Positions 1 through 64,000 of a stretch of 64,000 nucleotides of DNA are shown in pieces. The DNA is from Synergistaceae bacterium (lineage in GTDB: Bacteria; Synergistota; Synergistia; Synergistales; Aminobacteriaceae), in NCBI GenBank assembly GCA_017451025.1, contig JAFSSM010000046.1:1-64000 (forward strand), given 5' to 3'. Made by a program: the position numbers and the translations under genes. Every line of letters begins with the position of its first letter. Positions within the stretch are counted from its first letter, which is position 1. The notes under the pieces were generated by a model, which saw only the letters and a program-made list of their open reading frames with translations, was not told where the DNA came from and searched no databases.

Positions 1-141
1 CGGCGTAGCTGGCAACTAGGCCGCTAATGCGAAATTATCTTCGACTTTTATTGTTTTGTCCTAAGTTTTACGGGTGATTATAGACTTTCCCCGGCCTGCT
101 CCTTCAGATCCTCCTTCGCGCCGTCGAAACCTGTCGCCCCC
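1..141 (-). ncRNA. ssrA: tmRNA (ssrA), 5' part, cut by window edge
   Basis: Read on the minus strand, the segment opens with GGGGGCGACAGGTTTCGACG, the well-known 5' end of tmRNA. About 80 bases later a short reading frame ends in codons for EDNFALAA and a TAG stop at 16-18, a typical proteolysis tag. The tag probably reads DKTIKVEDNFALAA, because the codon just before Asp (61-63) is a stop. tmRNA rescues stalled ribosomes together with SmpB, whose gene lies just upstream on the same strand. The tRNA-like 3' half lies beyond the left edge. No clear promoter is seen between smpB and this RNA, so co-transcription and processing is likely. The resume codon is inferred. Confidence 0.93.
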
Positions 142-147
142 GTTTTA

Positions 148-178
148 GGGATTAGGGACTAGGGGTTAGGGACTAGGG
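148..178. repeat. 7-bp tandem repeat (NNTAGGG), telomere-like
   Basis: Five runs of three or four G recur with a 7-base period (units ATTAGGG, ACTAGGG, GTTAGGG, ACTAGGG) between smpB and the tmRNA 5' end. The plus strand fits a G-quadruplex pattern with loops of 3-4 bases; the smpB-ssrA transcript would carry the C-rich strand. A related 7-bp repeat occurs at 6221-6248. Confidence 0.75.
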
Positions 179-664
179 CTAATCGTCGTCGTAACGTCCC
201 TTCCCACGAACAGCTCGCGCTATATCTCTCTTAGCCTCCCGGTCCGCTATCATGTCGCGCTTGTCGTGTTCCGCCCGGCCCTTCGCCAACCCTAACTCTA
301 CTTTCGCACGCCTGCCGTCCTTGATGTACACGCTCAACGGGACTAGGGTTAAGCCTTTCTCACGGAGCTTGCTGTTCAAGCGGATAATTTCGTGCCTGTG
401 CATCAATAATTTCCGGTCGCGTTCAGGCTCATGATTATAGTACGTGCCCTTCTCGTAAGGTGAGATATGCACTCCGAACAGCCACAGTTCACCCTTCTCT
501 ATGGATGCATAAGAGTCCTTCAGGTTCAAGTTGCCGTTGCGGACGCTCTTAATCTCCGTGCCGGTCAGGACTATTCCGCATTCAAAGCTGTCGAGTATGA
601 AGTAGTCATGCCTGGCTTTACGGTTCTGAGCTACTGTTTTATCTCTGCTGTTAGGTTTTGACAT
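179..664 (-). CDS. smpB: SsrA-binding protein SmpB
   Basis: The 161-residue product matches SmpB in length and pattern: an N-terminal AQNRKARHDYFI stretch, the core GIVLTGTEIKSVRNG, and a basic C-terminal tail with AEHDKRDMIADREAKRDI. SmpB binds the tRNA-like domain of tmRNA and brings it to stalled ribosomes. Its gene is immediately upstream of ssrA on the same strand, a common pairing. There is no Shine-Dalgarno sequence before the ATG. A promoter-like pair (CTGCAA at 694-699 and ATTTTA at 672-677 as written on the plus strand) would start the RNA at or within a base or two of the ATG, so the mRNA may be leaderless. Confidence 0.97.
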   Translation of the reverse strand: MSKPNSRDKTVAQNRKARHDYFILDSFECGIVLTGTEIKSVRNGNLNLKDSYASIEKGELWLFGVHISPYEKGTYYNHEPERDRKLLMHRHEIIRLNSKLREKGLTLVPLSVYIKDGRRAKVELGLAKGRAEHDKRDMIADREAKRDIARAVRGKGRYDDD

Positions 665-671
665 GAAGGGA

Positions 672-699
672 ATTTTACACTAAATCCTGTTTTCTGCAA
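672..699 (-). promoter_or_regulatory. Probable smpB promoter giving a near-leaderless mRNA
   Basis: On the minus strand TTGCAG (699-694) is followed after 16 bases by TAAAAT (677-672). Only 7 bases separate the -10 box from the smpB ATG, so the start of transcription would fall at the start codon. The -35 box matches the consensus poorly; the -10 box matches well. Confidence 0.5.
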
Positions 700-710
700 G
701 TATTACCCGT

Positions 711-1190
711 TCATGCTCCAAAACTTTCTGCCCATTTCTTCAGAGCAGGCACAGACACTCCAGAACTAAATATCTTGCCTTCACGTATCTCTGCTCCGGG
801 CGCACTGGCCTTCAAGCCTTGTGCCGCACCTCCAAAACCTGACCCCCCAGAAGTCGCAAACAGTATTATCGTCTTGCCGGTGAAGTCATATGCTTCAAGA
901 AATGTGTTGATTATCTTCGGCGCAACGTACCACCATATCGGAAAACCCAGAAAAATAACATCATGCCCCTTTATGTCCGCGTTCTTGTCGGCAAGTTCCG
1001 GACGTGATGATTTATCCTTCATTTCTATGCTGGAGCGCGAACTGGAATTATGCCAGTTCAAATCAGCTGATGTGTATTTCACCGCAGGACGAATCTCGTA
1101 CAAATCTGCTCCTGTTGCGTCAGATAATTTCTTGGCCGCTCCCGCAGTTACTCCGCTCGCAGAAAAATACGCCACAAGTTTATTGCTCAA
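711..1190 (-). CDS. Flavodoxin-family protein
   Basis: A 159-residue protein with the flavodoxin fold. The N-terminal LVAYFSASGVTAGAAKKL is a phosphate-binding loop for FMN, followed by the HDVIFLGFPIWWYVAPKIIN segment that contacts the isoalloxazine ring and by IILFATSGGSGFGG. It resembles the short flavodoxins (flavodoxin_4 type) often annotated as NADPH-linked reductases. The start is a TTG three bases after the stop of the upstream alcohol dehydrogenase; AAGGAGA lies ten bases before it. The two genes therefore form an operon, which suggests a shared role in disposing of reducing power or aldehydes. The substrate cannot be told from sequence. Confidence 0.9.
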   Translation of the reverse strand: MSNKLVAYFSASGVTAGAAKKLSDATGADLYEIRPAVKYTSADLNWHNSSSRSSIEMKDKSSRPELADKNADIKGHDVIFLGFPIWWYVAPKIINTFLEAYDFTGKTIILFATSGGSGFGGAAQGLKASAPGAEIREGKIFSSGVSVPALKKWAESFGA

Positions 1191-1191
1191 T

Positions 1192-2358
1192 CTACATGCT
1201 CTCCTTCAGAACAGCTATTACCTCTTCGCGCGTCAGCTTGCGATAACCGCCATCAAGCAGAAATGTTCCGTCAGCTATACCGTCATACATTTCCGGCGTA
1301 ACTCCAAGCTCCTTAAGGCTCATAACTGCCCCAATCTCGCGCATCCAGCCCTCTAATGCCTTCAGCCCTTCATCTGCAAGAACTTCATCACTCCTGCCCT
1401 CAGGATTAATGCCCCAGACATTCACAGCGAAACGCGCAAACTTCTTGAGGCCGTCGTTCATGATGTGCCTGTAATACGCTAGCGACACTGCAGACAGCGT
1501 CATTCCGTGAGTAGCATTTGTGTACGCTCCGACAGACTGGCCAATCATGTGCACCATCCAGTCCTGAGTTTTCGCCTTGCCGATTAACGTATTGAGTGCC
1601 CATGTCGCAATCCACATGATATTACTGCGCGCCTCATAGTCCTTAGGGTTCTTGACGGCAATTCTTGAACTGGTGATTAACGACCTCATGAGACCTTCAG
1701 CCAAATAATCGCTGGTATTGTCGTCAGTTCCGGAAAAATACTGTTCCATGATGTGGCTCATAATGTCGAAAAAACCTGCAATCATCTGGTACGCCGGAAG
1801 GGTGAAAGTGTATTCGGGGTTGAGTATCGAGAATTTCGGGAAGACATTATCGCCGAAGACGTGGCCGATTTTGAGTTTCTGGGCATGATTGGTGATGACG
1901 CTTCCGCCGTTCATTTCGCTTCCTGTTCCGACCATAGTTAGGACGCATCCCACAGGAATAATTTTGCACTCTGGCTCTTCCATTTTGAGGAAATATTTTT
2001 CCCACGCGTCGCCGTCATAGTGAGCGGAGACGGACACGGCTTTAGCGTAATCGCACACGGACCCGCCGCCGGCGGCTAGGATGAGGTCGATGTTGCGGTT
2101 GCGGGCTAAAATTGCGCCTTCGCGGAGTTTGTCGGAGGTGGGGTTGGACATTACGCCGGGGAGTTCGGTGATATTTTTGCGGCAGTGTGAGAGGATGGAG
2201 ACTAATTCGTCGTAGAGGCCGGATTTTTTGATGGAGCCTGAGCCGTAGGTGAGCAGGACATTGGGGCCGTAATTTTCGAGTTCCTGGCCAAGTGAGCTTA
2301 ATGCGTTTTTCCCGAAGTACAAGCGCGTCGGGTTTGAGTACATGAAATCGCCTAACAT
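1192..2358 (-). CDS. Iron-containing alcohol dehydrogenase (YqhD/BDH type)
   Basis: A 388-residue group III alcohol dehydrogenase. It begins MLGDFMYSNPTRLYFG, has the nucleotide-binding AAGGGSVCDYAKAVSV, and the metal ligands appear as Asp and His in FFDIMSHIMEQY and two His in MVHMIGQSVGAYTNATHGM. It resembles NADPH-dependent butanol and aldehyde reductases such as YqhD and BdhA, which reduce aldehydes to alcohols in the cytoplasm. The ATG at 2358 is preferred over an upstream in-frame start at 2415 because AAAGGAGG lies seven bases before it and the family begins here. It is followed at once by a flavodoxin gene. Confidence 0.93.
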   Translation of the reverse strand: MLGDFMYSNPTRLYFGKNALSSLGQELENYGPNVLLTYGSGSIKKSGLYDELVSILSHCRKNITELPGVMSNPTSDKLREGAILARNRNIDLILAAGGGSVCDYAKAVSVSAHYDGDAWEKYFLKMEEPECKIIPVGCVLTMVGTGSEMNGGSVITNHAQKLKIGHVFGDNVFPKFSILNPEYTFTLPAYQMIAGFFDIMSHIMEQYFSGTDDNTSDYLAEGLMRSLITSSRIAVKNPKDYEARSNIMWIATWALNTLIGKAKTQDWMVHMIGQSVGAYTNATHGMTLSAVSLAYYRHIMNDGLKKFARFAVNVWGINPEGRSDEVLADEGLKALEGWMREIGAVMSLKELGVTPEMYDGIADGTFLLDGGYRKLTREEVIAVLKESM

Positions 2359-2475
2359 AAAGCATTCCTCCTTTGAATAACAGAATAATAGCATACTCAA
2401 CTCGGCTTCAGGCAAAACTAGAACATGATATTATTTGCATGTCAATTTTCCCATGAAAGGAGATACTGGTTTATT

Positions 2476-2925
2476 ATGAAAGTCATTCTCAAGTCTGACG
2501 TATCCAAGCTCGGAAAATCTGGAGCTTTAATCGACGTAAGCGACGGCCACGCAAGAAATTTCCTTATCCCTAAAGGCCTGGCAGTAGAAGCTACACCCGG
2601 AAAAATGGCAGAGTGGAAAGCCGAACAGGCCAGGCTCAAAGCCAAAGACGATAAGAACAGGCAATCAGCACTCGAACTCCAGAAAAAACTTCAGGGCAGA
2701 AGCATAACTATTGAGGGCAGAGCAGGCGAAAACGGAAAGCTCTTCGGAAGCATCACTGCCGCACAAATCGCAGAAGCCCTCGAAGCACAGCACGGCCTCC
2801 AGAATTTCGACAAGCGGGACGTAAAACTCGATGAGCCTGTCAAGAATGCCGGAAACTTCAAGTTCTCAATCAAGCTCTACCCTGGCATTCAGGCTGATAT
2901 GACACTCACCGTTACGGTTTCATGA
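2476..2925 (+). CDS. rplI: 50S ribosomal protein L9
   Basis: The 149-residue product starts MKVILKSDVSKLGKSG, the signature N-terminal rRNA-binding domain of L9, followed by the long linking helix and a C-terminal domain. Earlier in-frame start codons exist, but the family always begins MKVIL. AAAGGAG lies 13 bases before the ATG, a long spacing seen for several genes in this window. The stop overlaps the dnaB start (ATGA), so the two are translationally coupled. The usual upstream rpsF, ssb and rpsR are not present here. Confidence 0.97.
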   Translation: MKVILKSDVSKLGKSGALIDVSDGHARNFLIPKGLAVEATPGKMAEWKAEQARLKAKDDKNRQSALELQKKLQGRSITIEGRAGENGKLFGSITAAQIAEALEAQHGLQNFDKRDVKLDEPVKNAGNFKFSIKLYPGIQADMTLTVTVS

Positions 2926-4262
2926 GTGCCGAAAAATTACCGCCGTTCAGCCTCGAAGCGGAACGTGCAGTACTTGGAGCCTGTATCGTCGACCGCGAAG
3001 CTCTGGGTACTGCAATTGAGATACTCAAGCCTGACGACTTCTACGAGAGCAGCAGCAGGATTCTATTCGAGACACTCATCAACTTATACATGTCGAATAC
3101 GCCTGCCGATTATGTTACTCTCGAAGCTGAACTCAAGAATAAAGGCATGTTCGACAGGCTTGGCGGAAAATCATTTATCACATCCCTCGTGGCTGGCGTA
3201 ACCGTTGCCGCTAACGTGAAATATCATGCTGACATCGTCCGCGATTGCGCAATCCGCCGCCGCATAATCACCGCCTCAGAAAAAATCCAGTACTTGGCCT
3301 ATGATTACACCAAGACACCGCAGGAAATTCTTGGTGAAGCCGAAAAGCTATTATTTGATGCGGGACAGAACAGGAATTCGGGCGATTTTCGGCACGTCAG
3401 CGAAATTATTGGTTCTGTCTTTGTGGAAATCGAGGATAAGCTCAACAATAATAATACTCATATTGCCGGCTACCCAACCGGTTTTAACGACCTAGACAGC
3501 TTCACCGGCGGGCTCCAGCCCGGCAGTCTCAACATCATAGCCGCCCGGCCTTCAATGGGCAAAACTGCCTTTGCGTTGAATATCGCACAATTCGGCGGAG
3601 GTACCTCTAATCCGCCGGTGCTGATATTCAGCCTGGAAATGCCCTCCGAACACCTCGTCCAGAGAATGATTGCCGCCCAGTCCGGCGTCAACCTCTCACG
3701 CCTCGCTAACGGCACGTTCGACACAACACAGTTCAGCCGGGTCCGCGAAGCCTGCGACATTCTGGCCAGACGCAACATCTACATCAACGACGCTACGCAG
3801 TTGACCGGAATGGACTTTCTAGCACGGTGCAGACAGTTCAAGACGCGCCATCCCGACCTTGCACTCGTGATAGTGGATTATCTGCAGTTGATGACCAGCG
3901 GAGAACGCAGACAGGAAGGCCGCCAGCAGGAAGTCAGCGACATATCGCGAATGCTGAAGGTTTCTGCAAGGGAGATGAACTGCCCGGTGATTGCGTTATC
4001 CCAGTTGTCGCGTGAGGCAGAGAAGCGCACGGACAAGAAGCCCCAGTTGTCGGACCTGCGCGATTCCGGAGCGATTGAGCAGGACGCGGACGTAGTTATG
4101 ATGTTGTTCCGTGAGGACTATTACTCCGAGAACGAGAACAACGACCTGAAGGACAGCAAAGCAGATATCCGCATAGCGAAGAACCGAAACGGCAGTACAG
4201 GAGTGTTTAACCTGACGTTCCGGCGTGAAATAACTCGTTTCCTGAATTTTGGCGAGGACTAA
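2922..4262 (+). CDS. dnaB: Replicative DNA helicase DnaB
   Basis: A 446-residue protein with the N-terminal DnaB helical domain (PFSLEAERAVLGACI) and a C-terminal RecA-like motor. The Walker A motif is ARPSMGKTAFALN near residue 210, Walker B is LVIVDYLQLM, and the DRDSGAIEQDAD-like segment reads LSDLRDSGAIEQDADVV. DnaB unwinds DNA at the replication fork as a hexamer. The rplI-dnaB order is widespread in bacteria. The start overlaps the rplI stop by four bases. No intein is present: the motor domain is uninterrupted. Confidence 0.98.
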   Translation: MSAEKLPPFSLEAERAVLGACIVDREALGTAIEILKPDDFYESSSRILFETLINLYMSNTPADYVTLEAELKNKGMFDRLGGKSFITSLVAGVTVAANVKYHADIVRDCAIRRRIITASEKIQYLAYDYTKTPQEILGEAEKLLFDAGQNRNSGDFRHVSEIIGSVFVEIEDKLNNNNTHIAGYPTGFNDLDSFTGGLQPGSLNIIAARPSMGKTAFALNIAQFGGGTSNPPVLIFSLEMPSEHLVQRMIAAQSGVNLSRLANGTFDTTQFSRVREACDILARRNIYINDATQLTGMDFLARCRQFKTRHPDLALVIVDYLQLMTSGERRQEGRQQEVSDISRMLKVSAREMNCPVIALSQLSREAEKRTDKKPQLSDLRDSGAIEQDADVVMMLFREDYYSENENNDLKDSKADIRIAKNRNGSTGVFNLTFRREITRFLNFGED

Positions 4263-4270
4263 TCATGAAG

Positions 4271-4290
4271 GGGGGAAGCACTTTTCCCCC
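4271..4290. terminator. Hairpin between convergent dnaB and the MacB-like gene
   Basis: GGGGGAA (4271-4277) pairs with TTCCCCC (4284-4290) around a 6-base loop, in the 33-base gap between two converging genes. No strong T run follows on either strand, so termination is inferred mainly from position. Confidence 0.45.
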
Positions 4291-4295
4291 TCCCT

Positions 4296-5516
4296 TTATT
4301 CTGTTCTAAGTGCGTCAATCGGGTCAAGGTTAGAGGCTTTCCATGCCGGCCAGAACCCGAACAGCACCCCCACAAATCCGCTGAACCCCGCCGCAAGCAC
4401 TATAGACTGCATAGAAATTACGGTCTGCCACGAAAACATAGCCGTTACCGCCTTCGACAACCCTATTCCTATCCCAATTCCTATTGCCCCGCCCAACAAC
4501 GACAGCACTACCGCCTCCGTCAAGAACTGCACGCGGACATTGCTCGGCCTCGCTCCGACCGCCATCCTGATACCGATTTCCCTTGTGCGCTCACTCACTG
4601 ACACCAGCATAATATTCATGATACCTATTCCCCCTACCAACAGCGATATTGACGCTACTGCTCCTAACAGCATACTCATTACGTTTGCTGTGCTGGCCAT
4701 GCTCTCCTGCACTTCGGTCAAGTTTCTTACCTGAAAATCATTCTCCACTCCTTCGGTTAGCCTGTGTCTCTGCCGCAATAACGACGTAATTTCTTGCTCT
4801 GCAGTTGTCATAGAATCTCTGTCTTTTGCCTGGACGTTAATTCGCCTCACCGTGTCAACTCTGGTCCCTGCACGCACAAGCCTTCTTTGCGCAGTAGTTA
4901 CCGGCACCAGAATAAAATCGTCCTGGTCCTGCCCCCAAGAGTTAGCGCCCTTTTTCGTGGTCATTCCTACAACCTGAAACGGAATGCTCTTAATCCTGAT
5001 TGTTGCGTCTATTGGGTCAGAATACCCGAATAATTCTGTTGCGACGGTCTGGCCGATTACGCATACTTTTGCACCACTGCGCACGTCTTGTTCCGTGAAC
5101 ATTGCCCCTGCTGCAATTTCCCAGTTCCTAACCTGCAAGATGTCGGGTGTAGTGCCTGTTACGCTGGTGTTCCAGTTGGAATTGCCGTAAATTATCTGCG
5201 CAGAAGCATTGACTTCCGGAGCAGTACGAGCCACCGAAAATGTCTCACTCGCCAGAGCATTCGAGTCATCGAGGGTCAGCGATTCACCGCTTCCTGCGGC
5301 ACCTCTTGCTCCCGTAGAATTAGGCGGTGCGGGCATTACGATAATCATGTTTGACCCGAAACCGGCAAGGGCACTTTCAACCTGTTGTGCGGCTCCGCGC
5401 CCGATTGCTACCATTGTGATAACTGCTCCTACACCGATAATTATTCCCAGCATTGTTAGAAGGGAACGTGTCCTGTTGCTCATGAGAGAGCGCAGGGCTG
5501 TTTTGAACACTTCCAT
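4296..5516 (-). CDS. MacB/FtsX-type ABC transporter permease, orphan
   Basis: A 406-residue integral membrane protein of the MacB permease family. A first membrane segment near residues 18-42 (LLTMLGIIIGVGAVITMVA) is followed by a periplasmic MacB-PCD domain of about 230 residues. Three C-terminal membrane segments follow, including LVGGIGIMNIMLVSVSERTREIG, the family's hallmark FtsX region. Such permeases work with an ATPase (MacB/LolD type) and often a membrane-fusion protein, exporting lipoproteins, peptides or antibiotics. Neither partner lies next to it here. The ATG at 5516 is preferred over the TTG just before it because AGGTGA lies seven bases upstream. The substrate is unknown. Confidence 0.9.
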   Translation of the reverse strand: MEVFKTALRSLMSNRTRSLLTMLGIIIGVGAVITMVAIGRGAAQQVESALAGFGSNMIIVMPAPPNSTGARGAAGSGESLTLDDSNALASETFSVARTAPEVNASAQIIYGNSNWNTSVTGTTPDILQVRNWEIAAGAMFTEQDVRSGAKVCVIGQTVATELFGYSDPIDATIRIKSIPFQVVGMTTKKGANSWGQDQDDFILVPVTTAQRRLVRAGTRVDTVRRINVQAKDRDSMTTAEQEITSLLRQRHRLTEGVENDFQVRNLTEVQESMASTANVMSMLLGAVASISLLVGGIGIMNIMLVSVSERTREIGIRMAVGARPSNVRVQFLTEAVVLSLLGGAIGIGIGIGLSKAVTAMFSWQTVISMQSIVLAAGFSGFVGVLFGFWPAWKASNLDPIDALRTE

Positions 5517-5553
5517 CAAAAAATCACCTCTGCATAATTGTGATTAAGAATAA

Positions 5554-5562
5554 TGTTATAAT
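5554..5562 (+). promoter_or_regulatory. Extended -10 promoter for the PH-like gene
   Basis: TGTTATAAT matches the extended -10 consensus exactly and lies 45 bases before the start codon at 5608. No good -35 box is seen, as is usual for extended -10 promoters. Confidence 0.5.
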
Positions 5563-5607
5563 ACCCTCAATTCATGAATATATTATTTAGGAGGAAAATT
5601 TATCGTT

Positions 5608-6156
5608 ATGGAACCAGTCTATAAGTACTATAAGCCCGCATTCAGGAGCTTTTACAGAAATTTCCTGCTTATGCTTTTGCTTGCTGTTCTCGCCGGAGTT
5701 CTGCACTATTTCAAGTCCGGTGCCTCATGGCTCAAATGGATGTGGATAGCTGTTGCAGTAGTCGAGGTGCTAGCATTCCTGTACATAGTGGTCAAGCGCG
5801 CAACAATGTCCCTTATACTGCGCGACAATCCCGACAAGGCGGAGGACCAGGAAGTAGCGTTTATAGTATGCCATCCGTTAAAGCCGTTCAGCTCAGATTT
5901 TCGTGAATCAGTGGAAATCGGGTTAGCCAACATAGTGCATATAAAGATGGGACAAACATTGATGCAGACAATGCTGAACATCGGCGATATAGTCATCACA
6001 TCGTCCGGGACGGGCACAGAGGAAATTCACGCACACAACATTCCTAATCCGCAGGCAGTCCGCGATGAAATTCAGGTACACGCCCGCAAGTACACGATGC
6101 CTTCACAGCCTTCTGCTCCTGCTGCTCCAGTTGTTGCGACAGCACCCGAAGCATAA
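5608..6156 (+). CDS. Membrane protein with bacterial PH-like domain
   Basis: A 182-residue protein with two predicted membrane segments near residues 17-36 (FLLMLLLAVLAGVLHYF) and 43-62 (LKWMWIAVAVVEVLAFLYIV), then a domain of about 95 residues. That domain ends in ...IGDIVITSSGTGTEEIHAHN followed by IPNPQAVRDEI, the pattern of bacterial PH (bPH2/YdbS-like) domains, whose last strand is followed by a helix starting near Asn-Pro. The tail is rich in Pro and Ala. It stands alone with its own promoter and terminator. AGGAGG lies 13 bases before the ATG. Function is unknown; such proteins are commonly envelope-associated. Confidence 0.72.
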   Translation: MEPVYKYYKPAFRSFYRNFLLMLLLAVLAGVLHYFKSGASWLKWMWIAVAVVEVLAFLYIVVKRATMSLILRDNPDKAEDQEVAFIVCHPLKPFSSDFRESVEIGLANIVHIKMGQTLMQTMLNIGDIVITSSGTGTEEIHAHNIPNPQAVRDEIQVHARKYTMPSQPSAPAAPVVATAPEA

Positions 6157-6175
6157 ATAACTTTGCGCAAAGAAC

Positions 6176-6216
6176 GAGGGAAACCCGCCCAAAAAGCGAG
6201 CTTCCCTCTATTTTTT
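6176..6216 (+). terminator. Intrinsic terminator after the PH-like gene
   Basis: GAGGGAA (6176-6182) pairs with TTCCCTC (6202-6208), with further pairing possible inside the loop, followed by TTTTTT at 6211-6216. It also lies beyond the 3' end of the converging histidine kinase gene. Confidence 0.75.
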
Positions 6217-6220
6217 ACAA

Positions 6221-6248
6221 CCCCTAACCCCTAACCCCTCTTTACCCC
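6221..6248 (-). repeat. 7-bp telomere-like repeat and G-quadruplex motif at the kinase gene end
   Basis: The plus strand reads C4-TAA-C4-TAA-C4-TCTTTA-C4, so the minus strand and the kinase mRNA carry four G4 runs across the stop codon. The 7-base unit TTAGGGG is close to the units at 148-178. Confidence 0.7.
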
Positions 6249-8119
6249 TTCTTCAGGTATGACCGCAAAATCTTCATCATCTCTTCACTCTTAAACGGCT
6301 TGGGCAGATAATCATCAAACCCTTCCGCGATATATTCATTCCGCGCATTTGTCCCAGCGTTAGCCGTCAGTGCTATATACTTTGTGTCCGGCGAATGCTT
6401 CTTCGCGTGCTTCAACGTCTCTATTCCGTCCATACCGGGCATCTTGTGGTCCAGAAACACCAGGTCGTAATGCTTCTTCTTCATCATTTCGAGCGCATCT
6501 TCCCCGCTCTCCGAAGTGTCTATCTCAGCCTCCGAAGTCTTCAGCATTCCCTTAGCCACGACCAGATTTACAGGAGTATCATCCACCACAAGAATCTTAG
6601 CCTCCGGCCACACCGCAGGTCCCATATCTTCCTCCGGTTCTTCCGGACTGCTCACAGCCTGGTTGCTCAAAAATTCCTCGTATTCCTGAAGCGTCATGCT
6701 CTTGTTCAATCCCCCAGCCGCCAGCCTCTGCGGAACTTCCAGCGTAAATTTTGATCCCCTGCCGTATTCACTGTCGAGGCTTATGTGTCCGTTCATAATG
6801 TCTGCAATATTCTTGACCAGCGTCAACCCAAGTCCGGCCCCCAGAATATGCCTTGTCTCCTGAATATTTACGCGCTCGAACGGCTCGTAAATTTTGTTCA
6901 GGTCCTCCTTGCGCATACCTATTCCCGTATCCTCAACGGAAAATTTCATGATTATTGCCGTGTTCTCCCTGCGCTCGCCGGAAACTTCCAGCGTAATGCT
7001 TCCCTTCTGCGTGTACTTGGCCGCATTCCCCAAAAGGTTAATGAGTGCCTGCTTCAGCCTCAGAACATCTCCGTGAAGGTGTTCCGGTAAATTCTTGTCA
7101 GCTTTCAGTATGAACTTCAGGGATTTTTCGCGTGCCTGCTCGCCCTTAATGTTTTTCGTCATGTACGCCTCGCATTCCTTGAGTAGTTCCCACAGATGAT
7201 AGTCCGACTCGTACAAGTCCATTTTGCCCGCCTCAATCTTCGAGATGTCCAGAATGTTATTCACGAGCGATAGCAGGTATTCACCGGCATCCTTGATGTT
7301 CAAAGCCGCACTTCGCGATTCAGGGTCAGGGTTCTCCGCAAGAATCATGTCGTTAATTCCAAGTATAGCGTTCATTGGAGTGCGTATCTCGTGTGATGTG
7401 CTGGCCAGAAAGTTGCTCTTGGCCTTGTTCGCAACCGTTGCCCGCTGAATGGACTTCTCTGCTCTGATACGTGCTTCGTCAATCTCCATGTGTGCGGTGA
7501 TTAGCTGTCTGTATGTCGGAGCTTCCAGGTAGAAGAACGTGAACATAAGCATCATAGTAGCGACCGTATACACAAGCGGTACATTCTGGCTGAACAGGTA
7601 TTGCAGGATGAACGAGTCAATCAGGAGGATAAACAGTACGTTCATAACGATGAACTGGCCGTTGCCGTAATAATGCTGATACACGAGCTGAAGGATGAAC
7701 CCCTCAGTAACGAAGATTATTGCGAAGCCCGGCGAAAATATCATGTAGAGTTTGCCGTCAGTCCTGAGCAGGAAAAGCAGCACCAGACTCACGCACAGCA
7801 GGAAGAAGTTTATATCGATGAGCCGCTTTGACCCCGTTCTGGTACAGGCCGCAACATAAGCCATCAGGCAGTAAGCGTTGATGTTTATCAATGCGTAGAA
7901 CATCTTGGTGTAAACCGTAACAGACTTCATGTCGGTGAAAAGCTCAAGCCCCGCCTCAAAACATGCCGCAAAAAGCGTAGACACCACAAGCAGCAGAAAC
8001 CGCCTGTTAATCTCTGAGGTAGTGGCCATCCTTCCGCCCAGAAACACGGACAGCACTAACAGAAAGGGTATTACGGTCAGCTCGAGCCACGCTCCGCTGA
8101 GGTTGTTCATAACAAACAT
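6242..8119 (-). CDS. Hybrid sensor histidine kinase with receiver domain
   Basis: A 625-residue membrane kinase. Residues 1-200 contain about seven hydrophobic segments forming a membrane sensor. A HisKA domain follows with the phospho-acceptor His at about 243 (STSHEIRTPMN), then an HATPase domain with N box (LINLLGNAAKYT), G1 box (VEDTGIGM) and G2 box (LGAGLGLTLV). A C-terminal receiver domain has the acidic pair in ILVVDDTPVN, the phosphorylated Asp in VFLDHKMPGMDG and the Lys in YLPKPF. There is no separate response regulator nearby and no Hpt domain in the protein. The start at 8119 is chosen because AAGGAG precedes it by 13 bases; longer in-frame reading would overlap the divergent transporter promoter. 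The signal is unknown. Confidence 0.92.
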   Translation of the reverse strand: MFVMNNLSGAWLELTVIPFLLVLSVFLGGRMATTSEINRRFLLLVVSTLFAACFEAGLELFTDMKSVTVYTKMFYALININAYCLMAYVAACTRTGSKRLIDINFFLLCVSLVLLFLLRTDGKLYMIFSPGFAIIFVTEGFILQLVYQHYYGNGQFIVMNVLFILLIDSFILQYLFSQNVPLVYTVATMMLMFTFFYLEAPTYRQLITAHMEIDEARIRAEKSIQRATVANKAKSNFLASTSHEIRTPMNAILGINDMILAENPDPESRSAALNIKDAGEYLLSLVNNILDISKIEAGKMDLYESDYHLWELLKECEAYMTKNIKGEQAREKSLKFILKADKNLPEHLHGDVLRLKQALINLLGNAAKYTQKGSITLEVSGERRENTAIIMKFSVEDTGIGMRKEDLNKIYEPFERVNIQETRHILGAGLGLTLVKNIADIMNGHISLDSEYGRGSKFTLEVPQRLAAGGLNKSMTLQEYEEFLSNQAVSSPEEPEEDMGPAVWPEAKILVVDDTPVNLVVAKGMLKTSEAEIDTSESGEDALEMMKKKHYDLVFLDHKMPGMDGIETLKHAKKHSPDTKYIALTANAGTNARNEYIAEGFDDYLPKPFKSEEMMKILRSYLKKG

Positions 8120-8196
8120 GAAAATTCCGAAGCTCCTTCGCAAATTATTGTTGTATGCATAAATTGTAGTATAGCATTCAGAAAGTTTGTGCATGA

Positions 8197-8202
8197 TATA
8201 AT
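8197..8202 (+). promoter_or_regulatory. Possible -10 box for the APC permease pair
   Basis: TATAAT, a perfect -10 hexamer, lies 43 bases before the ATG at 8246. No convincing -35 box is found at 16-18 bases upstream, so the call rests on the -10 alone. Confidence 0.4.
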
Positions 8203-8245
8203 TCACGCACATATTCCCAAAACAAAGGACAGTCCTTCACAAATT

Positions 8246-9712
8246 ATGCAGAACGCTAACACTAACAATAAAAGTCTTGTTCGCAGCCTAACTCCTCTGA
8301 ATGTCTGGGCACTTGCTTTCGGCTGTGTTATAGGCTGGAGCGCGTACGTAATGCCCGGCACAATATTCCTTCCGAACGCCGGACCAATGGGTACATTGAT
8401 TGCGATGGAGCTTGCTACTGTGGTCATGCTGATAATCTCCTACAACTACAGCTACATGATTCACAAGTTCCCGATGACCGGCGGGGAATTTATCTACGCA
8501 AAAATGGCTTTTGGTGAAAATCACGGTTATCTTTGCGCGTGGTTCCTGAGCCTCTCGTACCTGTCAGTTATCCCGCTGAACGCTACGGCCCTTAACATCA
8601 TAATGCGGACAATGTTCGGCCAAGCCTTCCAGTTTGGATTTCACTACACTGTTTCGGGCTATGATGTCTACTTCGGAGAAGTTGCGCTTGCCTGGATAAC
8701 TATGCTCTCCTTTATGTTCGTCAGCTTCATGGGCGTAAAGGTAATCGGCAGGGTCCAGACATTTCTTGTGGTAATTCTGCTGGGCGGTATCCTTATAGTG
8801 CTAGGAGCGGCGGCAGTCAGCCCGCAAGCCAGCGCGGCGCACCTTCACCCGATGTTTCACCCGGTAGACGCTAACTTCAGCAAGGGAATTGTTGCCCAGA
8901 TAATCGCGGTGTTCGTAACGGGACCGATGTCATTTGTTGGTTTCGACACAGTCCCGCAATTAATGGAGGAGGCCAAGTTTTCATCGGATCGGGTCAAGGT
9001 AGTGATGGACACCAGCATAATTTGCGGAGGCTTCGTGTACATTGCGTTGACGCTTCTGGCCTGTTCAGTCTTCCACGAAGTATATTCCGGCTGGCCCGAA
9101 TACATAAACGACCTGCCCAATCTCAGCGGAGTTGTAGCACTCCCAACCTTCAACGCCTCGATAATAGTTATGGGAGAAGCTGGAATGTGGATATTGTTCT
9201 GTTCGGTGATAGCGGCGATGCTGACGGGAATAGTCGGCTTCTACATGGCCACGAGCAGATTGTTGTTCTCGATGTCTCGGGACGGAATGATCCCCCGGTG
9301 GTTCAGCCACATCAACAAGCACGGAGTTCCGACACATGCGGGTTTATTCTGCACGGTCTTGGCCTGCCTGATATGCCTTATGGGTCGTGCTGTGATGGGC
9401 TGGGTGTTCGACATGGGGTCAACTGGAGCGGCGATAGGTTTTGCGTACACGTCGATATCTGCGTGCAAATACGCGTGGTACGAGCGCAGGATAGACATCG
9501 TGATTTTCGGAGTGCTTGGGTTCATGCTGTCATTGATGATGGCGGTGTTTTTGCTGGTGCCTATTCCCGGACTGAATGTATCGCTCGGAACTGAGTCATA
9601 CATGCTGTTAGTAACTTGGATAGTTCTAGGGATATTATTTTACGTATTTAAGCGGCTGGGGGGGGGGGGTATAAGTAATTATGACTACCGTGCACCTGAG
9701 GAAAGAACTTAG
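8246..9712 (+). CDS. APC-family amino acid permease, first of a tandem pair
   Basis: A 488-residue membrane protein with about 12 hydrophobic segments. The first reads LNVWALAFGCVIGWSAYVMPG, the conserved unwound TM1 region of APC transporters, and GGEFIYAKMAFGENHGYLCAWF matches the TM3 region. It likely moves an amino acid or amine across the inner membrane. It is clearly paralogous to the next gene over its full length. Its last residues differ: after FYVFKRLG a G12 tract adds glycines and a 13-residue tail that runs 32 bases into the next gene. In either other frame it would stop within a few codons of the tract. The start at 8246 fits the paralogue's N-terminus; no good ribosome site precedes it. 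Confidence 0.9.
   Translation: MQNANTNNKSLVRSLTPLNVWALAFGCVIGWSAYVMPGTIFLPNAGPMGTLIAMELATVVMLIISYNYSYMIHKFPMTGGEFIYAKMAFGENHGYLCAWFLSLSYLSVIPLNATALNIIMRTMFGQAFQFGFHYTVSGYDVYFGEVALAWITMLSFMFVSFMGVKVIGRVQTFLVVILLGGILIVLGAAAVSPQASAAHLHPMFHPVDANFSKGIVAQIIAVFVTGPMSFVGFDTVPQLMEEAKFSSDRVKVVMDTSIICGGFVYIALTLLACSVFHEVYSGWPEYINDLPNLSGVVALPTFNASIIVMGEAGMWILFCSVIAAMLTGIVGFYMATSRLLFSMSRDGMIPRWFSHINKHGVPTHAGLFCTVLACLICLMGRAVMGWVFDMGSTGAAIGFAYTSISACKYAWYERRIDIVIFGVLGFMLSLMMAVFLLVPIPGLNVSLGTESYMLLVTWIVLGILFYVFKRLGGGGISNYDYRAPEERT
9658..9669 (+). repeat. G12 homopolymer tract at the junction of two permease genes
   Basis: Twelve consecutive G residues lie at the end of the first permease gene, 11 bases before the ATG of the second. 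Changing the count by one makes the first protein stop at once (TAA at 9671-9673 or at 9676-9678 in the present numbering) instead of overlapping the second gene. The tract is also the only purine-rich sequence before the second start codon and may serve as its ribosome-binding site. Confidence 0.9.
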
Positions 9713-11069
9713 TGCTCTGAATGTGTGGTCAATAGCATTTGGTTGCATTATTGGTTTCGGAGCGTTCGTGATGCCCGGGACCGTCTTTCTGAGGAGGGCC
9801 GGGCCTGTCGGCACGATGATAGCGATGGAGGCCGGAGCGTTAATCATGCTGATAATGTCCTACAGCTACGGCTACATGATAAAGAAATTTCCGGAGACCG
9901 GCGGGGAGTTTATTTATGCCACTAAAGCCTTCGGAAAGAAGCACGGATTTGTGTGTGCGTGGTTTCTTGGGCTGTGCTACATAATGATAATTCCGATGAA
10001 TGCAACTGCTCTGTGCCTGGTCTTCAGGACTGTGGGCGGCGGTATTCTGCAGTTCGGGTTTCACTACACGTTCGCGGGCTACGATGTGTATTTCGGTGAG
10101 GTACTTCTTGCGCTTGCGGCACTGGGTGTATTTGCGTGGATAAACTCACTTGGTGTGCACATTGCGGGAAGGGTTCAGACTGTATTCGTGATGCTGTTGC
10201 TGGGCGGGGTGCTTGCGCTTCTATTTGGTACTGTTGGAAGTCCTGACATACACTCGCAGAACTTACAGCCTATGTTCCGTCCTGGCGAAGGTAACGCCTG
10301 GAATATTCTTGCGCAGGTTATTTCGGTGCTGGTGATTGCGCCGTGGGCATATGTAGGCTTCGACACTGTGCCCCAGCTCTCGGAGGAGACGAATTTTTCG
10401 CACGGCATGATAAAGAGCATAATGGACACGAGCATAATGTGCGGATGTTTTGTGTATATAGTGATGGTGATGATAGCGGCTTCAGCTTTTCCGGATGGCT
10501 ATGCTGGCTGGCCTGAATATATCGATGACCTGCCGAACCTCAAGGGCATTGCGGGTATAGCCACGTTTTCGGCCTCGCAAAAAGTTTTGGGCAGGATAGG
10601 GTTATTTTGCGTGAGTGTCGCGGCATTGATGGCGATGATGACGGGAATACTTGGGTTCTACATAGCGACGAGCCGCCTGCTCTACTCGATGGCGAGGTAC
10701 GGAATGATTCCCGGGTGGTTTGCGTCGCTGAACAGCAAGGGAGTACCGTTTAAGGCTGTGATGTTCTGCACTGCGGTATCGGCATTTGCTCCGTTTTTGG
10801 GACGTAATGCGTTGGGTTGGACGGTGGATATGTCATCGCTTGGGGGAGCTGTGAGCCTGGCGTATACGGCGATAGCGGCGGTGCGTTTTGCGCGGATGGA
10901 GGGGCGCAGGGACATCGTGATATTCGGGTGGCTTGGGTTTTTGTTTGCAGTGATGTTTGCGTTTTTGCTGCTGGTGCCGGTGAAGGGGCTGGATTGTTCG
11001 CTAGAGGGGCCGTCATACATTTTGCTGGTTATCTGGATAGTTCTGGGAATAATATTCTGGAACAGGTAA
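9681..11069 (+). CDS. APC-family amino acid permease, second of a tandem pair
   Basis: A 462-residue, about 12-segment APC permease, paralogous to the preceding gene: compare LNVWSIAFGCIIGFGAFVMPG and GGEFIYATKAFGKKHGFVCAWF with their counterparts there. It ends cleanly at IIFWNR, close to where the first paralogue would end without the G-tract extension. The ATG at 9681 lies within the last codons of the first gene, and the G12 tract 11 bases upstream is the only possible Shine-Dalgarno element. Translation is therefore probably coupled to the first gene. The substrate is not evident; an antiporter for amino acid and product is possible. Confidence 0.9.
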   Translation: MTTVHLRKELSALNVWSIAFGCIIGFGAFVMPGTVFLRRAGPVGTMIAMEAGALIMLIMSYSYGYMIKKFPETGGEFIYATKAFGKKHGFVCAWFLGLCYIMIIPMNATALCLVFRTVGGGILQFGFHYTFAGYDVYFGEVLLALAALGVFAWINSLGVHIAGRVQTVFVMLLLGGVLALLFGTVGSPDIHSQNLQPMFRPGEGNAWNILAQVISVLVIAPWAYVGFDTVPQLSEETNFSHGMIKSIMDTSIMCGCFVYIVMVMIAASAFPDGYAGWPEYIDDLPNLKGIAGIATFSASQKVLGRIGLFCVSVAALMAMMTGILGFYIATSRLLYSMARYGMIPGWFASLNSKGVPFKAVMFCTAVSAFAPFLGRNALGWTVDMSSLGGAVSLAYTAIAAVRFARMEGRRDIVIFGWLGFLFAVMFAFLLLVPVKGLDCSLEGPSYILLVIWIVLGIIFWNR

Positions 11070-11097
11070 ATACTTTCTTCTTGTAAAGTGAAATTAC

Positions 11098-11127
11098 TTG
11101 ACAAGGATATTCTCCCGCCCCTATAAT
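11098..11127 (+). promoter_or_regulatory. Consensus sigma-70 promoter of the ylxM-ffh operon
   Basis: A perfect TTGACA (11098-11103) and a perfect TATAAT (11122-11127) are separated by 18 bases. Transcription should start near 11133-11135, only 2-4 bases before the ylxM ATG at 11137. The operon mRNA would then be almost leaderless. Confidence 0.85.
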
Positions 11128-11136
11128 TCCCTCATC

Positions 11137-11466
11137 ATGAACAATGACAATGACATTTTGAAGCGCAGAGTTCATTTCAACCTGCTCTACGATTTCTACT
11201 CGCCGCTGTTGACGAAACGCCAGCGCAAAGTCTACGAGACCTTGTGCTTTTCGGACCTGACACCGTCAGAAGCAGCGGACGTTCTAGGAATCAGCAGGCA
11301 GGCAGTGTACATTCTCGCCCGCAACGTCATGGAAAAACTTGACAGCATCGAGCGCGAATTAAGTTTTGCCGTGAACACGCGCCGCCTCGAAGCCAGAATA
11401 AGCGAGCTTGAAGCGGAAAATGCATCACTGCGCGAAAAACTCAGGGAAAAGGAGGAGAAGGAATAA
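11137..11466 (+). CDS. ylxM: YlxM-like DNA-binding protein, putative SRP operon protein
   Basis: A 109-residue protein of the YlxM/p13 family (UPF0122). It has a sigma-70 region 4-like helix-turn-helix near residues 30-60 (LTKRQRKVYETLCFSDLTPS then EAADVLGISRQAVY) followed by a coiled coil rich in Glu, Leu and Lys. YlxM is found next to ffh in many bacteria and affects SRP assembly in some. The ATG at 11137 has no Shine-Dalgarno sequence and sits right after a consensus promoter, pointing to leaderless translation. The gap to ffh is 2 bases. Confidence 0.9.
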   Translation: MNNDNDILKRRVHFNLLYDFYSPLLTKRQRKVYETLCFSDLTPSEAADVLGISRQAVYILARNVMEKLDSIERELSFAVNTRRLEARISELEAENASLREKLREKEEKE

Positions 11467-11468
11467 CC

Positions 11469-12812
11469 ATGTTCGACACGCTCAAGGAAAAATTAGCCGG
11501 AGTATTTTCGAGATTGAGCAGTAAGGGCAAGCTCTCGGAAGCAGACGTAGATAATGCCCTTCGCGAAGTTCGGCGTTCATTGCTGGAAGCCGACGTAGAT
11601 TTTCGTGTGGCTAAGGACTTAATCGCCAAAATACGCGAACGCGCAGTCAGCCTAGACGTTCTGCAGTCAATTACGGCTAACGAAAGAATCGCCGCAATCG
11701 TCTACGAAGAATTGATTGCTCTGATGGGCAAAGCTGAGCCTCTGATTATTTCCCCCAAGCCTCCGACGGTGATACTCTTGGCCGGACTTCAGGGGAGCGG
11801 CAAAACCACAACTGCCGTGAAGCTAGCCAGAAACCTCAAGAGTTCCCACAATCCCCTTGTCGTTGCGTGTGATTTGCGCCGTCCCGCCGCAGTAGAACAG
11901 CTAAAAGTTCTGGCCGAAGCCTCGAAAATTGCGTTCTACGGTCCGGAAACAGGAAAGTTAGATGTTCTTGCGGTGGTGAAGGGAGCGGAAAAATACGCCG
12001 CCTCCCACATGAACGACGTGATAATTCTGGACACAGCAGGAAGGCTTCATGTTGACGACGAGCTGATGTCCGAACTGAAGGCCATAACGAAAATTCTGCC
12101 ACCTCACGAGAAAATCTTAGTCGTTGACTCAATGATGGGACAGGAAGCCGTGAACGTGGCCAAGTCCTTCCATGAGTTATTGAGCCTCACAGGATTAATC
12201 CTGACGAAGCTGGACGGAGATTCGCGCGGCGGCAGTGCGTTAGCTATCCGTGCAGTAACAGGAGTTCCCGTGAAGTTCGCAGGAGTGGGCGAGAACACGG
12301 ACGCACTCGAACCATTCAGCCCCGAACGTATGGCCGGGCGCATAATGGGAATGGGAGACCTGCAGGGCCTTGCAGAAAAAGTCAAGGCGGCAGGCATAAC
12401 AGAACAGGAAATCAAGACACCCGGAAAATTAGCCAGGCAATTTAATCTGGAGACCCTTTTAACGCAGTTCGAGCAATTTGAGAAGCTCGGACCTCTGGAG
12501 AAAATTGCAGGAATGATTCCCGGGCTGGACAAGATAAAGGATTTCAGGGCAGACGATGTTGACGCAAAAGCATTGAAGCGCAACAAAGCAATAATCCAGT
12601 CAATGACGCTCGAAGAGAGACGCAACCCGAGAATAATAAAAGGCTCAAGACGGCGGCGCATTGCACAGGGATCCGGAACGTCTGTCCAGATGGTGAACCA
12701 GCTGCTAGCCCAGTACGAACAGATGAAGAAGCTGTTTAAGTCGTTCTCGTCTGGTTCAGGGGGGAGCAGAGGACTGAAGTCGTTATTCGGCTTCGGAAGG
12801 CACAGATTTTAG
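11469..12812 (+). CDS. ffh: Signal recognition particle protein Ffh
   Basis: A 447-residue SRP GTPase. The N domain is followed by the G domain with G1 LLAGLQGSGKTTTAVKLA, G3 VIILDTAGRLHVD and G4 LTKLDGDSRGG. A methionine-bearing M domain follows with the RNA-binding INPRIIKGSRRRRIAQGSG-type segment, here NPRIIKGSRRRRIAQGSGTS. Ffh binds signal sequences and 4.5S RNA and targets ribosomes to the inner membrane. AAGGAGAAGGA lies before the ATG. It is the second gene of the ylxM-to-rplS operon. Confidence 0.98.
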   Translation: MFDTLKEKLAGVFSRLSSKGKLSEADVDNALREVRRSLLEADVDFRVAKDLIAKIRERAVSLDVLQSITANERIAAIVYEELIALMGKAEPLIISPKPPTVILLAGLQGSGKTTTAVKLARNLKSSHNPLVVACDLRRPAAVEQLKVLAEASKIAFYGPETGKLDVLAVVKGAEKYAASHMNDVIILDTAGRLHVDDELMSELKAITKILPPHEKILVVDSMMGQEAVNVAKSFHELLSLTGLILTKLDGDSRGGSALAIRAVTGVPVKFAGVGENTDALEPFSPERMAGRIMGMGDLQGLAEKVKAAGITEQEIKTPGKLARQFNLETLLTQFEQFEKLGPLEKIAGMIPGLDKIKDFRADDVDAKALKRNKAIIQSMTLEERRNPRIIKGSRRRRIAQGSGTSVQMVNQLLAQYEQMKKLFKSFSSGSGGSRGLKSLFGFGRHRF

Positions 12813-12832
12813 CAGGAGGTGCAGAATAGAGA

Positions 12833-13099
12833 ATGGCGGTAAAGATTCGTTTGTCGCGTCAGGGCAAGAAAAAAGCTCCGTTTTACAGGCTGGTTGTGGC
12901 AGATTCACGTTCGCCTAGGGACGGTAAATTCATTGAACTTATAGGCACGTATAACCCAATGACCGAGCCTGCTTCAGTAAGTATCAACGAGGAGCGAGCT
13001 CTGTACTGGCTGAAGGAAGGAGCATTGCCTTCGGACACGGCGCGCGGGCTTCTGAAGAAGCAGGGAATCTGGGACAAATTCAAGAACAAGGAAGCATAG
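12833..13099 (+). CDS. rpsP: 30S ribosomal protein S16
   Basis: An 88-residue protein with the S16 pattern [39 protein letters not shown] and [16 protein letters not shown]. It is an assembly protein of the small subunit. AGGAGG lies 13 bases before the ATG, a rather long spacing for such a highly expressed gene. It follows ffh, as in many genomes. Confidence 0.98.
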
Positions 13100-13166
13100 T
13101 TCTTCACAAACAGCAACAATAATAATTTCATCGTAGACCGCGAACAAAACAGGAGGTGCCACTTTA

Positions 13167-13409
13167 ATGGTCAATTACAAAGAGCTAGTAGAGTTTATCG
13201 TCAAACATCTTGTTACACAGCCTGATTCAGTAGGCGTAGAAGCGGGCGAGGAAGACGGCGGAAGCAAAATCCTGATTCGGGTTGCCCATGAGGACGTGGG
13301 GCGAGTAATCGGGAAGAGAGGTGCAACGATCAACGCTATCCGGCTGTTGGCCAAAGCGGCAGCAGTCAAGGCCGGGGAGCGTGTTGATGTTGATATCGTC
13401 GAGGATTAG
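13167..13409 (+). CDS. khpA: KH-domain RNA-binding protein KhpA (YlqC)
   Basis: An 80-residue protein with a single KH domain. The GXXG loop is seen in DVGRVIGKRGATINAIRLL. KhpA-type proteins bind RNA, form dimers with KhpB in Gram-positive bacteria and affect cell division and small-RNA function. AGGAGGTG is placed 8-10 bases before the ATG. It occupies its usual position after rpsP. In most bacteria rimM would come next, but here trmD begins 2 bases after this gene's stop. Confidence 0.95.
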   Translation: MVNYKELVEFIVKHLVTQPDSVGVEAGEEDGGSKILIRVAHEDVGRVIGKRGATINAIRLLAKAAAVKAGERVDVDIVED

Positions 13410-13411
13410 CG

Positions 13412-14530
13412 ATTAACATCAGCATAATCACGGCCTTCCCTGAAATGTTCCGCAGCTTTTTATCCACCAGCATATCAGGGCGGGCTGTCTCGGCTGGACT
13501 TATCAGCGTAAATCTCGTGAATTTCCGGGATTTCGGCAAGGGCAGCTACAGACAGCTTGATGATTACGCGTTCGGGTCAGGGGGAATGCTTTTTGCGGCA
13601 CCCCAGTTAAAGGACGCGTTGGACTCTGTCAGCAATGGCGGCGCAAAACCGTTCGTAGTGTATCCGTCTCCGCAGGGTGTATTGATCACTCAGGAAATAA
13701 TCGAGACGCTTTTTCGTCAGGAACATGTGATAATTCTCTGCGGGCACTATGAAGGCATTGACGAAAGATTTGCACGGCGTTACGTGGACTTGGAAGTCTC
13801 AGTTGGGGACTGCGTACTGACCGGCGGCGAAATTCCTGCTATGATGATTGCTGATGCGATGGCGCGTCTTGTGCCTGGAGTTGTTGGCAGACAGAAGGCA
13901 GTAATCGAAGATTCGTTCTATCGCGGGATGCTGGATAACCCGAATTACACGCGTCCGGCGGTATGGGAGGGCGAAAAAGTCCCTGAAGTGCTCCTGAGCG
14001 GAAATGCCGGAGAAATTTCGAGGTGGCGCAGGAAAATTGCAGCCTCAAGAACTATTTCACGAAGGCCGGACCTTCTTTCAAGAGCATCAATACGGGAATA
14101 TATACCTGGCGGAGTACGTACAGCCTTTATCCTGAAGGACGGTAATGCTTCGTTTTCAGGAGTGCCTGAGCTTTGCAGTACCTATGAGCTGGGACGGCCT
14201 TATGTTATAGCCCGCAGCAGGGAACTTAGGGAAAAGGCAAAGCAAATTTTCCCGCAAGCCAAAGTACTGGCAGGAATACGTGAACTGTCAGACAAAGAAG
14301 ACCTGACGGTGAAAGTATTCACAGGAGCGCGTGCAAACTCAATGCACAGCCTTGAAGTGAAGCGGAGATGCCTGGAACATGACGGAAGAGTGATATTCGT
14401 TTTTGCGGAGGATGAAGCCGAACTTGAGGGGCTGGATGGAATTGCGGGTTATCTTTATGAACATGAGACAGATATTCCGCTGAACATGAAGGCAGGAATT
14501 GCGCTCGATAAGTTTTTAGGGAAGCGTTAA
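13412..14530 (+). CDS. trmD: tRNA (guanine-N1)-methyltransferase TrmD fused to a second SPOUT domain
   Basis: TrmD methylates G37 of tRNAs read by CNN codons. Residues 1 to about 235 are TrmD, with the knotted SAM site seen in [29 protein letters not shown] and [10 protein letters not shown]. About 125 further residues ([10 protein letters not shown] to the end) look like the SAM-dependent RNA methyltransferase domain of the TM1570 type (PF09936), which in Thermotoga is a separate gene beside trmD. The first ATG (13445) would cut off the first beta strand. The family N-terminus aligns if translation starts at ATT 13412: [13 protein letters not shown] follows, like WIGIISLFPEMFR in E. coli, and GAGG lies seven bases upstream. 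An AUU start is therefore inferred. No rimM precedes it. Confidence 0.93.
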
Positions 14531-14552
14531 GCGACGAGGAGGCGTTGATAAG

Positions 14553-14912
14553 TTGAACGCAGTAGACTTAGTACAAAAGAAGTATTACAGGGAAGCGGCA
14601 CTGCCGGATTTCCGGCCTGGCGATACCCTGAAGGTACACGTAAAGATCAAGGAAGGTACGCGCGAACGTATCCAGGTATTCGAGGGTATAGTGATAGCGC
14701 GTCAGCATGGCGGGCTTGACGAGACATTCACGGTCCGCAAGATCTCGAACGGTGTGGGAGTTGAAAGGATATTCCCTGTGCACTGCCCGAGCATCGACAA
14801 GGTAGAAGTTACGCGTCAGGGCAAGGTCAGGCGTGCAAAGCTGTACTACCTGCGCAATCTGAGCGGCAAGGCGGCAAGAATCAAGGAACGCCGGAAGTTC
14901 ACCGAAGCGTAG
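14553..14912 (+). CDS. rplS: 50S ribosomal protein L19
   Basis: A 119-residue L19 with [33 protein letters not shown] and the conserved [20 protein letters not shown]. The start is a TTG with GAGGAGG ten bases upstream; the residues after it ([11 protein letters not shown]) fit the family. It is the last gene of the ffh operon and is followed by a terminator. Confidence 0.97.
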
Positions 14913-14929
14913 CAGCAGAAGAAAATACC

Positions 14930-14964
14930 CCCCTCTTTCCTGAATGGATGGAGGGGAATTTTTT
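14930..14964 (+). terminator. Intrinsic terminator after rplS
   Basis: CCCCTC (14930-14935) pairs with GAGGGG (14951-14956), followed by TTTTTT at 14959-14964. It separates rplS from the converging lpxI gene. Confidence 0.8.
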
Positions 14965-14967
14965 ACT

Positions 14968-15759
14968 TTACAGACCCCAGACTGCAATGTGATATTTGTC
15001 CGCGAGCGCAAAGAATTTTTCCGGCTCAAGTATCAGTGTCTTTCCTGACTCCACAGCAAGACATTTCAGGCCGGCCTTCTTCATGTTTTCGAGAGTTATT
15101 GTTCCCACCGTCGGCAGGTCATAGCGCATGTCCTGGTCCTCACGCATCATTTTCACGACAACCCCGCGCCCGGCAAGTTCACCCGCACGAAGAATCATCT
15201 TGTCCGTTCCCTCCATTGCTTCAACCGCGACAACTGCACCGTCAGCTACGCACACTGCCTGACCGAACGAGCACGGCAGAGTTACCCTCAGAATTTCTTG
15301 GCCGTAAGCTATGTCTTTCTGTTCGCTGGTATTGGGTGAACGTGATGATAGTTTTCCGCTTGATGCGATAAATTCCGGGAGTATCTGCCAGTAAGGAATT
15401 ACCTTGATGCTTTCCGCCTCGAATGCCTCAACAATTGCTCCGAGCAGTGAATGGTCATCGCGGAGGCTTTTCTTGAGGACAGAGCGCGTTACCCTGTCGA
15501 ACAGCAGAGGCAGGCAGTAAATAATTTTCTTGGGTATTCTGCCCGCCATTATCACATTTTCTGCACCGAACGCCTTGATTTCGCGGAGGCCTCTTCCAAG
15601 ATTCGGGGTCTTCATGTGAACCAGACGTGAAGCATAAGGCCTCAGTGTTTCAGGGTCATCACGCAGAGCAAGCACCAGAGTATCGGGCTGAAGTTCACGC
15701 AGTCTCTTAGCTATCTCTACGGGCAATATTCCTTGTCCTGCGATAAGTGCCGTCGTCAT
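14968..15759 (-). CDS. lpxI: UDP-2,3-diacylglucosamine pyrophosphatase LpxI
   Basis: A 263-residue protein of the LpxI (DUF1009) family. It begins TALIAGQGILPVEIAKRL and has NVIMAGRIPKK, DHSLLGAIVEAFE, and a C-terminal domain with VAVEAMEGTDKMILRAG, the conserved region of the family. LpxI hydrolyses UDP-2,3-diacylglucosamine to lipid X in lipid A biosynthesis, replacing LpxH in many non-enteric bacteria. Its presence implies an outer membrane with lipid A. The ATG directly follows the stop of the small upstream gene, so the two are coupled. Confidence 0.95.
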   Translation of the reverse strand: MTTALIAGQGILPVEIAKRLRELQPDTLVLALRDDPETLRPYASRLVHMKTPNLGRGLREIKAFGAENVIMAGRIPKKIIYCLPLLFDRVTRSVLKKSLRDDHSLLGAIVEAFEAESIKVIPYWQILPEFIASSGKLSSRSPNTSEQKDIAYGQEILRVTLPCSFGQAVCVADGAVVAVEAMEGTDKMILRAGELAGRGVVVKMMREDQDMRYDLPTVGTITLENMKKAGLKCLAVESGKTLILEPEKFFALADKYHIAVWGL

Positions 15760-16002
15760 TCAATGATTTGCAGATGTACCGTTCACGAACGTACACATGT
15801 CCAGAATTTCGACATCGCACGACTTCAGGCTGCCGAACGCCTCGTCGAAAACCTTAGATGCCTTCTCCGCACCTACGCACGCATAAGAAGCCGCGTCGAA
15901 CCAGATTGTTTTTTCCGTCCGGTCCTTTGTGCTCTTTGCACCGCTGAATGACTTTGCGATTTCCGCTGCGATATTTTCTACTGCCTGTTTGTCCATCATC
16001 AT
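15760..16002 (-). CDS. Small unknown protein between an LPS permease gene and lpxI
   Basis: An 80-residue soluble protein not recognised as a known family. It has no signal peptide or membrane segment, mixes charged and hydrophobic residues, and has three Cys (in YACVGAEK, KSCDVE and LDMCTF). AGGA lies seven bases before the first of three consecutive ATGs. It sits 18 bases after the LptF/G gene and its stop is immediately followed by the lpxI start, so it is an integral part of a lipid A/LPS operon. A role tied to LpxI or LPS transport is possible from context only. Confidence 0.75.
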   Translation of the reverse strand: MMMDKQAVENIAAEIAKSFSGAKSTKDRTEKTIWFDAASYACVGAEKASKVFDEAFGSLKSCDVEILDMCTFVNGTSANH

Positions 16003-16020
16003 TATTACTTCCTGTAAAGT

Positions 16021-17124
16021 TTATATCCTGTCAACGCGCCACGCGAAGAACAGCGCAATCACCAGGAATACGCAGTTAGGCCCCCATCCGGCCAAGACCG
16101 CAGGAATATTCCCTGATTCACCCAGTGCACGGCACAGCGACATCACCACGTAGTACGCGAACACCATAACAACGCTTATCCCGAAGCCGACGCCTCCGCC
16201 GCTCCTGCCCCGCCTTGACGCACCGAATCCTGCACCGAGCACTGCCATAATCACGCACGCCCAAGGCACCGCAAGTTTCAGGTGAAACATCACCCACAGC
16301 TTCGATAAATCCGTTCCTGCGTTGCCGGCCTGCGTAATGTAGCTCCACAGTTCATGTGCGGACATGTTAGAGGGTTTGCGCGTACTTCTCTGCAATTGTT
16401 CGGGCGAAAGCCTTATCGCCAGTCTCTGACGCTCAAATCGCAGCAGCAGGCTCACTTCACCATCACGGCTTATGCTGTAGATTCTGCCGTCCTCTATCCA
16501 CCACTGCGAATTTAGCCACATTCCGCTCCTCGCGTGAAGAGTCGTTGCCAGATGTCCGTCGTCGAACTCGTGCATCATGATTCCGCTCATTCTGCCTTCG
16601 TTCGGGTCAAGCTCGTCGATGTACAGCACACGTTTCAACTGTCCGCCCTCCTCCTCGCGCAGAAACACTTTCTCCTGAACTGCCGCCGCCTGGTTCTTCA
16701 TGATCTCGTACTTCATCAATCTATCTGCAGCTATCGACGCGAAAGGCACAAACGTTTCGTTGAAGCCCAGCGCAATTATCGAGATAAGCACCGACGCAAA
16801 GAGTATAGGCCGCAAAATTCTCCTGAAGGGTATTCCCAGAGATTTTAGCGCGATTAACTCACTGCCTCCGTTGAGCGTGGACATTCCCAGCAGTGTTGAG
16901 AGCAGGGACGACATCGGCACCGTCATTATCACGACTTCGGGAAGCCGGTACAGGAACAGCCTGGCCACAACTCCGAAAGCTATTCCCTGTTCGATTATGA
17001 GCTTGGCCGCCTGGAACAATAAATCTCCGGCTACGAATATAAGCACGAAAATCAATATCCCGAACACAAACGGCCCGGCACAAGACCCTAATATTAACCT
17101 GTTGAGGTTATTCTGAAAGTGCAT
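16021..17124 (-). CDS. LptF/LptG-family LPS transport permease
   Basis: A 367-residue YjgP/YjgQ-family protein. Membrane segments lie near residues 15-35, 52-75, 95-118 and three at the C-terminus (from about 280), with a periplasmic beta-jellyroll domain between. These permeases form the inner-membrane LptB2FG complex that extracts lipopolysaccharide for transport to the outer membrane. Only one such gene is present here; whether it is LptF, LptG or a single-copy homodimer cannot be told. It overlaps the end of the upstream PAS/GGDEF gene by 17 bases and is followed by the small gene and lpxI, forming an envelope operon. Confidence 0.92.
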   Translation of the reverse strand: MHFQNNLNRLILGSCAGPFVFGILIFVLIFVAGDLLFQAAKLIIEQGIAFGVVARLFLYRLPEVVIMTVPMSSLLSTLLGMSTLNGGSELIALKSLGIPFRRILRPILFASVLISIIALGFNETFVPFASIAADRLMKYEIMKNQAAAVQEKVFLREEEGGQLKRVLYIDELDPNEGRMSGIMMHEFDDGHLATTLHARSGMWLNSQWWIEDGRIYSISRDGEVSLLLRFERQRLAIRLSPEQLQRSTRKPSNMSAHELWSYITQAGNAGTDLSKLWVMFHLKLAVPWACVIMAVLGAGFGASRRGRSGGGVGFGISVVMVFAYYVVMSLCRALGESGNIPAVLAGWGPNCVFLVIALFFAWRVDRI

Positions 17125-18262
17125 TAGCCGAATATTTGCGGGTCATCGCCTGCGTCATGCGGTCAATAAGTTCCTGAGCAGTCGGTACGTTGTTCCCGCC
17201 CTCGAACGTCTCGTACACATTCAGCACCGTAACGTTCAGGAACTCCTCAAACGTTGGCACAAGGGCGTTAGTGATAGCCGTCAGCCTCTCGATTACGTTT
17301 TCGACCATCTGGTACGGGCACTCTGATATCACCAGAAGGAACTGGAACTCTCCAGTCTGAATTGCTGTATCTGACTGGCGGATGTCCTTCATGACTCTGG
17401 CGGTATATGCCCTGAAAGGCCGCGTGTACTTCTCCATGTCGTCGCTGGGCAGTAATTGCGGGAACACCAGGCGAAGCATCACAGCACTGACCGCCCGCGA
17501 GTATCTGCCTGCTCTGTAAAGTTCGTCGGAGATTCTCGCGAAGCCGTACCTGAAGTTGTGGAGCTGGGTATCCTCGTCGAGGAACTGCAGCATTTCTCCG
17601 CTGAGCTTTTCGCCTTCCTGCGGAGCTTCTCCTGTCGGAAGTCCTTTCGGGTTAAGCTCGAAGTAGAAGCGTCTTCCGTCATCAACGGCTATGCGCTTGA
17701 TGTCCCAGATTTTGCCGCCGATTTCCGCCGTCTTAGATACCGGGCTGAACCAGTCAGAAATATTCTTGCCTATCATGTCAACGCGCGACAGGCCAAGAAC
17801 TTCGAGCATTGCGTCCGTAAGGCTCAGGATTGCTCCGGTCTCGTCAGTTATCACGAAATTCACGGGAAGCTGTTTCATGTCGTTTTCCACTTCCAGAACT
17901 ACGACCTTGTTGCGCTCGGATTCTGTCTGGTTATACGCGACAACCAGTGCCGCCGCTCCGCACACAGCGAGAATTACTCCGAGCCACTGGAACATTCTCG
18001 CGCCATACATAATTGACATCGGACATAACAGAATGCCTTGCGCAAGAGCCTGAAGCGGAACAAGCCCGACATTGAAGCCATTCACGATGAACAGTCCGTA
18101 GAGGACGCTTATCACGATAAATAGCAGCCATACCAGCCCCCACACAGCGAGGTCAACTTCTCCCGAAACACTGCCTGTACCCATAGCGCGGGCTAGCATT
18201 ATTGTCGCAATAGCTACTACCGGCGGAATGGTTATCCACTTGAAGAAATTATTACCGCCCAT
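17108..18262 (-). CDS. Membrane protein with PAS and degenerate GGDEF domains
   Basis: A 384-residue protein. About four membrane segments fill residues 8-120, then a PAS-like domain (NFVITDETGAILSLTDAMLE, GLSRVDMIGKNISDWF). A C-terminal domain follows that opens DEDTQLHNFRYGFARIS, like the DxLTxLxNRR start of GGDEF domains. The signature motif is absent: its place is taken by QTGEFQFLLV, so cyclic-di-GMP synthesis is unlikely and a sensor or binding role is inferred. It lies between a DUF4139 gene (2 bases upstream) and an LPS permease (17-base overlap), which suggests envelope regulation. Confidence 0.75.
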   Translation of the reverse strand: MGGNNFFKWITIPPVVAIATIMLARAMGTGSVSGEVDLAVWGLVWLLFIVISVLYGLFIVNGFNVGLVPLQALAQGILLCPMSIMYGARMFQWLGVILAVCGAAALVVAYNQTESERNKVVVLEVENDMKQLPVNFVITDETGAILSLTDAMLEVLGLSRVDMIGKNISDWFSPVSKTAEIGGKIWDIKRIAVDDGRRFYFELNPKGLPTGEAPQEGEKLSGEMLQFLDEDTQLHNFRYGFARISDELYRAGRYSRAVSAVMLRLVFPQLLPSDDMEKYTRPFRAYTARVMKDIRQSDTAIQTGEFQFLLVISECPYQMVENVIERLTAITNALVPTFEEFLNVTVLNVYETFEGGNNVPTAQELIDRMTQAMTRKYSANALSE

Positions 18263-18264
18263 GA

Positions 18265-19860
18265 TTATTTATACTGCAGCTCCTCTCCGCTCGGATAGCT
18301 CAGCGTGTAGTCAACTATTATTGTCTCTGTACGGCCTGCTGGCACGTTGATTTCCCATGTTAGGCGGTTCTCTGCGTCCTTCTCCTTTTCCTTCGGCTCA
18401 ATGCGTTTGATGTCGAGCTTTATCTTCTCGTCCGTCGGAATGGGCAGTCTGTCCCGCACGGTAATAACGTGGTCATGCTTTGTGCCGTTGGTGATTTCCA
18501 GCTTGTAGCCGCTGGTCTGGACACCGCTGAACCACGACACACCCTTTGTGCCGATGAGGGCTTCTTTCTTGGCCGTAATCTGGTCTGCATACCCGAACGG
18601 TATTCTCTTCTGCCCTGCACCGAACTCCTCCACGAAAATTTTGCCGCTCGGATTGCCGTCAACCCTGAGGTCTGCCATTCCTGGAATTAACTTCTCGTTT
18701 TCCTCGTCCATGCTCGCGATGATCCACGCCTTGTCCTTCTGTTCGGGGATGAGCATTATTATCGGCTTGGCAGACAGTTTTTTTGTGCCCAGTGCCACCT
18801 CAAAATCTCTCTGCTGTCCGTCGCCGGCAATCTCGCCTTCAACTTTTACGAGCCTGTCCGAAAGACTTTCTTCGACTGCCGGACCGTTGTCCTCTTCTGC
18901 CTCGTACATTTCCGGCATTGCATCTTCCATTGCAATGTAGTCCGCCGCAGGAGCTTTTGACATCATTCTTGCGGACTCGTACATTCTGTTGGTACGTGTA
19001 ACGCTCATTCCCGAAGCCGACAGCACGCGTTCCTGCTTTGGCTTTATGCCGACACGCAGAGGCTCAAGGTTGGGAGTTGAGATGTTTTCGTCGGGGGTCT
19101 TGGTGTGCATGGTGAACGGGCCGGTGTAATCGAGACCTGTCCTATGCGACGCGAGAATGAACATCTGCACGGAAATATCGCCTGATGTGCTGTCGAGGTC
19201 TAGCGTGTATCTCGGTCTCCACGATGCCGAGCCGGTAAAAGCCTCAATCTTCACGGGACCTTTTGCCCTGCCGGTAATCACGAGACAGCTGCTTTCTCCT
19301 GAGGGCCTGCGCGAATTTACCTCGCTGGTAAGCATCGTCAACTTCTCCTTCTCTGCGGCGAGAGTAACCTTCAGTTCGGCCAAGTCTGACTCTGTTTTCT
19401 GGCGGAGCATCTGCGCGCTGGTTATGTAGGTCAGAATGTCCTGCGGGTTAGTTGCCTTGTCGGGTTCCGTGTCCCTTAGGAGGTTAAGCGTCTGCTCGAG
19501 TGCCGCCTGCTGGGCTGTCAGTCTGCTTACTGTGATAGATTGAGCGTCCATTTGTGCCTTGAGGGGAGCAAGAGATTCGGGGGTCCATTTTGTGCGTGAG
19601 TGCTTCTCTGTGCGGATGTCCCCGTAGACATTTTCGGGGTTGAGGAGTTTCACGGACTCAGGTGTGAATGCTCCGGGCAAATACGCCGTAAAACTGCCGT
19701 CCTCTTCTTGCGGCTCAATGATGAACTCGAATTTTGCACCGCTGGGGTAAAAATTGAGGGCAGTGATTTTGCCGGTGTAGGTATCAGGGATTTCGAAGGC
19801 ACTGCATGATGAAGCCGCGCATAACAGCACCAGAGAAACGACCACAAAAAATGTTTTCAT
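18265..19860 (-). CDS. Exported DUF4139 (mucoidy inhibitor A-like) protein
   Basis: A 531-residue protein with a signal peptide (MKTFFVVVSLVLLCAASSCSA, probable cleavage before FEIP). It has an N-terminal DUF4140-like region, a coiled coil near residues 100-185, and a C-terminal DUF4139 domain containing ITVRDRLPIPTDEKIKLDI and RLTWEINVPAGRTETIIVDY. Family members are exported proteins of unclear function, one of which is linked to mucoidy in enterics. AAAGGAGA precedes the ATG. It heads the lpxI envelope operon. Upstream, the 289 bases to fliE hold both promoters; no box pair of good spacing is evident. Confidence 0.85.
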   Translation of the reverse strand: MKTFFVVVSLVLLCAASSCSAFEIPDTYTGKITALNFYPSGAKFEFIIEPQEEDGSFTAYLPGAFTPESVKLLNPENVYGDIRTEKHSRTKWTPESLAPLKAQMDAQSITVSRLTAQQAALEQTLNLLRDTEPDKATNPQDILTYITSAQMLRQKTESDLAELKVTLAAEKEKLTMLTSEVNSRRPSGESSCLVITGRAKGPVKIEAFTGSASWRPRYTLDLDSTSGDISVQMFILASHRTGLDYTGPFTMHTKTPDENISTPNLEPLRVGIKPKQERVLSASGMSVTRTNRMYESARMMSKAPAADYIAMEDAMPEMYEAEEDNGPAVEESLSDRLVKVEGEIAGDGQQRDFEVALGTKKLSAKPIIMLIPEQKDKAWIIASMDEENEKLIPGMADLRVDGNPSGKIFVEEFGAGQKRIPFGYADQITAKKEALIGTKGVSWFSGVQTSGYKLEITNGTKHDHVITVRDRLPIPTDEKIKLDIKRIEPKEKEKDAENRLTWEINVPAGRTETIIVDYTLSYPSGEELQYK

Positions 19861-20149
19861 GAGGAAAATATGTCTCCTTTCAGGATTATTGTTATGTAAT
19901 GGAAAATTTGCATGTTATTATATTGCATACTCTGAAATATTTAGAATTTGACAGCTGAAAATTTTTGTATGGGTGTAAAATTAGCTTGTCAAAAAATTAC
20001 GAAGGGGCGGAAGAGATTTTATGATTTAGTTCGGCTTTCAGGATGAAGGCTGACCGGCTTTTCACGCATCATAATCATACATACATCATGAGACATATCG
20101 ACGGAGCGACAACAAATAAATATTTTTCACCAGCGGGGAGGACTATGTA

Positions 20150-20488
20150 ATGGATCGTCTATTAATAGATTTTTCGCAGGTATACGGCCAGAGCAAAGCT
20201 CAGCAGACCGCAAGCGTTTACAGCACATACGAGGCGCGTCGCAAAGAACGTGAGAAAGAAGCTCCCAGGTTGTCGTTTGAGGATATGCTCACAGATTCTC
20301 TCAAGAAGGTAAACACGCTTCAGCTGGACGCGGAGAAAAAAGTCCGCGACCTGGCAATCGGTGATGTCGAAGATATTTCTGAAGTGGTGCTCGCATCATC
20401 GAGGGCAGATACCGCGTTACGGCTGGTGATGGAAATGCGCAACAAATTCCTTGATGCGTATCAGGCATTATCGCGAATAACAGGCTAA
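20150..20488 (+). CDS. fliE: Flagellar hook-basal body complex protein FliE
   Basis: A 112-residue FliE: the C-terminal half has VEDISEVVLASSRADTALRL and MEMRNKFLDAYQALSRI, the conserved segment that joins the MS ring to the rod. It is the first gene of the flagellar operon. The rod genes flgB and flgC that usually precede it are missing from this window. GGGGAGG lies eight bases before the ATG. The ATG overlaps the stop of a 35-codon open frame (20043-20150) that lacks its own ribosome site. TTGACA at 19948 has no well-spaced -10 partner, so the promoter is undetermined. Confidence 0.95.
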   Translation: MDRLLIDFSQVYGQSKAQQTASVYSTYEARRKEREKEAPRLSFEDMLTDSLKKVNTLQLDAEKKVRDLAIGDVEDISEVVLASSRADTALRLVMEMRNKFLDAYQALSRITG

Positions 20489-20499
20489 TGTGATTCACT

Positions 20500-22077
20500 A
20501 TGGACAGCTTGAAACGTTGGGCGGCTTCCTTCCTTGCATTTTGGTCATCGCTTAAACTTTGGCAGAGGGCATCAATCTTCTTTGCGATATTCATAGTGCT
20601 GGCCGGATTAGCCGCAATGATTTTCATGTCAGGGAGCACAACCTATGAGCCGCTTTATGCCGGGCTCGAGGTTAATGATCAGGCAGCAATAGTCGATTAC
20701 TTGAAGGAGAATAACATTCCCTACAGGCTTGACCCGAAGGCTAGTGCTATTCTCATGCCTGGCGGGGCAGTGTACGAGACCAGGTTAGCCCTCGCACAGC
20801 TTGGACTGCCTAAAGGCGGAACTACCGGCTTCGAGATTTTCGACGATTCTTCAATGGGAATGAGCGAGTTTCAGCAGAGGATCGCTTATACGAGAGCAAT
20901 TGAGGGAGAGTTAGCGAGGACGATTGCGCAGATGTCGCAGGTCGAAAATGCCCGTGTAAGTGTAGTTATTCCCGAGCAGAGGCTTTTCCTCGAACAGCAG
21001 AAGCCCTCGACCGCTTCGGTGCTATTGCGGCTCAGGCAGGGCGCAACGCTCGGAGCTACTCAGGTCAAATCCATCATTCACCTTGTTGCACATTCAGTAG
21101 ACGGCCTCGAACCCGATGCTGTTACAGTTGTGGACACCAACGGAAGGAATCTCTCTGACATGGTGTCTGACAGCATGATAATGTACAACCCCGACGGAAC
21201 GAACTCCATCACATCAGTACAGCGTGAGTTAGAACGCCAGCACGAGCGTGAACTTGAGAATAAGGTACGCGTAATGCTTGAGCAGGTCTTCGGTCCCGGG
21301 AGCGCAGTAGTCCGCGTAAGGATAGATTTGGACTTCGACAAGAAGACCAGCTCGTTCGTGGAGTACACGCCCAATCCTGAAACAGGAACAGGAGTCCCAA
21401 GAAGCAATGAGCGCCAGGAAGAGAGCTACACCGGACAGGGGAACCCGGTCAACGGCAATCCTGGAACGACGACGAATATTCCAGGCTACGCGATAAACTC
21501 AAGCACAGTTGAGAGTGAGTACAACCGCTCGAACTCGACGACGAACTACGAGATAACGACGCGAAAAGGAGATCAGGTAGTAACGCCCGGCGGAGTGCGG
21601 AGGCTTTCAGCGAGTGTCTTAATCGACGACAAGTACAACGAATTGACGGACGAGAGGCTCGAGGCGATTCAGGAAGTAATAGCTTCGTCAATAGGTTTCA
21701 GCCGTGAGCGCGGAGACAGCTTAGTGGTGAGGGCAATGCGTTTCTCGACGGCGTTTGCCGATGCGATGGCAGAACAGCTCCGTCAGGATAGAATGTGGCG
21801 CATAATCTACGGGTCAATCGCGGCGTTCTTCGTGTTATTGCTGGTACTTGCGGCACTGTTTGTGTGGCTCAGGATGAAGAAGGCACGCCTTGCAGTTCAG
21901 GAGATCGAGGAAGCCGGAAAGAAAGTCCCGACGATTCAGGAGATGCTTACTTCACCGGACCTGCTTGCGTTCCAAGGTGAGATGGCGGTACTCGAGGAAC
22001 AGCTCAAGGCTTACGCGAAGAGTCATCCGGACGAAATTGCGACGCTTGTCAACGAATGGCTTGCAATGGACAGCTAG
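20500..22077 (+). CDS. fliF: Flagellar MS-ring protein FliF
   Basis: A 525-residue FliF with an N-terminal membrane segment near residues 25-45, the YscJ/FliF ring-building motifs (YEPLYAGLEVNDQAAIVDYL, IAYTRAIEGELARTIAQMSQ, ARVSVVIPEQRLF), a periplasmic region, and a second membrane segment near 430-450 (IIYGSIAAFFVLLLVLAALF). The C-terminal tail binds FliG. FliF forms the base ring of the flagellum in the inner membrane. It is followed by an intrinsic terminator and an unrelated gene before fliG. Confidence 0.97.
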   Translation: MDSLKRWAASFLAFWSSLKLWQRASIFFAIFIVLAGLAAMIFMSGSTTYEPLYAGLEVNDQAAIVDYLKENNIPYRLDPKASAILMPGGAVYETRLALAQLGLPKGGTTGFEIFDDSSMGMSEFQQRIAYTRAIEGELARTIAQMSQVENARVSVVIPEQRLFLEQQKPSTASVLLRLRQGATLGATQVKSIIHLVAHSVDGLEPDAVTVVDTNGRNLSDMVSDSMIMYNPDGTNSITSVQRELERQHERELENKVRVMLEQVFGPGSAVVRVRIDLDFDKKTSSFVEYTPNPETGTGVPRSNERQEESYTGQGNPVNGNPGTTTNIPGYAINSSTVESEYNRSNSTTNYEITTRKGDQVVTPGGVRRLSASVLIDDKYNELTDERLEAIQEVIASSIGFSRERGDSLVVRAMRFSTAFADAMAEQLRQDRMWRIIYGSIAAFFVLLLVLAALFVWLRMKKARLAVQEIEEAGKKVPTIQEMLTSPDLLAFQGEMAVLEEQLKAYAKSHPDEIATLVNEWLAMDS

Positions 22078-22094
22078 AATAAACATTCTTGATG

Positions 22095-22123
22095 CTCCCC
22101 CTCAAGAACGGGGAGTTTTTTTT
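22095..22123 (+). terminator. Intrinsic terminator inside the flagellar operon, after fliF
   Basis: CTCCCC (22095-22100) pairs with GGGGAG (22110-22115), followed by eight T residues. It should reduce transcription from fliE-fliF into fliG unless read through or unless another promoter lies downstream. Confidence 0.8.
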
Positions 22124-22141
22124 CAGCAAGGAGGCTTAACG

Positions 22142-22609
22142 ATGACCAATAAAGAATTTACAGATTTTGTCGTCATAGCGGCCAGTTCTGCGGAAATAAC
22201 ATACACTATCCTTCAGGAGGATAATGGCAGCTGGACATGCTGGAGCAATGAATTGACACTTACTGTGAACGCTCCAACAAAAGAGCAAATGTATGCAGAA
22301 ATGTCGGAGAGCCTGAAAACGTGGGCGGATTCATACGTTAATGACCCGGAAAAGTGGGGCAAGGCTCATCCCGAACTATTAGCGTATGCAGTAAAAGTAC
22401 TGACCGATGAGGAAATGCACAACCCTGCTCCCGAAATTCCGGTGCGGAAATACGCGCTCTATCTGAAAGATACAGGGAACGGAGGTATGCGCTACACAAA
22501 TTTTCCGGCAGATACTGACGACGAAATTATGCCGCCTAAATATTGGGAACATAAGCGCACCGTTGATTTTTGGTTGACGGATATAGATTTAGACGAAGAA
22601 GAGGAGTGA
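22142..22609 (+). CDS. Unknown protein inserted between fliF and fliG, weakly HicB-like
   Basis: A 155-residue acidic protein not recognised with confidence. Residues about 18-68 (EITYTILQEDNGSWTCWSNE, then a helix after NAPTKEQMYAEMSESL) follow the strand-strand-helix layout of HicB-type antitoxin folds, but the match is loose and no HicA toxin is adjacent. The C-terminus ends in acidic residues. AGGAGG lies seven bases before the ATG. It sits between a terminator and fliG (4 bases away), where fliG normally follows fliF directly, so it looks like an insertion. A regulatory role in flagellar expression is only a guess. Confidence 0.7.
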   Translation: MTNKEFTDFVVIAASSAEITYTILQEDNGSWTCWSNELTLTVNAPTKEQMYAEMSESLKTWADSYVNDPEKWGKAHPELLAYAVKVLTDEEMHNPAPEIPVRKYALYLKDTGNGGMRYTNFPADTDDEIMPPKYWEHKRTVDFWLTDIDLDEEEE

Positions 22610-22613
22610 TTAC

Positions 22614-23639
22614 ATGCCGCCTAAAAAGGAAGAAGCAAACAAGGGGTTATCCGGCCGCGAAAAAATAGCGGTGCTGATGGTGTCATTAGGTGCGGATATT
22701 GCCCCAGAGGTCTACAAGAAACTCGATGATCCTACGATTGAGCTAATTACTCTTGAAATAGCGAACCTGCGTAAGGTTACGCCCGACGTAAAGCTGACGG
22801 TGCTTAAGGAAGCGCAAGAGATTCTGATGGCCCGTGAGTTCATGGCACGCGGAGGTGTCGAATATGCACGCGATGTATTGGAGAAGGCACTCGGCCCGGA
22901 GAGGGCACAGAATTTGTTGGCGAGGATTACGGCAAGCCTCCAGGTCAAGCCGTTCGATTTCATGAGACACACGGACGCAGGCCAGATACTCGGCTTCATT
23001 CAGAACGAGCACCCGCAGACTATTGCGCTTATCCTGTCATACCTTGAGCCACAGCAGGCGGCAATGATTCTTAGCGGGCTTAACCCGATTCTTCAGGCCG
23101 ACGTAACGAAGAGAATCGCGAACATGGACAGAATTACTCCTGAAGTCTTGAGGGAGGTAGAAAGAGTGCTTGAACGCAAGCTGAGTACAGTTATGGGTCA
23201 GGACTTCACCGTTGCGGGCGGAATTGACGCGGTTGTTGCCATCGTGAACAGCACCGACAGGGCTACCGAGCGCAACATAATGGAGTACTTGGAGGAGAAC
23301 GATCCTGAACTCGCGGAGGAGATAAAGAAGCGTCTGTTTGTGTTCGAGGACTCGATGCGGCTTGATGACCGTGCACTGCAGAGGGTGCTGCGTGAAGTGG
23401 ATATGAAGGATCTCAGCCTTGCCCTCAAGGGAGCGACGGAAGACCTCAAGACGAAATACCTGCGCAACATGTCCAAGCGTGCGGCGGAAATGCTGCAGGA
23501 GGATATGGACTTCATGGGGCCTGTACGCGTCAAGGACGTGGAAGAGGCACAGCAGAAGGTTGTGAACGTAATCCGCAGCCTCGAGGAGAAGGGCGAAATA
23601 GTGATAGCTTCGGGCGGAGGAGACGATATGATTGTCTAA
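22614..23639 (+). CDS. fliG: Flagellar motor switch protein FliG
   Basis: A 341-residue FliG. The three domains are visible: the N-terminal FliF-binding region (GREKIAVLMVSLGADIAPEV), the middle EHPQTIALILSYLEPQQAA, and the C-terminal torque helix with charged residues (LDDRALQRVLREVDMKDLSL). FliG transmits rotation from the stator to the MS ring and takes part in switching. GAGGAG precedes the ATG. Its end overlaps the fliH start by eight bases. Confidence 0.98.
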   Translation: MPPKKEEANKGLSGREKIAVLMVSLGADIAPEVYKKLDDPTIELITLEIANLRKVTPDVKLTVLKEAQEILMAREFMARGGVEYARDVLEKALGPERAQNLLARITASLQVKPFDFMRHTDAGQILGFIQNEHPQTIALILSYLEPQQAAMILSGLNPILQADVTKRIANMDRITPEVLREVERVLERKLSTVMGQDFTVAGGIDAVVAIVNSTDRATERNIMEYLEENDPELAEEIKKRLFVFEDSMRLDDRALQRVLREVDMKDLSLALKGATEDLKTKYLRNMSKRAAEMLQEDMDFMGPVRVKDVEEAQQKVVNVIRSLEEKGEIVIASGGGDDMIV

Positions 23640-24582
23640 CGGTCTTGCACATCAGAGGGTATTGCGGACTGTCCGGCTTCTGCCTCAGGCTGTGAAGATA
23701 GGTATTCTCGAGAGCGAGATAAAGCAGGACGGCACAAAGCCCTCCGAACAGAAAAATCCGGAGAAGCCCCAGTCTTCAGCTCCTTCACCTGAAACACCGA
23801 GAAAGGCACAGGTCAAAGTCCCGGAACGTTATGCGAAGGAGATAGAGGAGCTTACTGCACACGTAAAGACTCTCGCAAACAGCCTGAGCACCGCCGAAGT
23901 GAAGAACATGGAGCTTTCGGAGGACAACATACGTCTTCAGGGCGAAATAGGAGCTGTGCGTTCTGACTATGAACAGCGCAAAAAGAAACTGGAGAACGAA
24001 GCGCAGGCCAATGCTAAGCGAATTGCGGATAAAGCCCGTGAGCAGGCACTCAGCGAGGGCCAAGTAAAAGGCTATGAGGAAGGAATGGCGAAAGCACGGG
24101 CAGAAGTAGAGAAGGAGTATCTGGATAAATTCTCGGCACTTGCCGGAGTGATTGACGGCTTGGGCAAAAAGCTCGAGGAAAACTTTGCGGAGCTGGTGAA
24201 GCTCAATGAACCCAGAATGATCCGTATCTGGACAGAAATGCTCCGGCGTATGCTGTGCAGGCAGGTTGAGCTGAACCCTGACACGATAGATTCTGTGCTG
24301 TCTGAGCTTTTGTCCAGACTGAGCGACAAGAACCAGATACTCATATACGTATCGCCCCAGGACATGCAGCATCTGGAGGGTGAACTTGACGCGAAATTCC
24401 GCGAGGCACTGCGCGGTACAAAAAGGCTTGAGCTGAAATCTGACCCAAACATCGAGAAGGGCAGCTGTATTGTGGAAACCAGCTTAGGAATTTACGATGC
24501 GAGATGGCGGACTCAGATGGGACAGGTAGAATCCGTAGTTGATGAGATATTCCAGCAGGTCGGAAAAGAGGGCAAGGAATGA
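23632..24582 (+). CDS. fliH: Flagellar assembly protein FliH
   Basis: A 316-residue FliH. A Pro-rich linker after residue 40 leads to a long coiled coil (about residues 65-150) and a C-terminal FliH/V-ATPase E-like domain with MLCRQVELNPDTIDSVLSEL and YVSPQDMQHLEG. FliH holds and regulates the export ATPase FliI. The start is a TTG overlapping the fliG stop, with GGAGGAGA eight bases upstream. The ATG of fliI overlaps its stop. Confidence 0.93.
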   Translation: MSNGLAHQRVLRTVRLLPQAVKIGILESEIKQDGTKPSEQKNPEKPQSSAPSPETPRKAQVKVPERYAKEIEELTAHVKTLANSLSTAEVKNMELSEDNIRLQGEIGAVRSDYEQRKKKLENEAQANAKRIADKAREQALSEGQVKGYEEGMAKARAEVEKEYLDKFSALAGVIDGLGKKLEENFAELVKLNEPRMIRIWTEMLRRMLCRQVELNPDTIDSVLSELLSRLSDKNQILIYVSPQDMQHLEGELDAKFREALRGTKRLELKSDPNIEKGSCIVETSLGIYDARWRTQMGQVESVVDEIFQQVGKEGKE

Positions 24583-25916
24583 TAACTGAGGAGAGCGAAC
24601 TATTCCAGCTGTTTGCAGTTGACCTGCTTCAAAAGCCTCTGGTGAAAATCAACGGGCGGATAGTTCAGGTAGTGGGGCTTGTCGCGGAATCGCAAGGGCC
24701 TGACGTGAGAGTAGGGGACTTGTGCCACATATGCTTTCGGGACGGTTCACACGAGCTTGACGCTGAGGTTGTAGGCTTCCGTGATGACAGGGTATTATTG
24801 ATGCCGCTCGGGGCACTGCAGGAAGTCGGGCCAGGCTGTGATGTCGTATCAACCAACAGGCCGCTCGAAGTTCCTGTAGGCAATGCTCTACTTGGCCGTG
24901 TGCTGGATGGATTGGGCAATCCAATTGACGATAAGGGGCCGATAGTTGCTGACGATTTCTACCCTCTGTACGCGACTCCTCCGCACCCGTTGAAACGCAA
25001 AATGGTGGATACACCTTTAAGCGTAGGGGTGCGTGTGATTGACGGAATGCTGACGCTCGGAAAAGGGCAGCGTATCGGAATTTTTGCGGGTTCAGGTGTT
25101 GGCAAAAGTACGTTGATGGGAATGATGGCCCGGTACACTACAGCGGACGTAAACGTAATTTCGCTTGTGGGAGAACGCGGACGCGAGGTCAGGGAGTTTA
25201 TCGAGCGGGATCTTGGCCCGGAGGGACTGAAGCGTTCTGTTCTGGTGATAGCGACTTCGGATCAGCCCGCGTTGATTCGTCTCAAGTCAGCGATGACGGC
25301 GACAGCTATTGCCGAGTATTTCCGGGATCAGGGAAAAGATGTTTTGCTGATGATGGACACGGTTACGCGTGTTGCACGTGCCCAGCGCGAGATAGGGCTT
25401 GCGATCGGCGAGCCTCCGGCTACGAGAGGGTACACTCCTTCTGTGTTCGAGATGCTGCCAAGATTACTGGAACGTGCCGGTGCCGGAGAAGTCGGGAGCA
25501 TAACGGGAATCTACACGGTGTTAGTCGATGGCGACGACATGAACGAGCCGGTTGCGGACACTGTGAGGGGTATTCTCGACGGGCATATAGTTCTGTCGCG
25601 AAAAATTGCCGCAAGGAATTTCTACCCGGCTGTGAGCGTTCTGGACAGCGTGAGCCGAGTAATGCCTGTGCTGGTGTCGCGCGAACATTTGGATTCTGCT
25701 GGAAGGGTGAGGGATTTGCTGGCAACATATGCGGAGTCTGAGGACCTTATCAATATCGGTGCGTACAAGACCGGAAGCAATATGCGTGTGGACTGGGCAC
25801 TTTCGAACATGGATGCGGTGAGAAGTTTTCTGTCTCAGCGTGTGGAAGACCCTACGAGTTTTGAGGATACGGATCGGAGATTACTGGAGCTTGCACCGTA
25901 TCCCAGCCAGCAGTGA
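24579..25916 (+). CDS. fliI: Flagellar protein export ATPase FliI
   Basis: A 445-residue rotary ATPase-like protein. Walker A is IFAGSGVGKSTLMGMMARY, Walker B is VLLMMDTVTRVARAQREIG, and the FliI/YscN signature GEPPATRGYTPSVFEMLPRL is intact. It powers and orders substrate delivery to the type III export gate. The ATG overlaps the fliH stop. Downstream, fliJ should follow but is displaced by a toxin-antitoxin pair. Confidence 0.98.
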   Translation: MITEESELFQLFAVDLLQKPLVKINGRIVQVVGLVAESQGPDVRVGDLCHICFRDGSHELDAEVVGFRDDRVLLMPLGALQEVGPGCDVVSTNRPLEVPVGNALLGRVLDGLGNPIDDKGPIVADDFYPLYATPPHPLKRKMVDTPLSVGVRVIDGMLTLGKGQRIGIFAGSGVGKSTLMGMMARYTTADVNVISLVGERGREVREFIERDLGPEGLKRSVLVIATSDQPALIRLKSAMTATAIAEYFRDQGKDVLLMMDTVTRVARAQREIGLAIGEPPATRGYTPSVFEMLPRLLERAGAGEVGSITGIYTVLVDGDDMNEPVADTVRGILDGHIVLSRKIAARNFYPAVSVLDSVSRVMPVLVSREHLDSAGRVRDLLATYAESEDLINIGAYKTGSNMRVDWALSNMDAVRSFLSQRVEDPTSFEDTDRRLLELAPYPSQQ

Positions 25917-25939
25917 GAAATTTTGAAGGAGGAGAAATT

Positions 25940-26221
25940 ATGAGTACAGTTATTCAGATTGAGCCGGAATTGAGCAGTCAGGCAGAGGTAGTGTTGAAGC
26001 AGTTGGGAATGACTTTAAGCGGTGCTATGGATGCGTTTTTGCAGTATGTCATTTCCCGCAAAAAACTTCCTGAAGATCTGCGCAGACCACCTATCCCCTG
26101 CATTGACGATATGACCGAAGAGGAACTTGACGAATTATTTGCTCAGGGGATAGCTGAAATAGAGGCAGGTCATTACTACACAGCTGAAGAAGCCGAACAG
26201 ATGCTTGGAGGAAGTATGTAA
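25940..26221 (+). CDS. RelB/DinJ-type antitoxin inside the flagellar operon
   Basis: A 93-residue protein with an N-terminal ribbon-helix-helix (IQIEPELSSQAEVVLKQLGM then TLSGAMDAFLQYVI), typical of RelB/DinJ antitoxins, and an acidic C-terminal tail that would wrap the toxin. It should bind the partner toxin and DNA to repress its own promoter. AAGGAGGAG precedes the ATG at 25940. It lies 23 bases after fliI and 2 bases before the toxin, so the pair is carried within the flagellar transcript. Confidence 0.85.
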   Translation: MSTVIQIEPELSSQAEVVLKQLGMTLSGAMDAFLQYVISRKKLPEDLRRPPIPCIDDMTEEELDELFAQGIAEIEAGHYYTAEEAEQMLGGSM

Positions 26222-26223
26222 TC

Positions 26224-26532
26224 ATGAATTACAGTATAAGATATTCTTCTGAAGCATTGTTTGAGCTTAAAAAGCTGAAGGAATACATATCACGTAATTT
26301 TGATTCGCCTAAAGCTGCTCAGAATCAGGTTAACCGTATTACTAAGGCTGTAAGTACTCTCGCTATTTTCCCCAAAATACACAGAGAACGCCGTAAAACT
26401 CCGAAAGAAAACGGTATGCGTATATACCCTATCGACAATTATTTGATTTTGTACTCTGTGGATGATGATGAACGAGTTGTGAACATATCACACGTAATTT
26501 ACGGTAAGCGGGATATAGACTCGCTGATCTAG
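26224..26532 (+). CDS. RelE/ParE-superfamily toxin inside the flagellar operon
   Basis: A 102-residue protein with the RelE/ParE layout: beta strand NYSIRYSSEALFELKKL, two helices, then IFPKIHRERRKTPKENGMRI and YPIDNYLILYSVDDDERVVN with a final strand NISHVIYGKRD. ParE-like members poison gyrase and RelE-like members cut mRNA on the ribosome; the sequence does not decide which. It follows the antitoxin by 2 bases. Its stop lies 4 bases before the fliJ ATG, which has no ribosome site of its own, so fliJ translation probably depends on reinitiation after this toxin. Confidence 0.87.
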   Translation: MNYSIRYSSEALFELKKLKEYISRNFDSPKAAQNQVNRITKAVSTLAIFPKIHRERRKTPKENGMRIYPIDNYLILYSVDDDERVVNISHVIYGKRDIDSLI

Positions 26533-26536
26533 CACA

Positions 26537-26986
26537 ATGCAGCAGAGAATCTCAAAGTTCAACCGAATACTGAAAATCCGCGAGGACAGCCGCAAAAACG
26601 AACAGGCAATCTTGGCCGCAGAAAGAAGCGAAGAACGCGCCGTCCTCTCCCACATCTCACAGCTCGAGGGCGAGAAGAAACAGGCAATACTCGACTTCAG
26701 CACAGCAGGGACTCAGACGGTCTCGGCAAATGATTTGTGGTTTCAGCGGCAGTTCATCGACGCAATAGACTCGGACATAACGAGGGGCAAAAGTTCTCTC
26801 GCCGAAGTCAGAACGAGAATTGCAGGCACAGAAGCAAGGTTAGTTGAGCGTCATAAAGACGTTCGCATAATGGAGACGTATATAGACCACCTGAAAGAAG
26901 AGAGTTTCCAGGAACAGCTGGGGATAGAACAGAATGAACTTGATGACGTGGCTACAACACATTTTTCACGAAAAGGAGGCTATTAA
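26537..26986 (+). CDS. fliJ: Flagellar export chaperone FliJ
   Basis: A 149-residue, almost entirely helical coiled-coil protein with the FliJ start QQRISKFNRILKIREDSRKN and many heptads. FliJ sits in the FliI ring and links it to the export gate. Position in the operon after fliI supports the call, though a toxin-antitoxin pair intervenes. No Shine-Dalgarno sequence precedes the ATG; coupling to the toxin gene stop four bases upstream is inferred. Confidence 0.85.
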   Translation: MQQRISKFNRILKIREDSRKNEQAILAAERSEERAVLSHISQLEGEKKQAILDFSTAGTQTVSANDLWFQRQFIDAIDSDITRGKSSLAEVRTRIAGTEARLVERHKDVRIMETYIDHLKEESFQEQLGIEQNELDDVATTHFSRKGGY

Positions 26987-26989
26987 TTT

Positions 26990-27568
26990 ATGGGTCCGAA
27001 CTTAACCAATATTACACGAGTACTGAGCCGCATTGAGGAGATTAATCACCGCATAATGCCAGACCTGTATCACGCTCAGCACACAGCACCCCTCAAGAGC
27101 AAATTCGTCGAGGTCATGAACGAAGTGCAGAGTGCAGGGCGCAAAACCAGAAGCAGCACGACTCTGGCCGCCGGCAAAACCAGCTACACCGAGCTTCAGG
27201 ACGTGATAGACAGCTGTGCAGAAAAGTACAACGTCGATAATGAGCTTATCCGCGCAATGATTCAGGTCGAATCCGGCTGGAACACTGAGGCCGTCTCCAA
27301 TAAGGGAGCGCAGGGACTTATGCAGCTTATGCCCAGAACTGCGGCTATGCTCGGAGTAACAGACCCGTTTGACCCCGAACAGAATATAGAGGGCGGCGTA
27401 AGATATATTTCCGACCTCACCGATAAATACAGAGGGGATATAGAGAAGGCGTTAGCGGCCTACAACGCAGGCCCGGCACGCGTAGACTCGGGGAATATCC
27501 CGGAAGTGTCAAGGCGTTACGTGAAAAATATCATGTCGATTTACCGCAAACTTAGGGAGATGAGCTAA
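26990..27568 (+). CDS. Lytic transglycosylase in the flagellar operon
   Basis: A 192-residue protein with a C-terminal SLT (soluble lytic transglycosylase) domain: the catalytic Glu is in IQVESGWNTEAVSNKGAQGL, followed by MQLMPRTAAMLGV and ALAAYNAGPARV. These enzymes cleave peptidoglycan to let the flagellar rod pass. It has no signal peptide, so export through the flagellar apparatus, as for FlgJ, is likely. The first 60 residues have no recognised domain and could bind the rod. AAAAGGAGG precedes the ATG; the gene follows fliJ by 3 bases. Confidence 0.9.
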   Translation: MGPNLTNITRVLSRIEEINHRIMPDLYHAQHTAPLKSKFVEVMNEVQSAGRKTRSSTTLAAGKTSYTELQDVIDSCAEKYNVDNELIRAMIQVESGWNTEAVSNKGAQGLMQLMPRTAAMLGVTDPFDPEQNIEGGVRYISDLTDKYRGDIEKALAAYNAGPARVDSGNIPEVSRRYVKNIMSIYRKLREMS

Positions 27569-27572
27569 AGCA

Positions 27573-28271
27573 ATGGCAGAAGAAAGACCAGCAGCACAAA
27601 ACGCGGATGCACCGTCCGAACCTGTAATAGTCCGCCGCAAAAAGAAGAAGAAGGGCATGGGCAAATTAACGTTCTTCTTCTGGCTGTTGCTGCTTGCGCT
27701 CGGAACTGCTACGGGAATGCACCTGTCCGGAATTTGGGACGGAAGGCCGTTATTCTGGACGATAGTTCCCAAAATTCCGTACTTCGGGCCTCAGCTCGCA
27801 GAGTTCTTCAACGTCCCGGAGTTTTACGCCCTGAGCACTGGAGAACGTCGGGCAGTAGAGCTTGAGCAGTGGCAGAGGAGGCTTGACGCTCTGGAGCGTT
27901 CACTTGAGAGCCGGGACATTGCCCGCATGGAGGTCTACGAGAACAGGGAGCTTGCACTTGTGGAATTGTCGCGCGATGTGGCCAGAAGACGGCGCAGACT
28001 CGCGGCAGAAGAAGCAGCTCAGGCTTCGCAGGAAGGGGACGGTCCGACCGAGACCGAGCAGGAGCTTATCAATCAGGTAGCCAGAACTTACCGTGAAATG
28101 TCTGCCCGAAACGCCGCCGCAATAATTGAGCAGCTCCGCGACCCTATGGCCGTAGAATTGTTGATGAGGCTTCCGAATGATGCCAGGGCCTCGATCATGG
28201 GGAAGCTGAAGCCAGCGAAGGCCGCAAGAATCACCGAGCTGATGTCTATAGCCCGCAACAACAACCGTTAG
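27573..28271 (+). CDS. MotE-like protein with MgtE N-domain
   Basis: A 232-residue protein with a basic cytoplasmic start (VRRKKKKKGMGK), one membrane segment near residues 32-50, a coiled coil near 90-155, and a C-terminal MgtE-N-like domain (MSARNAAAIIEQLRDPMAVE, LMRLPNDARASIMGKLKPAK) that resembles the FliG middle domain. This matches MotE, a periplasmic chaperone for the stator protein MotC in other flagellated bacteria. Its place among basal-body genes supports a flagellar role. Confidence 0.8.
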   Translation: MAEERPAAQNADAPSEPVIVRRKKKKKGMGKLTFFFWLLLLALGTATGMHLSGIWDGRPLFWTIVPKIPYFGPQLAEFFNVPEFYALSTGERRAVELEQWQRRLDALERSLESRDIARMEVYENRELALVELSRDVARRRRRLAAEEAAQASQEGDGPTETEQELINQVARTYREMSARNAAAIIEQLRDPMAVELLMRLPNDARASIMGKLKPAKAARITELMSIARNNNR

Positions 28272-28284
28272 GAGGCATTATTGA

Positions 28285-29958
28285 ATGGCAACTGATATAC
28301 TCGCATCCCTCCAGACTCTAATAGATACAAGTACACCGCAGAATATTATGCAGACACAGCCCGCAGAATCTCAGGCGAAACCGGGACTTTTTGCGGCACT
28401 TGTCGCCGAATGCATGGAGACCGTGCAGGACACCGAAACACTTCCTGAACTGCTTATGCCGCTTGAAACTGAGGCACAGCCGGAGACGGAAGAGCAGACC
28501 TTCACGTTCAACGGGAATAATACTTTTGGGCAATCGGTGCTGGAGATTCTCGCCAACACTCAGGAACAGCCCGAAGAACTCGTGCCAGAAACCGAAGAGC
28601 CTTTGCCAGAAGCAACAGAAGGAGACGCGGTTATCTGGCCGGAGGATAAGCCGGAAGAACCTGAAGCCGGAAATTTTGCGGAACTTAAGCAGGCAGTGAG
28701 CGACATCAAGGATTTTGCGCGTGAGAAGCTGAGTGAGATTGAGCTTCCTGTTGAGGAAATTGTGGAGGAAGTTATCACCGACGATGTCCTGGCCAAGATT
28801 CCGGACGCAATGCGCGAGGAAATCAGCCAAGTCATCAACGACGTTGCTGGCGCACTGAAGCAGGAGGACGGCACAGAACCTCAGCCAGTGATGCAGATGC
28901 TTTCTGCACTCAACGAGCGAATAGCCGTCCCGAAAGCTGAGTCCAAGCCCGCAGAAAATCCGGACAACTCTGATGAACAGGAAGAGTCTGACGTTCAGGA
29001 TGAGACTTCCGAAATACCGGAAAATATCACCGAACTTGCAGGTCTTGCTGGAGTCACGAACATTCAGGCTCAGCCCGTGCAGTCAGAGGCTCCGGAAACG
29101 CAGGAACAGCCCGACGTTCTAGAAGCTCCGGCCCGCCAGGTTCGCCCTTCACGTCAAGTCCGCACAGAACAGCCCGAAGCAGAGAAAGCCCCTGAAGAAT
29201 CACAGAATGCTCCGGAATCTCAGGAGACCCGCACGAATTTCCGTGAAGTCCTCGCGAACAGAAACACAGAGCATGAAACTTCAGAGCAGGATACTTCTGG
29301 CGAGGGACAGGGACAGCGTCAGAATCAGGATAATCATTCGGATTCACGCAATACATCACAGCGTTTACGCACCGATACACGCAGAGTTGATTCGCGCACC
29401 CAGAATGAGCGCACAGCTCCTCAGTCTTCGACGCACAGGACGGAATCTCGTTCGGACTTCGCATCATACTTTGAGGGAGTGCTAACTAGCAGAAGGACAG
29501 CTTCGAGGACTTCTCCGCTTCCGCTGGATCTGAGAGGCACCGAGAATTTCACTCAGGCTACGGCTATCCGCGACGGCATCACTAATGTTGTGAGGTTCAT
29601 ACGCGCTGACGGACTCCAGAAGGCCCGCGTTGTGGTTGACCCTCCTGCGCTCGGAAGAATTTCTGTTGAGCTTACTTCGGGGACTTCGGGGGTTGAAGCA
29701 TCAATTAAAGTATCTAGCGAGCAAATCCGACAATTGGTGCAAGACCAACTATCACAATTACGCATGAATTTATCCCAGCAGGGAGTCCAAGTTGCTGAGT
29801 TCACAGTAGATGTTCAGCAGGACAACTCGGGTCAGCAGCAGAACCCTCAGCAGCAACAGCAGGGAATGCTGAATTTCGGGAGCGGGATTGACGATGACGA
29901 CGAGACCGAAGATTTCCGCGTAGACCTGGAGGAAGGACTGCTTTACTGGGTGGCATAG
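28285..29958 (+). CDS. fliK: Flagellar hook-length control protein FliK
   Basis: A 557-residue protein with a long acidic, Pro- and Gln-rich low-complexity region (about residues 20-400) and a conserved C-terminal Flg_hook domain (KARVVVDPPALGRISVELTS, QDQLSQLRMNLSQQGVQVAE). FliK is the exported ruler that sets hook length and switches export specificity. The long disordered part fits the ruler function and its length (557 against about 400 in enterics) may match the large hook protein encoded nearby. The tail has a Gln-rich run coded by CAG/CAA triplets. Confidence 0.92.
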   Translation: MATDILASLQTLIDTSTPQNIMQTQPAESQAKPGLFAALVAECMETVQDTETLPELLMPLETEAQPETEEQTFTFNGNNTFGQSVLEILANTQEQPEELVPETEEPLPEATEGDAVIWPEDKPEEPEAGNFAELKQAVSDIKDFAREKLSEIELPVEEIVEEVITDDVLAKIPDAMREEISQVINDVAGALKQEDGTEPQPVMQMLSALNERIAVPKAESKPAENPDNSDEQEESDVQDETSEIPENITELAGLAGVTNIQAQPVQSEAPETQEQPDVLEAPARQVRPSRQVRTEQPEAEKAPEESQNAPESQETRTNFREVLANRNTEHETSEQDTSGEGQGQRQNQDNHSDSRNTSQRLRTDTRRVDSRTQNERTAPQSSTHRTESRSDFASYFEGVLTSRRTASRTSPLPLDLRGTENFTQATAIRDGITNVVRFIRADGLQKARVVVDPPALGRISVELTSGTSGVEASIKVSSEQIRQLVQDQLSQLRMNLSQQGVQVAEFTVDVQQDNSGQQQNPQQQQQGMLNFGSGIDDDDETEDFRVDLEEGLLYWVA

Positions 29959-29971
29959 AGGAGGGGAAGAT

Positions 29972-30436
29972 ATGCCCGTAACAGACGTAAATAATTACAC
30001 AAACCTCGCTAATATATCGACGACAAACAGCACAACAAGTACATCTTCAGCTTCAGCCGTAACGAATGCGACAAACGACACTCTCGGAAAAGATGCATTC
30101 TTGAAGCTGTTAATTGCGGAGCTGTCGAATCAGGACCCGTTGAACCCGATGGAGGACAGGGAATTTGTCTCACAGATGGCTACATTCTCGAGCCTTGAGC
30201 AGATGCAGAACATGAACAAGACTCTTGAATCGATGGCAGAGGCTAACAAGTTCAGCGCGGTGCAGTACATCGGCAAGGCTATAGCGTTTACTAAGGGTGA
30301 AGGCGAAGAGGCGGCGCAGACCGTAGCAGTTGTGAATCACGTGTGGTTTGACCCGAACGGCAAGACCATTCTCGACACAACGGAAGGCGAAGTAGACCTC
30401 GAAGATGTTGAAGGCGTAAGCGATATAAGCGCATAA
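29972..30436 (+). CDS. flgD: Flagellar hook assembly protein FlgD
   Basis: A 154-residue FlgD with the conserved N-terminal domain KDAFLKLLIAELSNQDPLNP, MEDREFVSQMATFSSLEQMQ. It is a hook cap needed for polymerising FlgE. It is shorter than enteric FlgD (about 230 residues): the C-terminal Tudor/FnIII-like part is reduced. A Ser/Thr-rich stretch precedes the core. GAGGGGAAG precedes the ATG. About 117 bases without a clear gene separate it from flgE. Confidence 0.93.
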   Translation: MPVTDVNNYTNLANISTTNSTTSTSSASAVTNATNDTLGKDAFLKLLIAELSNQDPLNPMEDREFVSQMATFSSLEQMQNMNKTLESMAEANKFSAVQYIGKAIAFTKGEGEEAAQTVAVVNHVWFDPNGKTILDTTEGEVDLEDVEGVSDISA

Positions 30437-30553
30437 GGGACAAGCGAAAAGAAAATTGCTCTCACGGATGAGGCATTAAGGCAGGAAGCAGGAAGAACGC
30501 CCGCCGACAGAAAATAATTAAGCGCAAAATGCGCAGAAAGGACAACAGAGGAC

Positions 30554-33112
30554 ATGCTAAGGTCATTATTCACAGCAGTAACGGGTGTTCGTGCTCACCA
30601 GACGATGCTCGACGTAACGGGCAATAACATATCCAACGCAAACACGACCGGCTTCAAGAAGGACAACACGATATTTGCGGACCTGATGTATCAGGCGAAC
30701 AAGTACGCATCAGGTGCCGGAGATTCACGCGGAGGCATCAACCCTGCGCAGGTAGGTTTGGGCGTAAGTGTCTCAGCGATTGAGACGATACACACTCAGG
30801 GTTCCGGACAGTTCACGGGGAATAATTCCGACATGATGATTCAGGATAAGGGCTTCTTCGTGTACCGTGAAGGGACTCAGGAACTCTACAGCCGTTCGGG
30901 GGCGTGTGTTCTCGACGGAAACAGCGATATGGTCATGTCAGGTTCGGGCTACAAGCTGCAGGGTTACGAGATGGAGCTTCAGCCGGCAAGCGGAGATTAT
31001 CAGCAGGCCGCAGAGTTATCGACGGTGAACATTCCGCTTGGCCAGAAGATAGACGCTAAGGCGACAACTCAGGTTGATTACCAGTGCAACCTTAACAGCG
31101 AGAGCGACGCGTACCTGCCCTATGGTTTCGCGGATCTGCCTTTCAACGCTCTGGCGGGCTGGAAGAACAACAGCAACGGTACGGCTGTGATCGACATGAA
31201 CGGCACGGAGTACGAGATGAGCTTTACGTCAACGGGCGTGAAGTCAGCCGCTGCGGTCTACAATGACGGCGATGCTGGTGCGAACGCTGGAACAGGCATA
31301 AATTACTTGAACATCGACATCGTCAACAGCGGAGCAACTACTACGCTTACGTTTGACATGATTGATGTGGACAAGGACTCAGGGCTTCCAGTCCTGAACC
31401 TCCCGCGCATCGACACAAACGATATGACGAGCGGAACTCCCGCAGTTGTTATGACTACAACGCCTACTGTCCCGGCAACAAACGGATTCGTGGGGTGGAT
31501 TGCTTCTGACGGAATTACGTTTGTCGATGCGGCCTCAACTTTGCCTGCAGTGGGCGAGGACACAAGCGGTTATCTGCCGGTCTATGAGTTTCCCGGAAAG
31601 AATCCTCCGCAGTATTTCGCTGTCGAGTATGACGACAATAGCGGCGCAATGAGATTCCGCGAAGTCGAATACACGCCTGCTAACCCCGGCGATCCAATCG
31701 ATTCGACAACTTCAACAAATATAAGCGTTAGGGCGGCTGTCTTCACCTACAACTTGAAGGACAACATGAACTACACGAACTTCCAGCTCAAAGGCTCTCC
31801 CAGCGAGAACAACGTCCCGCCGGAAGCTATGACCAACAACGAAGTTACGTACAACTTTGTTGCGGAGTTCGACGAGAGCACAACGAGAGGCAGCAACGAC
31901 ATTTCGAGTCTGGGGCAGACGCAGTCAAAGATGAAGCTGTGGTATTACGGCTACTGCAACGACGATATTGCTGCAGGAACTCCGGCTACGCTCAACGCAA
32001 ATGCTGTCCAGAAAATGCACAGGCTTGACGCTCTCGTAAACTTCAACGCAGACGGCTCATTTGAGTCCGTAGAGTGGGAGACAGCAGACGGCGAAGCTCC
32101 CGCAGGCTATCACATCGATAACTGGACTTCACAGGTCGGCAACCCGCCTGTCGCTACACCGGTAGGCCCGAACTTCCAGATAGCAGTAGGTTCAGCCAGT
32201 GCAGGCAGCAGCTTGAAGGATACCCTGAATTTCAAGCAGGCTAAGGACATCGACAGTCCCGGCTCTCTCGATGATGACGGCCTCTGGAAGACAGCAGGCA
32301 CGACATATCAGGGCGGCTTCCACTCCACGAAGTGCACCATCTATGACGACAACGGCAAGACTCACACGCTCGAAGTTACGTTCAAGAAGCTCACGGAGAA
32401 CCGCTGGAGGTGGGAGGCGTTCCTCGTCGAGAAGGACGAAGATTCAGGAGAGGATAAGCTCGTCAATATCATCCCTGAGCCTCATTCAGGAGAAATTGAG
32501 TTTGACGGCTCAGGCAGAATCAGCAACGCTATATCCGACAGCACAGATGGTCAGAGACGCGGCGACGGCAACGACAGATTCCCCAACGCTGAAGTAGAGA
32601 TCTCTATCCCGTTCAGCTTGAATGGCCAGCCCAACAGCGTAGTTACCCTCAACTTCGGCGGCGGAGTAGGCAAGGGCGGAGAGAATATCGACGGAGTTAC
32701 GCAGTTTGCCTCCGAGACCACAACGAAGCCCATCTATCAGGACGGTTACACGATGGGAGTCCTGAAGAACTACTCAGTGGCAGTAGACGGCGTAATCACC
32801 GGAAGCTACGATAACGGCGTGAACATTCCGCTCTATCGTGTGGCACTCGCTACATTCGCGAACGAGCAGGGCCTCGAGAAAGTCGGCAACACTATGTTCC
32901 GCGCAACGGTCAACTCCGGAAACGCAAACATCGACGGAGCAACCACAAACGGCAAAGGCTCCATCATGTCGCAGTACGTCGAAATGTCCAACGTTGACCT
33001 GACGGAAGAGTTTACGCACCTCATCATTGCTCAGAGGGGCTTCCAGGCAAACACCAGAGTCGTAACGGTGAGCGACCAGATTCTTGAAGAGGTAGTCAAC
33101 CTCAAGAGGTAA
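30554..33112 (+). CDS. flgE: Flagellar hook protein FlgE, unusually large
   Basis: An 852-residue hook protein, about twice the enteric length of roughly 400. The N-terminal rod motif (TAVTGVRAHQTMLDVTGNNI, SNANTTGFKKD) and the C-terminal EMSNVDLTEEFTHLIIAQRG, FQANTRVVTVSDQILEEVVN are canonical and form the D0 core. The extra length is in the middle (about residues 180-650), rich in Thr, Asn, Asp and Gly, which would form outward-facing domains of the hook. It is the last gene of the operon in this window and is followed by a strong terminator. Confidence 0.96.
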   Translation: MLRSLFTAVTGVRAHQTMLDVTGNNISNANTTGFKKDNTIFADLMYQANKYASGAGDSRGGINPAQVGLGVSVSAIETIHTQGSGQFTGNNSDMMIQDKGFFVYREGTQELYSRSGACVLDGNSDMVMSGSGYKLQGYEMELQPASGDYQQAAELSTVNIPLGQKIDAKATTQVDYQCNLNSESDAYLPYGFADLPFNALAGWKNNSNGTAVIDMNGTEYEMSFTSTGVKSAAAVYNDGDAGANAGTGINYLNIDIVNSGATTTLTFDMIDVDKDSGLPVLNLPRIDTNDMTSGTPAVVMTTTPTVPATNGFVGWIASDGITFVDAASTLPAVGEDTSGYLPVYEFPGKNPPQYFAVEYDDNSGAMRFREVEYTPANPGDPIDSTTSTNISVRAAVFTYNLKDNMNYTNFQLKGSPSENNVPPEAMTNNEVTYNFVAEFDESTTRGSNDISSLGQTQSKMKLWYYGYCNDDIAAGTPATLNANAVQKMHRLDALVNFNADGSFESVEWETADGEAPAGYHIDNWTSQVGNPPVATPVGPNFQIAVGSASAGSSLKDTLNFKQAKDIDSPGSLDDDGLWKTAGTTYQGGFHSTKCTIYDDNGKTHTLEVTFKKLTENRWRWEAFLVEKDEDSGEDKLVNIIPEPHSGEIEFDGSGRISNAISDSTDGQRRGDGNDRFPNAEVEISIPFSLNGQPNSVVTLNFGGGVGKGGENIDGVTQFASETTTKPIYQDGYTMGVLKNYSVAVDGVITGSYDNGVNIPLYRVALATFANEQGLEKVGNTMFRATVNSGNANIDGATTNGKGSIMSQYVEMSNVDLTEEFTHLIIAQRGFQANTRVVTVSDQILEEVVNLKR

Positions 33113-33128
33113 TACAGCATAAAATAAT

Positions 33129-33162
33129 CCCCCAGCTCATTCAGGGCAGGGGGAATTTTTTT
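33129..33162 (+). terminator. Intrinsic terminator after flgE
   Basis: CCCCC (33129-33133) pairs with GGGGG (33149-33153), extended by flanking ATT/AAT, and is followed by seven T residues (33156-33162). Confidence 0.85.
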
Positions 33163-33170
33163 GTCCTCAG

Positions 33171-33746
33171 TTAATCGTAATCAGCGTCAAAGGCGTGATT
33201 GCGGCGTTCTATCTCCGACTTCGTGGGCTTCACCTCGACGTAGCTCGCCGCGTTGTTTATCACGAACCACAGCCCGCCGTCAAACTCCTTCACCCACAAA
33301 TACCTTAAGCTGTCTGCTCCCGAACTCCTTAGCGGCACCCGCAGGTACGTGCTCTCACGCACAGCCTTTCCCGAGAACATCAGCTTGAAGTCTTCAGGAT
33401 TCATCGCGTAGTCGTTCTCCGGTGATGAGCCTTCCGCAAAACTCCTGAAGATATGCTGATAGTCGGGATTCTTCAGCCTTTCCGCAAACGTAGAGTAGTA
33501 CTGCGAGCGGTCTATCGGTGTCTCCGAACGCAGAGCATACCTCAGCATTTTTCCGCCCTCGTCGCGGGTGTCCTCGTTGATGTACGCAAACACCGCCTCA
33601 AAATACATCTTCACCGCTCCCTCGTAGGTCTTGGCCTCTGTCTGGTACTTGGCCTTGAACTCCCTGTAGGTCTTGGGCAGTTCAGCAAACGCAGAGGCAG
33701 TCAGCGCAAACACAAGCACAACTGCCAAAAATATACGCTTCATCAT
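33171..33746 (-). CDS. Exported protein of unknown function (possibly DUF6935-like)
   Basis: A 191-residue protein with a clear signal peptide (MMKRIFLAVVLVFALTASAF, cleavage near AFA-ELPK). The mature part begins LPKTYREFKAKYQTEAKT and includes AVKMYFEAVFAYINEDTRDE. It vaguely recalls the small exported DUF6935 group, but this is from memory and unsure. The ATG at 33746 is chosen because AAGGGA lies eight bases before it; it lies 2 bases after the stop of the upstream exported protein. The two form an operon on the minus strand. Confidence 0.75.
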   Translation of the reverse strand: MMKRIFLAVVLVFALTASAFAELPKTYREFKAKYQTEAKTYEGAVKMYFEAVFAYINEDTRDEGGKMLRYALRSETPIDRSQYYSTFAERLKNPDYQHIFRSFAEGSSPENDYAMNPEDFKLMFSGKAVRESTYLRVPLRSSGADSLRYLWVKEFDGGLWFVINNAASYVEVKPTKSEIERRNHAFDADYD

Positions 33747-33748
33747 TA

Positions 33749-34339
33749 TCACTGTCCCTTCACATAATACATCTGGTTGAGCATACTTCCGGCGAAGTCA
33801 TAGGAATTTATCGGACCTTCCTTCGAGAGCTTGAACACGTGGCCGAAATATCCCTGAGAGCGCGCGGAACACTGCGGAATGCCCTTCATTCCCTTTAGAG
33901 ACTTGATGAAGTCGGGCTGAATGTCCCAGTCCTTGATGTTCAGCTTGAAGCCGTCGAATGAGCAGAACTCCTTTCCGCAAAGCAGGCACTTCCACGTCAG
34001 AACCTTCTGGCTCAATGAACCGCCGCCCTTGATGACTAAAATTCTGTCCATGTTCTGCGCAATAAGTTCCATGCTCACGTTGCGCGTACCGGTCTTGACG
34101 TAACGGTGCATCTTGAAGTTGTTGGCGCAATTCTTGGGATTCTTGCCCCTGTCCGAAAGCAGAAACACTTTGCCGGGCTGTTCCTCAACCTTCAATTTCT
34201 CGAGAGGGTCTCCCTTGAACGTTAAGAATGTGTCCTTGCAGATAACGCACTGATAATTGTCGAGGTCAATCTTCACTTCTGCTCCGGCAATTCCTGCGAG
34301 CAAAAGCACTAACAACGCAACACCTAAAAGTTTTTTCAT
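33749..34339 (-). CDS. Exported protein with two CxxC motifs, unknown function
   Basis: A 196-residue protein with a signal peptide (MKKLLGVALLVLLLAGIAGA, then EVKIDL). Two paired-cysteine knuckles, CVICKDTF near residue 33 and CLLCGKEF near residue 115, suggest a zinc or redox site outside the cytoplasm; further Cys occur in NCANNF and PQCSARS. No family is recognised. TAAGGAGGC lies before the ATG. It is the first gene of a two-gene minus-strand operon that diverges from three exported-protein genes on the other side. Confidence 0.78.
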   Translation of the reverse strand: MKKLLGVALLVLLLAGIAGAEVKIDLDNYQCVICKDTFLTFKGDPLEKLKVEEQPGKVFLLSDRGKNPKNCANNFKMHRYVKTGTRNVSMELIAQNMDRILVIKGGGSLSQKVLTWKCLLCGKEFCSFDGFKLNIKDWDIQPDFIKSLKGMKGIPQCSARSQGYFGHVFKLSKEGPINSYDFAGSMLNQMYYVKGQ

Positions 34340-34422
34340 GACGCTGCCTCCTTAAATAAAATACAAACTAGGTTTATGCTATCATGGTTTCATCCTTAAT
34401 CAAGTAAGGGAGGTTTCACAAA

Positions 34423-35097
34423 ATGAGGAAAATTTTTTGCGCAGTTGTGTTGCTTGTTGTTATGAGCAGTACAGCATTTTCTGCAAGCAAGGCCGAAATG
34501 AAGAAGATGAGTGTGTTCTTGAGCAATTTCACCGAAGCAGGACTCTTCAACTTCGACATGAAGGCAGATTTTGACGACGATGAAGATGAACAGGAAGGCG
34601 AAACCCCAATACACTTGGGAATGCCCGCCAATGTTGCCGAGCTGGTGAGGTTCGGGATAGTCCACAACCTAATCAACAACTACAAGAGCAGAATCAGGAA
34701 GTGCACTGACCCTGAATGTGAGTCCGGGTCACTGACGATTGATGCCAAGTTTGTGAACGAGTCGGTCAAAAAATATTTCGGCGTTGACCTCGCGAAAAAA
34801 GACCTCAGATACATTGACCCCGAAGAGAACCCGTCCGTTGCGTTCACGTTTGACGGAAAGTTGTATCACTTCGACGCAGATAGTTTTTCTGAGCCGGGAA
34901 ACGATACGGTGTATTACGCTGACGTTCAGGGAGTGATTCAGGAGGGGCGTAACTTGTCGCTGGCAGGGGACATCTACAACTCCAAGAAGACCACCGACAG
35001 GCCCGGAATGTTTGCGGCGACAGTTAAGCCAAGCGGCAAGAGCTGGGTGATAATCGACATGACCACCGACTGGGTTACGAACGGAGGCAGGGACTGA
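34423..35097 (+). CDS. Exported protein of unknown function
   Basis: A 224-residue protein with a signal peptide (MRKIFCAVVLLVVMSSTAFS, then ASKAEM). An acidic patch DFDDDEDEQEGE lies near residues 48-60 and a Cys pair occurs in KCTDPECESG. The rest looks like an all-beta plus helix globular domain ending VIIDMTTDWVTNGGRD. No family is recognised. AAGGGAGG precedes the ATG. Its stop overlaps the next gene's start by one base, forming an operon with two SH3-like exported proteins. Confidence 0.75.
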   Translation: MRKIFCAVVLLVVMSSTAFSASKAEMKKMSVFLSNFTEAGLFNFDMKADFDDDEDEQEGETPIHLGMPANVAELVRFGIVHNLINNYKSRIRKCTDPECESGSLTIDAKFVNESVKKYFGVDLAKKDLRYIDPEENPSVAFTFDGKLYHFDADSFSEPGNDTVYYADVQGVIQEGRNLSLAGDIYNSKKTTDRPGMFAATVKPSGKSWVIIDMTTDWVTNGGRD

Positions 35098-35729
35098 TGC
35101 GGAAGGCTGTTGTGCTGATATGGCTTGCTGTGCTCTGCGGAACGTCTTGGGGAATGAACTATCCTGAAATGGGAGTATGCAGAGGCTCTAACGTAAAACT
35201 TCGCGAGTTTCCAGGCGAAAAGGGTAAAATTGCCGGAAGCGTGAACACAGGAAGGCATCTCGTGCTTTTAGGCGAAACATCAGTAGACGGGCAGCTTTGG
35301 TACAAAGTGGGTCATCCCATGAGGAAGGGCAATGTGTGGATTCCTGCCAGTTATGTCTACAAGCTGTACAGCGGAATGGACACAGAGCCTGCGTTTGTCA
35401 TGGTGAGAATGACATTCGGAATTACGCCGGATAAGACTCGTGCGTTTATGGGAAGTCCGCTTCATGCAGAGGCCAGGTATCTAGAGTATGAAGGGTGCAA
35501 GCTCTGGTATGACAGCAACAGGAATCTTGAGAAGGCTGAAATTTCTACGGAAGGGTATGCTGTCGGCAACGTTGAGGTTGGCGACGAGATATGGAAGCTG
35601 GATTCGCTTGGAATACCTGGACATCATGGGGATAGCTGGATTCTGAAGAGCGGTTCAGGCGAGGAGATAGAGTTTTTGTTCAGCGATTCACGGATAAGCG
35701 GCATAATCTGGAGCAGGCCGGAAAGCTGA
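35097..35729 (+). CDS. Exported SH3-like protein, first paralogue
   Basis: A 210-residue protein with a signal peptide (RKAVVLIWLAVLCGTSWG) and then a bacterial SH3-like (SH3b) domain: GVCRGSNVKLREFPGEKGKI, VLLGETSVDGQLWYKVGHPM, VWIPASYVY. About 110 further residues follow with no known domain. SH3b domains usually bind cell-wall peptides. It is paralogous to the next gene (CTGTNVRLREDPGTDSRIIG there). Coupled to the upstream gene by a one-base overlap. Confidence 0.8.
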   Translation: MRKAVVLIWLAVLCGTSWGMNYPEMGVCRGSNVKLREFPGEKGKIAGSVNTGRHLVLLGETSVDGQLWYKVGHPMRKGNVWIPASYVYKLYSGMDTEPAFVMVRMTFGITPDKTRAFMGSPLHAEARYLEYEGCKLWYDSNRNLEKAEISTEGYAVGNVEVGDEIWKLDSLGIPGHHGDSWILKSGSGEEIEFLFSDSRISGIIWSRPES

Positions 35730-35754
35730 AACTAAATCAAGGAGGTTTTAGGCA

Positions 35755-36501
35755 ATGAAGAAGGTTATTGTGTTGTTGTGGCTTTTGGTGATGTGCGGGA
35801 CTGCATGGTGTGCAAATTACCCGGAACTGGGCGTGTGCACCGGGACGAACGTAAGGCTCAGGGAAGACCCCGGCACTGACAGCAGGATTATCGGCAAGAT
35901 CGAGGAGAGGCGGCACGTGTTCGTCCTGCTGGGTGAGACTTGGGTTGACGGTCAGAAGTGGTACGAGATCGAGCACCCCACGCAGGAAGGTACGGCGTTC
36001 ATCTCCGGGCGGTATGTACAATATGGCTGGTATTACAACAAGCCCACAGGAGAAGACTTCGTGAAAGTTCGGCAGGTGTTCGGGATATTCCCGGAGAAGG
36101 CAGAAGCACTTTTCGGGAAGGCCAAGAGGGACAAGTTCGGCAACCTGAATTACGACAAACTGATACTGCGCTATGATGACGAGGATATGCTGCATCAGGT
36201 GCAGATAGAGAAACGCGGCTATGAGCTTGCGGGGATTCGGGTAGGAGACCCGCTGACGAAGCTATACGACCTCGATATGTCCGAAGATGCCCGGGGAATC
36301 CTTGAGGATGTCATCCACGACTTCAACGACATAACTTCAGGTGAGCACGACGACGATGAAGAAGTCATTGATGGTCCGGAAGGCTGGACGTACACCAATC
36401 CCGACACGGGAGAGAGCATATTTTTCCAGTTCGGGACTAACAGCAAGGGAGAAGCAGTAATTGACATGATGATTTGGACTAGTCCAGAGGGTCAGGGCTA
36501 A
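35755..36501 (+). CDS. Exported SH3-like protein, second paralogue
   Basis: A 248-residue exported protein with a signal peptide (KKVIVLLWLLVMCGTAWC, cleaved before ANYPEL) and an SH3b domain (TNVRLREDPGTDSRIIGKI, FVLLGETWVDGQKWYEIEH). The C-terminal part matches the preceding paralogue in layout (GYELAGIRVGDPLTKLYDLD against GYAVGNVEVGDEIWKLDSLG) but has an acidic insert near residue 200. Likely arisen by tandem duplication. Function in the envelope is unknown. GGAGG lies before the ATG. Confidence 0.8.
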   Translation: MKKVIVLLWLLVMCGTAWCANYPELGVCTGTNVRLREDPGTDSRIIGKIEERRHVFVLLGETWVDGQKWYEIEHPTQEGTAFISGRYVQYGWYYNKPTGEDFVKVRQVFGIFPEKAEALFGKAKRDKFGNLNYDKLILRYDDEDMLHQVQIEKRGYELAGIRVGDPLTKLYDLDMSEDARGILEDVIHDFNDITSGEHDDDEEVIDGPEGWTYTNPDTGESIFFQFGTNSKGEAVIDMMIWTSPEGQG

Positions 36502-36514
36502 ATCACTCAATCAC

Positions 36515-36539
36515 GGGGGGCAAATACAGCCCCTTTTTT
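36515..36539 (+). terminator. Intrinsic terminator after the SH3-like genes
   Basis: GGGGC (36517-36521) pairs with GCCCC (36529-36533), followed by TTTTTT (36534-36539). Confidence 0.82.
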
Positions 36540-36593
36540 GTTATACTATCCTCAATCCCAAATTTTTTAACGCAAGGAGAGTATTGATTCTTC

Positions 36594-38441
36594 ATGAACG
36601 TTTTTGAAGCAAGACTCGCAAGACATTATGACGAACTCAAGTGGCTCTACTACGAACTCTACGGAAGCGACAAGCAGGCTTTTGACTACTTCTGCTCCAT
36701 GCTCAGGAAATGCTGGCTTGAACGCAACGACCTCCTCCGCGAACTCGACGATGCCCGCGAGATTGTCCCGAACTGGTACGCCGGAAATGACATCATTGGA
36801 ATGATGATGTACACCGAGTGCTTCGCCAAAGACCTCAAGGGCATAAAGTCGCACCTGGATTACGTGCAGGAGTGCGGAGTGAGCTACCTTCACCTTATGC
36901 CCCTTCTCGACACGCCTAAGGGCAGAAGCGACGGCGGCTATGCTGTCTCCGACTTCAGGAAGGTACGTCCCGATCTCGGCACAATGGAGGACTTGGCCGA
37001 CCTCTCCGCAGAATGCCACTCGCGCGGAATCAGCGTGTGCCTTGACTTCGTGATGAACCACACGAGCGAAGACCACGACTGGGCCAAGCACGCACGCAGA
37101 GGCGAGAAGGAATATCAGGACAGGTATTTCTTCTTTGACAGCTGGGAGATACCGAATCAGTTCGAGCAGAATTTGCCTGAGGTTTTCCCGACGACAGCAC
37201 CGGGCAACTTCACCTTCAACGAGGAGTCCGGAAAAGTTGTCATGACCACGTTCTACCCGTATCAGTGGGACCTGAACTACAGGAATCCCGTTGTGTTCAA
37301 CGACATGACGGAAAACATGCTGTACCTGTGCAATCAGGGAATAGACATCATCAGGCTTGACGCTGTGCCATACATCTGGAAGACGCTGGGCACAAACTGC
37401 CGAAACCTGCCGCAGGTTCACACGCTTGTGCGCATTATGCGTATGGCCGCCGAGATTGTGTGTCCTGGTACATTATTGCTGGGCGAGGTAGTCATGGAAC
37501 CGTCAAAGGTAGTGCCGTATTTCGGGACTGTGGAGAAGCCGGAGTGCAACATGCTCTACAACGTTACGACGATGGCGAGCACGTGGCACACTGTGGCGAC
37601 TCAGGATACGCGACTGATGAAGCACCAGCTGGAGAGCGTGTTTGCCCTGCCGAAGGAGTACGTGTTCCTGAATTATCTTCGCTGCCACGACGATATTGGC
37701 TGGGGACTCGATTACCCGTTCCTGCGGACGTTCGGCATCGACGAGGTTGCACACAAAAAGTACCTCAACGATTATTTCAAGGGGGACTTCAGGGACTCGC
37801 CTTCACGTGGCGAGACGTACAACGACGCTCCTGAACTTGGCGACGCGAGAATGTGCGGGACTACTGCTTCGCTGTGCGGACTCGAGTCTGGCAACAAGGA
37901 AATGGCGATAAGGCTGGATATTATGCTTCACGCGTTCCTGCTGACCCAGAGCGGAATACCGGTCATCTACAGCGGCGACGAGATAGGCCAGCTCAACGAT
38001 TATACCTACCACGACAGCCCAGACCCGGACAAGGCGGCGGACAGCCGTTACGTTCACAGGGGAGTGTTCCACTGGGAGAACGCGGCCAAGCGCAACGATC
38101 TCACAACACCAGAGGGGAAAATCTTTGACGCAGTTCACGCGATGCTGAAGCTCAGGGACAGTCAGGCGGTGTTCTCGAACAGTGCGGATACGTGGCTGAT
38201 TGAGACGGGGAATGATCACGTTCTGGGGATAGGCCGGTATTACGGGGAGAAGACGCAGAAGGAGAAGATGCTTGCGTTCTTCAACTTCAGTGATGAGCCG
38301 CAGACGATCACGACGAACGAGAATCTGGACGGAATATTCAAGTACAGGGACATGATCACGGGCTACATGTTCAAGCCGGAGACAAGCGGCGAGATTAGGC
38401 TTGAGGGATTTGGCTTCCTGTGGCTACTTGCAGAGCTGTAG
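36594..38441 (+). CDS. Amylosucrase-like GH13 glucosidase
   Basis: A 615-residue GH13 enzyme. The substrate-site signature SDGGYAVSDFRKVRPDLGTM and LDFVMNHTSEDHDW match amylosucrases. The catalytic nucleophile Asp is in GIDIIRLDAVPYIWK, the acid/base Glu in TLLLGEVVMEPS, and the third Asp in LRCHDDIGWG. Amylosucrases make alpha-glucan from sucrose, but relatives hydrolyse or phosphorolyse alpha-glucosides, so the exact reaction is uncertain. It has no signal peptide and so acts in the cytoplasm. AAGGAG lies 14 bases before the ATG. It stands alone, with terminators on both sides. Confidence 0.9.
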   Translation: MNVFEARLARHYDELKWLYYELYGSDKQAFDYFCSMLRKCWLERNDLLRELDDAREIVPNWYAGNDIIGMMMYTECFAKDLKGIKSHLDYVQECGVSYLHLMPLLDTPKGRSDGGYAVSDFRKVRPDLGTMEDLADLSAECHSRGISVCLDFVMNHTSEDHDWAKHARRGEKEYQDRYFFFDSWEIPNQFEQNLPEVFPTTAPGNFTFNEESGKVVMTTFYPYQWDLNYRNPVVFNDMTENMLYLCNQGIDIIRLDAVPYIWKTLGTNCRNLPQVHTLVRIMRMAAEIVCPGTLLLGEVVMEPSKVVPYFGTVEKPECNMLYNVTTMASTWHTVATQDTRLMKHQLESVFALPKEYVFLNYLRCHDDIGWGLDYPFLRTFGIDEVAHKKYLNDYFKGDFRDSPSRGETYNDAPELGDARMCGTTASLCGLESGNKEMAIRLDIMLHAFLLTQSGIPVIYSGDEIGQLNDYTYHDSPDPDKAADSRYVHRGVFHWENAAKRNDLTTPEGKIFDAVHAMLKLRDSQAVFSNSADTWLIETGNDHVLGIGRYYGEKTQKEKMLAFFNFSDEPQTITTNENLDGIFKYRDMITGYMFKPETSGEIRLEGFGFLWLLAEL

Positions 38442-38455
38442 GGAATTGGACTTTG

Positions 38456-38484
38456 CCCCCGTCTGAGAATGGCGGGGGAAATAA
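38456..38484 (+). terminator. Probable terminator after the GH13 gene
   Basis: CCCCCG (38456-38461) pairs with CGGGGG (38473-38478); the following sequence AAATAATTTT is A/T-rich but lacks a pure T run. Confidence 0.5.
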
Positions 38485-38502
38485 TTTTCGGGAGGAATGA
38501 CC

Positions 38503-39500
38503 TTGACAAACCAGATAAAGTATAATAGCTTAGAGCAGAGCAGAGCAGAGCAGAGGCAGCCTTATGCTCAGAAGTTCCTTCTGTTGCTGTCATTATGTCA
38601 ACGTATAACGGAGAGAAGTATCTTGCTGAACAGTTAGACTCAATTCTTGCGCAGGAATGTGTACATGTTGAGCTTTTCGTGAGGGATGACGGCTCAACTG
38701 ACAGTACGAAGGATATACTCAGAGAATATGCATCAAGCCACAAGAATATTCACCTTATTTTCGGCGAAAATATAGGTTGGCGCGCAAGTTTCGTTACGGA
38801 ATTAGGTTTAGCGTCAGGATACGAGTTCTACTCCTTTAGTGATCAGGACGACTTCTGGGAGAAAGACAAATTATCTTCAGCAGTAATGCTCATCAAGCAG
38901 GCGAGACAGGTAAAAAGCAAAAATTTCCCCATACTTTACTACTCCAACAATAACATCTCAGACAGCAAACTTCGTTTCATCCGCAAAACCAAACTTGATA
39001 AACGTGTACGTTCACTAGAGAGCGTTCTTATCCGCATGTCAGTACCTGGCTGTTTCATGGTTATGAACGACAAGTTACGGGAACTTATAATCTCCAGGCC
39101 AGCAACAGATGAAATCTTTATTCGCGGACATGACACAGCGGCGATGATATTGACGTACATTTTCGGCGGTTCAGTAGTCTTCGATACAAATGCACACATG
39201 TTTTACCGACAACACGAAAACAACACCGTAGGTACTCCCAACGGCATAATTTCGCGCATCAAGAAAGAGTTCACGGATATGCTCAGATATAAGGGAATGG
39301 AAGCAGTAATCGCTAAGGCTATGCTTAGGGCTTACGGCGAAAGAATTACACCCCAGGCAAGAGATACTCTAGAGACGGTAGCCGGTTACAGAGAACACAT
39401 GTTTTCTCGATTAAGTATAGTCTTTTCTCCGAAGTTCAGGACGGGAGACTGGAGACTCACTATCTTTGGCAAATTTAAAGCCTTGTTAGGCCTGCTGTAG
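38503..39500 (+). CDS. GT2-family glycosyltransferase, phase-variable and out of frame in this copy
   Basis: The conserved frame encodes a GT2 enzyme: VAVIMSTYNGEKYLAEQLDS, FVRDDGSTDST and the SFSDQDDFWEKDK motif typical of rhamnosyl- and related transferases of polysaccharide synthesis. The first ATG in that frame (38595) lies inside the first beta strand and has no ribosome site. A good start, TTG at 38503 with GGAGG seven bases upstream, is in another frame and reads through a 5-bp repeat (38532-38555). Losing one repeat unit, or gaining two, would join this start to EVPSVAVIMST. The gene is therefore read as a contingency locus in the off state. Frame arithmetic is direct; the switching is inferred. 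Translation from 38595 at low level cannot be excluded. Confidence 0.82.
38532..38555 (+). repeat. Pentanucleotide repeat (AGAGC, 4.8 copies) at the start of a glycosyltransferase gene
   Basis: AGAGC occurs four times in tandem followed by AGAG. Because five is not a multiple of three, each unit gained or lost shifts the frame of everything downstream. The repeat lies between the only good ribosome site and start (38491-38505) and the conserved GT2 frame. Confidence 0.92.
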
Positions 39501-39504
39501 TTAC

Positions 39505-40614
39505 TCACACCGTAATATCCAGTCCCCGCCCGGCGAGCAGTACATCCCTCTCTTCCTCTGCTGCCCGCCGCGAAATTCCGATGAAGCTCACAGGAATCGC
39601 TGACCCCTCAAGTTCTCTCCTAAGCTCCCGCCTACGTTTCTCCAGTATACGGCACGTCTGCGCCTTCTCCGCACTCAGAGTCAGGTTGCAGCTCTTTCCG
39701 TCGCTCTCTACCAGCCCCGAAACTTCACCAAGCACTGACCCGGTTATCCCGAACCCCACCTGCCAGTACTTGCGATCGTCGTCATTGCCCGAACGCCCAA
39801 CGTAAACTTTCGCCGTCATGTTGTGCGGCGAGTCATTCATCAGCGGCCAGTAGGGTGCGGCTAGAAGCGCAGGGTTCACCTCAGGACGCGGGGACTTCAT
39901 CAAAATTGACTGTGCCTGAAGAAATTTAGCGATGTCATCAGTCCCGTTACGAATATCCCGCAGAATCTTCACAGGGTCATCCCAGCTTTTATTGCGTTCC
40001 CGCAATTCCTTGCGTATCCTGTTCCACATTTCTGTTGCCTCTGCTCCGTTCATCGCTGCATATTGCGACAACAACGCCGCGTTCTCCTGCGTCATCGGAA
40101 CATCTCGCGCCCAAAGCTCAATGAACGACGAAAGTTCACCCGGTTCTGCTCCAGCCCTGCGCCATGCATCCCGCACAGCAGATAGCACTTCATCCGAGAG
40201 CGGCAGACCGCGCGCAAGAAGTGCTGTTGCAATTTCCCGGTCTCTGGCCGGAATCTGCGACAAGAACGAAAATTCACCCTGAGACAGCCTAAGCACAGGC
40301 ACTCCATCATGTCCGGAAGCGTCCCATACCGCACGGAAATGCTCGCCGGGAATCAGTGAGAGAGTTGCACGTGCACGAAGCTCCTGTGATGTGCCGTTCA
40401 CGTCTACCCGCACAAGATATGTCCCGTCTTGATTCTGAGATAGCACGCTCCCTTCAACGACCATTCCGGTGCGGATTCCTGCAAGCCTTGCCGCTATCTG
40501 CGAAGGCTGCTGAATCTGCGGCTGTGTGCTTATCTGTCCCTGCCGGGCATTAGCCGTGATATTCTGCTGTGCCTGGCTGTATCCCTGATCTATGTTTACG
40601 TTAATCGAAGGCAT
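39505..40614 (-). CDS. FliK-like protein (YlqG position)
   Basis: A 369-residue protein. After a Gln-rich start it has a small beta domain (GSVLSQNQDGTYLVRVDVNG, then RARATLSLIPGEHFRAVW), a helical middle, and a C-terminal region GEVSGLVESDGKSCNLTLSA with a helix, similar in layout to the FliK/Flg_hook C-terminal domain. It directly follows rnhB and ylqF, exactly the place of ylqG, a FliK-like gene, in Bacillus. That synteny is the main support. Its start overlaps the rnhB stop by 14 bases. A role in flagellar export control is possible but unproven. Confidence 0.72.
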   Translation of the reverse strand: MPSINVNIDQGYSQAQQNITANARQGQISTQPQIQQPSQIAARLAGIRTGMVVEGSVLSQNQDGTYLVRVDVNGTSQELRARATLSLIPGEHFRAVWDASGHDGVPVLRLSQGEFSFLSQIPARDREIATALLARGLPLSDEVLSAVRDAWRRAGAEPGELSSFIELWARDVPMTQENAALLSQYAAMNGAEATEMWNRIRKELRERNKSWDDPVKILRDIRNGTDDIAKFLQAQSILMKSPRPEVNPALLAAPYWPLMNDSPHNMTAKVYVGRSGNDDDRKYWQVGFGITGSVLGEVSGLVESDGKSCNLTLSAEKAQTCRILEKRRRELRRELEGSAIPVSFIGISRRAAEEERDVLLAGRGLDITV

Positions 40615-41302
40615 CGTTGACCTCCCTCAATGCTAACAGTTTCCGGCAGAACGAAGGCCGGTGTATCGCGCTCATTCCCAGACTGCGGACTGCTTCCATG
40701 TGCGTACGGGTCGGATAGCCCTTGTTGCGGGCAAAATGATATTCGGGATATTTTGCGTCGAGGTGCCTCATGATTCTGTCGCGCGTTACTTTGGCTACAA
40801 CAGAAGCCGCAGACACCGCAGGCACAAGATTATCCGCACCTATAAGATTCCATTGCGAAAATGTCAGGTCAGGCAGACGCTCCGTTCCGTCAACTACTAT
40901 GCACACAGGAGGCTCATTGAGTCTCTGCGCAACCTGCCTGACGCTCATTGCCATTGCCCAAAGCGAAGCCTGAAGGATATTGTCCCGCTCTATGCGCTCA
41001 ATGCTTCCTGATGCTGCCCGCCACAAAACTCCAAGCTCCTGCATCTTCACAAACAGTTTCTCGCGTCCCAACGGTGTCATCTTTTTCGAATCCCTGAGCT
41101 TCATTGAAAGCAGAGCTTCCTCTTGTTCCGGAGTCAGGTACACCGCCGCCGCAATAACCGGCCCGGCAAGTGCACCGCGTCCGGCCTCGTCAGTCCCGAT
41201 AACCGGTCCGCGCTTATGCAATATGCCGACTAGTTCACGCGCTTCTTCTGCGCTGGCTCTTGGTGTGAGTATCAGGTCTTTAACCAACGCTAACTGCCTC
41301 AT
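40601..41302 (-). CDS. rnhB: Ribonuclease HII
   Basis: A 233-residue RNase HII. The catalytic acidic residues are seen in VIGTDEAGRGALAGPVIAAA (Asp-Glu), VVDGTERLP, and the Asp of AASVVAKVTRDRIM. It removes RNA-primer and misincorporated ribonucleotides from DNA. The start is placed at the ATG, three bases after a possible GTG; either overlaps the ylqF end by about 20 bases. The ylqF-rnhB-ylqG order is also found in Bacillus. Confidence 0.96.
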   Translation of the reverse strand: MRQLALVKDLILTPRASAEEARELVGILHKRGPVIGTDEAGRGALAGPVIAAAVYLTPEQEEALLSMKLRDSKKMTPLGREKLFVKMQELGVLWRAASGSIERIERDNILQASLWAMAMSVRQVAQRLNEPPVCIVVDGTERLPDLTFSQWNLIGADNLVPAVSAASVVAKVTRDRIMRHLDAKYPEYHFARNKGYPTRTHMEAVRSLGMSAIHRPSFCRKLLALREVNDAFD

Positions 41303-42119
41303 CACGAAAATCTATCGCCCTGTCCTCTCCTGGAAGTTCTAGGCAAACACGGCCAAGTCTTCCGGACGAAAATGCTTCTATGAATTTCTGCCCTGCAAGC
41401 TCCATGTTCACGCGCCCCCCAGAAATTAAGCACCCGTACTTCTTCCCGATTCGTTCAATCGTCAATGCAGGAAGTTCACCGTCAACATGTTCAACAGGAA
41501 TCAGCTCATTCATGCCCTTTGTCTCCAGAAAACTTATCAGGGACAAGCTCGCGTTCTCCCACCCGCCGACAACTTCTGCCTTTGCGCACCCAAGCCACGA
41601 CAGAATCAGATGCGCTCCTGCTTCCGCGTGAGGGTCAAGTATTCCCGGAGAATCGACAATCAGCATTCCGTCGTTCCTGTACCAGCTCACCGACTTAGTT
41701 ATGCCCGGAATGTTCCCGACTCCCGCATTAGCCTTCCCGATTAACGAGTTCAGCAATAAGGACTTGCCTACGTTGGGGATTCCGACGACAGCAAGCCTAA
41801 CTTCACGATGAGCAGGCTTGAAGCGGAGAATAGCCTTCTTGATTGCCGCTAACCCTTCGCGATTTCTGAGGTCTGCCGCGTAAGTGTGTTTGAGTGCGTC
41901 CAGCCACACCGACAATCTTTGAGAATCTGCAAGGTCTTTCCTGGAAAGAACGTGAATTACTGGCTTTAACTTTGCGAGTGCCTTAACTAGCGGCGAGGAT
42001 GTCGAGGCAGGAGCACGTGAGTCCCTCACCTCAACAATCACGTCGAGTTTTCCGGCAAGCTCGTTTAATTTCCGCGTACCCTTCGCCATGTGGCCGGGGT
42101 ACCATACTGTTCTGGGCAC
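41280..42119 (-). CDS. ylqF: Ribosome biogenesis GTPase YlqF/RbgA
   Basis: A 279-residue circularly permuted GTPase. It begins VWYPGHMAKGTRKLNELAGK, and the motifs come in permuted order: G4 LSRKDLAD, then G1 VVGIPNVGKSLLLNSL, then G3 VDSPGIL. RbgA helps late assembly of the 50S subunit. It lies ten bases after lepB and overlaps rnhB, in the usual order of this cluster. Confidence 0.96.
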   Translation of the reverse strand: MPRTVWYPGHMAKGTRKLNELAGKLDVIVEVRDSRAPASTSSPLVKALAKLKPVIHVLSRKDLADSQRLSVWLDALKHTYAADLRNREGLAAIKKAILRFKPAHREVRLAVVGIPNVGKSLLLNSLIGKANAGVGNIPGITKSVSWYRNDGMLIVDSPGILDPHAEAGAHLILSWLGCAKAEVVGGWENASLSLISFLETKGMNELIPVEHVDGELPALTIERIGKKYGCLISGGRVNMELAGQKFIEAFSSGRLGRVCLELPGEDRAIDFRDEAVSVG

Positions 42120-42128
42120 TTTCTCTCC

Positions 42129-42674
42129 CTACTTCGGAATGCCGATCCTGTTCAGCGGCCAGTACCTGCAGAACACAGGGCCTCTCATGTCGTCAATGCC
42201 CGCAAATCCCCAAAATCTGCTGTCCTGAGAATTTCCCCTGTTGTCGCCAAGCATAAAGTACTTCCCATCCGGAACGGTGAACGGCACTTCCGGAAAAATA
42301 TTATTCGGCCTCATGGTGTAGGTGTCGTGATTCTTGACGTAAGGCTCATCCGTTGGCTGACCGTTGATGTACACAATTCCGCCCTTGATGTCCACAACAT
42401 CACCAGGAATCGCAATCACCCTCTTCACGAAATCGCGGTCAGGGTCAACCGGATACTTGAACACATACAGAGAGCCTCTCGACGGCTTAAAGAACCAGTT
42501 CCAGAATTTCGCCACAAGCACCCTGTCCCCGACTTCCAGCGTCGGGATCATTGAGCCGCTCGGAATCCAAAATGCCTGGACTATGAACGTCCTGATTATC
42601 ATTGCGAGGACGAACGCCCACACTATGGTCTCTATGGTTTCACGCCACCACGGTTTTGCTGCTGCTTCTGCCAT
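42129..42674 (-). CDS. lepB: Signal peptidase I
   Basis: A 181-residue type I signal peptidase with one N-terminal membrane segment (TIVWAFVLAMIIRTFIVQAF). The catalytic Ser is in WIPSGSMIPTLEVGDRVLV and the Lys in DRDFVKRVIAIPGD, with MLGDNRGNSQDSRFWG as the conserved box E. It cleaves signal peptides at the outer face of the inner membrane. TTAGGAGGC precedes the ATG; it follows rodZ by ten bases. Confidence 0.97.
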   Translation of the reverse strand: MAEAAAKPWWRETIETIVWAFVLAMIIRTFIVQAFWIPSGSMIPTLEVGDRVLVAKFWNWFFKPSRGSLYVFKYPVDPDRDFVKRVIAIPGDVVDIKGGIVYINGQPTDEPYVKNHDTYTMRPNNIFPEVPFTVPDGKYFMLGDNRGNSQDSRFWGFAGIDDMRGPVFCRYWPLNRIGIPK

Positions 42675-42684
42675 GTTATGCCTC

Positions 42685-43560
42685 CTAATTTCTGCCGCTT
42701 CTGCGGAATGTTCCGTCAGAATTGTAGATGTATGTTTCTGAACGTTTCGCCGAAGGGTTCACGACTCCCAAGTCCTGCCCGTTAAGCACTACCTGAGCCG
42801 CGCTTGGCCTGCCGAACACCACGCGTGCCGGAGCGTTCAAATCCCAGCGCACAGAGTCTCCGCGCCTAAGCGTACGCCTGAACACCGGCTGTGCATTCCC
42901 GAAAGCTACGCTCAGCCACACGTCATTGACAGCACGAATCTCCAGTGAAGGACTTACGGGCTGTTCTGGCTCTTCGTCCTGCGATTCATCGTCGGACACC
43001 GTTACGCTGACTGCTTCGCCGTTAATATCCGCGATAACATCTCCTGAAGCCGTGCTTATCGCCGAAACCGGGCTTGTCGTACCGGAAAAGTTGAACAGCT
43101 TTAGATTGCGCAGGTCCAGTCCCGCATAATTCACGGCATACCAGACATAGCCGCCGGTGCCTAAAAGTGCCGCAACAAGTACTAAAAACAGCCAGAAGTG
43201 CGACGCCGGCTTAAAGCCCTTAGGAATTGACGAGCCGTTGCCCAGAATGTTCTTCATGTTCTTGGGCTGGCGGGGTTCCTGCTTTTTGCCGGGTACCTGC
43301 TTCCTGTCCAGACGGTCAAGCTGGGACATAAATTCTTCCTGCATGTCCTCAGCGTCTATCAGCTTGAGGTACGTCCTCACGAAGCCCTTGATGTACACCG
43401 TCTCCGGAAAACCCTCGTAATTCCCGTTCTCAATGCCCCTGAGATATTCGGGGCGGATTTTCGTGCGGTCAAATACCGTCTCAAGGGTCATGCCGATTGC
43501 TTCACGGCGTTCTGTCAGCGTTTGCCCCAATACCACGAGGGCATCATCATTCTCTGTCAA
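42685..43560 (-). CDS. rodZ: RodZ-like cell-shape protein
   Basis: A 291-residue protein. The N-terminal helix-turn-helix (LGQTLTERREAIGMTLETVF, IRPEYLRGIENGNYEGFPE) is of RodZ type and binds MreB. A single membrane segment lies near residues 125-147 (FWLFLVLVAALLGTGGYVW), and a periplasmic DUF4115 domain follows at the end (LEIRAVNDVWLSVAFGN). RodZ links MreB to the wall-synthesis machinery and helps keep a rod shape. Its start overlaps the rpe end by 14 bases. Confidence 0.9.
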   Translation of the reverse strand: MTENDDALVVLGQTLTERREAIGMTLETVFDRTKIRPEYLRGIENGNYEGFPETVYIKGFVRTYLKLIDAEDMQEEFMSQLDRLDRKQVPGKKQEPRQPKNMKNILGNGSSIPKGFKPASHFWLFLVLVAALLGTGGYVWYAVNYAGLDLRNLKLFNFSGTTSPVSAISTASGDVIADINGEAVSVTVSDDESQDEEPEQPVSPSLEIRAVNDVWLSVAFGNAQPVFRRTLRRGDSVRWDLNAPARVVFGRPSAAQVVLNGQDLGVVNPSAKRSETYIYNSDGTFRRSGRN

Positions 43561-44230
43561 GTTTCCTCACTGCCTCCTTTATATCAGCCAGCCACAAATC
43601 GGGCCTGGCCTGCGCAAATACTGCGCTTCCCATCACTATCACATCACACCCTGCAAGTACTGCACGGGATATATTATCCCCGTTTATCCCTCCGTCAATC
43701 TCTATCACATAATTATGTTTATGCACCGCCCTGAAGCTGGCAAGCTCCCTCACTTTCTCAAGCGAACTCTCTATGAATTTCTGGCCGCCAAATCCCGGAG
43801 TCACTGACATCACCAGCACCAAATCCGCAAGTTCCAGCACGGACTTGACGCTCGCAACCGGAGTCGGAGGGCACAGCGCAATTCCGGCCTTGAGTCCTGC
43901 ACTCTTAATCATGCTGAGTGAGGCATGAAGAAGGTGTGATTCTGTCTCGGCATGAATTGTGATAAGCGATGTTCCGGAGTTCATGAAGAGAGGAAGAATC
44001 GTCTCCAGCCTGTCAATCATGAGGTGAGTATCGATAAATGCGTCGGGGTATCTTTTTCTGAGGGAACGTGCGAACTCCGGCCCGAAGGACAGATTGCGCA
44101 CAAAATGCCCGTCCATGATGTCGAGGTGAAGCCAGTCGTAATTTTTCCCCAGCGAATCAACCGAGCCTGCAATGTTCAGAGGGTCAGCCCCCAGCAATGA
44201 CGGAGCAATAATAATGTCTCTGTTAAGCAT
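43547..44230 (-). CDS. rpe: Ribulose-phosphate 3-epimerase
   Basis: A 227-residue TIM-barrel enzyme with IIIAPSLLGADPLNIAGSVD, the metal site LHLDIMDGHFVRNLSFG, MSVTPGFGGQKFIES, and EIDGGINGDNISRAVLAGCD. It interconverts ribulose 5-phosphate and xylulose 5-phosphate in the pentose phosphate pathway. The ATG at 44230 is chosen because the family starts there and AAGG lies ten bases upstream; the longer frame from 44257 would overlap the PASTA gene. Confidence 0.97.
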   Translation of the reverse strand: MLNRDIIIAPSLLGADPLNIAGSVDSLGKNYDWLHLDIMDGHFVRNLSFGPEFARSLRKRYPDAFIDTHLMIDRLETILPLFMNSGTSLITIHAETESHLLHASLSMIKSAGLKAGIALCPPTPVASVKSVLELADLVLVMSVTPGFGGQKFIESSLEKVRELASFRAVHKHNYVIEIDGGINGDNISRAVLAGCDVIVMGSAVFAQARPDLWLADIKEAVRKLDRE

Positions 44231-44231
44231 G

Positions 44232-45446
44232 TTACTTCTGCCTTTCCTGCCACACAAATTCGCCGCCGAGATATATGCTGATTACGCATTCCTGCGTGTA
44301 GCTGGCGTTTGTGCTTATGCTCTCTCCGCTCCGCACCTGCCGGTTCAGCACGTCGCGCTTGCCTGACGGGTCAGCGATCTCGATTCTGAGATTCATCGGC
44401 CTTGCGATCGGCGGCACAACGTAGCGGATTCTCGCGGTCTTTGTGCGTCCGCCCGACGATGCCTGAGCGGGAGCTGGTGTCTGAGTCTGTGCCGGTGCCG
44501 GAGTGCTTGGAGCTGATGCCTGAGTTTGGGCCGGTGCCGCTGGCTGTGATGTTGCCTGCCTGATCGCTTCCTGCGGGGTCTGGGCTTTTTGCGTAGAGGT
44601 CTGCGCAGGAGCTGAGGACTTGGCCGGAGTTTGGGGCTGTGTTTGAGTCGTCTGTCCCTGCTGAGTTACGACTCTCTTTCCGCCAGTGCTCGAGTCTGCG
44701 TCCATGTATCCGGCGGGCCGCCTCTGGGTCGCAAGTTTCAGGATAACTCCCTGCCCTGACTTTATGGCTGTTCCTGCTCCGGGCTGAGTCTCAATCGCTA
44801 ATCCTTCAGGCACCAGCGGACTGTAGACCTTGTTGACCGAATTAACCTTGATACCGCTCGCCGCGAGAATGTTTCGCGCTTCAGATTCACTCATTCTGTT
44901 TACGTCGGGCACTGTAACGTTTCCGTTCTGGTCTCCTGCGTCCTGAACGAGCAGGTCAATTTTTCGCCCCGCCGCAATATTCGCAGGAGCGGCCGGACTC
45001 TGTGCAATTACTGTCCCGGGCTGAATATTTCCTTCGCGAATCCGCACAACATCTCCAAGCGCAAAACCCTGTGCCCTTATGTCCGCCTGAGCATCAGAGA
45101 GATTCTTTCCGGCTACATCAGGGACCGGGTGAAGCTCTCCGCCCTTTGCGACCTGAAGCACAATCACTTTGCCCTTGCGAAGTTCTGTCCCGGCACTTGG
45201 TGACTGCGCAAGGACTCTCCCTTCCGGAAGAGTTGACGCTACCGGCTCAATCTGCACAACAAGTTCGAGCCTCTCTGCCTCTGCCACAGCTTCGACAGCT
45301 GTTTTGTTCAGGAAGGACGGCACAACTGAAATTCTATCCGGCTTCATGAACACTGTGTAAACCACGATAGCACCAGAGGCAAAAATGATAAGTGCTATCA
45401 TGAAAAATATAAGTCCGAATCCTCCTGCTCCCCTGCGCAACTTCAT
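44232..45446 (-). CDS. Membrane-anchored PASTA-domain protein without kinase
   Basis: A 404-residue protein with a short basic cytoplasmic start, one membrane segment (FGLIFFMIALIIFASGAIVV), three PASTA domains (about residues 40-105, 106-170, 173-240) and a Pro/Ala/Gln/Thr-rich linker before a small C-terminal domain with two strands near ECVISIYLGGEFVW. PASTA domains bind peptidoglycan fragments. They usually belong to Ser/Thr kinases or penicillin-binding proteins, but no kinase or transpeptidase part is present. It lies between rpe and an ankyrin gene, in a cluster with rodZ and lepB, so an envelope role is likely. Confidence 0.87.
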   Translation of the reverse strand: MKLRRGAGGFGLIFFMIALIIFASGAIVVYTVFMKPDRISVVPSFLNKTAVEAVAEAERLELVVQIEPVASTLPEGRVLAQSPSAGTELRKGKVIVLQVAKGGELHPVPDVAGKNLSDAQADIRAQGFALGDVVRIREGNIQPGTVIAQSPAAPANIAAGRKIDLLVQDAGDQNGNVTVPDVNRMSESEARNILAASGIKVNSVNKVYSPLVPEGLAIETQPGAGTAIKSGQGVILKLATQRRPAGYMDADSSTGGKRVVTQQGQTTQTQPQTPAKSSAPAQTSTQKAQTPQEAIRQATSQPAAPAQTQASAPSTPAPAQTQTPAPAQASSGGRTKTARIRYVVPPIARPMNLRIEIADPSGKRDVLNRQVRSGESISTNASYTQECVISIYLGGEFVWQERQK

Positions 45447-46162
45447 TCCCCTCTAATCTTTCTGACAATTTCCCTGACAGCATTTGCATCCTTGAGCCTG
45501 CTGTTCTGCTGGGCATAATACAGTACCGTCCTGCCTTCGTTGTCGGCGGCGTGAACATCTGAGCCTGCATTTATCAGTGCGGTTATCACTTCCGGAGTGT
45601 TCCATTGTGCCGCGAGCATAAGTGCAGTCCTGCCGCTATTGTCCGTAACGTCGTCCGCCCCTCCCTCAATCAGAACGTTCACAACTTCGGGATCGGGGTT
45701 ATTCATCGCCGCATAGAGCAGTGCACTCACACCGTTTGAGTCCTTCATGTTGGGATTAGCCCCTGCCGCTAGAAGCACCTTGACGACATCACGGGTATTC
45801 TTGCGTGCGGCTCCCATAAGTGCAGTAAGTCCGTCATACCTCGCAGCATTAACCTCCGCTTCTGCCTTAATCAGAAGTCTTAACACTTCCGGACTCCCGT
45901 TTACCGATGCCCACATCAGAGCAGTATTGCCGTCATGTGCCTTGAAGTTCACATCGGCTCCGGCATTGAGCAGCGCACTGACAACTTCAGGAGTGTTACT
46001 CCTCGCGGCAACCATCAGCGGCGTGAAGGCATTATCTCGCGCAGCATTGACATTAGCACCGGCTTCTATCTCGTCAATTATTTGCTGGGCTGTTCCGGAT
46101 TGGCATAGCTCGAAGAATTTATCCTCCTGTTCCTTTTGGATTACACTTCGGAATTTCGCCAT
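45443..46162 (-). CDS. Ankyrin-repeat protein (third of a tandem array)
   Basis: A 239-residue protein made of about six ankyrin repeats after a conserved N-cap (AKFRSVIQKEQEDKFFELCQ). The repeats follow the pattern TPLMVAARSNTPEVVSALLN, AGADVNFKAHDGNTALMWAS. Ankyrins bind other proteins; there is no signal peptide or membrane segment. The ATG at 46162 shares a base with the stop of the preceding ankyrin gene (TGATG), and its own end overlaps the PASTA gene by four bases. It is one of three paralogues that separate rsmB from the PASTA gene. Confidence 0.88.
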   Translation of the reverse strand: MAKFRSVIQKEQEDKFFELCQSGTAQQIIDEIEAGANVNAARDNAFTPLMVAARSNTPEVVSALLNAGADVNFKAHDGNTALMWASVNGSPEVLRLLIKAEAEVNAARYDGLTALMGAARKNTRDVVKVLLAAGANPNMKDSNGVSALLYAAMNNPDPEVVNVLIEGGADDVTDNSGRTALMLAAQWNTPEVITALINAGSDVHAADNEGRTVLYYAQQNSRLKDANAVREIVRKIRGE

Positions 46163-46875
46163 CATGCCCTCCCAACCCAAAGCCTGCCTATTACGTCGCT
46201 GCCCTTGAGCTTGTCGTTAAGCATGGCGTAATCCAGTGCAGATTTTCCGTCGTTGTCCCGTGCAAGAATATTTGCCCCTGCTTCGAGAAGCGCATTCACT
46301 ACTTCGGGGACGTTCCAGATTGCCGCGAGCATAAGCGCAGTTTTTCCGCTCTTCTCCGTAACATCGTCTGCTCCGCCGTCAATCAGGACATTCACTACTT
46401 CGGGACTGGGATTATTCATTGCGGCATAAAGCAGGGCGGTCATTCTGTTAGTGTCTATTGCGTTGGGGTTAGCTCCGGCTTTCAGGAGAGTATTCACCAC
46501 TTCCGCAGTGTTTTGCTTGGCCGCAAACATCAGGGGGGTAATTCTGTCGTCCCTTGAGGAATTAGGGTCAGCTCCGGCATCAAGCAGTACTTTCACGGCT
46601 TCGGGAGTGTTCCATCTAGCCGCCCAGCCCAGCGCAGTATTGCCGTCCTGTTCAAGCGCGTAAATATTTGCTCCGGCATTGAGCAGTGCACGGATAACAT
46701 CAGGAGTATTTTTGTGTGCGGCCCCCATCAAAGCAGTGCTGTCGTATTCGTAAACGTAATTAACGTCTGCTCCGGCATCTATTGCGTCCAAAACCTCCTG
46801 AACTGTGCCGGATTCGCAGAGGTCAAAGAATTTGTCCTGTTCTTCCTTCTCGATAACTTTGCGGAATTTCGCCAT
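46162..46875 (-). CDS. Ankyrin-repeat protein (second of a tandem array)
   Basis: A 237-residue paralogue with the same N-cap (MAKFRKVIEKEEQDKFFDLC) and about six repeats (TPDVIRALLNAGANIYALEQ, TALMLAAIWNVPEVVNALLE). It is closest to the following gene, indicating recent tandem duplication. A conserved segment NPSPEVVNVLIDGGADDVTE is shared between both copies. Cytoplasmic. Partner unknown. Confidence 0.88.
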   Translation of the reverse strand: MAKFRKVIEKEEQDKFFDLCESGTVQEVLDAIDAGADVNYVYEYDSTALMGAAHKNTPDVIRALLNAGANIYALEQDGNTALGWAARWNTPEAVKVLLDAGADPNSSRDDRITPLMFAAKQNTAEVVNTLLKAGANPNAIDTNRMTALLYAAMNNPSPEVVNVLIDGGADDVTEKSGKTALMLAAIWNVPEVVNALLEAGANILARDNDGKSALDYAMLNDKLKGSDVIGRLWVGRA

Positions 46876-47670
46876 TTAAGCCCTCCTCGCAGATATTCTC
46901 TCTATGATTCCTGTATTCTTCAGCTTTTCATTCTCAAGTGCATAATCAAGTGCAGTTTTGCAATCCTTATCCACAGCGTCAACGTCAGACCCGGCCTCAA
47001 GAATCGCCGCGACAATTTCGGGCGAGTTCCATCGTGCCGCAAACATAAGGGCAGTGCGTCCGTCAAGGGTTACCGAATCATAAGCCCCTGCATCAAGCAA
47101 TGTTTTGACGACCGCAAGGCTGTGCGAGTTCATGGCAGCATAATGAAGTGAAGTCATTCCGTTTGAGGCTTTGGCGTTGACGAAGGCACCAGCTCTCAGC
47201 AGGACATTTACGGTTTGGGGATCGTCCTTACGTGCGGCATACATCAGCGCGGTTATTCCGTCGCACCTTGTCGCGTTTACGTCCGAACCTGCCTTCAGGA
47301 GAGCTTCGAGGACAGCATTAGTCCCTCTCACGGCAGACAGCATCAGTATCGTTGTACCGTCATGTGCTTTTGTGTTTGCCAGCATACCCCGCTGGATCAG
47401 GAGCATTATCGCATTTTCAGAAAGTTTGCTGTTCAGGATAATGTTCATCATCTCAATATAACCCTTGCCCTCAATATTAAGGTGTCCTCCGGCATCCAGA
47501 AGGACCCTGACGGATTCAATGTCCCTGTTGAACATCGCGGCGATACCGAGAGGCATATAACCGTCAGGAGTCCGGGCGTTCACGTCTGCACCGGCCCTTA
47601 TTGCCGCAAGTATCTCGTCAGCCGAGCCGTTCCTGCAAAGCTCAAAAAAACTCTCGTTGAATGTTGCCAA
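46876..47670 (-). CDS. Ankyrin-repeat protein (first of a tandem array)
   Basis: A 264-residue ankyrin protein with a related but more distant N-cap (ATFNESFFELCRNGSADEIL) and about seven repeats (TALMFAARWNSPEIVAAILE, AGSDVDAVDKDCKTALDYAL). It follows rsmB by 13 bases and ends one base before the next ankyrin gene. All three lie in a minus-strand cluster of otherwise housekeeping genes. Confidence 0.88.
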   Translation of the reverse strand: MATFNESFFELCRNGSADEILAAIRAGADVNARTPDGYMPLGIAAMFNRDIESVRVLLDAGGHLNIEGKGYIEMMNIILNSKLSENAIMLLIQRGMLANTKAHDGTTILMLSAVRGTNAVLEALLKAGSDVNATRCDGITALMYAARKDDPQTVNVLLRAGAFVNAKASNGMTSLHYAAMNSHSLAVVKTLLDAGAYDSVTLDGRTALMFAARWNSPEIVAAILEAGSDVDAVDKDCKTALDYALENEKLKNTGIIERISARRA

Positions 47671-47683
47671 GAAGATTTACCTC

Positions 47684-49009
47684 TCACTTCTTCAGTATCA
47701 GCGCGCAGTAAAACCCGTCAAGCCATGCATTGCGCGGCCAGATGTAAATACCGTAAGGCTTGCCCTTCCTGAACATGCTTCCACGCCAGCCGATCAGCCC
47801 CGTCATGTCCGAACAGTCAGTGTGATTCATCAGGACTTGCGCAACTACATTCTCGTTCTCCTGTTTCAGCAGCGAGCAAGTAACGTACAGCACATGACCT
47901 CCGGGCTTGCAGAGACTCACAGCGTGTTCCAGAAGTTTGGTCTGTATTCCCGCAAATCCGTCGAGTTTCTGCCAGTCAAGCCGCCATTTCGACTCGGGCT
48001 TGCGCGTCCATGTGCCCGAACATGAACACGGAGCATCCAGCACCACGAACGACGGCTGAACTTCCGGCTCAAGCACAACTGCATCACCGACTCTGAACAC
48101 TGCCCGGTCCGTCAGGCCAAGACGCGAAAATTCCCCTGCTGCACTCTTCGAGCGTCCCTCCGAAATGTCCCAGCACTCTATCTGTGAGTCAGGACATTCC
48201 TGCAAAATCTGGCAGGCCTTCACTCCGCGCCCAGAGCACATGTCTAGAATGCGCCCTCCCTCGTAGAATTTCCCGACAAGAGAGGCCGCAAGTATCGAGC
48301 TTTCCGATTGGACAGTGCACAGCCCGGAACTGAAGCCTGGTACGTTCACGGGAAGTACTGTGCTTGCGAGTCTTAGCGCGGAAGAAATATCAGAAGGGTA
48401 ATAGCGTATTTCCTGAGCTTGGAGCAGAGCAGAAAGTTCGTCGAGTTTTCCGGGTGTGGGTCTTAGCGAGGCGCAAGCGGGCTGAAGCATCATCGCGAAA
48501 ATGTCCCCTAGTTCCGGGCGGCTCCACGTTTTCAGCCACGCAGGCAATGACCACACCGGAATCCCGGAGTACATTGCGCGTTCCTCGAGCACTGATGACT
48601 TGCTCATTGCCTCCAGAATTTCGCCGCCGGTTTCGCTGACCTTGTGGAGCACCGCGTTTGCAACCGAAGCGTACTTTGCCGTTTCCTCGCGACGTTTCAG
48701 GTAGTCGATTATGCCGTTAATCAGCACGCCTTCCGAAAATCTCCGCAGTTCAAGTATTCCGCCAGTACCCATAGTTATGCCGACGCTTACCTGAACCGGC
48801 AGTTTTTCTTGGGAGCGCATAAAACGTCCGGCTATATTTTCCCAGAGTTCTTTTCGCCTCATCATGATGTAGACCAGCGACGAGGCCAGCGAAATATCAG
48901 GAGCCTTCATCTTCTCGCGGTCTGCCAGCTTACGCAGTACCTCAGACGCAAATGCTCCTGTTGTTATGTCCGATGTTAAAACTTTTAGGGCAGCTTCTAT
49001 TCCCCGCAA
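47684..49009 (-). CDS. rsmB: 16S rRNA m5C967 methyltransferase RsmB
   Basis: A 441-residue RsmB/Sun protein. The N-terminal NusB-like domain begins EAALKVLTSDITTGAFASEV, then a SAM-binding domain with ILDMCSGRGVKACQI, the catalytic Cys in LDAPCSCSGTWTRKP and the second Cys in VLYVTCSLLKQEN. It methylates C967 of 16S rRNA. The TTG at 49009 is preferred: it lies just after the stop of the upstream gene, GGAGG is 11 bases upstream, and the family N-terminus fits. An ATG at 49096 would overlap the upstream gene by 82 bases. Confidence 0.92.
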   Translation of the reverse strand: MRGIEAALKVLTSDITTGAFASEVLRKLADREKMKAPDISLASSLVYIMMRRKELWENIAGRFMRSQEKLPVQVSVGITMGTGGILELRRFSEGVLINGIIDYLKRREETAKYASVANAVLHKVSETGGEILEAMSKSSVLEERAMYSGIPVWSLPAWLKTWSRPELGDIFAMMLQPACASLRPTPGKLDELSALLQAQEIRYYPSDISSALRLASTVLPVNVPGFSSGLCTVQSESSILAASLVGKFYEGGRILDMCSGRGVKACQILQECPDSQIECWDISEGRSKSAAGEFSRLGLTDRAVFRVGDAVVLEPEVQPSFVVLDAPCSCSGTWTRKPESKWRLDWQKLDGFAGIQTKLLEHAVSLCKPGGHVLYVTCSLLKQENENVVAQVLMNHTDCSDMTGLIGWRGSMFRKGKPYGIYIWPRNAWLDGFYCALILKK

Positions 49010-49014
49010 TTCGC

Positions 49015-49704
49015 TTAACGCCTCCGCGATCTGCTTATGAGTATAAGCCTGACTAACTGAAGCACGGACATTAATGCGGCGGCTATGTACGTCCACGCGG
49101 CAGCAGTGAGTACTTTCTTGGCACCTGCCAGCTCATCCGGCGCAAGGGTGTGCGTCTGCTCAAGCAGTTTCAGGGCGCGGGAACTGGCGTTTATTTCGAC
49201 AGGAAGGGTTACGAGGTGGAAGACCAGTGCTCCCGTGAAGAGCATAATTCCCAGATTCACGAGCAGTGAATTAGCCATTAACAGCCCAATAATGAACAGG
49301 GGCATAGATGCGCTCGAGCAGATATTCACGACCGGAACGATTGAGTTCCTGAATATCAGAGGTGAGTAGGATTCGTGATGCTGTATTGCGTGGCCTACTT
49401 CGTGTGCCGCTACACCGATTGAGGCGATGCTGCGGTTTCCGTAGACGCTCTCGGAGAGATTCAGGGTCTTGTTGCGCGGATCGTAGTGGTCTGTGAGCGA
49501 ACCTGCTACCCTGTTGATGGGCATCGATGCCATTCCGTAGAGGGTCAGGAGCATTCTGGCGACGCTGTCCGCCGTAACGTTTCCTCTTGCTGCTACCTGG
49601 CTGTACTTGTTGAATGTTGACTGCACCCGCGACTGTGCCCACCCTGAGAGCAGAACTGCGGGTATAAGTATAAGCATAGTAGGGTCTAATCCGTAACCTA
49701 ACAT
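49015..49704 (-). CDS. Neutral zinc metallopeptidase, YugP family
   Basis: A 229-residue membrane protein. The zinc-binding motif is AAHEVGHAIQHHESY near residue 95. Membrane segments are seen near residues 7-22 and 120-165, with another at the C-terminus (AAAWTYIAAALMSVLQLVRL). This matches the YugP family (PF04298). Its physiological substrates are unknown. AGGAGGAAAATGCATC precedes the ATG. It lies 5 bases from rsmB. Confidence 0.9.
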   Translation of the reverse strand: MLGYGLDPTMLILIPAVLLSGWAQSRVQSTFNKYSQVAARGNVTADSVARMLLTLYGMASMPINRVAGSLTDHYDPRNKTLNLSESVYGNRSIASIGVAAHEVGHAIQHHESYSPLIFRNSIVPVVNICSSASMPLFIIGLLMANSLLVNLGIMLFTGALVFHLVTLPVEINASSRALKLLEQTHTLAPDELAGAKKVLTAAAWTYIAAALMSVLQLVRLILISRSRRR

Positions 49705-49752
49705 GATGCATTTTCCTCCTGTGTTAAATGTGAAGAATCAGTATAACATACA

Positions 49753-50310
49753 TTATTGAGACCATAGGCCGCGCTTTGCGTTCCTAGCCTCATTTTCGAA
49801 CTTCTTGAACAGTTCTTCATAGCGTTTATTCGGCTTGATGATCATCACCTTAGCATAACCGTCGAGCAATAATCTGGCGTTGAACATATCCTTTCGCATT
49901 GATGCTTCATCAATATTTTTGGGCTTGGCCGTCCAGATGTAAACCAGATGCCTGTTGTACCTGTCCTGAGGTGAAGCGTCATACTCAAGCCAGACGCGTT
50001 TTCCTGTCAGGGCCTCTTTCGTGAAATTGCTGGCCTCTTTACCGTAGAACTGCACCGGCTTGTTCGGGTGAACCGTCTCCGGTGTGTCCACGCCCAATAA
50101 CCTCACGCGGCGTTCTGCACCGTCAACCGTAACTACTGCAGTATCCCCGTCAATGACTCTCTTGATTGTCCCGGACACAAAGCCCGAATCGTCCTGCTGT
50201 TCAATTCCGCCGGAAAGATAGAGCAGAATTGCCGCAATAACCAGGATTATTATTTTCTTAGGGCCTAGCTTCACGATGTCCTCAAGTGTGATTTGCTGTT
50301 TTTTCGCCAA
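49753..50310 (-). CDS. Membrane-anchored thermonuclease-family nuclease
   Basis: A 185-residue protein with an N-terminal membrane segment (IIILVIAAILLYLSGG) and a staphylococcal-nuclease-like domain. Active-site residues are conserved: RVIDGDTAVVTV, RVRLLGVDTPETVH (Arg, Asp, Glu) and QDRYNRHLVYIW (Arg). It probably cleaves DNA or RNA at the outer face of the inner membrane. GGAGG lies before the ATG. It follows the C69 peptidase gene by 7 bases. Confidence 0.92.
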   Translation of the reverse strand: MAKKQQITLEDIVKLGPKKIIILVIAAILLYLSGGIEQQDDSGFVSGTIKRVIDGDTAVVTVDGAERRVRLLGVDTPETVHPNKPVQFYGKEASNFTKEALTGKRVWLEYDASPQDRYNRHLVYIWTAKPKNIDEASMRKDMFNARLLLDGYAKVMIIKPNKRYEELFKKFENEARNAKRGLWSQ

Positions 50311-50317
50311 CGAAAAA

Positions 50318-51970
50318 CTACCTCCTTACGTCCGCACAGACTCTCCCTGCACGTCTTGACCCGTCCTTGCCGACAAGAAGCATGTACAGATCCGTGAAGC
50401 AGGGCGTTGCGTCCTTCAGCCATTCTCCGCCTGTGAACTCTATGCACCCTCCGCTGATGCCTGCACACTTCGACCACGAAGAATATTCTGCATAGGACGG
50501 CCCGCAGATGCATTCGCCCGCTTCAAGCCCCGAAGGGTCAATCCCGTCAAGTTTTACCCGGAAATTCTCGCCGCTGTTCACCGCATTAACAGCCTCGCCG
50601 GTGATTATTCCCAGTGCATCCCTAAGTTCCGTCATAAGGTCTTTAACTCCGTCCGACCACTTCATCACCGAACCTTCCATCATTGCACGCGCAATATTAG
50701 GCTTGTAGCGCAGGCTGAGTTCTATCTGGCCGTCAATCTCGCTGAGTTCACGTTCCTCCTGTTTCTCGAACTCCGCAATCTTCGCGCACACAGCTTTCTC
50801 CTTTTCCTCACTCAGCATCTCGCACGCTGCCTGTACCTCCATTGCCCTGAACCACGCGTTATTGCGCCAGTCCATAGCTTCGGGCTTCAGCGAAAAATGC
50901 TGTGCCAAAGATTCGTCGGCTTCCACGTCCTCGTAGCCTTCAGGGTCTGACAGCATCCCCATGTACCACACCAGATAAGGGGAATAGGCAGGGCGGCCGA
51001 GTGCCTTCCTGATTGTGATTCTGTCGGGATTGTCCCTGATTTCGACTATCGTGCTCTCGAGCGTCTCCGTGTTGCAGATTGTGAGGGGCTTGGCGAAATG
51101 CGGGGGCTGTTCGTGCGAACGCAGAATAGCCTTCATCGTTTCGACGCTGACTTTGTGCGCGGGCTTAATCGAAAACGGAAGTCCCTGCCACTTCTGCCAT
51201 TTCAGGTCAGACAAGTCCATTTCAAGAAGCACCTCGAACGCCCGGATGTGCCTGTACGTGTTTTTGTCGAGGCCGTAGCTCTCCGGCGACTGAAAAACCC
51301 TCGCAAAATCAAACGTATATTCTTCCGGCTTGAACCACCCGCGTTTTTCCGCGTAGTTCACCAGCTCGTTATAGCCTTGTGCTTTTTTGTCGGGGTCATG
51401 TATCGTGTAATGATTCGGAATAACTGCAACTTCATCGTCAGGAACGCGCTCAACCGCATAGTGCTTTCCGTGAACGATCTGCATCACGAAAATTTCGTTC
51501 TTGTCGGCGAACGAATAACTCCTTCCGCTTGAAGCGTAGCCGTATTTATCGACCAGCCCGCACGCAATTTCGAGAGCTTCTCGTGCATCATGTGCTCTCT
51601 CAGCGACGAGCCGCCTCAATCCGTAGCCGATGCCGCCGTCCAGAAGTTCGGGTGAATCTTCGCGGGAGTCTGCGCAGTTGTTCGTGCAGATCACTACACC
51701 GTGCCCGTTGACGTAGAGATCGCAGAAGGCAGAGTCAGACGGGTCATCGCTGAAAGTCTGCGCTTCAGCCCAGAAAAGATTGGTGCGTGTATCGTAAAGT
51801 TCGAGTGCGGACAGATTCGGCTCAAAGGTTATTGTGGTTCCGGGATGCCTCCGCTTTTTCTTGACCAGGTGCGTCTGCATAATGAAGCGGCCCGGTGCGT
51901 CCTCGTTGTGCCCAACAAGAACTTCACCGGAAGCAGAAGCACGGCGGCCTGCAAGAATTGTCATGCACAT
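50318..51970 (-). CDS. C69-family dipeptidase (PepD type)
   Basis: A 550-residue Ntn-hydrolase of family C69/U34. The second residue Cys (MCMTILAGRRASASGEVLVG) aligns with the N-terminal nucleophile exposed after Met removal, and GHNEDAPGRF, VVICTNNCADSREDSPE and ARDAREALEIA-like ERAHDAREALEIACGL are family features. These enzymes cleave dipeptides. There is no signal peptide, so it acts in the cytoplasm and may feed amino acids to the peptide-fermenting metabolism expected of this group. TAGGAGA lies before the ATG. Confidence 0.92.
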   Translation of the reverse strand: MCMTILAGRRASASGEVLVGHNEDAPGRFIMQTHLVKKKRRHPGTTITFEPNLSALELYDTRTNLFWAEAQTFSDDPSDSAFCDLYVNGHGVVICTNNCADSREDSPELLDGGIGYGLRRLVAERAHDAREALEIACGLVDKYGYASSGRSYSFADKNEIFVMQIVHGKHYAVERVPDDEVAVIPNHYTIHDPDKKAQGYNELVNYAEKRGWFKPEEYTFDFARVFQSPESYGLDKNTYRHIRAFEVLLEMDLSDLKWQKWQGLPFSIKPAHKVSVETMKAILRSHEQPPHFAKPLTICNTETLESTIVEIRDNPDRITIRKALGRPAYSPYLVWYMGMLSDPEGYEDVEADESLAQHFSLKPEAMDWRNNAWFRAMEVQAACEMLSEEKEKAVCAKIAEFEKQEERELSEIDGQIELSLRYKPNIARAMMEGSVMKWSDGVKDLMTELRDALGIITGEAVNAVNSGENFRVKLDGIDPSGLEAGECICGPSYAEYSSWSKCAGISGGCIEFTGGEWLKDATPCFTDLYMLLVGKDGSRRAGRVCADVRR

Positions 51971-52063
51971 ATTAAAAGTTTAGTCTCCTATGGAAAAATT
52001 TACGCATATTTTAGCTTATAATTAGGCACAAATACTATTTATTAGCAGAGGGATGTGGAATTA

Positions 52064-55000
52064 TTGGCTAAGACTGTTGACGATATCCTTATCCCTATGC
52101 CCAAAAGCAGAAGGAGGAGACGCAAACTAATGAAACGGCGCAGGAGCGGCTTCACTAAATTCCTGCTGGGGCTGGGGATGCTGGCTGTAATCCTTGCAGT
52201 AATTTTTTCAGTGGCCGATATTGGCGGGAATATTATTCTCGGGCTTGCACAGAACTATCTGGCCGAAAACATGAACCTTACTCTGAAAGCAGAGAGTATT
52301 ACAGGAAATCCGGTAAAGGGATACCGGCTAAATAACTTTGAGCTGTCGGACAGCGAGGGCCGGCAGATACTTTCGGCGGGCTTTTTGTCGGGACGTGTGA
52401 ATTTCCCCGCACTGCTCACCGGAAAAATCAGGCTGGCGGAAATTGCGTTAGGCGGTATGAGCATGGACGTTGACACGCTGATTGCGACAATACAGAACTT
52501 CCCAGCACAACTCCCTACAGCCAAAACTTCACCGGATATTGCCGCAGGATTCACCCTCACCGCTTCTCCGGCGTGGGCAGAGCAGGAAAACACGATGCCC
52601 GATATTCCGCTGGACAGGTTCAGCGTCAGGGAGAGCAGGTTCTCTTCGTCCTACGGAACTATCACCGTCAACGAAATTGGTGCGGACCTGCAGAATTTCG
52701 ACGTTGATGTTGACGCGAAGCTGAACGATATACCGCTGACCGGCACAATAGATATGGGAGAGTCTGCAGGATTGACGGGCATCAACCGCTCTGACCTGAG
52801 ACTGGGAAGCGGAAAGATAACAGCAACAGGAGGACTTGCCGGCAACGACTCTCTGGATTTCCACGCATCGCTCGAGAATCTTGACCTGCAGGAAATGACC
52901 GGGCTGTACCCCCAGCTCCTGAAGCCCGAAGACTTTTCGGGAAAAGCCAACATTAACGCGGACGTAACCGGCACTCTGGATTCACCGAGAGCTTTCGGAA
53001 CTATAGACTACAGCGGCGCGAAGATTTACGGTTTTCCTGTTGAGCGGGTGAGCACGAGCTTCAACTATGCGGATTACCGCGTGGGCTTGAGCAACATTCA
53101 GGCAAATGTGTTCAACGTACCGATTCAGGGAGAAATTGCGGCGGCCTCACGTCCCAACGAAAAACTATCGGTTATGGTGAAACTTGACGGCAGTGAAGCG
53201 AACCTAGACGGCCTCGACAAAATACTTGGTATTGATGAGCTGAAGGGATTATCCGGAAAAGTTGAGACATTCAGCGCAAACATCAGCGGCTATGTCGACA
53301 AGCTCAACGGCCTCGTGAATTTCACAGCACCTAGAATTGCCTACGCTGGCCGTGCCCTCACTAATATTCGTGCACAGATGAAGCTGAGTCAGAGCGATAC
53401 CGCACACGTTGACGGTAAATTCGCTTTCGAGGGAGCACAGGGTTTTATTCAGGGACAGGTTGCCTCACTTCTGGTGAACCCAGACATGAATATTACGGCC
53501 AAGATCGTTGATCTGGATATTAAGCGCGTCGAGAACATGATACCCGATGCTTCGGATTACAAGCTCGCCGGAAAAATCACAGCATCCGTGAACGTCAAGG
53601 GCACTGCCGCTAACCCTGCAATATCCGGCTCGTTGAACAGTCCGGAGTTTTCGGGATTCGACCAGAAGATTACGAAACCGGTCATCAACTTTGCGTTCGC
53701 GAACAAGACACTGACTCTCAGCAAGACAGAAGGAACGCTAAACGGTATGCCCATCAACATAAGCGGAACGGTTTCGCCCCTTCCGTCGGGCAATCCCAAC
53801 CTGAACATCAACGCCACAATCTCGATGACTCCTGCCTCACTGAAAGCATATGTGCCAGACATCGACAGTTACAAGCTCAAGGGAAATATCAATGCCGGAG
53901 TGAAAATTCAGGGGAGCGTGAACAGCCCGAGCGTGAATCTCGTTGCGTCCTCTCCTAATCTTCAGGCTATGGACATGGTAAACGCAAAAGATATTGAGCT
54001 TACCACAGCACTTAACGGCGACCTTGCCAAGCTCGACAGGATAAGCGTCAACGCGGCGGCCAAGAGCATAACGGCCAGCGGTGTAACTTTTTCGGGAGTG
54101 AACGCCAGAATCGACAAAGACGGCGACAAAATTATTTTGGGCGGACTGAACGCAAAAAGCGGAAGCGGAAGCATAACCGGCTCCGGAACTGCGGACATAT
54201 CGGGAAAATCTCCGCTCTCGTTCAGCTTCAGGTTCACTAACCTTGCACTTGGCCCGCTGGCTTCAGCTTCAGGCGTTGACCTCAAGGGGAATCTCACAGG
54301 TACCCTCAAAATTTCCGGGAGCAACACTAATCCCGGAATAGCTCTCACCGCAAACGTGCCTTCACTTAGTGCGCAGGGCTTCACATTGACGGGAGTTGCG
54401 GCGGACGTTTCAGGAAACATGAACAGCATCAAGCTGAACAGGTTACGTGCTGATGTTGAGGGAGCAGAGGTGAGTGCTTCGGGCAGTGTGCAGATTTCGC
54501 CGACGGTGAAGCCCAGCATCACGATTAAAGCCGATAACGTGAAACTTGCGAGGCTTCTTCCTGATTATGACGTTTCCGGAACTGCGAGCCTGAACTTTGC
54601 GCTTTCCGGTGAGGGCACCAACATTTCGGGCAAAGGCTCTCTGACTTCGCCGAGCTTGAAGGCTTACGGAATATCTCTCTCGGGAATTAACCTTCCTCTC
54701 GCGTATTCCGGGAGCAGTTTTACGTCAAACGGAGGCACAGCGAAATTCTACGGAGGCACTCTCAAGAATAACCTTAGCCTGAACATTGACAGCATGAAGT
54801 ATACGGACAATCTGACGGCCTCCGGAATTGATGCAGGTGCACTTATCACCGACGTATCGAAGGACATGAAGGACACGATAAGCGGCAAGGCAAACCTGAC
54901 CCTGAACGTTTCCGGGACTGGTGCGAATGTCTCAGCGAAAGGTACTCTGACATCACCGGCATTCAAGGCGTACGGATTCAGCCTGTCGAACGTGAACCTG

Positions 55001-56062
55001 CCTATAACGTACTCTAACAACAAGCTGGTATCCGCACCTGCTACTGCGAAACTTTACGGCGGCACGCTCAAGAATAACCTGACGTTCGACATGAACACTA
55101 TGAAGTTCAGCGACAACATCGATGTGAACGGAGCAGACGTTAATGCGCTGATTCAGGATGTATCGGGCGGACTTGAAGGGAAAATCACCGGAACAGGGAA
55201 GCTCACGATGAAGCTGAACGGTTCAGCGAAGGGCAAGACGACCTATTCCGGATCCGGCAGCTTCTCGATGGGTGCGGGAGCGATTAGCGGGTTCAAGTGG
55301 CTTGATCTGGTGTCGAAAGTTCACGGCACAAACGGAATCAGGTATGCGAGCGTGAATGCACCCCTGACTCTTCAGACCGGAAAACTAATCCTGAAATCCG
55401 GGAGCATTGCCAACGCCAACAAGAACGACCCGATGTACAGGTACGCGAAGCTGAGCCAGAACGGGACAATCGATTTCGGCGGAAAGGACGTAACGCTGAA
55501 TCTTCAGACTGAGAGCGTGATTAATTACCAGCTGATTAATGCGCTTCAAGGAGGAGGCAAGGGAGGACTTGAGGCACTGTTCAAAGGAGGAGTGTCGAGT
55601 CTTGAAGACGGACTGAAGGCGTTTTTGCGTGGCGGTCTTTCTGGAGCGGAGAAGAACGCTTCAACGGGAGATTTCCGCACTGTGAACCTGAGGATTTCGG
55701 GCAAGGCAGCTTCACCATCATTCTCCGGGCTGAAGATAGGGCCGTCAACGCTGAAGACTCAGACCGAGCAGAAGGCCGGGCAGAGCACCGACAAGAAGCA
55801 GGATACTCAGCAGAACTTGAAGGAGAAAATTCTAGACAGGGCTATTGAGGTCATTGCACCTGGAGCAAAGAAGAATCAGACGGCTGCACCGAAGGTAAAT
55901 ACACCTGCGAAGACTCAGCCTCAGACGAAACAGACACAGACACAGTCCAAAACTCAGACGCAGACACAGAAACAGAACGTGAGGCAGCAGGTAGAGAACA
56001 AGGTGAAGGAAGAACTGCGCAAGGGTTTGCAGAAAGGATTAGGAGGGTTATTCAAGAAATGA
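52064..56062 (+). CDS. tamB: TamB-like translocation and assembly module protein
   Basis: A giant protein of about 1332 residues with a basic start (SRRRRRKLMKRRRSG), one membrane segment (FLLGLGMLAVILAVIFSVAD) and then a long chain of repeated beta-strand segments (for example SLNSPEFSG, LTSPSLKAYG, GTLKNNLS), ending in a TamB/DUF490 domain and a Gln/Thr-rich tail. TamB-like proteins span the periplasm and carry phospholipids or assist outer-membrane assembly. The start is uncertain: TTG 52064 (AGAGGG 11 bases upstream), GTG 52055 or ATG 52130 (GGAGGAG about 10 bases upstream) are all possible. Its stop overlaps the next gene by four bases. Confidence 0.88.
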   Translation: MAKTVDDILIPMPKSRRRRRKLMKRRRSGFTKFLLGLGMLAVILAVIFSVADIGGNIILGLAQNYLAENMNLTLKAESITGNPVKGYRLNNFELSDSEGRQILSAGFLSGRVNFPALLTGKIRLAEIALGGMSMDVDTLIATIQNFPAQLPTAKTSPDIAAGFTLTASPAWAEQENTMPDIPLDRFSVRESRFSSSYGTITVNEIGADLQNFDVDVDAKLNDIPLTGTIDMGESAGLTGINRSDLRLGSGKITATGGLAGNDSLDFHASLENLDLQEMTGLYPQLLKPEDFSGKANINADVTGTLDSPRAFGTIDYSGAKIYGFPVERVSTSFNYADYRVGLSNIQANVFNVPIQGEIAAASRPNEKLSVMVKLDGSEANLDGLDKILGIDELKGLSGKVETFSANISGYVDKLNGLVNFTAPRIAYAGRALTNIRAQMKLSQSDTAHVDGKFAFEGAQGFIQGQVASLLVNPDMNITAKIVDLDIKRVENMIPDASDYKLAGKITASVNVKGTAANPAISGSLNSPEFSGFDQKITKPVINFAFANKTLTLSKTEGTLNGMPINISGTVSPLPSGNPNLNINATISMTPASLKAYVPDIDSYKLKGNINAGVKIQGSVNSPSVNLVASSPNLQAMDMVNAKDIELTTALNGDLAKLDRISVNAAAKSITASGVTFSGVNARIDKDGDKIILGGLNAKSGSGSITGSGTADISGKSPLSFSFRFTNLALGPLASASGVDLKGNLTGTLKISGSNTNPGIALTANVPSLSAQGFTLTGVAADVSGNMNSIKLNRLRADVEGAEVSASGSVQISPTVKPSITIKADNVKLARLLPDYDVSGTASLNFALSGEGTNISGKGSLTSPSLKAYGISLSGINLPLAYSGSSFTSNGGTAKFYGGTLKNNLSLNIDSMKYTDNLTASGIDAGALITDVSKDMKDTISGKANLTLNVSGTGANVSAKGTLTSPAFKAYGFSLSNVNLPITYSNNKLVSAPATAKLYGGTLKNNLTFDMNTMKFSDNIDVNGADVNALIQDVSGGLEGKITGTGKLTMKLNGSAKGKTTYSGSGSFSMGAGAISGFKWLDLVSKVHGTNGIRYASVNAPLTLQTGKLILKSGSIANANKNDPMYRYAKLSQNGTIDFGGKDVTLNLQTESVINYQLINALQGGGKGGLEALFKGGVSSLEDGLKAFLRGGLSGAEKNASTGDFRTVNLRISGKAASPSFSGLKIGPSTLKTQTEQKAGQSTDKKQDTQQNLKEKILDRAIEVIAPGAKKNQTAAPKVNTPAKTQPQTKQTQTQSKTQTQTQKQNVRQQVENKVKEELRKGLQKGLGGLFKK

Positions 56063-56673
56063 GACTGCTACATGATCCTGTAAGGTTATTGCTCACAATT
56101 CCGGCGTTGTTGTGGGCGTTGTCGTTTCACGAGTTCTGCCACGGTTTCGCGGCCAAGATGGTTGGAGACCCTACGGCGGAGATGCGCGGCCGTCTGTCGC
56201 TAAACCCGTTCGCACATTTTGACCTTGTGGGTACGCTGATGCTGCTGCTTGTGGGGTTCGGGTGGGCAAAGCCTGTTCCGATTAACCCGAGATATTTCCG
56301 GCATCCCAAGAGGGACTTGGTGATAGTGTCTCTTGCCGGGGTTGCGGGAAATATTTTGACGGCAGTATTAACGGTGCTGTTCTTCAGGTATTTCGGCGCA
56401 AAGTGGTACCAGTGGACGGGACAGAGCGGGTTAATCTTCCTGTTCCAGATGGTGAATATCAACATGGGGCTTGCGGCGTTCAACCTGATACCCATTCCGC
56501 CGCTTGACGGTTCGAAAGTTCTGGAGGCATTCCTGCCGTACAAGTATATGCGCTATTACTGGTGGCTTGAGCGTTACGGAATGATAATCCTGCTGGTGCT
56601 GTTATTGACGGGGATAATCAATGTATTCTTCGACCCGATAATACGGTTGTTGTGGAACTTCCTGCCTTATTAG
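56059..56673 (+). CDS. Site-2 protease-family membrane metalloprotease (M50)
   Basis: A 204-residue multi-pass protein. The zinc site is SFHEFCHGFAAKMVGD and the third ligand lies in NLIPIPPLDGSKVLE. Hydrophobic segments fill the rest, including VIVSLAGVAGNILTAVLTVL. It fits M50B intramembrane proteases, which cleave membrane-bound substrates. The start overlaps tamB by four bases; a link with outer-membrane biogenesis is only contextual. Confidence 0.93.
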   Translation: MRLLHDPVRLLLTIPALLWALSFHEFCHGFAAKMVGDPTAEMRGRLSLNPFAHFDLVGTLMLLLVGFGWAKPVPINPRYFRHPKRDLVIVSLAGVAGNILTAVLTVLFFRYFGAKWYQWTGQSGLIFLFQMVNINMGLAAFNLIPIPPLDGSKVLEAFLPYKYMRYYWWLERYGMIILLVLLLTGIINVFFDPIIRLLWNFLPY

Positions 56674-56711
56674 GCGGTATAATTAAAGAAAATTTCATGA
56701 GGTGATGATAT

Positions 56712-57140
56712 TTGTTCTGGTTTAACCGCCTGAAGGGTTATGTGATGAAGCTGGTAAAGCCCTCAATGTATATGAGCGGAATGGATTATGTGTTCAAGCT
56801 GTGGCAGGAGTCGGACGCTAAGGAGCGCGGAATACTTCTGCTGACATTTTCGCCAATGTTCTTGAGCATGGGGGGCTTCGTCTTCACGATAATATACTTT
56901 GTGCTGTTTGTGCTGCCGTCGTATTTGTTCAGCGTATTGGGCTGGGGAATATTGACCGCGCTTTTCGGTGCCGGAGGAAAATACTGCTACAAGTACTTTA
57001 CCGGCAAGGAGATTAAGGCGAAGAATGATTCGAATGTGATTGACGTAGCCTTCACTGAGGAAGAAGCGGAAGAAGCGGAGGACGAAGCGAAGGCCGAAGA
57101 GCCCAAGAAAAAGGCGGCCAAGAAGAAAACTGAAGCATAA
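56712..57140 (+). CDS. Small membrane protein with acidic/basic tail, unknown function
   Basis: A 142-residue protein with two predicted membrane segments (FSPMFLSMGGFVFTIIYFVL and SYLFSVLGWGILTALFGAGG) and a tail of alternating Glu/Ala and Lys/Ala (EEEAEEAEDEAKAEEPKKKA). The start is a TTG with GAGGTGA six bases upstream. No family is recognised. It follows the M50 protease and ends at a bidirectional terminator, so it may be co-transcribed with tamB. Confidence 0.75.
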   Translation: MFWFNRLKGYVMKLVKPSMYMSGMDYVFKLWQESDAKERGILLLTFSPMFLSMGGFVFTIIYFVLFVLPSYLFSVLGWGILTALFGAGGKYCYKYFTGKEIKAKNDSNVIDVAFTEEEAEEAEDEAKAEEPKKKAAKKKTEA

Positions 57141-57155
57141 GTCCGCACAAAAAAG

Positions 57156-57188
57156 CTCCCTCTCCTGAAAATCGGGGAGGGAGTTTTT
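57156..57188. terminator. Bidirectional intrinsic terminator
   Basis: CTCCCTCTCC (57156-57165) pairs with GGGGAGGGAG (57174-57183) with one G-U pair; TTTTT follows on the plus strand and AAAAAA (57149-57154) lies before it for the minus strand. It serves both the membrane-protein gene and thrS. Confidence 0.88.
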
Positions 57189-57203
57189 GTTATGTCAGCA
57201 GAC

Positions 57204-59099
57204 TTAACGCATAGGGTTGAACTCTTTATCCAGAAGTTCCTTGAATGCCTCGAGGCTCATGCTCCCCAAGTCTCCCTTTGAGCGTTCACGTACACCGACA
57301 GTGCGCGACTCTTTCTCCTTGTCGCCTACCACCAGCATATACGGCACCTTCTGCACCTGTGCATCGCGAATCTTCCTGCCGAGCTTCTCGCCGCGTACAT
57401 CAACCTCTGATCTGATGCCCCACTTCGTGAACGTCTCCTGAAGCTCCCGTGCATAGTCAGCGTGTCCTTCAGCGATGGTGATTATCTTGGCCTGAACTGG
57501 TGCCAGCCAATACGGGAATGCTCCGGCGTAATGCTCTATCAGTATTCCCATGAACCGCTCGACGCTCCCGAAAACTACCCTGTGAAGCATTACGGGTGTG
57601 TGTTCTGCTCCGTCCTCGCCGATGTACGTTACTCCGAATCTGCCTGGCATCTGGAAGTCCAGCTGAATCGTTCCGCACTGCCACGTCCTGCCTATGCAGT
57701 CCTCGAGGTGAAAATCTATCTTCGGCCCGTAGAATGCCCCGTCGCCCGGATTAATCGTGTAGGGAGTGTTAGTGCTCTCGAGGGCATCACGCAAAGCTGC
57801 TTCTGCTGTCTCCCACTGCTCATCAGTTCCCATTGAGTCATCGGGCCTGGTCGAAAGTTCTACGGTGTACTTGAACCCGAACACGTCATTGTACACATAG
57901 CGGTCAAGCTCCATAATCCTCATGACCTCGTCCTTGATCTGCGAGTGCTCGATGTATGTGTGAGCATCGTCCTGCGTGAAGCACCGTACCCTCATCAGGC
58001 CGTGAAGCACTCCGCTCCTCTCATGCCTGTGCACGCACCCAAGTTCCGCCAGCCTCATGGGAAGTTCCCTGTAGCTCCGTAACTGCGTCTTGAACACGAG
58101 AATACTTCCCGGACAATTCATCGGCTTGATTGCGTAGGGCTTCTCGTCAATTTCCGTGAAGTACATGTTCTCCCTGTAGTGGTCCCAGTGCCCCGACCGC
58201 ATCCATAATTCCCTGTCGAGAATCTGCGGTGTCTTGATCTCAAGGTAGCCTCTCTTCGCGTGCTCACGTCTCCAAAAATCTATGAGCGTGTTCATTATGG
58301 CCATTCCCTTCGGGTGGAAGAACGGGAAGCCCGGGCCCTCCTCATGCAGGCTGAACAGGTCTAAATCCTTGCCGAGCTTTCTGTGATCCCTGAGCTTGGC
58401 CTCTTCCATTCTGCGCAGATACTCTTTCAGCTCGTCAGGAGTCGCAAACGTAGTCCCGTAAATTCGGGTGAGCATCTTGTTGTGTTCGTCGCCGCGCCAG
58501 TATGCTCCGGCTATGCTCATCAGCTTGAAGTTATGGAGCTTCGACGCGTCCTCAACGTGAGGGCCTCTGCACAGGTCCGCGTATTCTCCCTGCCTGTACA
58601 CTGAAACTGAAGGAGCGTCAATCTCGGTGATAAGCTCCGTCTTGTAGGGATCCTCCGCAAAGAATTTCAGGGCTTCGTCCTTAGTCATGTCAGAACGGGT
58701 AACTTTCTCACCGGCACCTGCGATTTTACGCATTTCTGCTTCGATTTTGGGCAGGTCTTCTTCGGTGATTGTGCCCGCAACATCCACATCATAGTAGAAC
58801 CCGTCCTTAATTGCCGGGCCTACTCCGAAGTGAGAGCCAGGATACAGCCTGAGGATTGCCTGTGCCATTAAGTGTGCTGTGCTGTGGCGGATAATCTCGA
58901 GCCCTTCGGGTGTGTCTGACGTTACCGGCTCAACCTCACCGCCGGAAGTTACTGCACGGGATAAGTCCATTAATTCGCCATTGAACTTTGCGGCAATAAC
59001 TTTCTTGCTGTCGAGGCCAAGTGCCTTTACCGCGTCGTGCAGGGATATGCTTTCAGAGTCTATTTCGCTTGATTTTTCTCCATGCCTTAACTTTAACAT
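57204..59099 (-). CDS. thrS: Threonyl-tRNA synthetase
   Basis: A 631-residue ThrRS with an N-terminal TGS domain (about residues 1-60), the editing domain with HSTAHLMAQAILRLYPGSHF, the class II catalytic core (MNCPGSILVFKTQLRSYREL, SGVLHGLMRVRCFTQDDAH, VMLHRVVFGSVERFMGILIE) and a C-terminal anticodon-binding domain (KAGLK-type end not needed). It charges tRNA-Thr and edits Ser-tRNA. The 80 bases upstream are too short for a T-box and show none of its elements. Confidence 0.98.
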   Translation of the reverse strand: MLKLRHGEKSSEIDSESISLHDAVKALGLDSKKVIAAKFNGELMDLSRAVTSGGEVEPVTSDTPEGLEIIRHSTAHLMAQAILRLYPGSHFGVGPAIKDGFYYDVDVAGTITEEDLPKIEAEMRKIAGAGEKVTRSDMTKDEALKFFAEDPYKTELITEIDAPSVSVYRQGEYADLCRGPHVEDASKLHNFKLMSIAGAYWRGDEHNKMLTRIYGTTFATPDELKEYLRRMEEAKLRDHRKLGKDLDLFSLHEEGPGFPFFHPKGMAIMNTLIDFWRREHAKRGYLEIKTPQILDRELWMRSGHWDHYRENMYFTEIDEKPYAIKPMNCPGSILVFKTQLRSYRELPMRLAELGCVHRHERSGVLHGLMRVRCFTQDDAHTYIEHSQIKDEVMRIMELDRYVYNDVFGFKYTVELSTRPDDSMGTDEQWETAEAALRDALESTNTPYTINPGDGAFYGPKIDFHLEDCIGRTWQCGTIQLDFQMPGRFGVTYIGEDGAEHTPVMLHRVVFGSVERFMGILIEHYAGAFPYWLAPVQAKIITIAEGHADYARELQETFTKWGIRSEVDVRGEKLGRKIRDAQVQKVPYMLVVGDKEKESRTVGVRERSKGDLGSMSLEAFKELLDKEFNPMR

Positions 59100-59179
59100 G
59101 AGATACCTTCTTTAACTGTAATGTGAGATTTTGCGGGTAAGGATAACACCGAAAGTTTTTCACTGCAAGCACAGTGCTG

Positions 59180-60057
59180 TTACGAGTACAGCTCACTTAC
59201 CCTCTCTATAATCTCAGCGTCAACAGACGGTTGAAATTTTCGGGCGAACATTGCTTGAGAGGCTTTTATCTGTTCGAGGTCGGACAGTCTGAAAGTGTAG
59301 GGACTTCCTCTGTTCCAGTCAATGAACCTCATGGATGAAGGAGCGCGCTTCTCGTAAAAATCCGAGTTCAGCAGGAGTGTGTGAAGGAATATCTCATCAG
59401 CGCAGACGGTATCGTGGAATACTTTGTGAATCCATTCACGTTTTGAGAGGACGTACCTCGCGAACTTGTCCGTTATGCTGAACCACTGGCTTCCTTTTTG
59501 GAAGTTTATACCCTTGTTGCGGTGAACATGAAGCATTTTCTGGAGCTTGAGGCTTATTCTGCTGAGTACACGCACGATTCTATTGCCCCTTCTGCCGTTG
59601 AGTTCCTGAAATGGATAGTAGTAGCGTATTCTGTCTTCGTAGCCGAAATTTCTGCTTTGGAAGCCAACGAACTCATTTTCGCTGTGCTCCTCGAAGAACT
59701 TGATGATGTCCTCGCTCTTCTTGATGGGCAGGTCTGCTCCGGATAACAGGTGATAGTGTCCGTAATGTCCCTGTGAAGCTGCGGCCTCAAGCAGTATCAG
59801 TTCGGCCTTAATCTGGCTGTAACCTCCCCAAGATACTTTTATGCGCGGGGTATGAAAAATCCTGCTGTACTTTGTGAGCTTCAAAGTCTCAGCAGGATCA
59901 TATGATTTATTCTTTGCGTCAAAATGTATGAAGATGTCAATTTTTGGGTGATCTAGCATTTGAACCAGAGCCGTAAACGCAGAGTTTGCCTCATGTGCTA
60001 TAATGAGAATGGCTTGCTTGCTTGCTTGCTTGCTGAAGAATGTACAGCCTCAGCCAT
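59180..60057 (-). CDS. GT14-like (core-2/I-branching type) glycosyltransferase, phase-variable and out of frame in this copy
   Basis: The conserved frame resembles core-2/I-branching beta-1,6-N-acetylglucosaminyltransferases, as in bacterial capsule or LPS loci: LDHPKIDIFIHFDAKNKSYD, GHYHLLSGADLPIKKSEDII, and KGSQWFSITDKFARYVLS. The first ATG in this frame (59959) misses the family's usual first strand, which is encoded just upstream (ILIIAHEANSAFTALVQ). A start ATG lies at 60057, but between it and this strand are five copies of GCAA, and the present count leaves the two out of frame. Six or three copies would give MAEAVHSSASKQASKQAILI. So the gene reads as off in this copy. Frame arithmetic is direct; switching is inferred. 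Confidence 0.82.
60012..60033 (-). repeat. Tetranucleotide repeat (GCAA x5 on the coding strand) at the start of a glycosyltransferase gene
   Basis: Five tandem TTGC units on the plus strand (60014-60033), with two further matching bases, lie 24 bases downstream of the ATG at 60057. Gaining one unit, or losing two, would join that ATG to the conserved glycosyltransferase frame. Confidence 0.93.
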
Positions 60058-60106
60058 AATTAAATCAAGTCCCTTTCTGCAAAATTATCATAATTACTTT
60101 CGAGAT

Positions 60107-60112
60107 ATTATA
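60107..60112 (-). promoter_or_regulatory. Possible -10 box for the phase-variable glycosyltransferase
   Basis: On the minus strand the hexamer TATAAT (preceded by TTGG) lies 49 bases before the ATG at 60057. The matching -35 region is weak (TCTTAG at 17 bases). Confidence 0.4.
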
Positions 60113-60129
60113 CCAAATTTGTTGTGAGG

Positions 60130-60396
60130 CTAAGACGCTTTAGCCACTTCTACACCCAGTGCTTCCTCGATGGCTATTGCGAGCTGGTCTGCGCAGGATG
60201 TCCCTTTATTTCCGCACAGGTTGCCTCTGAGAATCTCAGCAGTCTTCAGTGCATCGGCACCCTCAAGCAGTCTCATTAATGCCGCCAGATTTCCGGGACA
60301 TCCCCCGAAGAACTTTAAGTTGTAGATTTTTCCGTCCTCAATGTTAAACGTTATCTTCTTTGAGCATATCCCTGTCGGTATAAATTCTATTGTCAT
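60130..60396 (-). CDS. TSCPD-domain protein (TIGR03905 family)
   Basis: An 88-residue protein with conserved cysteines at about positions 11, 33, 61 and 68 (PTGICSKKITF, FFGGCPGNLAAL, LCGNKGTSCADQL), the layout of the short TSCPD family also seen at the C-terminus of some ribonucleotide reductases, where it may bind metal. AGGAG lies before the ATG. Its first 53 bases overlap the end of dusB in another frame. Function is unknown. Confidence 0.88.
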   Translation of the reverse strand: MTIEFIPTGICSKKITFNIEDGKIYNLKFFGGCPGNLAALMRLLEGADALKTAEILRGNLCGNKGTSCADQLAIAIEEALGVEVAKAS

Positions 60397-61324
60397 AATT
60401 CATCGCTCCTGTTCTGATTATTTCCCTCAACCTGTAAACACTATCGGCGGTCATTGCCTGTCTCCTTAACTCTGCCGAACCGCGCGAATACTTCAGCACA
60501 CTTCCCGCAAACCTCTTCAACAACACCAACGCCTTATGTTCTCCTGACAGTTCCTCCGCCCTGTACGAGAACTTCAGAATTTCCGCAAGCCTACCTTCCT
60601 GCGTCCTGACATGTCCGCCAAATTCCTCGAACATGTACGGGTTGCATATTATACCCCGCGCTAACATTATTTCAACACATCCGAACGATAAGTACTCCCG
60701 AATATCCTCCGAAGTTTTTACGTCTCCGCTCGCCCCTATCAGTCCCGGAAACCTATCCGCCGCCTTGCGTACAATCTCTCTGTCAGCAACGCCTTCATAC
60801 CTCTGTGCGCAGGTGCGTCCGTGAATACACACATTATCTGCCCCTGCCTCTGCAAGCACTTCTACAAACCTCAACGTATCATCGTCATTCTCGAACTTCC
60901 TTGTCTTCACCCACACAGGCAGACCTAAACCTTTAAGGCCCTTCACCATTTTTGCGGCAAGCTCCGGATTTTTCATCAACGCTGCTCCTGAACCGTTGCG
61001 CGTGATTTTCGGCATAGGACACGCCATGTTCACACCAAACCCTGAGAAACGCACGCCCATCTTCAGCACAACTTCGGCACCTTCCACAACAAGAGTATCG
61101 TCATTACCGAAAAGCTGAACGATTAGCGGCTTCTCGTGCTCCGATACCTTCAGCATGTCGAACGTCTTTGCGTTGTCGCGAATCAGTCCCGCACAGCTTA
61201 TCATCTCCGTGTGAGTGAGGCTAGCTCCGTGCTGTGAGAAAAACTCCCTCACCGGAAGCGTAGTAACCCCGGCGAGGGGAGCCAGGCATAACGGAGTCTC
61301 TATCTCTATTCCGCCGGCTATCAA
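60344..61324 (-). CDS. dusB: tRNA-dihydrouridine synthase (DusB type)
   Basis: A 326-residue FMN TIM-barrel enzyme. It starts with a TTG whose last bases overlap the coaX stop, and GGGAGG is five bases upstream, giving IAGGIEIETPLCLAPLAGVT. Motifs include the catalytic Cys in VNMACPMPKITRNGSGAALM, WVKTRKFENDDD, and CIHGRTCAQRYEGVAD. It reduces uridines in tRNA D-loops. The 3' end overlaps the TSCPD gene by 53 bases, longer than usual; the last codons follow the family end DNRIYTDRDM. Confidence 0.95.
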   Translation of the reverse strand: MIAGGIEIETPLCLAPLAGVTTLPVREFFSQHGASLTHTEMISCAGLIRDNAKTFDMLKVSEHEKPLIVQLFGNDDTLVVEGAEVVLKMGVRFSGFGVNMACPMPKITRNGSGAALMKNPELAAKMVKGLKGLGLPVWVKTRKFENDDDTLRFVEVLAEAGADNVCIHGRTCAQRYEGVADREIVRKAADRFPGLIGASGDVKTSEDIREYLSFGCVEIMLARGIICNPYMFEEFGGHVRTQEGRLAEILKFSYRAEELSGEHKALVLLKRFAGSVLKYSRGSAELRRQAMTADSVYRLREIIRTGAMNYDNRIYTDRDMLKEDNV

Positions 61325-62085
61325 TTCAGCCTCCCGTAAATCATCTTCAGGCCCTCGAGCGTCAGCCACTTATCCACAGCGTCGATGTTGCGCGAAACTT
61401 TCGCCATAAGCCCGGCGTGGCCTCCGGTTGCGACAACCTTTGCGTCCTTCATGCCGTCCTCCGCGCGGATCATCTCGATTATGCGGTCAGTGAGTCCGGC
61501 GTTCCCGAAGAGTATTCCTGCCTGAATCGCTTCCTCTGTGCTGCGGCCTATAACGCTTTCCGGAATATTCAACGCAACTTGCGGGAGCTTGGCCGCCTTC
61601 GAGAACAGAGCACTAATCCCCGAGTTCAGGCCCGGAGCGATCACTCCGCCTAAATATGCCCCTTCCGGCGACACCACATCAAACGTTATCGCTGTACCGT
61701 AGTCCGCAACGATGAGAGGAGCACCATATTTTTCGCGGCCTGCGTAGGCGTTGACGATTCGGTCTGCTCCGACTTCGCGGGGGTTCTTGGTGAGAACCTG
61801 CATCCCTGTATCCGTCAGGGCGTTCACCTGAAGAGGAGTGCACCCGAAATATTCCTTGATGGCCTCCCTCATCGAGAAGTCCAGCGAAGGCACAACCGAC
61901 GCAAACGCCGCTCCGTGTATCTTCGAGGGGTCAATGTGCTTGGTGCTGAGGAGATTCAGCATGTATATTCCCAGTTCGTCCGAAGTGTGCAGAATTGACG
62001 ACAGCCTCCAGTGTGCAATAAGCTCGTCGCCGTCGTAAATCCCCGCTACAGTTGTCGTGTTGCCAGTATCTACTACTAATAACAT
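61321..62085 (-). CDS. coaX: Type III pantothenate kinase
   Basis: A 254-residue CoaX with the ASKHA-fold motifs LLVVDTGNTTTVAGIYDG, VGADRIVNAYAGREKYG and IVADYGTAITFDVVSPEG. It phosphorylates pantothenate, the first step of coenzyme A synthesis. The ATG at 62085 shares a base with the stop of the upstream flavoprotein gene (TAATG), so the longer frame from 62127 is rejected. Its own stop overlaps the dusB start. Confidence 0.97.
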   Translation of the reverse strand: MLLVVDTGNTTTVAGIYDGDELIAHWRLSSILHTSDELGIYMLNLLSTKHIDPSKIHGAAFASVVPSLDFSMREAIKEYFGCTPLQVNALTDTGMQVLTKNPREVGADRIVNAYAGREKYGAPLIVADYGTAITFDVVSPEGAYLGGVIAPGLNSGISALFSKAAKLPQVALNIPESVIGRSTEEAIQAGILFGNAGLTDRIIEMIRAEDGMKDAKVVATGGHAGLMAKVSRNIDAVDKWLTLEGLKMIYGRLN

Positions 62086-63317
62086 TAATCGTTCACGCTC
62101 CCTGCTATATATCCTGTGCTCCAACATACTTGAAGGTTGAAACCGCCGCTTGGCCCGTTGAGGTCAAGCACTTCACCGGCAAAGTACAGATTATCGCACA
62201 ATTTTGACTTCATCGTTGCCGGGTCTATCTCTTTCAGGCTCACTCCGCCGCGCGTTACTACTGCGTTGTTGAAGCCCCACAGACCGTTGACCGTCATGCG
62301 AATATCTTTCATGAGGCTCACAAACTCCGCAATTTCCTCGTCCGAAATATATTCTACAGGTTTATCGTGCGGAATATCCCCAAGTTCGAGCATCAGCCTC
62401 ACCATTTCCTTTGGGACAAGTGTACGCACAACCCTGAAGAACCTTCCCTGACCCTTCAGCTTCTCAATCTCGCGCTTCACCCTCTCAGTGAGTATCTCGT
62501 GAGTCAGCGACGGCTTCAGGTCCAGCGAAAATATCAGCTCCCCCTTCCAGTCAGGGACATGTGAGCTTAATTCCATAACTATCGGCCCGCTCACACCGAA
62601 ATTCGTAAACTCCATCTCTCCGAATCGTTCAGCGACTTCCTTTCCGTCAAGAAAAACGTGAAGCCTGACGTTGCGGAGGTTGCACCCGCTGGCGAGTTTC
62701 GGCCAAGTTTCTGCGGTCCTTATCGGCACAAGCGCAGGATACAGCTCCGTGATTGTGTGTCCTGCCTGCTGTGCGAACCTGTAGCCGTCTCCGGTTGATC
62801 CGGTGCGAGGGTAGGACTTGCCGCCGGTAGCGATAATGTACTTGGCCGCAGTAACCTCGTCGTTCCCGGTGATGATGTAGTCTATGTGCCCGTTCTTCAC
62901 CTTCAGGGATTTCACGGGAGTGCTGCGGAAAATCTTTACGCCGTTCTTCTTGCACTCGAGCAGAAGACGGTCAAGAACTTTCTGGCTTCCGCCCTCCTTC
63001 GGAAAAATTCGCCTGCCTCGTTCCTCGACCATAGCCACACCGATATTCGCAAAGAACACCATAGTCTCACGAGGCCCGAACTTGCTGAAGGCTGAGTACA
63101 GGAATTTTCCGTTCTCGCCGTAACGGGAGATGAAGGCGTTGATGTCGTCCTCTCCGTTTGTGAAGTTGCACCGGCCTTTTCCTGAGAGCAACAGCTTTTC
63201 GCCGAGCGATGCATTCTTCTCGAGAATCGCTGTGCTCTGGCCAAGTGATGAGGCACGAATTGCGGCAATGAGTCCTGCCGGGCCTCCTCCAATAATTAGT
63301 GTGTCAAATCTATCCAT
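62085..63317 (-). CDS. FAD-dependent oxidoreductase of the HI0933/BaiN family
   Basis: A 410-residue flavoprotein. The dinucleotide motif is LIIGGGPAGLIAAIRASSLG, the family motif LLLSGKGRCNFTNGEDDI follows, and the C-terminal GGVSLKEIDPATMKSK and CDNLYFAGEVLDLNGPSGG close the FAD site. The family includes BaiN-like flavoproteins and proteins of unknown reaction. AGGAG lies before the ATG. It heads the coaX-dusB-TSCPD operon. Confidence 0.93.
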   Translation of the reverse strand: MDRFDTLIIGGGPAGLIAAIRASSLGQSTAILEKNASLGEKLLLSGKGRCNFTNGEDDINAFISRYGENGKFLYSAFSKFGPRETMVFFANIGVAMVEERGRRIFPKEGGSQKVLDRLLLECKKNGVKIFRSTPVKSLKVKNGHIDYIITGNDEVTAAKYIIATGGKSYPRTGSTGDGYRFAQQAGHTITELYPALVPIRTAETWPKLASGCNLRNVRLHVFLDGKEVAERFGEMEFTNFGVSGPIVMELSSHVPDWKGELIFSLDLKPSLTHEILTERVKREIEKLKGQGRFFRVVRTLVPKEMVRLMLELGDIPHDKPVEYISDEEIAEFVSLMKDIRMTVNGLWGFNNAVVTRGGVSLKEIDPATMKSKLCDNLYFAGEVLDLNGPSGGFNLQVCWSTGYIAGSVND

Positions 63318-63469
63318 GTATAAAATTTTTCTCCTGCGTTTTAATTTAGGTACGGTAACCTATCATACACTAGCATCACAAACTTACATCATACAGACTA
63401 GATTTTTGTGTGTGTAGTACAATCATAAATACATTGCTCTTTACTATTACATTTTCAGGAGGTTTATTT

Positions 63470-64000
63470 ATGGACATAACATATTTGCTGTGGCTTCAGG
63501 ATTTCCGCAACAGCATTGAAGGTGTGCTCGATCCGTTCATGGATTGGGTGTCTATGTTCGGAGTGAGGACAGCATTGCTTCTGCCGGTATTCGTCTACTG
63601 GTGTCTGAACAAGAAGAAGGGACTGTTCATACTTTATGCGTGGAAGCTCAGCCAGACATTTAATGCTCTGGTGAAACTGACTGCATGTGTATATCGTCCG
63701 TGGGTCAGGGACGCAAGGATTATACCTGCTGGCGACGCGATCTATATGGCAACCGGCTATTCCTTCCCAAGCGGGCACACGATGATGGCGACTCCGATTT
63801 ACGGCGGAATGGCAGTTTACACGAAGAACAAGCTCCTGCGTTGTTTCTTCATCGCCGCAATTCTACTCACTATGTTTTCGCGCAATTATCTGGGCGTTCA
63901 CACTCCCCAAGACGTACTTGTTGGATTCCTGCTCGGCTTCGCAGCTATCTACATAGCGCAGAAGATATTCGACTACCTGGACAGGAATCCGGAGAAGGAT
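63470..64000 (+). CDS. PAP2-family membrane phosphatase, cut by window edge
   Basis: The frame is open from ATG 63470 to the end of the window (177 codons, no stop). Five or so membrane segments surround the three lipid phosphatase motifs: KLTACVYRP (K69 and R76-P77), PSGH in TGYSFPSGHTMMATP, and SRNYLGVHTPQD. Such enzymes dephosphorylate lipid phosphates such as undecaprenyl pyrophosphate. CAGGAGG is placed before the ATG. TACAAT (63418-63423) may be its -10 box. The imperfect palindrome TAGGT-N6-ACCTA (63347-63362) lies in the divergent region shared with the flavoprotein gene. Confidence 0.92.
   Translation, partial: MDITYLLWLQDFRNSIEGVLDPFMDWVSMFGVRTALLLPVFVYWCLNKKKGLFILYAWKLSQTFNALVKLTACVYRPWVRDARIIPAGDAIYMATGYSFPSGHTMMATPIYGGMAVYTKNKLLRCFFIAAILLTMFSRNYLGVHTPQDVLVGFLLGFAAIYIAQKIFDYLDRNPEKD

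Follow-up and report, generated by a model that had tools for sequence, protein, structure and literature searches.

A probable frame-switch contingency locus before a GT2 glycosyltransferase gene, within a genus-wide set of tandem arrays behind one shared leader in Synergistaceae

The GT2 locus and a second array in the window

The DNA analysed here (the window, 64,000 nucleotides from a Synergistaceae bacterium) carries on its plus strand a short pentanucleotide array in front of a glycosyltransferase reading frame. An alpha-amylase-family gene (36594-38441) lies upstream and is followed by a terminator-like hairpin (38456-38478); then comes a Shine-Dalgarno-like GGGAGG (38490-38495), 7 nt 5' of a TTG codon (38503-38505), an arrangement recognized from the sequence which agrees with the ribosome site and TTG start proposed in the preliminary description. 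This TTG, the first half of a TTGACA hexamer, is the likely start of the leader frame, judging from the sequence and from sister loci; its actual use is unproven. An ATG at 38497-38499, previously overlooked, lies in the same frame and is probably too near the Shine-Dalgarno site. From TTG 38503 the leader frame reads TNQIKYNSLEQSRAEQRQPYAQKF... and ends after 44 codons at TAG 38635-38637, the downstream stop already noted, which terminates it at the present unit number.

The array itself (38532-38555) consists of 4.8 AGAGC units, as first reported, and these are 100% identical. It is stop-free in all frames, encodes (EQSRA)n, and is the sole perfect period-5 run of at least 17 bp in the 64-kb window, and 17 bp was also the longest such run produced by 60 order-1 Markov simulations of the same length. 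The conserved GT2 frame extends from 38529 to 39500, and its assignment to the GT2 glycosyltransferases is correct (PF00535, E 3e-19, 70 bits vs a curated cut-off of 23.3). It is preceded by the stops TAA TAG (38523-38528) and contains no ATG, GTG or TTG until ATG 38595, which lies beyond the first strand (SVAVIM) of the fold. A start codon in this frame that avoids the repeat would have refuted the idea of a switch; it was sought and none was found. The body of the gene is intact over more than 300 codons, with a pN/pS of 0.34-0.48 at saturated pS, and from these sequence comparisons it looks constrained, that is, under purifying selection.

At 4.8 units the leader and GT2 frames disagree, which places the present copy in an off phase, as had been inferred. 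The distance from 38503 to 38595 is indeed 92 nt, and on-paper edits bear out the prediction that the loss of one unit or the gain of two restores the frame, yielding a read-through product of 330 or 335 aa, while +1, -2 and +3 units at the AGAGC array give no read-through into GT2. The locus thus has what is asked of an SSR switch: a perfect repeat beyond chance, with a unit that is not a multiple of 3, lying between start and gene body, and one phase of three leading to the full protein while the others stop early. No terminator was found between 38556 and the GT2 gene, and the RNA fold of the window leader is not stable beyond that of shuffles (z 0.85). Immediately 3' of the array there is a CTTATGCTCA block (38561-38570, plus strand) that recurs behind other arrays, for example at the tnpB locus on contig C58 of the same genome, on C90 of G031 and at L226. 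We considered whether CTTATGCTCA, being common to the window and the C58 tnpB locus, marks a past transposition, but this is unneeded, as many cassettes have a similar post-array block.

A second switch, unseen in the preliminary description, lies on the minus strand of the window and is also off. It comprises a TGnTATAAT-type -10 (TGGTATAAT on the minus strand, 60107-60112), a Shine-Dalgarno-like AGAAAGGGA (60070-60078), a leader start ATG (60055-60057) and an array of 5.75 AAGC units (60012-60034; GCTT on the plus strand). The frame of a Core-2/I-branching glycosyltransferase (PF02485, 59180-60049) is open through this array and is now out of phase; it comes into phase with +1 or -2 AAGC units, giving 293 or 289 aa.

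A leader shared across the genus

Sister loci were collected with a query for the leader only, AAGGAN{1,3}TTGACAN{15,18}ATAATT, which contains no repeat. It returned 42 matches in 18 of the 43 genomes of the genus and none with the reversed control; outside the genus, matches occurred in just 2 of 145 other Synergistota genomes, and we therefore regard the leader as a trait of this genus. Nearly all of the distinct leader contexts (38 of 42) run straight into a tandem array, 24 with period 5 and 14 with period 7. As for the remaining four, L310 is cut near a contig end inside its array, and L246, L274 and L306 hold only ~1-2 units. Arrays of period 3, 6 or 9 are absent from these 38; period-4 arrays are found on C39 and at 60012-60034 of the window, so that the units in the family measure 4, 5 or 7 nt only. 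None of the 16 distinct units yields a stop codon on repetition, where 80-85% would be stop-free by chance, and taken as sole evidence this is weak.

A broader AGANC pattern gave dozens of loci in the genus with a common leader, whose order is AGAAAGGA(G), TTGACA, a spacer of 16-17, CATAAT or similar, and then the array. The survey of the own genome relied on patterns and undercounts loci whose leader or unit is of another kind. Reversing the pattern is a valid control for AGAGC and for the leader; it is not one for AGACC units, which read backwards give a rotation of themselves. Within one genome (G050) the same leader core precedes GACAA x8, ACACAGC x11 and GACTCAG x3.4 (L302, L303, L304). 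At two further loci of G050 (L227 and L228, on C35 and C38) the usual leader runs into TGGTC x7, in which the common GACCA unit appears as its inverse complement, and a signal-peptide-type protein is encoded downstream of the repeat at L227. No consistent inverted repeats around the arrays were noticed by eye, and a pairing of CATAAT before the array with ATTATG after it proved inconsistent across loci.

AGAGC arrays reach up to 18 units in the family, and in the own genome AGAGC also precedes the tnpB gene on C58. Outside the genus such arrays are sporadic (G065, G068, G149). We noted a ~23-unit AGAGC array at the start of a contig of G149, a genome from another family of the order, before a formyltransferase-like gene (L266, C80, 1-120), and a non-coding AGAGC x17 where the transcript of a flagellin gene is expected to begin in G068, from another genus (L127, C42, 3720-3804).

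The genes behind the arrays serve mostly in the synthesis and decoration of surface glycans. Pfam searches on the gene bodies identified GT2, GT4, GT10, GT11, GT61, Core-2/I-branching, acyltransferase-3, MBOAT and LicD, together with polysaccharide pyruvyltransferase, bacterial sugar transferase, NTP-transferase, PIG-L deacetylase, a sulfatase-domain protein, Stealth, DUF4422 and methyltransferases. A few others belong to nitroreductase, OCD/mu-crystallin, a repeat-domain surface-like protein, DUF2142 or DUF6492, and some bodies had no match. Separately, AGAGC x4 lies inside an apparent EcoRI-family adenine methyltransferase gene (L131, C70 of G030, ~2047), where the frame changes at the repeat and a second partial copy of the post-repeat segment follows downstream; this is possibly a switchable methyltransferase.

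Leader frames, phases and unit numbers

Each of the 38 distinct leaders contains a start codon that is open through the array. This is an ATG in 35 of them, compared with 9 expected from shuffled spacers; the other 3 have a GTG or TTG in almost the same position. Counted from the end of ATAATT, most of the starts lie at -21/-22 or -15/-16. The census of phases was restricted to gene bodies of 150 aa or more, of which there are 58. In 52 of these loci the body is open through the array; a leader start is present at 51 of the 52, with 17 bodies in phase (on) and 34 out of phase (off), which is the 1:2 ratio expected if phase is random. Over half of the 52 fused genes (32) lack any start codon within 60 nt 3' of the array.

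Other genes have a start codon of their own. At L194, L196, L222, L226, L278, L305 and L308 there is one phase in which the leader frame ends on the ATG of the gene or no more than 4 nt from it (ATGA, TGATG or TAATG), and the same holds for the tnpB gene of C58 (L135). The chance of a stop this close to a start is ~14% per locus (135/957), and the test was done after the pattern had been seen. At L277 the leader stop comes within 4 nt of the gene start in no phase, and L227, L228, L287 and L299 lack an exact stop-on-start overlap; at the last three of these (not at L227) one phase ends near the ribosome site of the gene. Taken together, the fusions and the stop-on-start overlaps imply that what the switch sets, at either kind of locus, is the reading frame.

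The tnpB arrangement (L135 and L003, C58 of the own genome G000) consists of an intact-looking gene with AGAGC x4.6 ~110 nt upstream, recurs in G031 and G024, and as far as its sequence allows us to say, TnpB of C58 may be phase-variable. L308 (C39 of G000) combines a leader with CTTG x6, a strong terminator and an FkbM-like methyltransferase gene, and in one of its phases the leader frame crosses the terminator to end on the ATG of the methyltransferase gene.

A fixed repeat number would have spoken against the switch, and comparison between relatives indicates that the arrays are not fixed. Before a GT61 gene, the leaders of G058 and G059 are identical and the DNA upstream is 94.5% identical, with ~3 vs 15.6 units; another pair of relatives has at least 13.4 units (at a contig end) vs 11.2, and before related methyltransferase genes G029 has GACTCAG x2.9 vs GATTCAG x5.9 in G051. 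In orthologues of the window GT2, GACCA x5.2-5.4 replaces AGAGC at the same place. One orthologue without an array (L142 of G059) has a plain ATG start and begins MTSQIPEVAVIMSTYNG, which implies that the window protein needs residues that only a frame running through the array supplies.

Alternative readings and relation to known switches

The TTGACA of the window (38503-38508), missed in the preliminary description and nearly invariant in sister loci, resembles a -35 box; with a spacer of 17 and TAGCTT (38526-38531) it forms a promoter-like leader (38503-38531, plus strand) akin to that of the sister loci. TTGACA is present in 40 of 43 leaders, and -10 matches of at least 4/6 at a spacer of 16-18 are found in 41 of 43, compared with 12% at random places; in the -10-like hexamer T-A----T is kept and the inner bases vary. 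This would fit a transcriptional model in which TTGACA-N16/17-TATAAT is a working promoter that starts RNA within the first unit, and the number of units tunes the length of the 5' UTR, its stability or ribosome access, so that the array is not a frame switch; the repeat in the flagellin 5' UTR of G068 points the same way. However, the TTGACA count is inflated because TTGACA was used in picking the loci, and the model has to contend with the many fused genes without a nearby start after the array, and with a window GT2 that has none before its first strand. It also leaves unexplained the start codons ahead of the arrays, the stop-on-start overlaps and the units that are never divisible by three, and we consider it very unlikely. 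How the boxes relate to a translated leader is less clear. A TTGACA...TATAAT start would place the RNA 5' end inside the array, past the start codon, and about half of the leaders have TGnTATAAT-like boxes ~30 nt upstream that would give a proper mRNA. The window leader is atypical in having no ATG at the usual -21/-15 place, with the TTG or ATG 38497 instead; upstream of it TGnTATAAT is absent and there is only the terminator-like hairpin just before the leader, so the source of a transcript containing the start is unclear. Either both promoters work, or the inner one has another role. The TTG of TTGACA cannot serve as a general start codon, since its frame stops at once in L216 and G055; we thus take TTGACA to be a conserved promoter-like box, and the TTG of the window still fits as a start.

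Attenuation of the kind described for pil1 deserves to be weighed because of the precedent in Streptococcus gallolyticus pil1/pil3, where GCAGA, a rotation of AGAGC, lies in a translated leader and frame decides expression (PMC3894217). Here a separate leader peptide, of a length set by the array, would decide whether the ribosome disrupts a terminator before the gene. L308 has the same order of leader, array, terminator and gene and a phase that reaches the ATG of the gene, and it is the only locus where a terminator between array and gene is found; there is none at the window locus or at L196, 52 of 58 genes form in-frame fusions, and the window gene, which has no start of its own before the first strand, is joined to its leader without a terminator. 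The genes concerned also differ, being for glycans and not pili. Attenuation may operate at a few loci and not at the window locus, and as an account of the latter we give it next to no weight. It might further be argued that the GT2 copy is dead, or that its unit number is an assembly error, and that nothing switches: the genome is metagenome-assembled, the window copy is off, and many arrays lie at contig ends, so unit counts may be collapsed. The intact and apparently constrained gene body, the recurrence of the arrangement before dozens of genes, the 1:2 phases and the conserved leader starts all count against this, and an erroneous count would leave the switch architecture in place; we regard it as highly improbable. 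RNA binding of the TRAP type (GAG-N2 repeats, to which AGAGC is similar) was set aside, as the GACCA of the orthologues does not fit.

We conclude with a probability of roughly 0.9 that the window locus is a slipped-strand frame-switch contingency locus, belonging to a genus-wide set built on one shared leader. The contingency-locus reading put forward in the preliminary description is supported by comparison, in that the same leader with 5- or 7-nt arrays stands before dozens of glycan genes whose phases are one third on and two thirds off. We observe the anatomy, the frames, the recurrence across the genus, the bias towards glycan genes, the conservation of the start codons, the 1:2 phases and the copy differences between closely related species; slippage as the motor, switching within populations and an effect on surface glycans are inferred, as no reads or second strain were at hand. 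Those features of repeat-driven translational switches that sequence can test are all present, which does not extend to reversibility or phenotype. In the mechanism that we propose, a ribosome would bind AGAAAGGA(G) or a similar site, begin translation at an ATG, GTG or TTG ~10-30 nt 5' of an array of 4-, 5- or 7-nt units, and read through the array, which is stop-free in any frame, while slipped-strand mispairing would alter the unit number and with it the exit frame. In the fusion type, to which the window GT2 would belong, one of the three phases would continue into the glycan gene; in the coupled type, one would stop on the ATG of that gene; the other two would meet an early stop. We also entertain, as a doubtful proposition, that the leader is a dedicated switch-making module, its promoter starting RNA in the array to keep the repeat open and unstable, with units born or exchanged behind it. 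This would explain the identical leaders with different units in G050.

Similar switches are known elsewhere. The SSR loci of Haemophilus influenzae (the tetranucleotide LPS genes and hsdM with GACGA) likewise have 4-, 5- or 7-nt repeats in the starts of genes for surface glycans or modification, with unit number setting the frame (PMC2651432), and since hsdM with (GACGA)4 switches at a high rate, 4-5 units suffice for switching there (PMC2651432). In H. influenzae, however, each locus has its own 5' region, whereas in this genus, a commensal of another phylum that partly uses stop-on-start coupling, one leader serves dozens of genes with exchangeable 4-, 5- and 7-nt units. The neuO gene of the CUS-3 prophage in E. 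coli K1 carries a heptanucleotide (AAGACTC), similar in sequence to the GACTCAG units found here, within the 5' part of the coding sequence for a glycan-decorating enzyme that is on according to units modulo three, and it is off in 65.6% of 64 genomes (PMC13001214), against 2/3 here. It differs in being a single prophage gene with a single unit and no shared leader family. The opa genes of Neisseria have a CTCTT pentanucleotide in the signal-peptide region. They resemble the present set as a multi-locus family with a pentanucleotide near the start and translational on/off control, but they comprise one protein family and one unit, whereas here many families and units stand behind one leader.

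Repeat switching of surface sugars has mostly been studied in pathogens that evade immunity. The preliminary description knew of no such case in this phylum, and we likewise found no report of repeat-based switching in the Synergistetes/Synergistota papers searched, most subscription papers lying outside the search; one survey gives an inversion-type signal in one Synergistetes species (PMC5903667). An uncultured, mainly rumen genus of Synergistaceae appears to carry several switches per genome. Since one leader is shared and the repeats are exchangeable, metagenome data suffice to find and count these switches, with no need for cultures, and they offer a natural series of variants in leader, unit length and unit sequence. 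We suggest that these commensals probably reshuffle their coats at random, which predicts combinatorial coat diversity in a commensal, with predation by phages or protozoa, by inference, as a possible driver.
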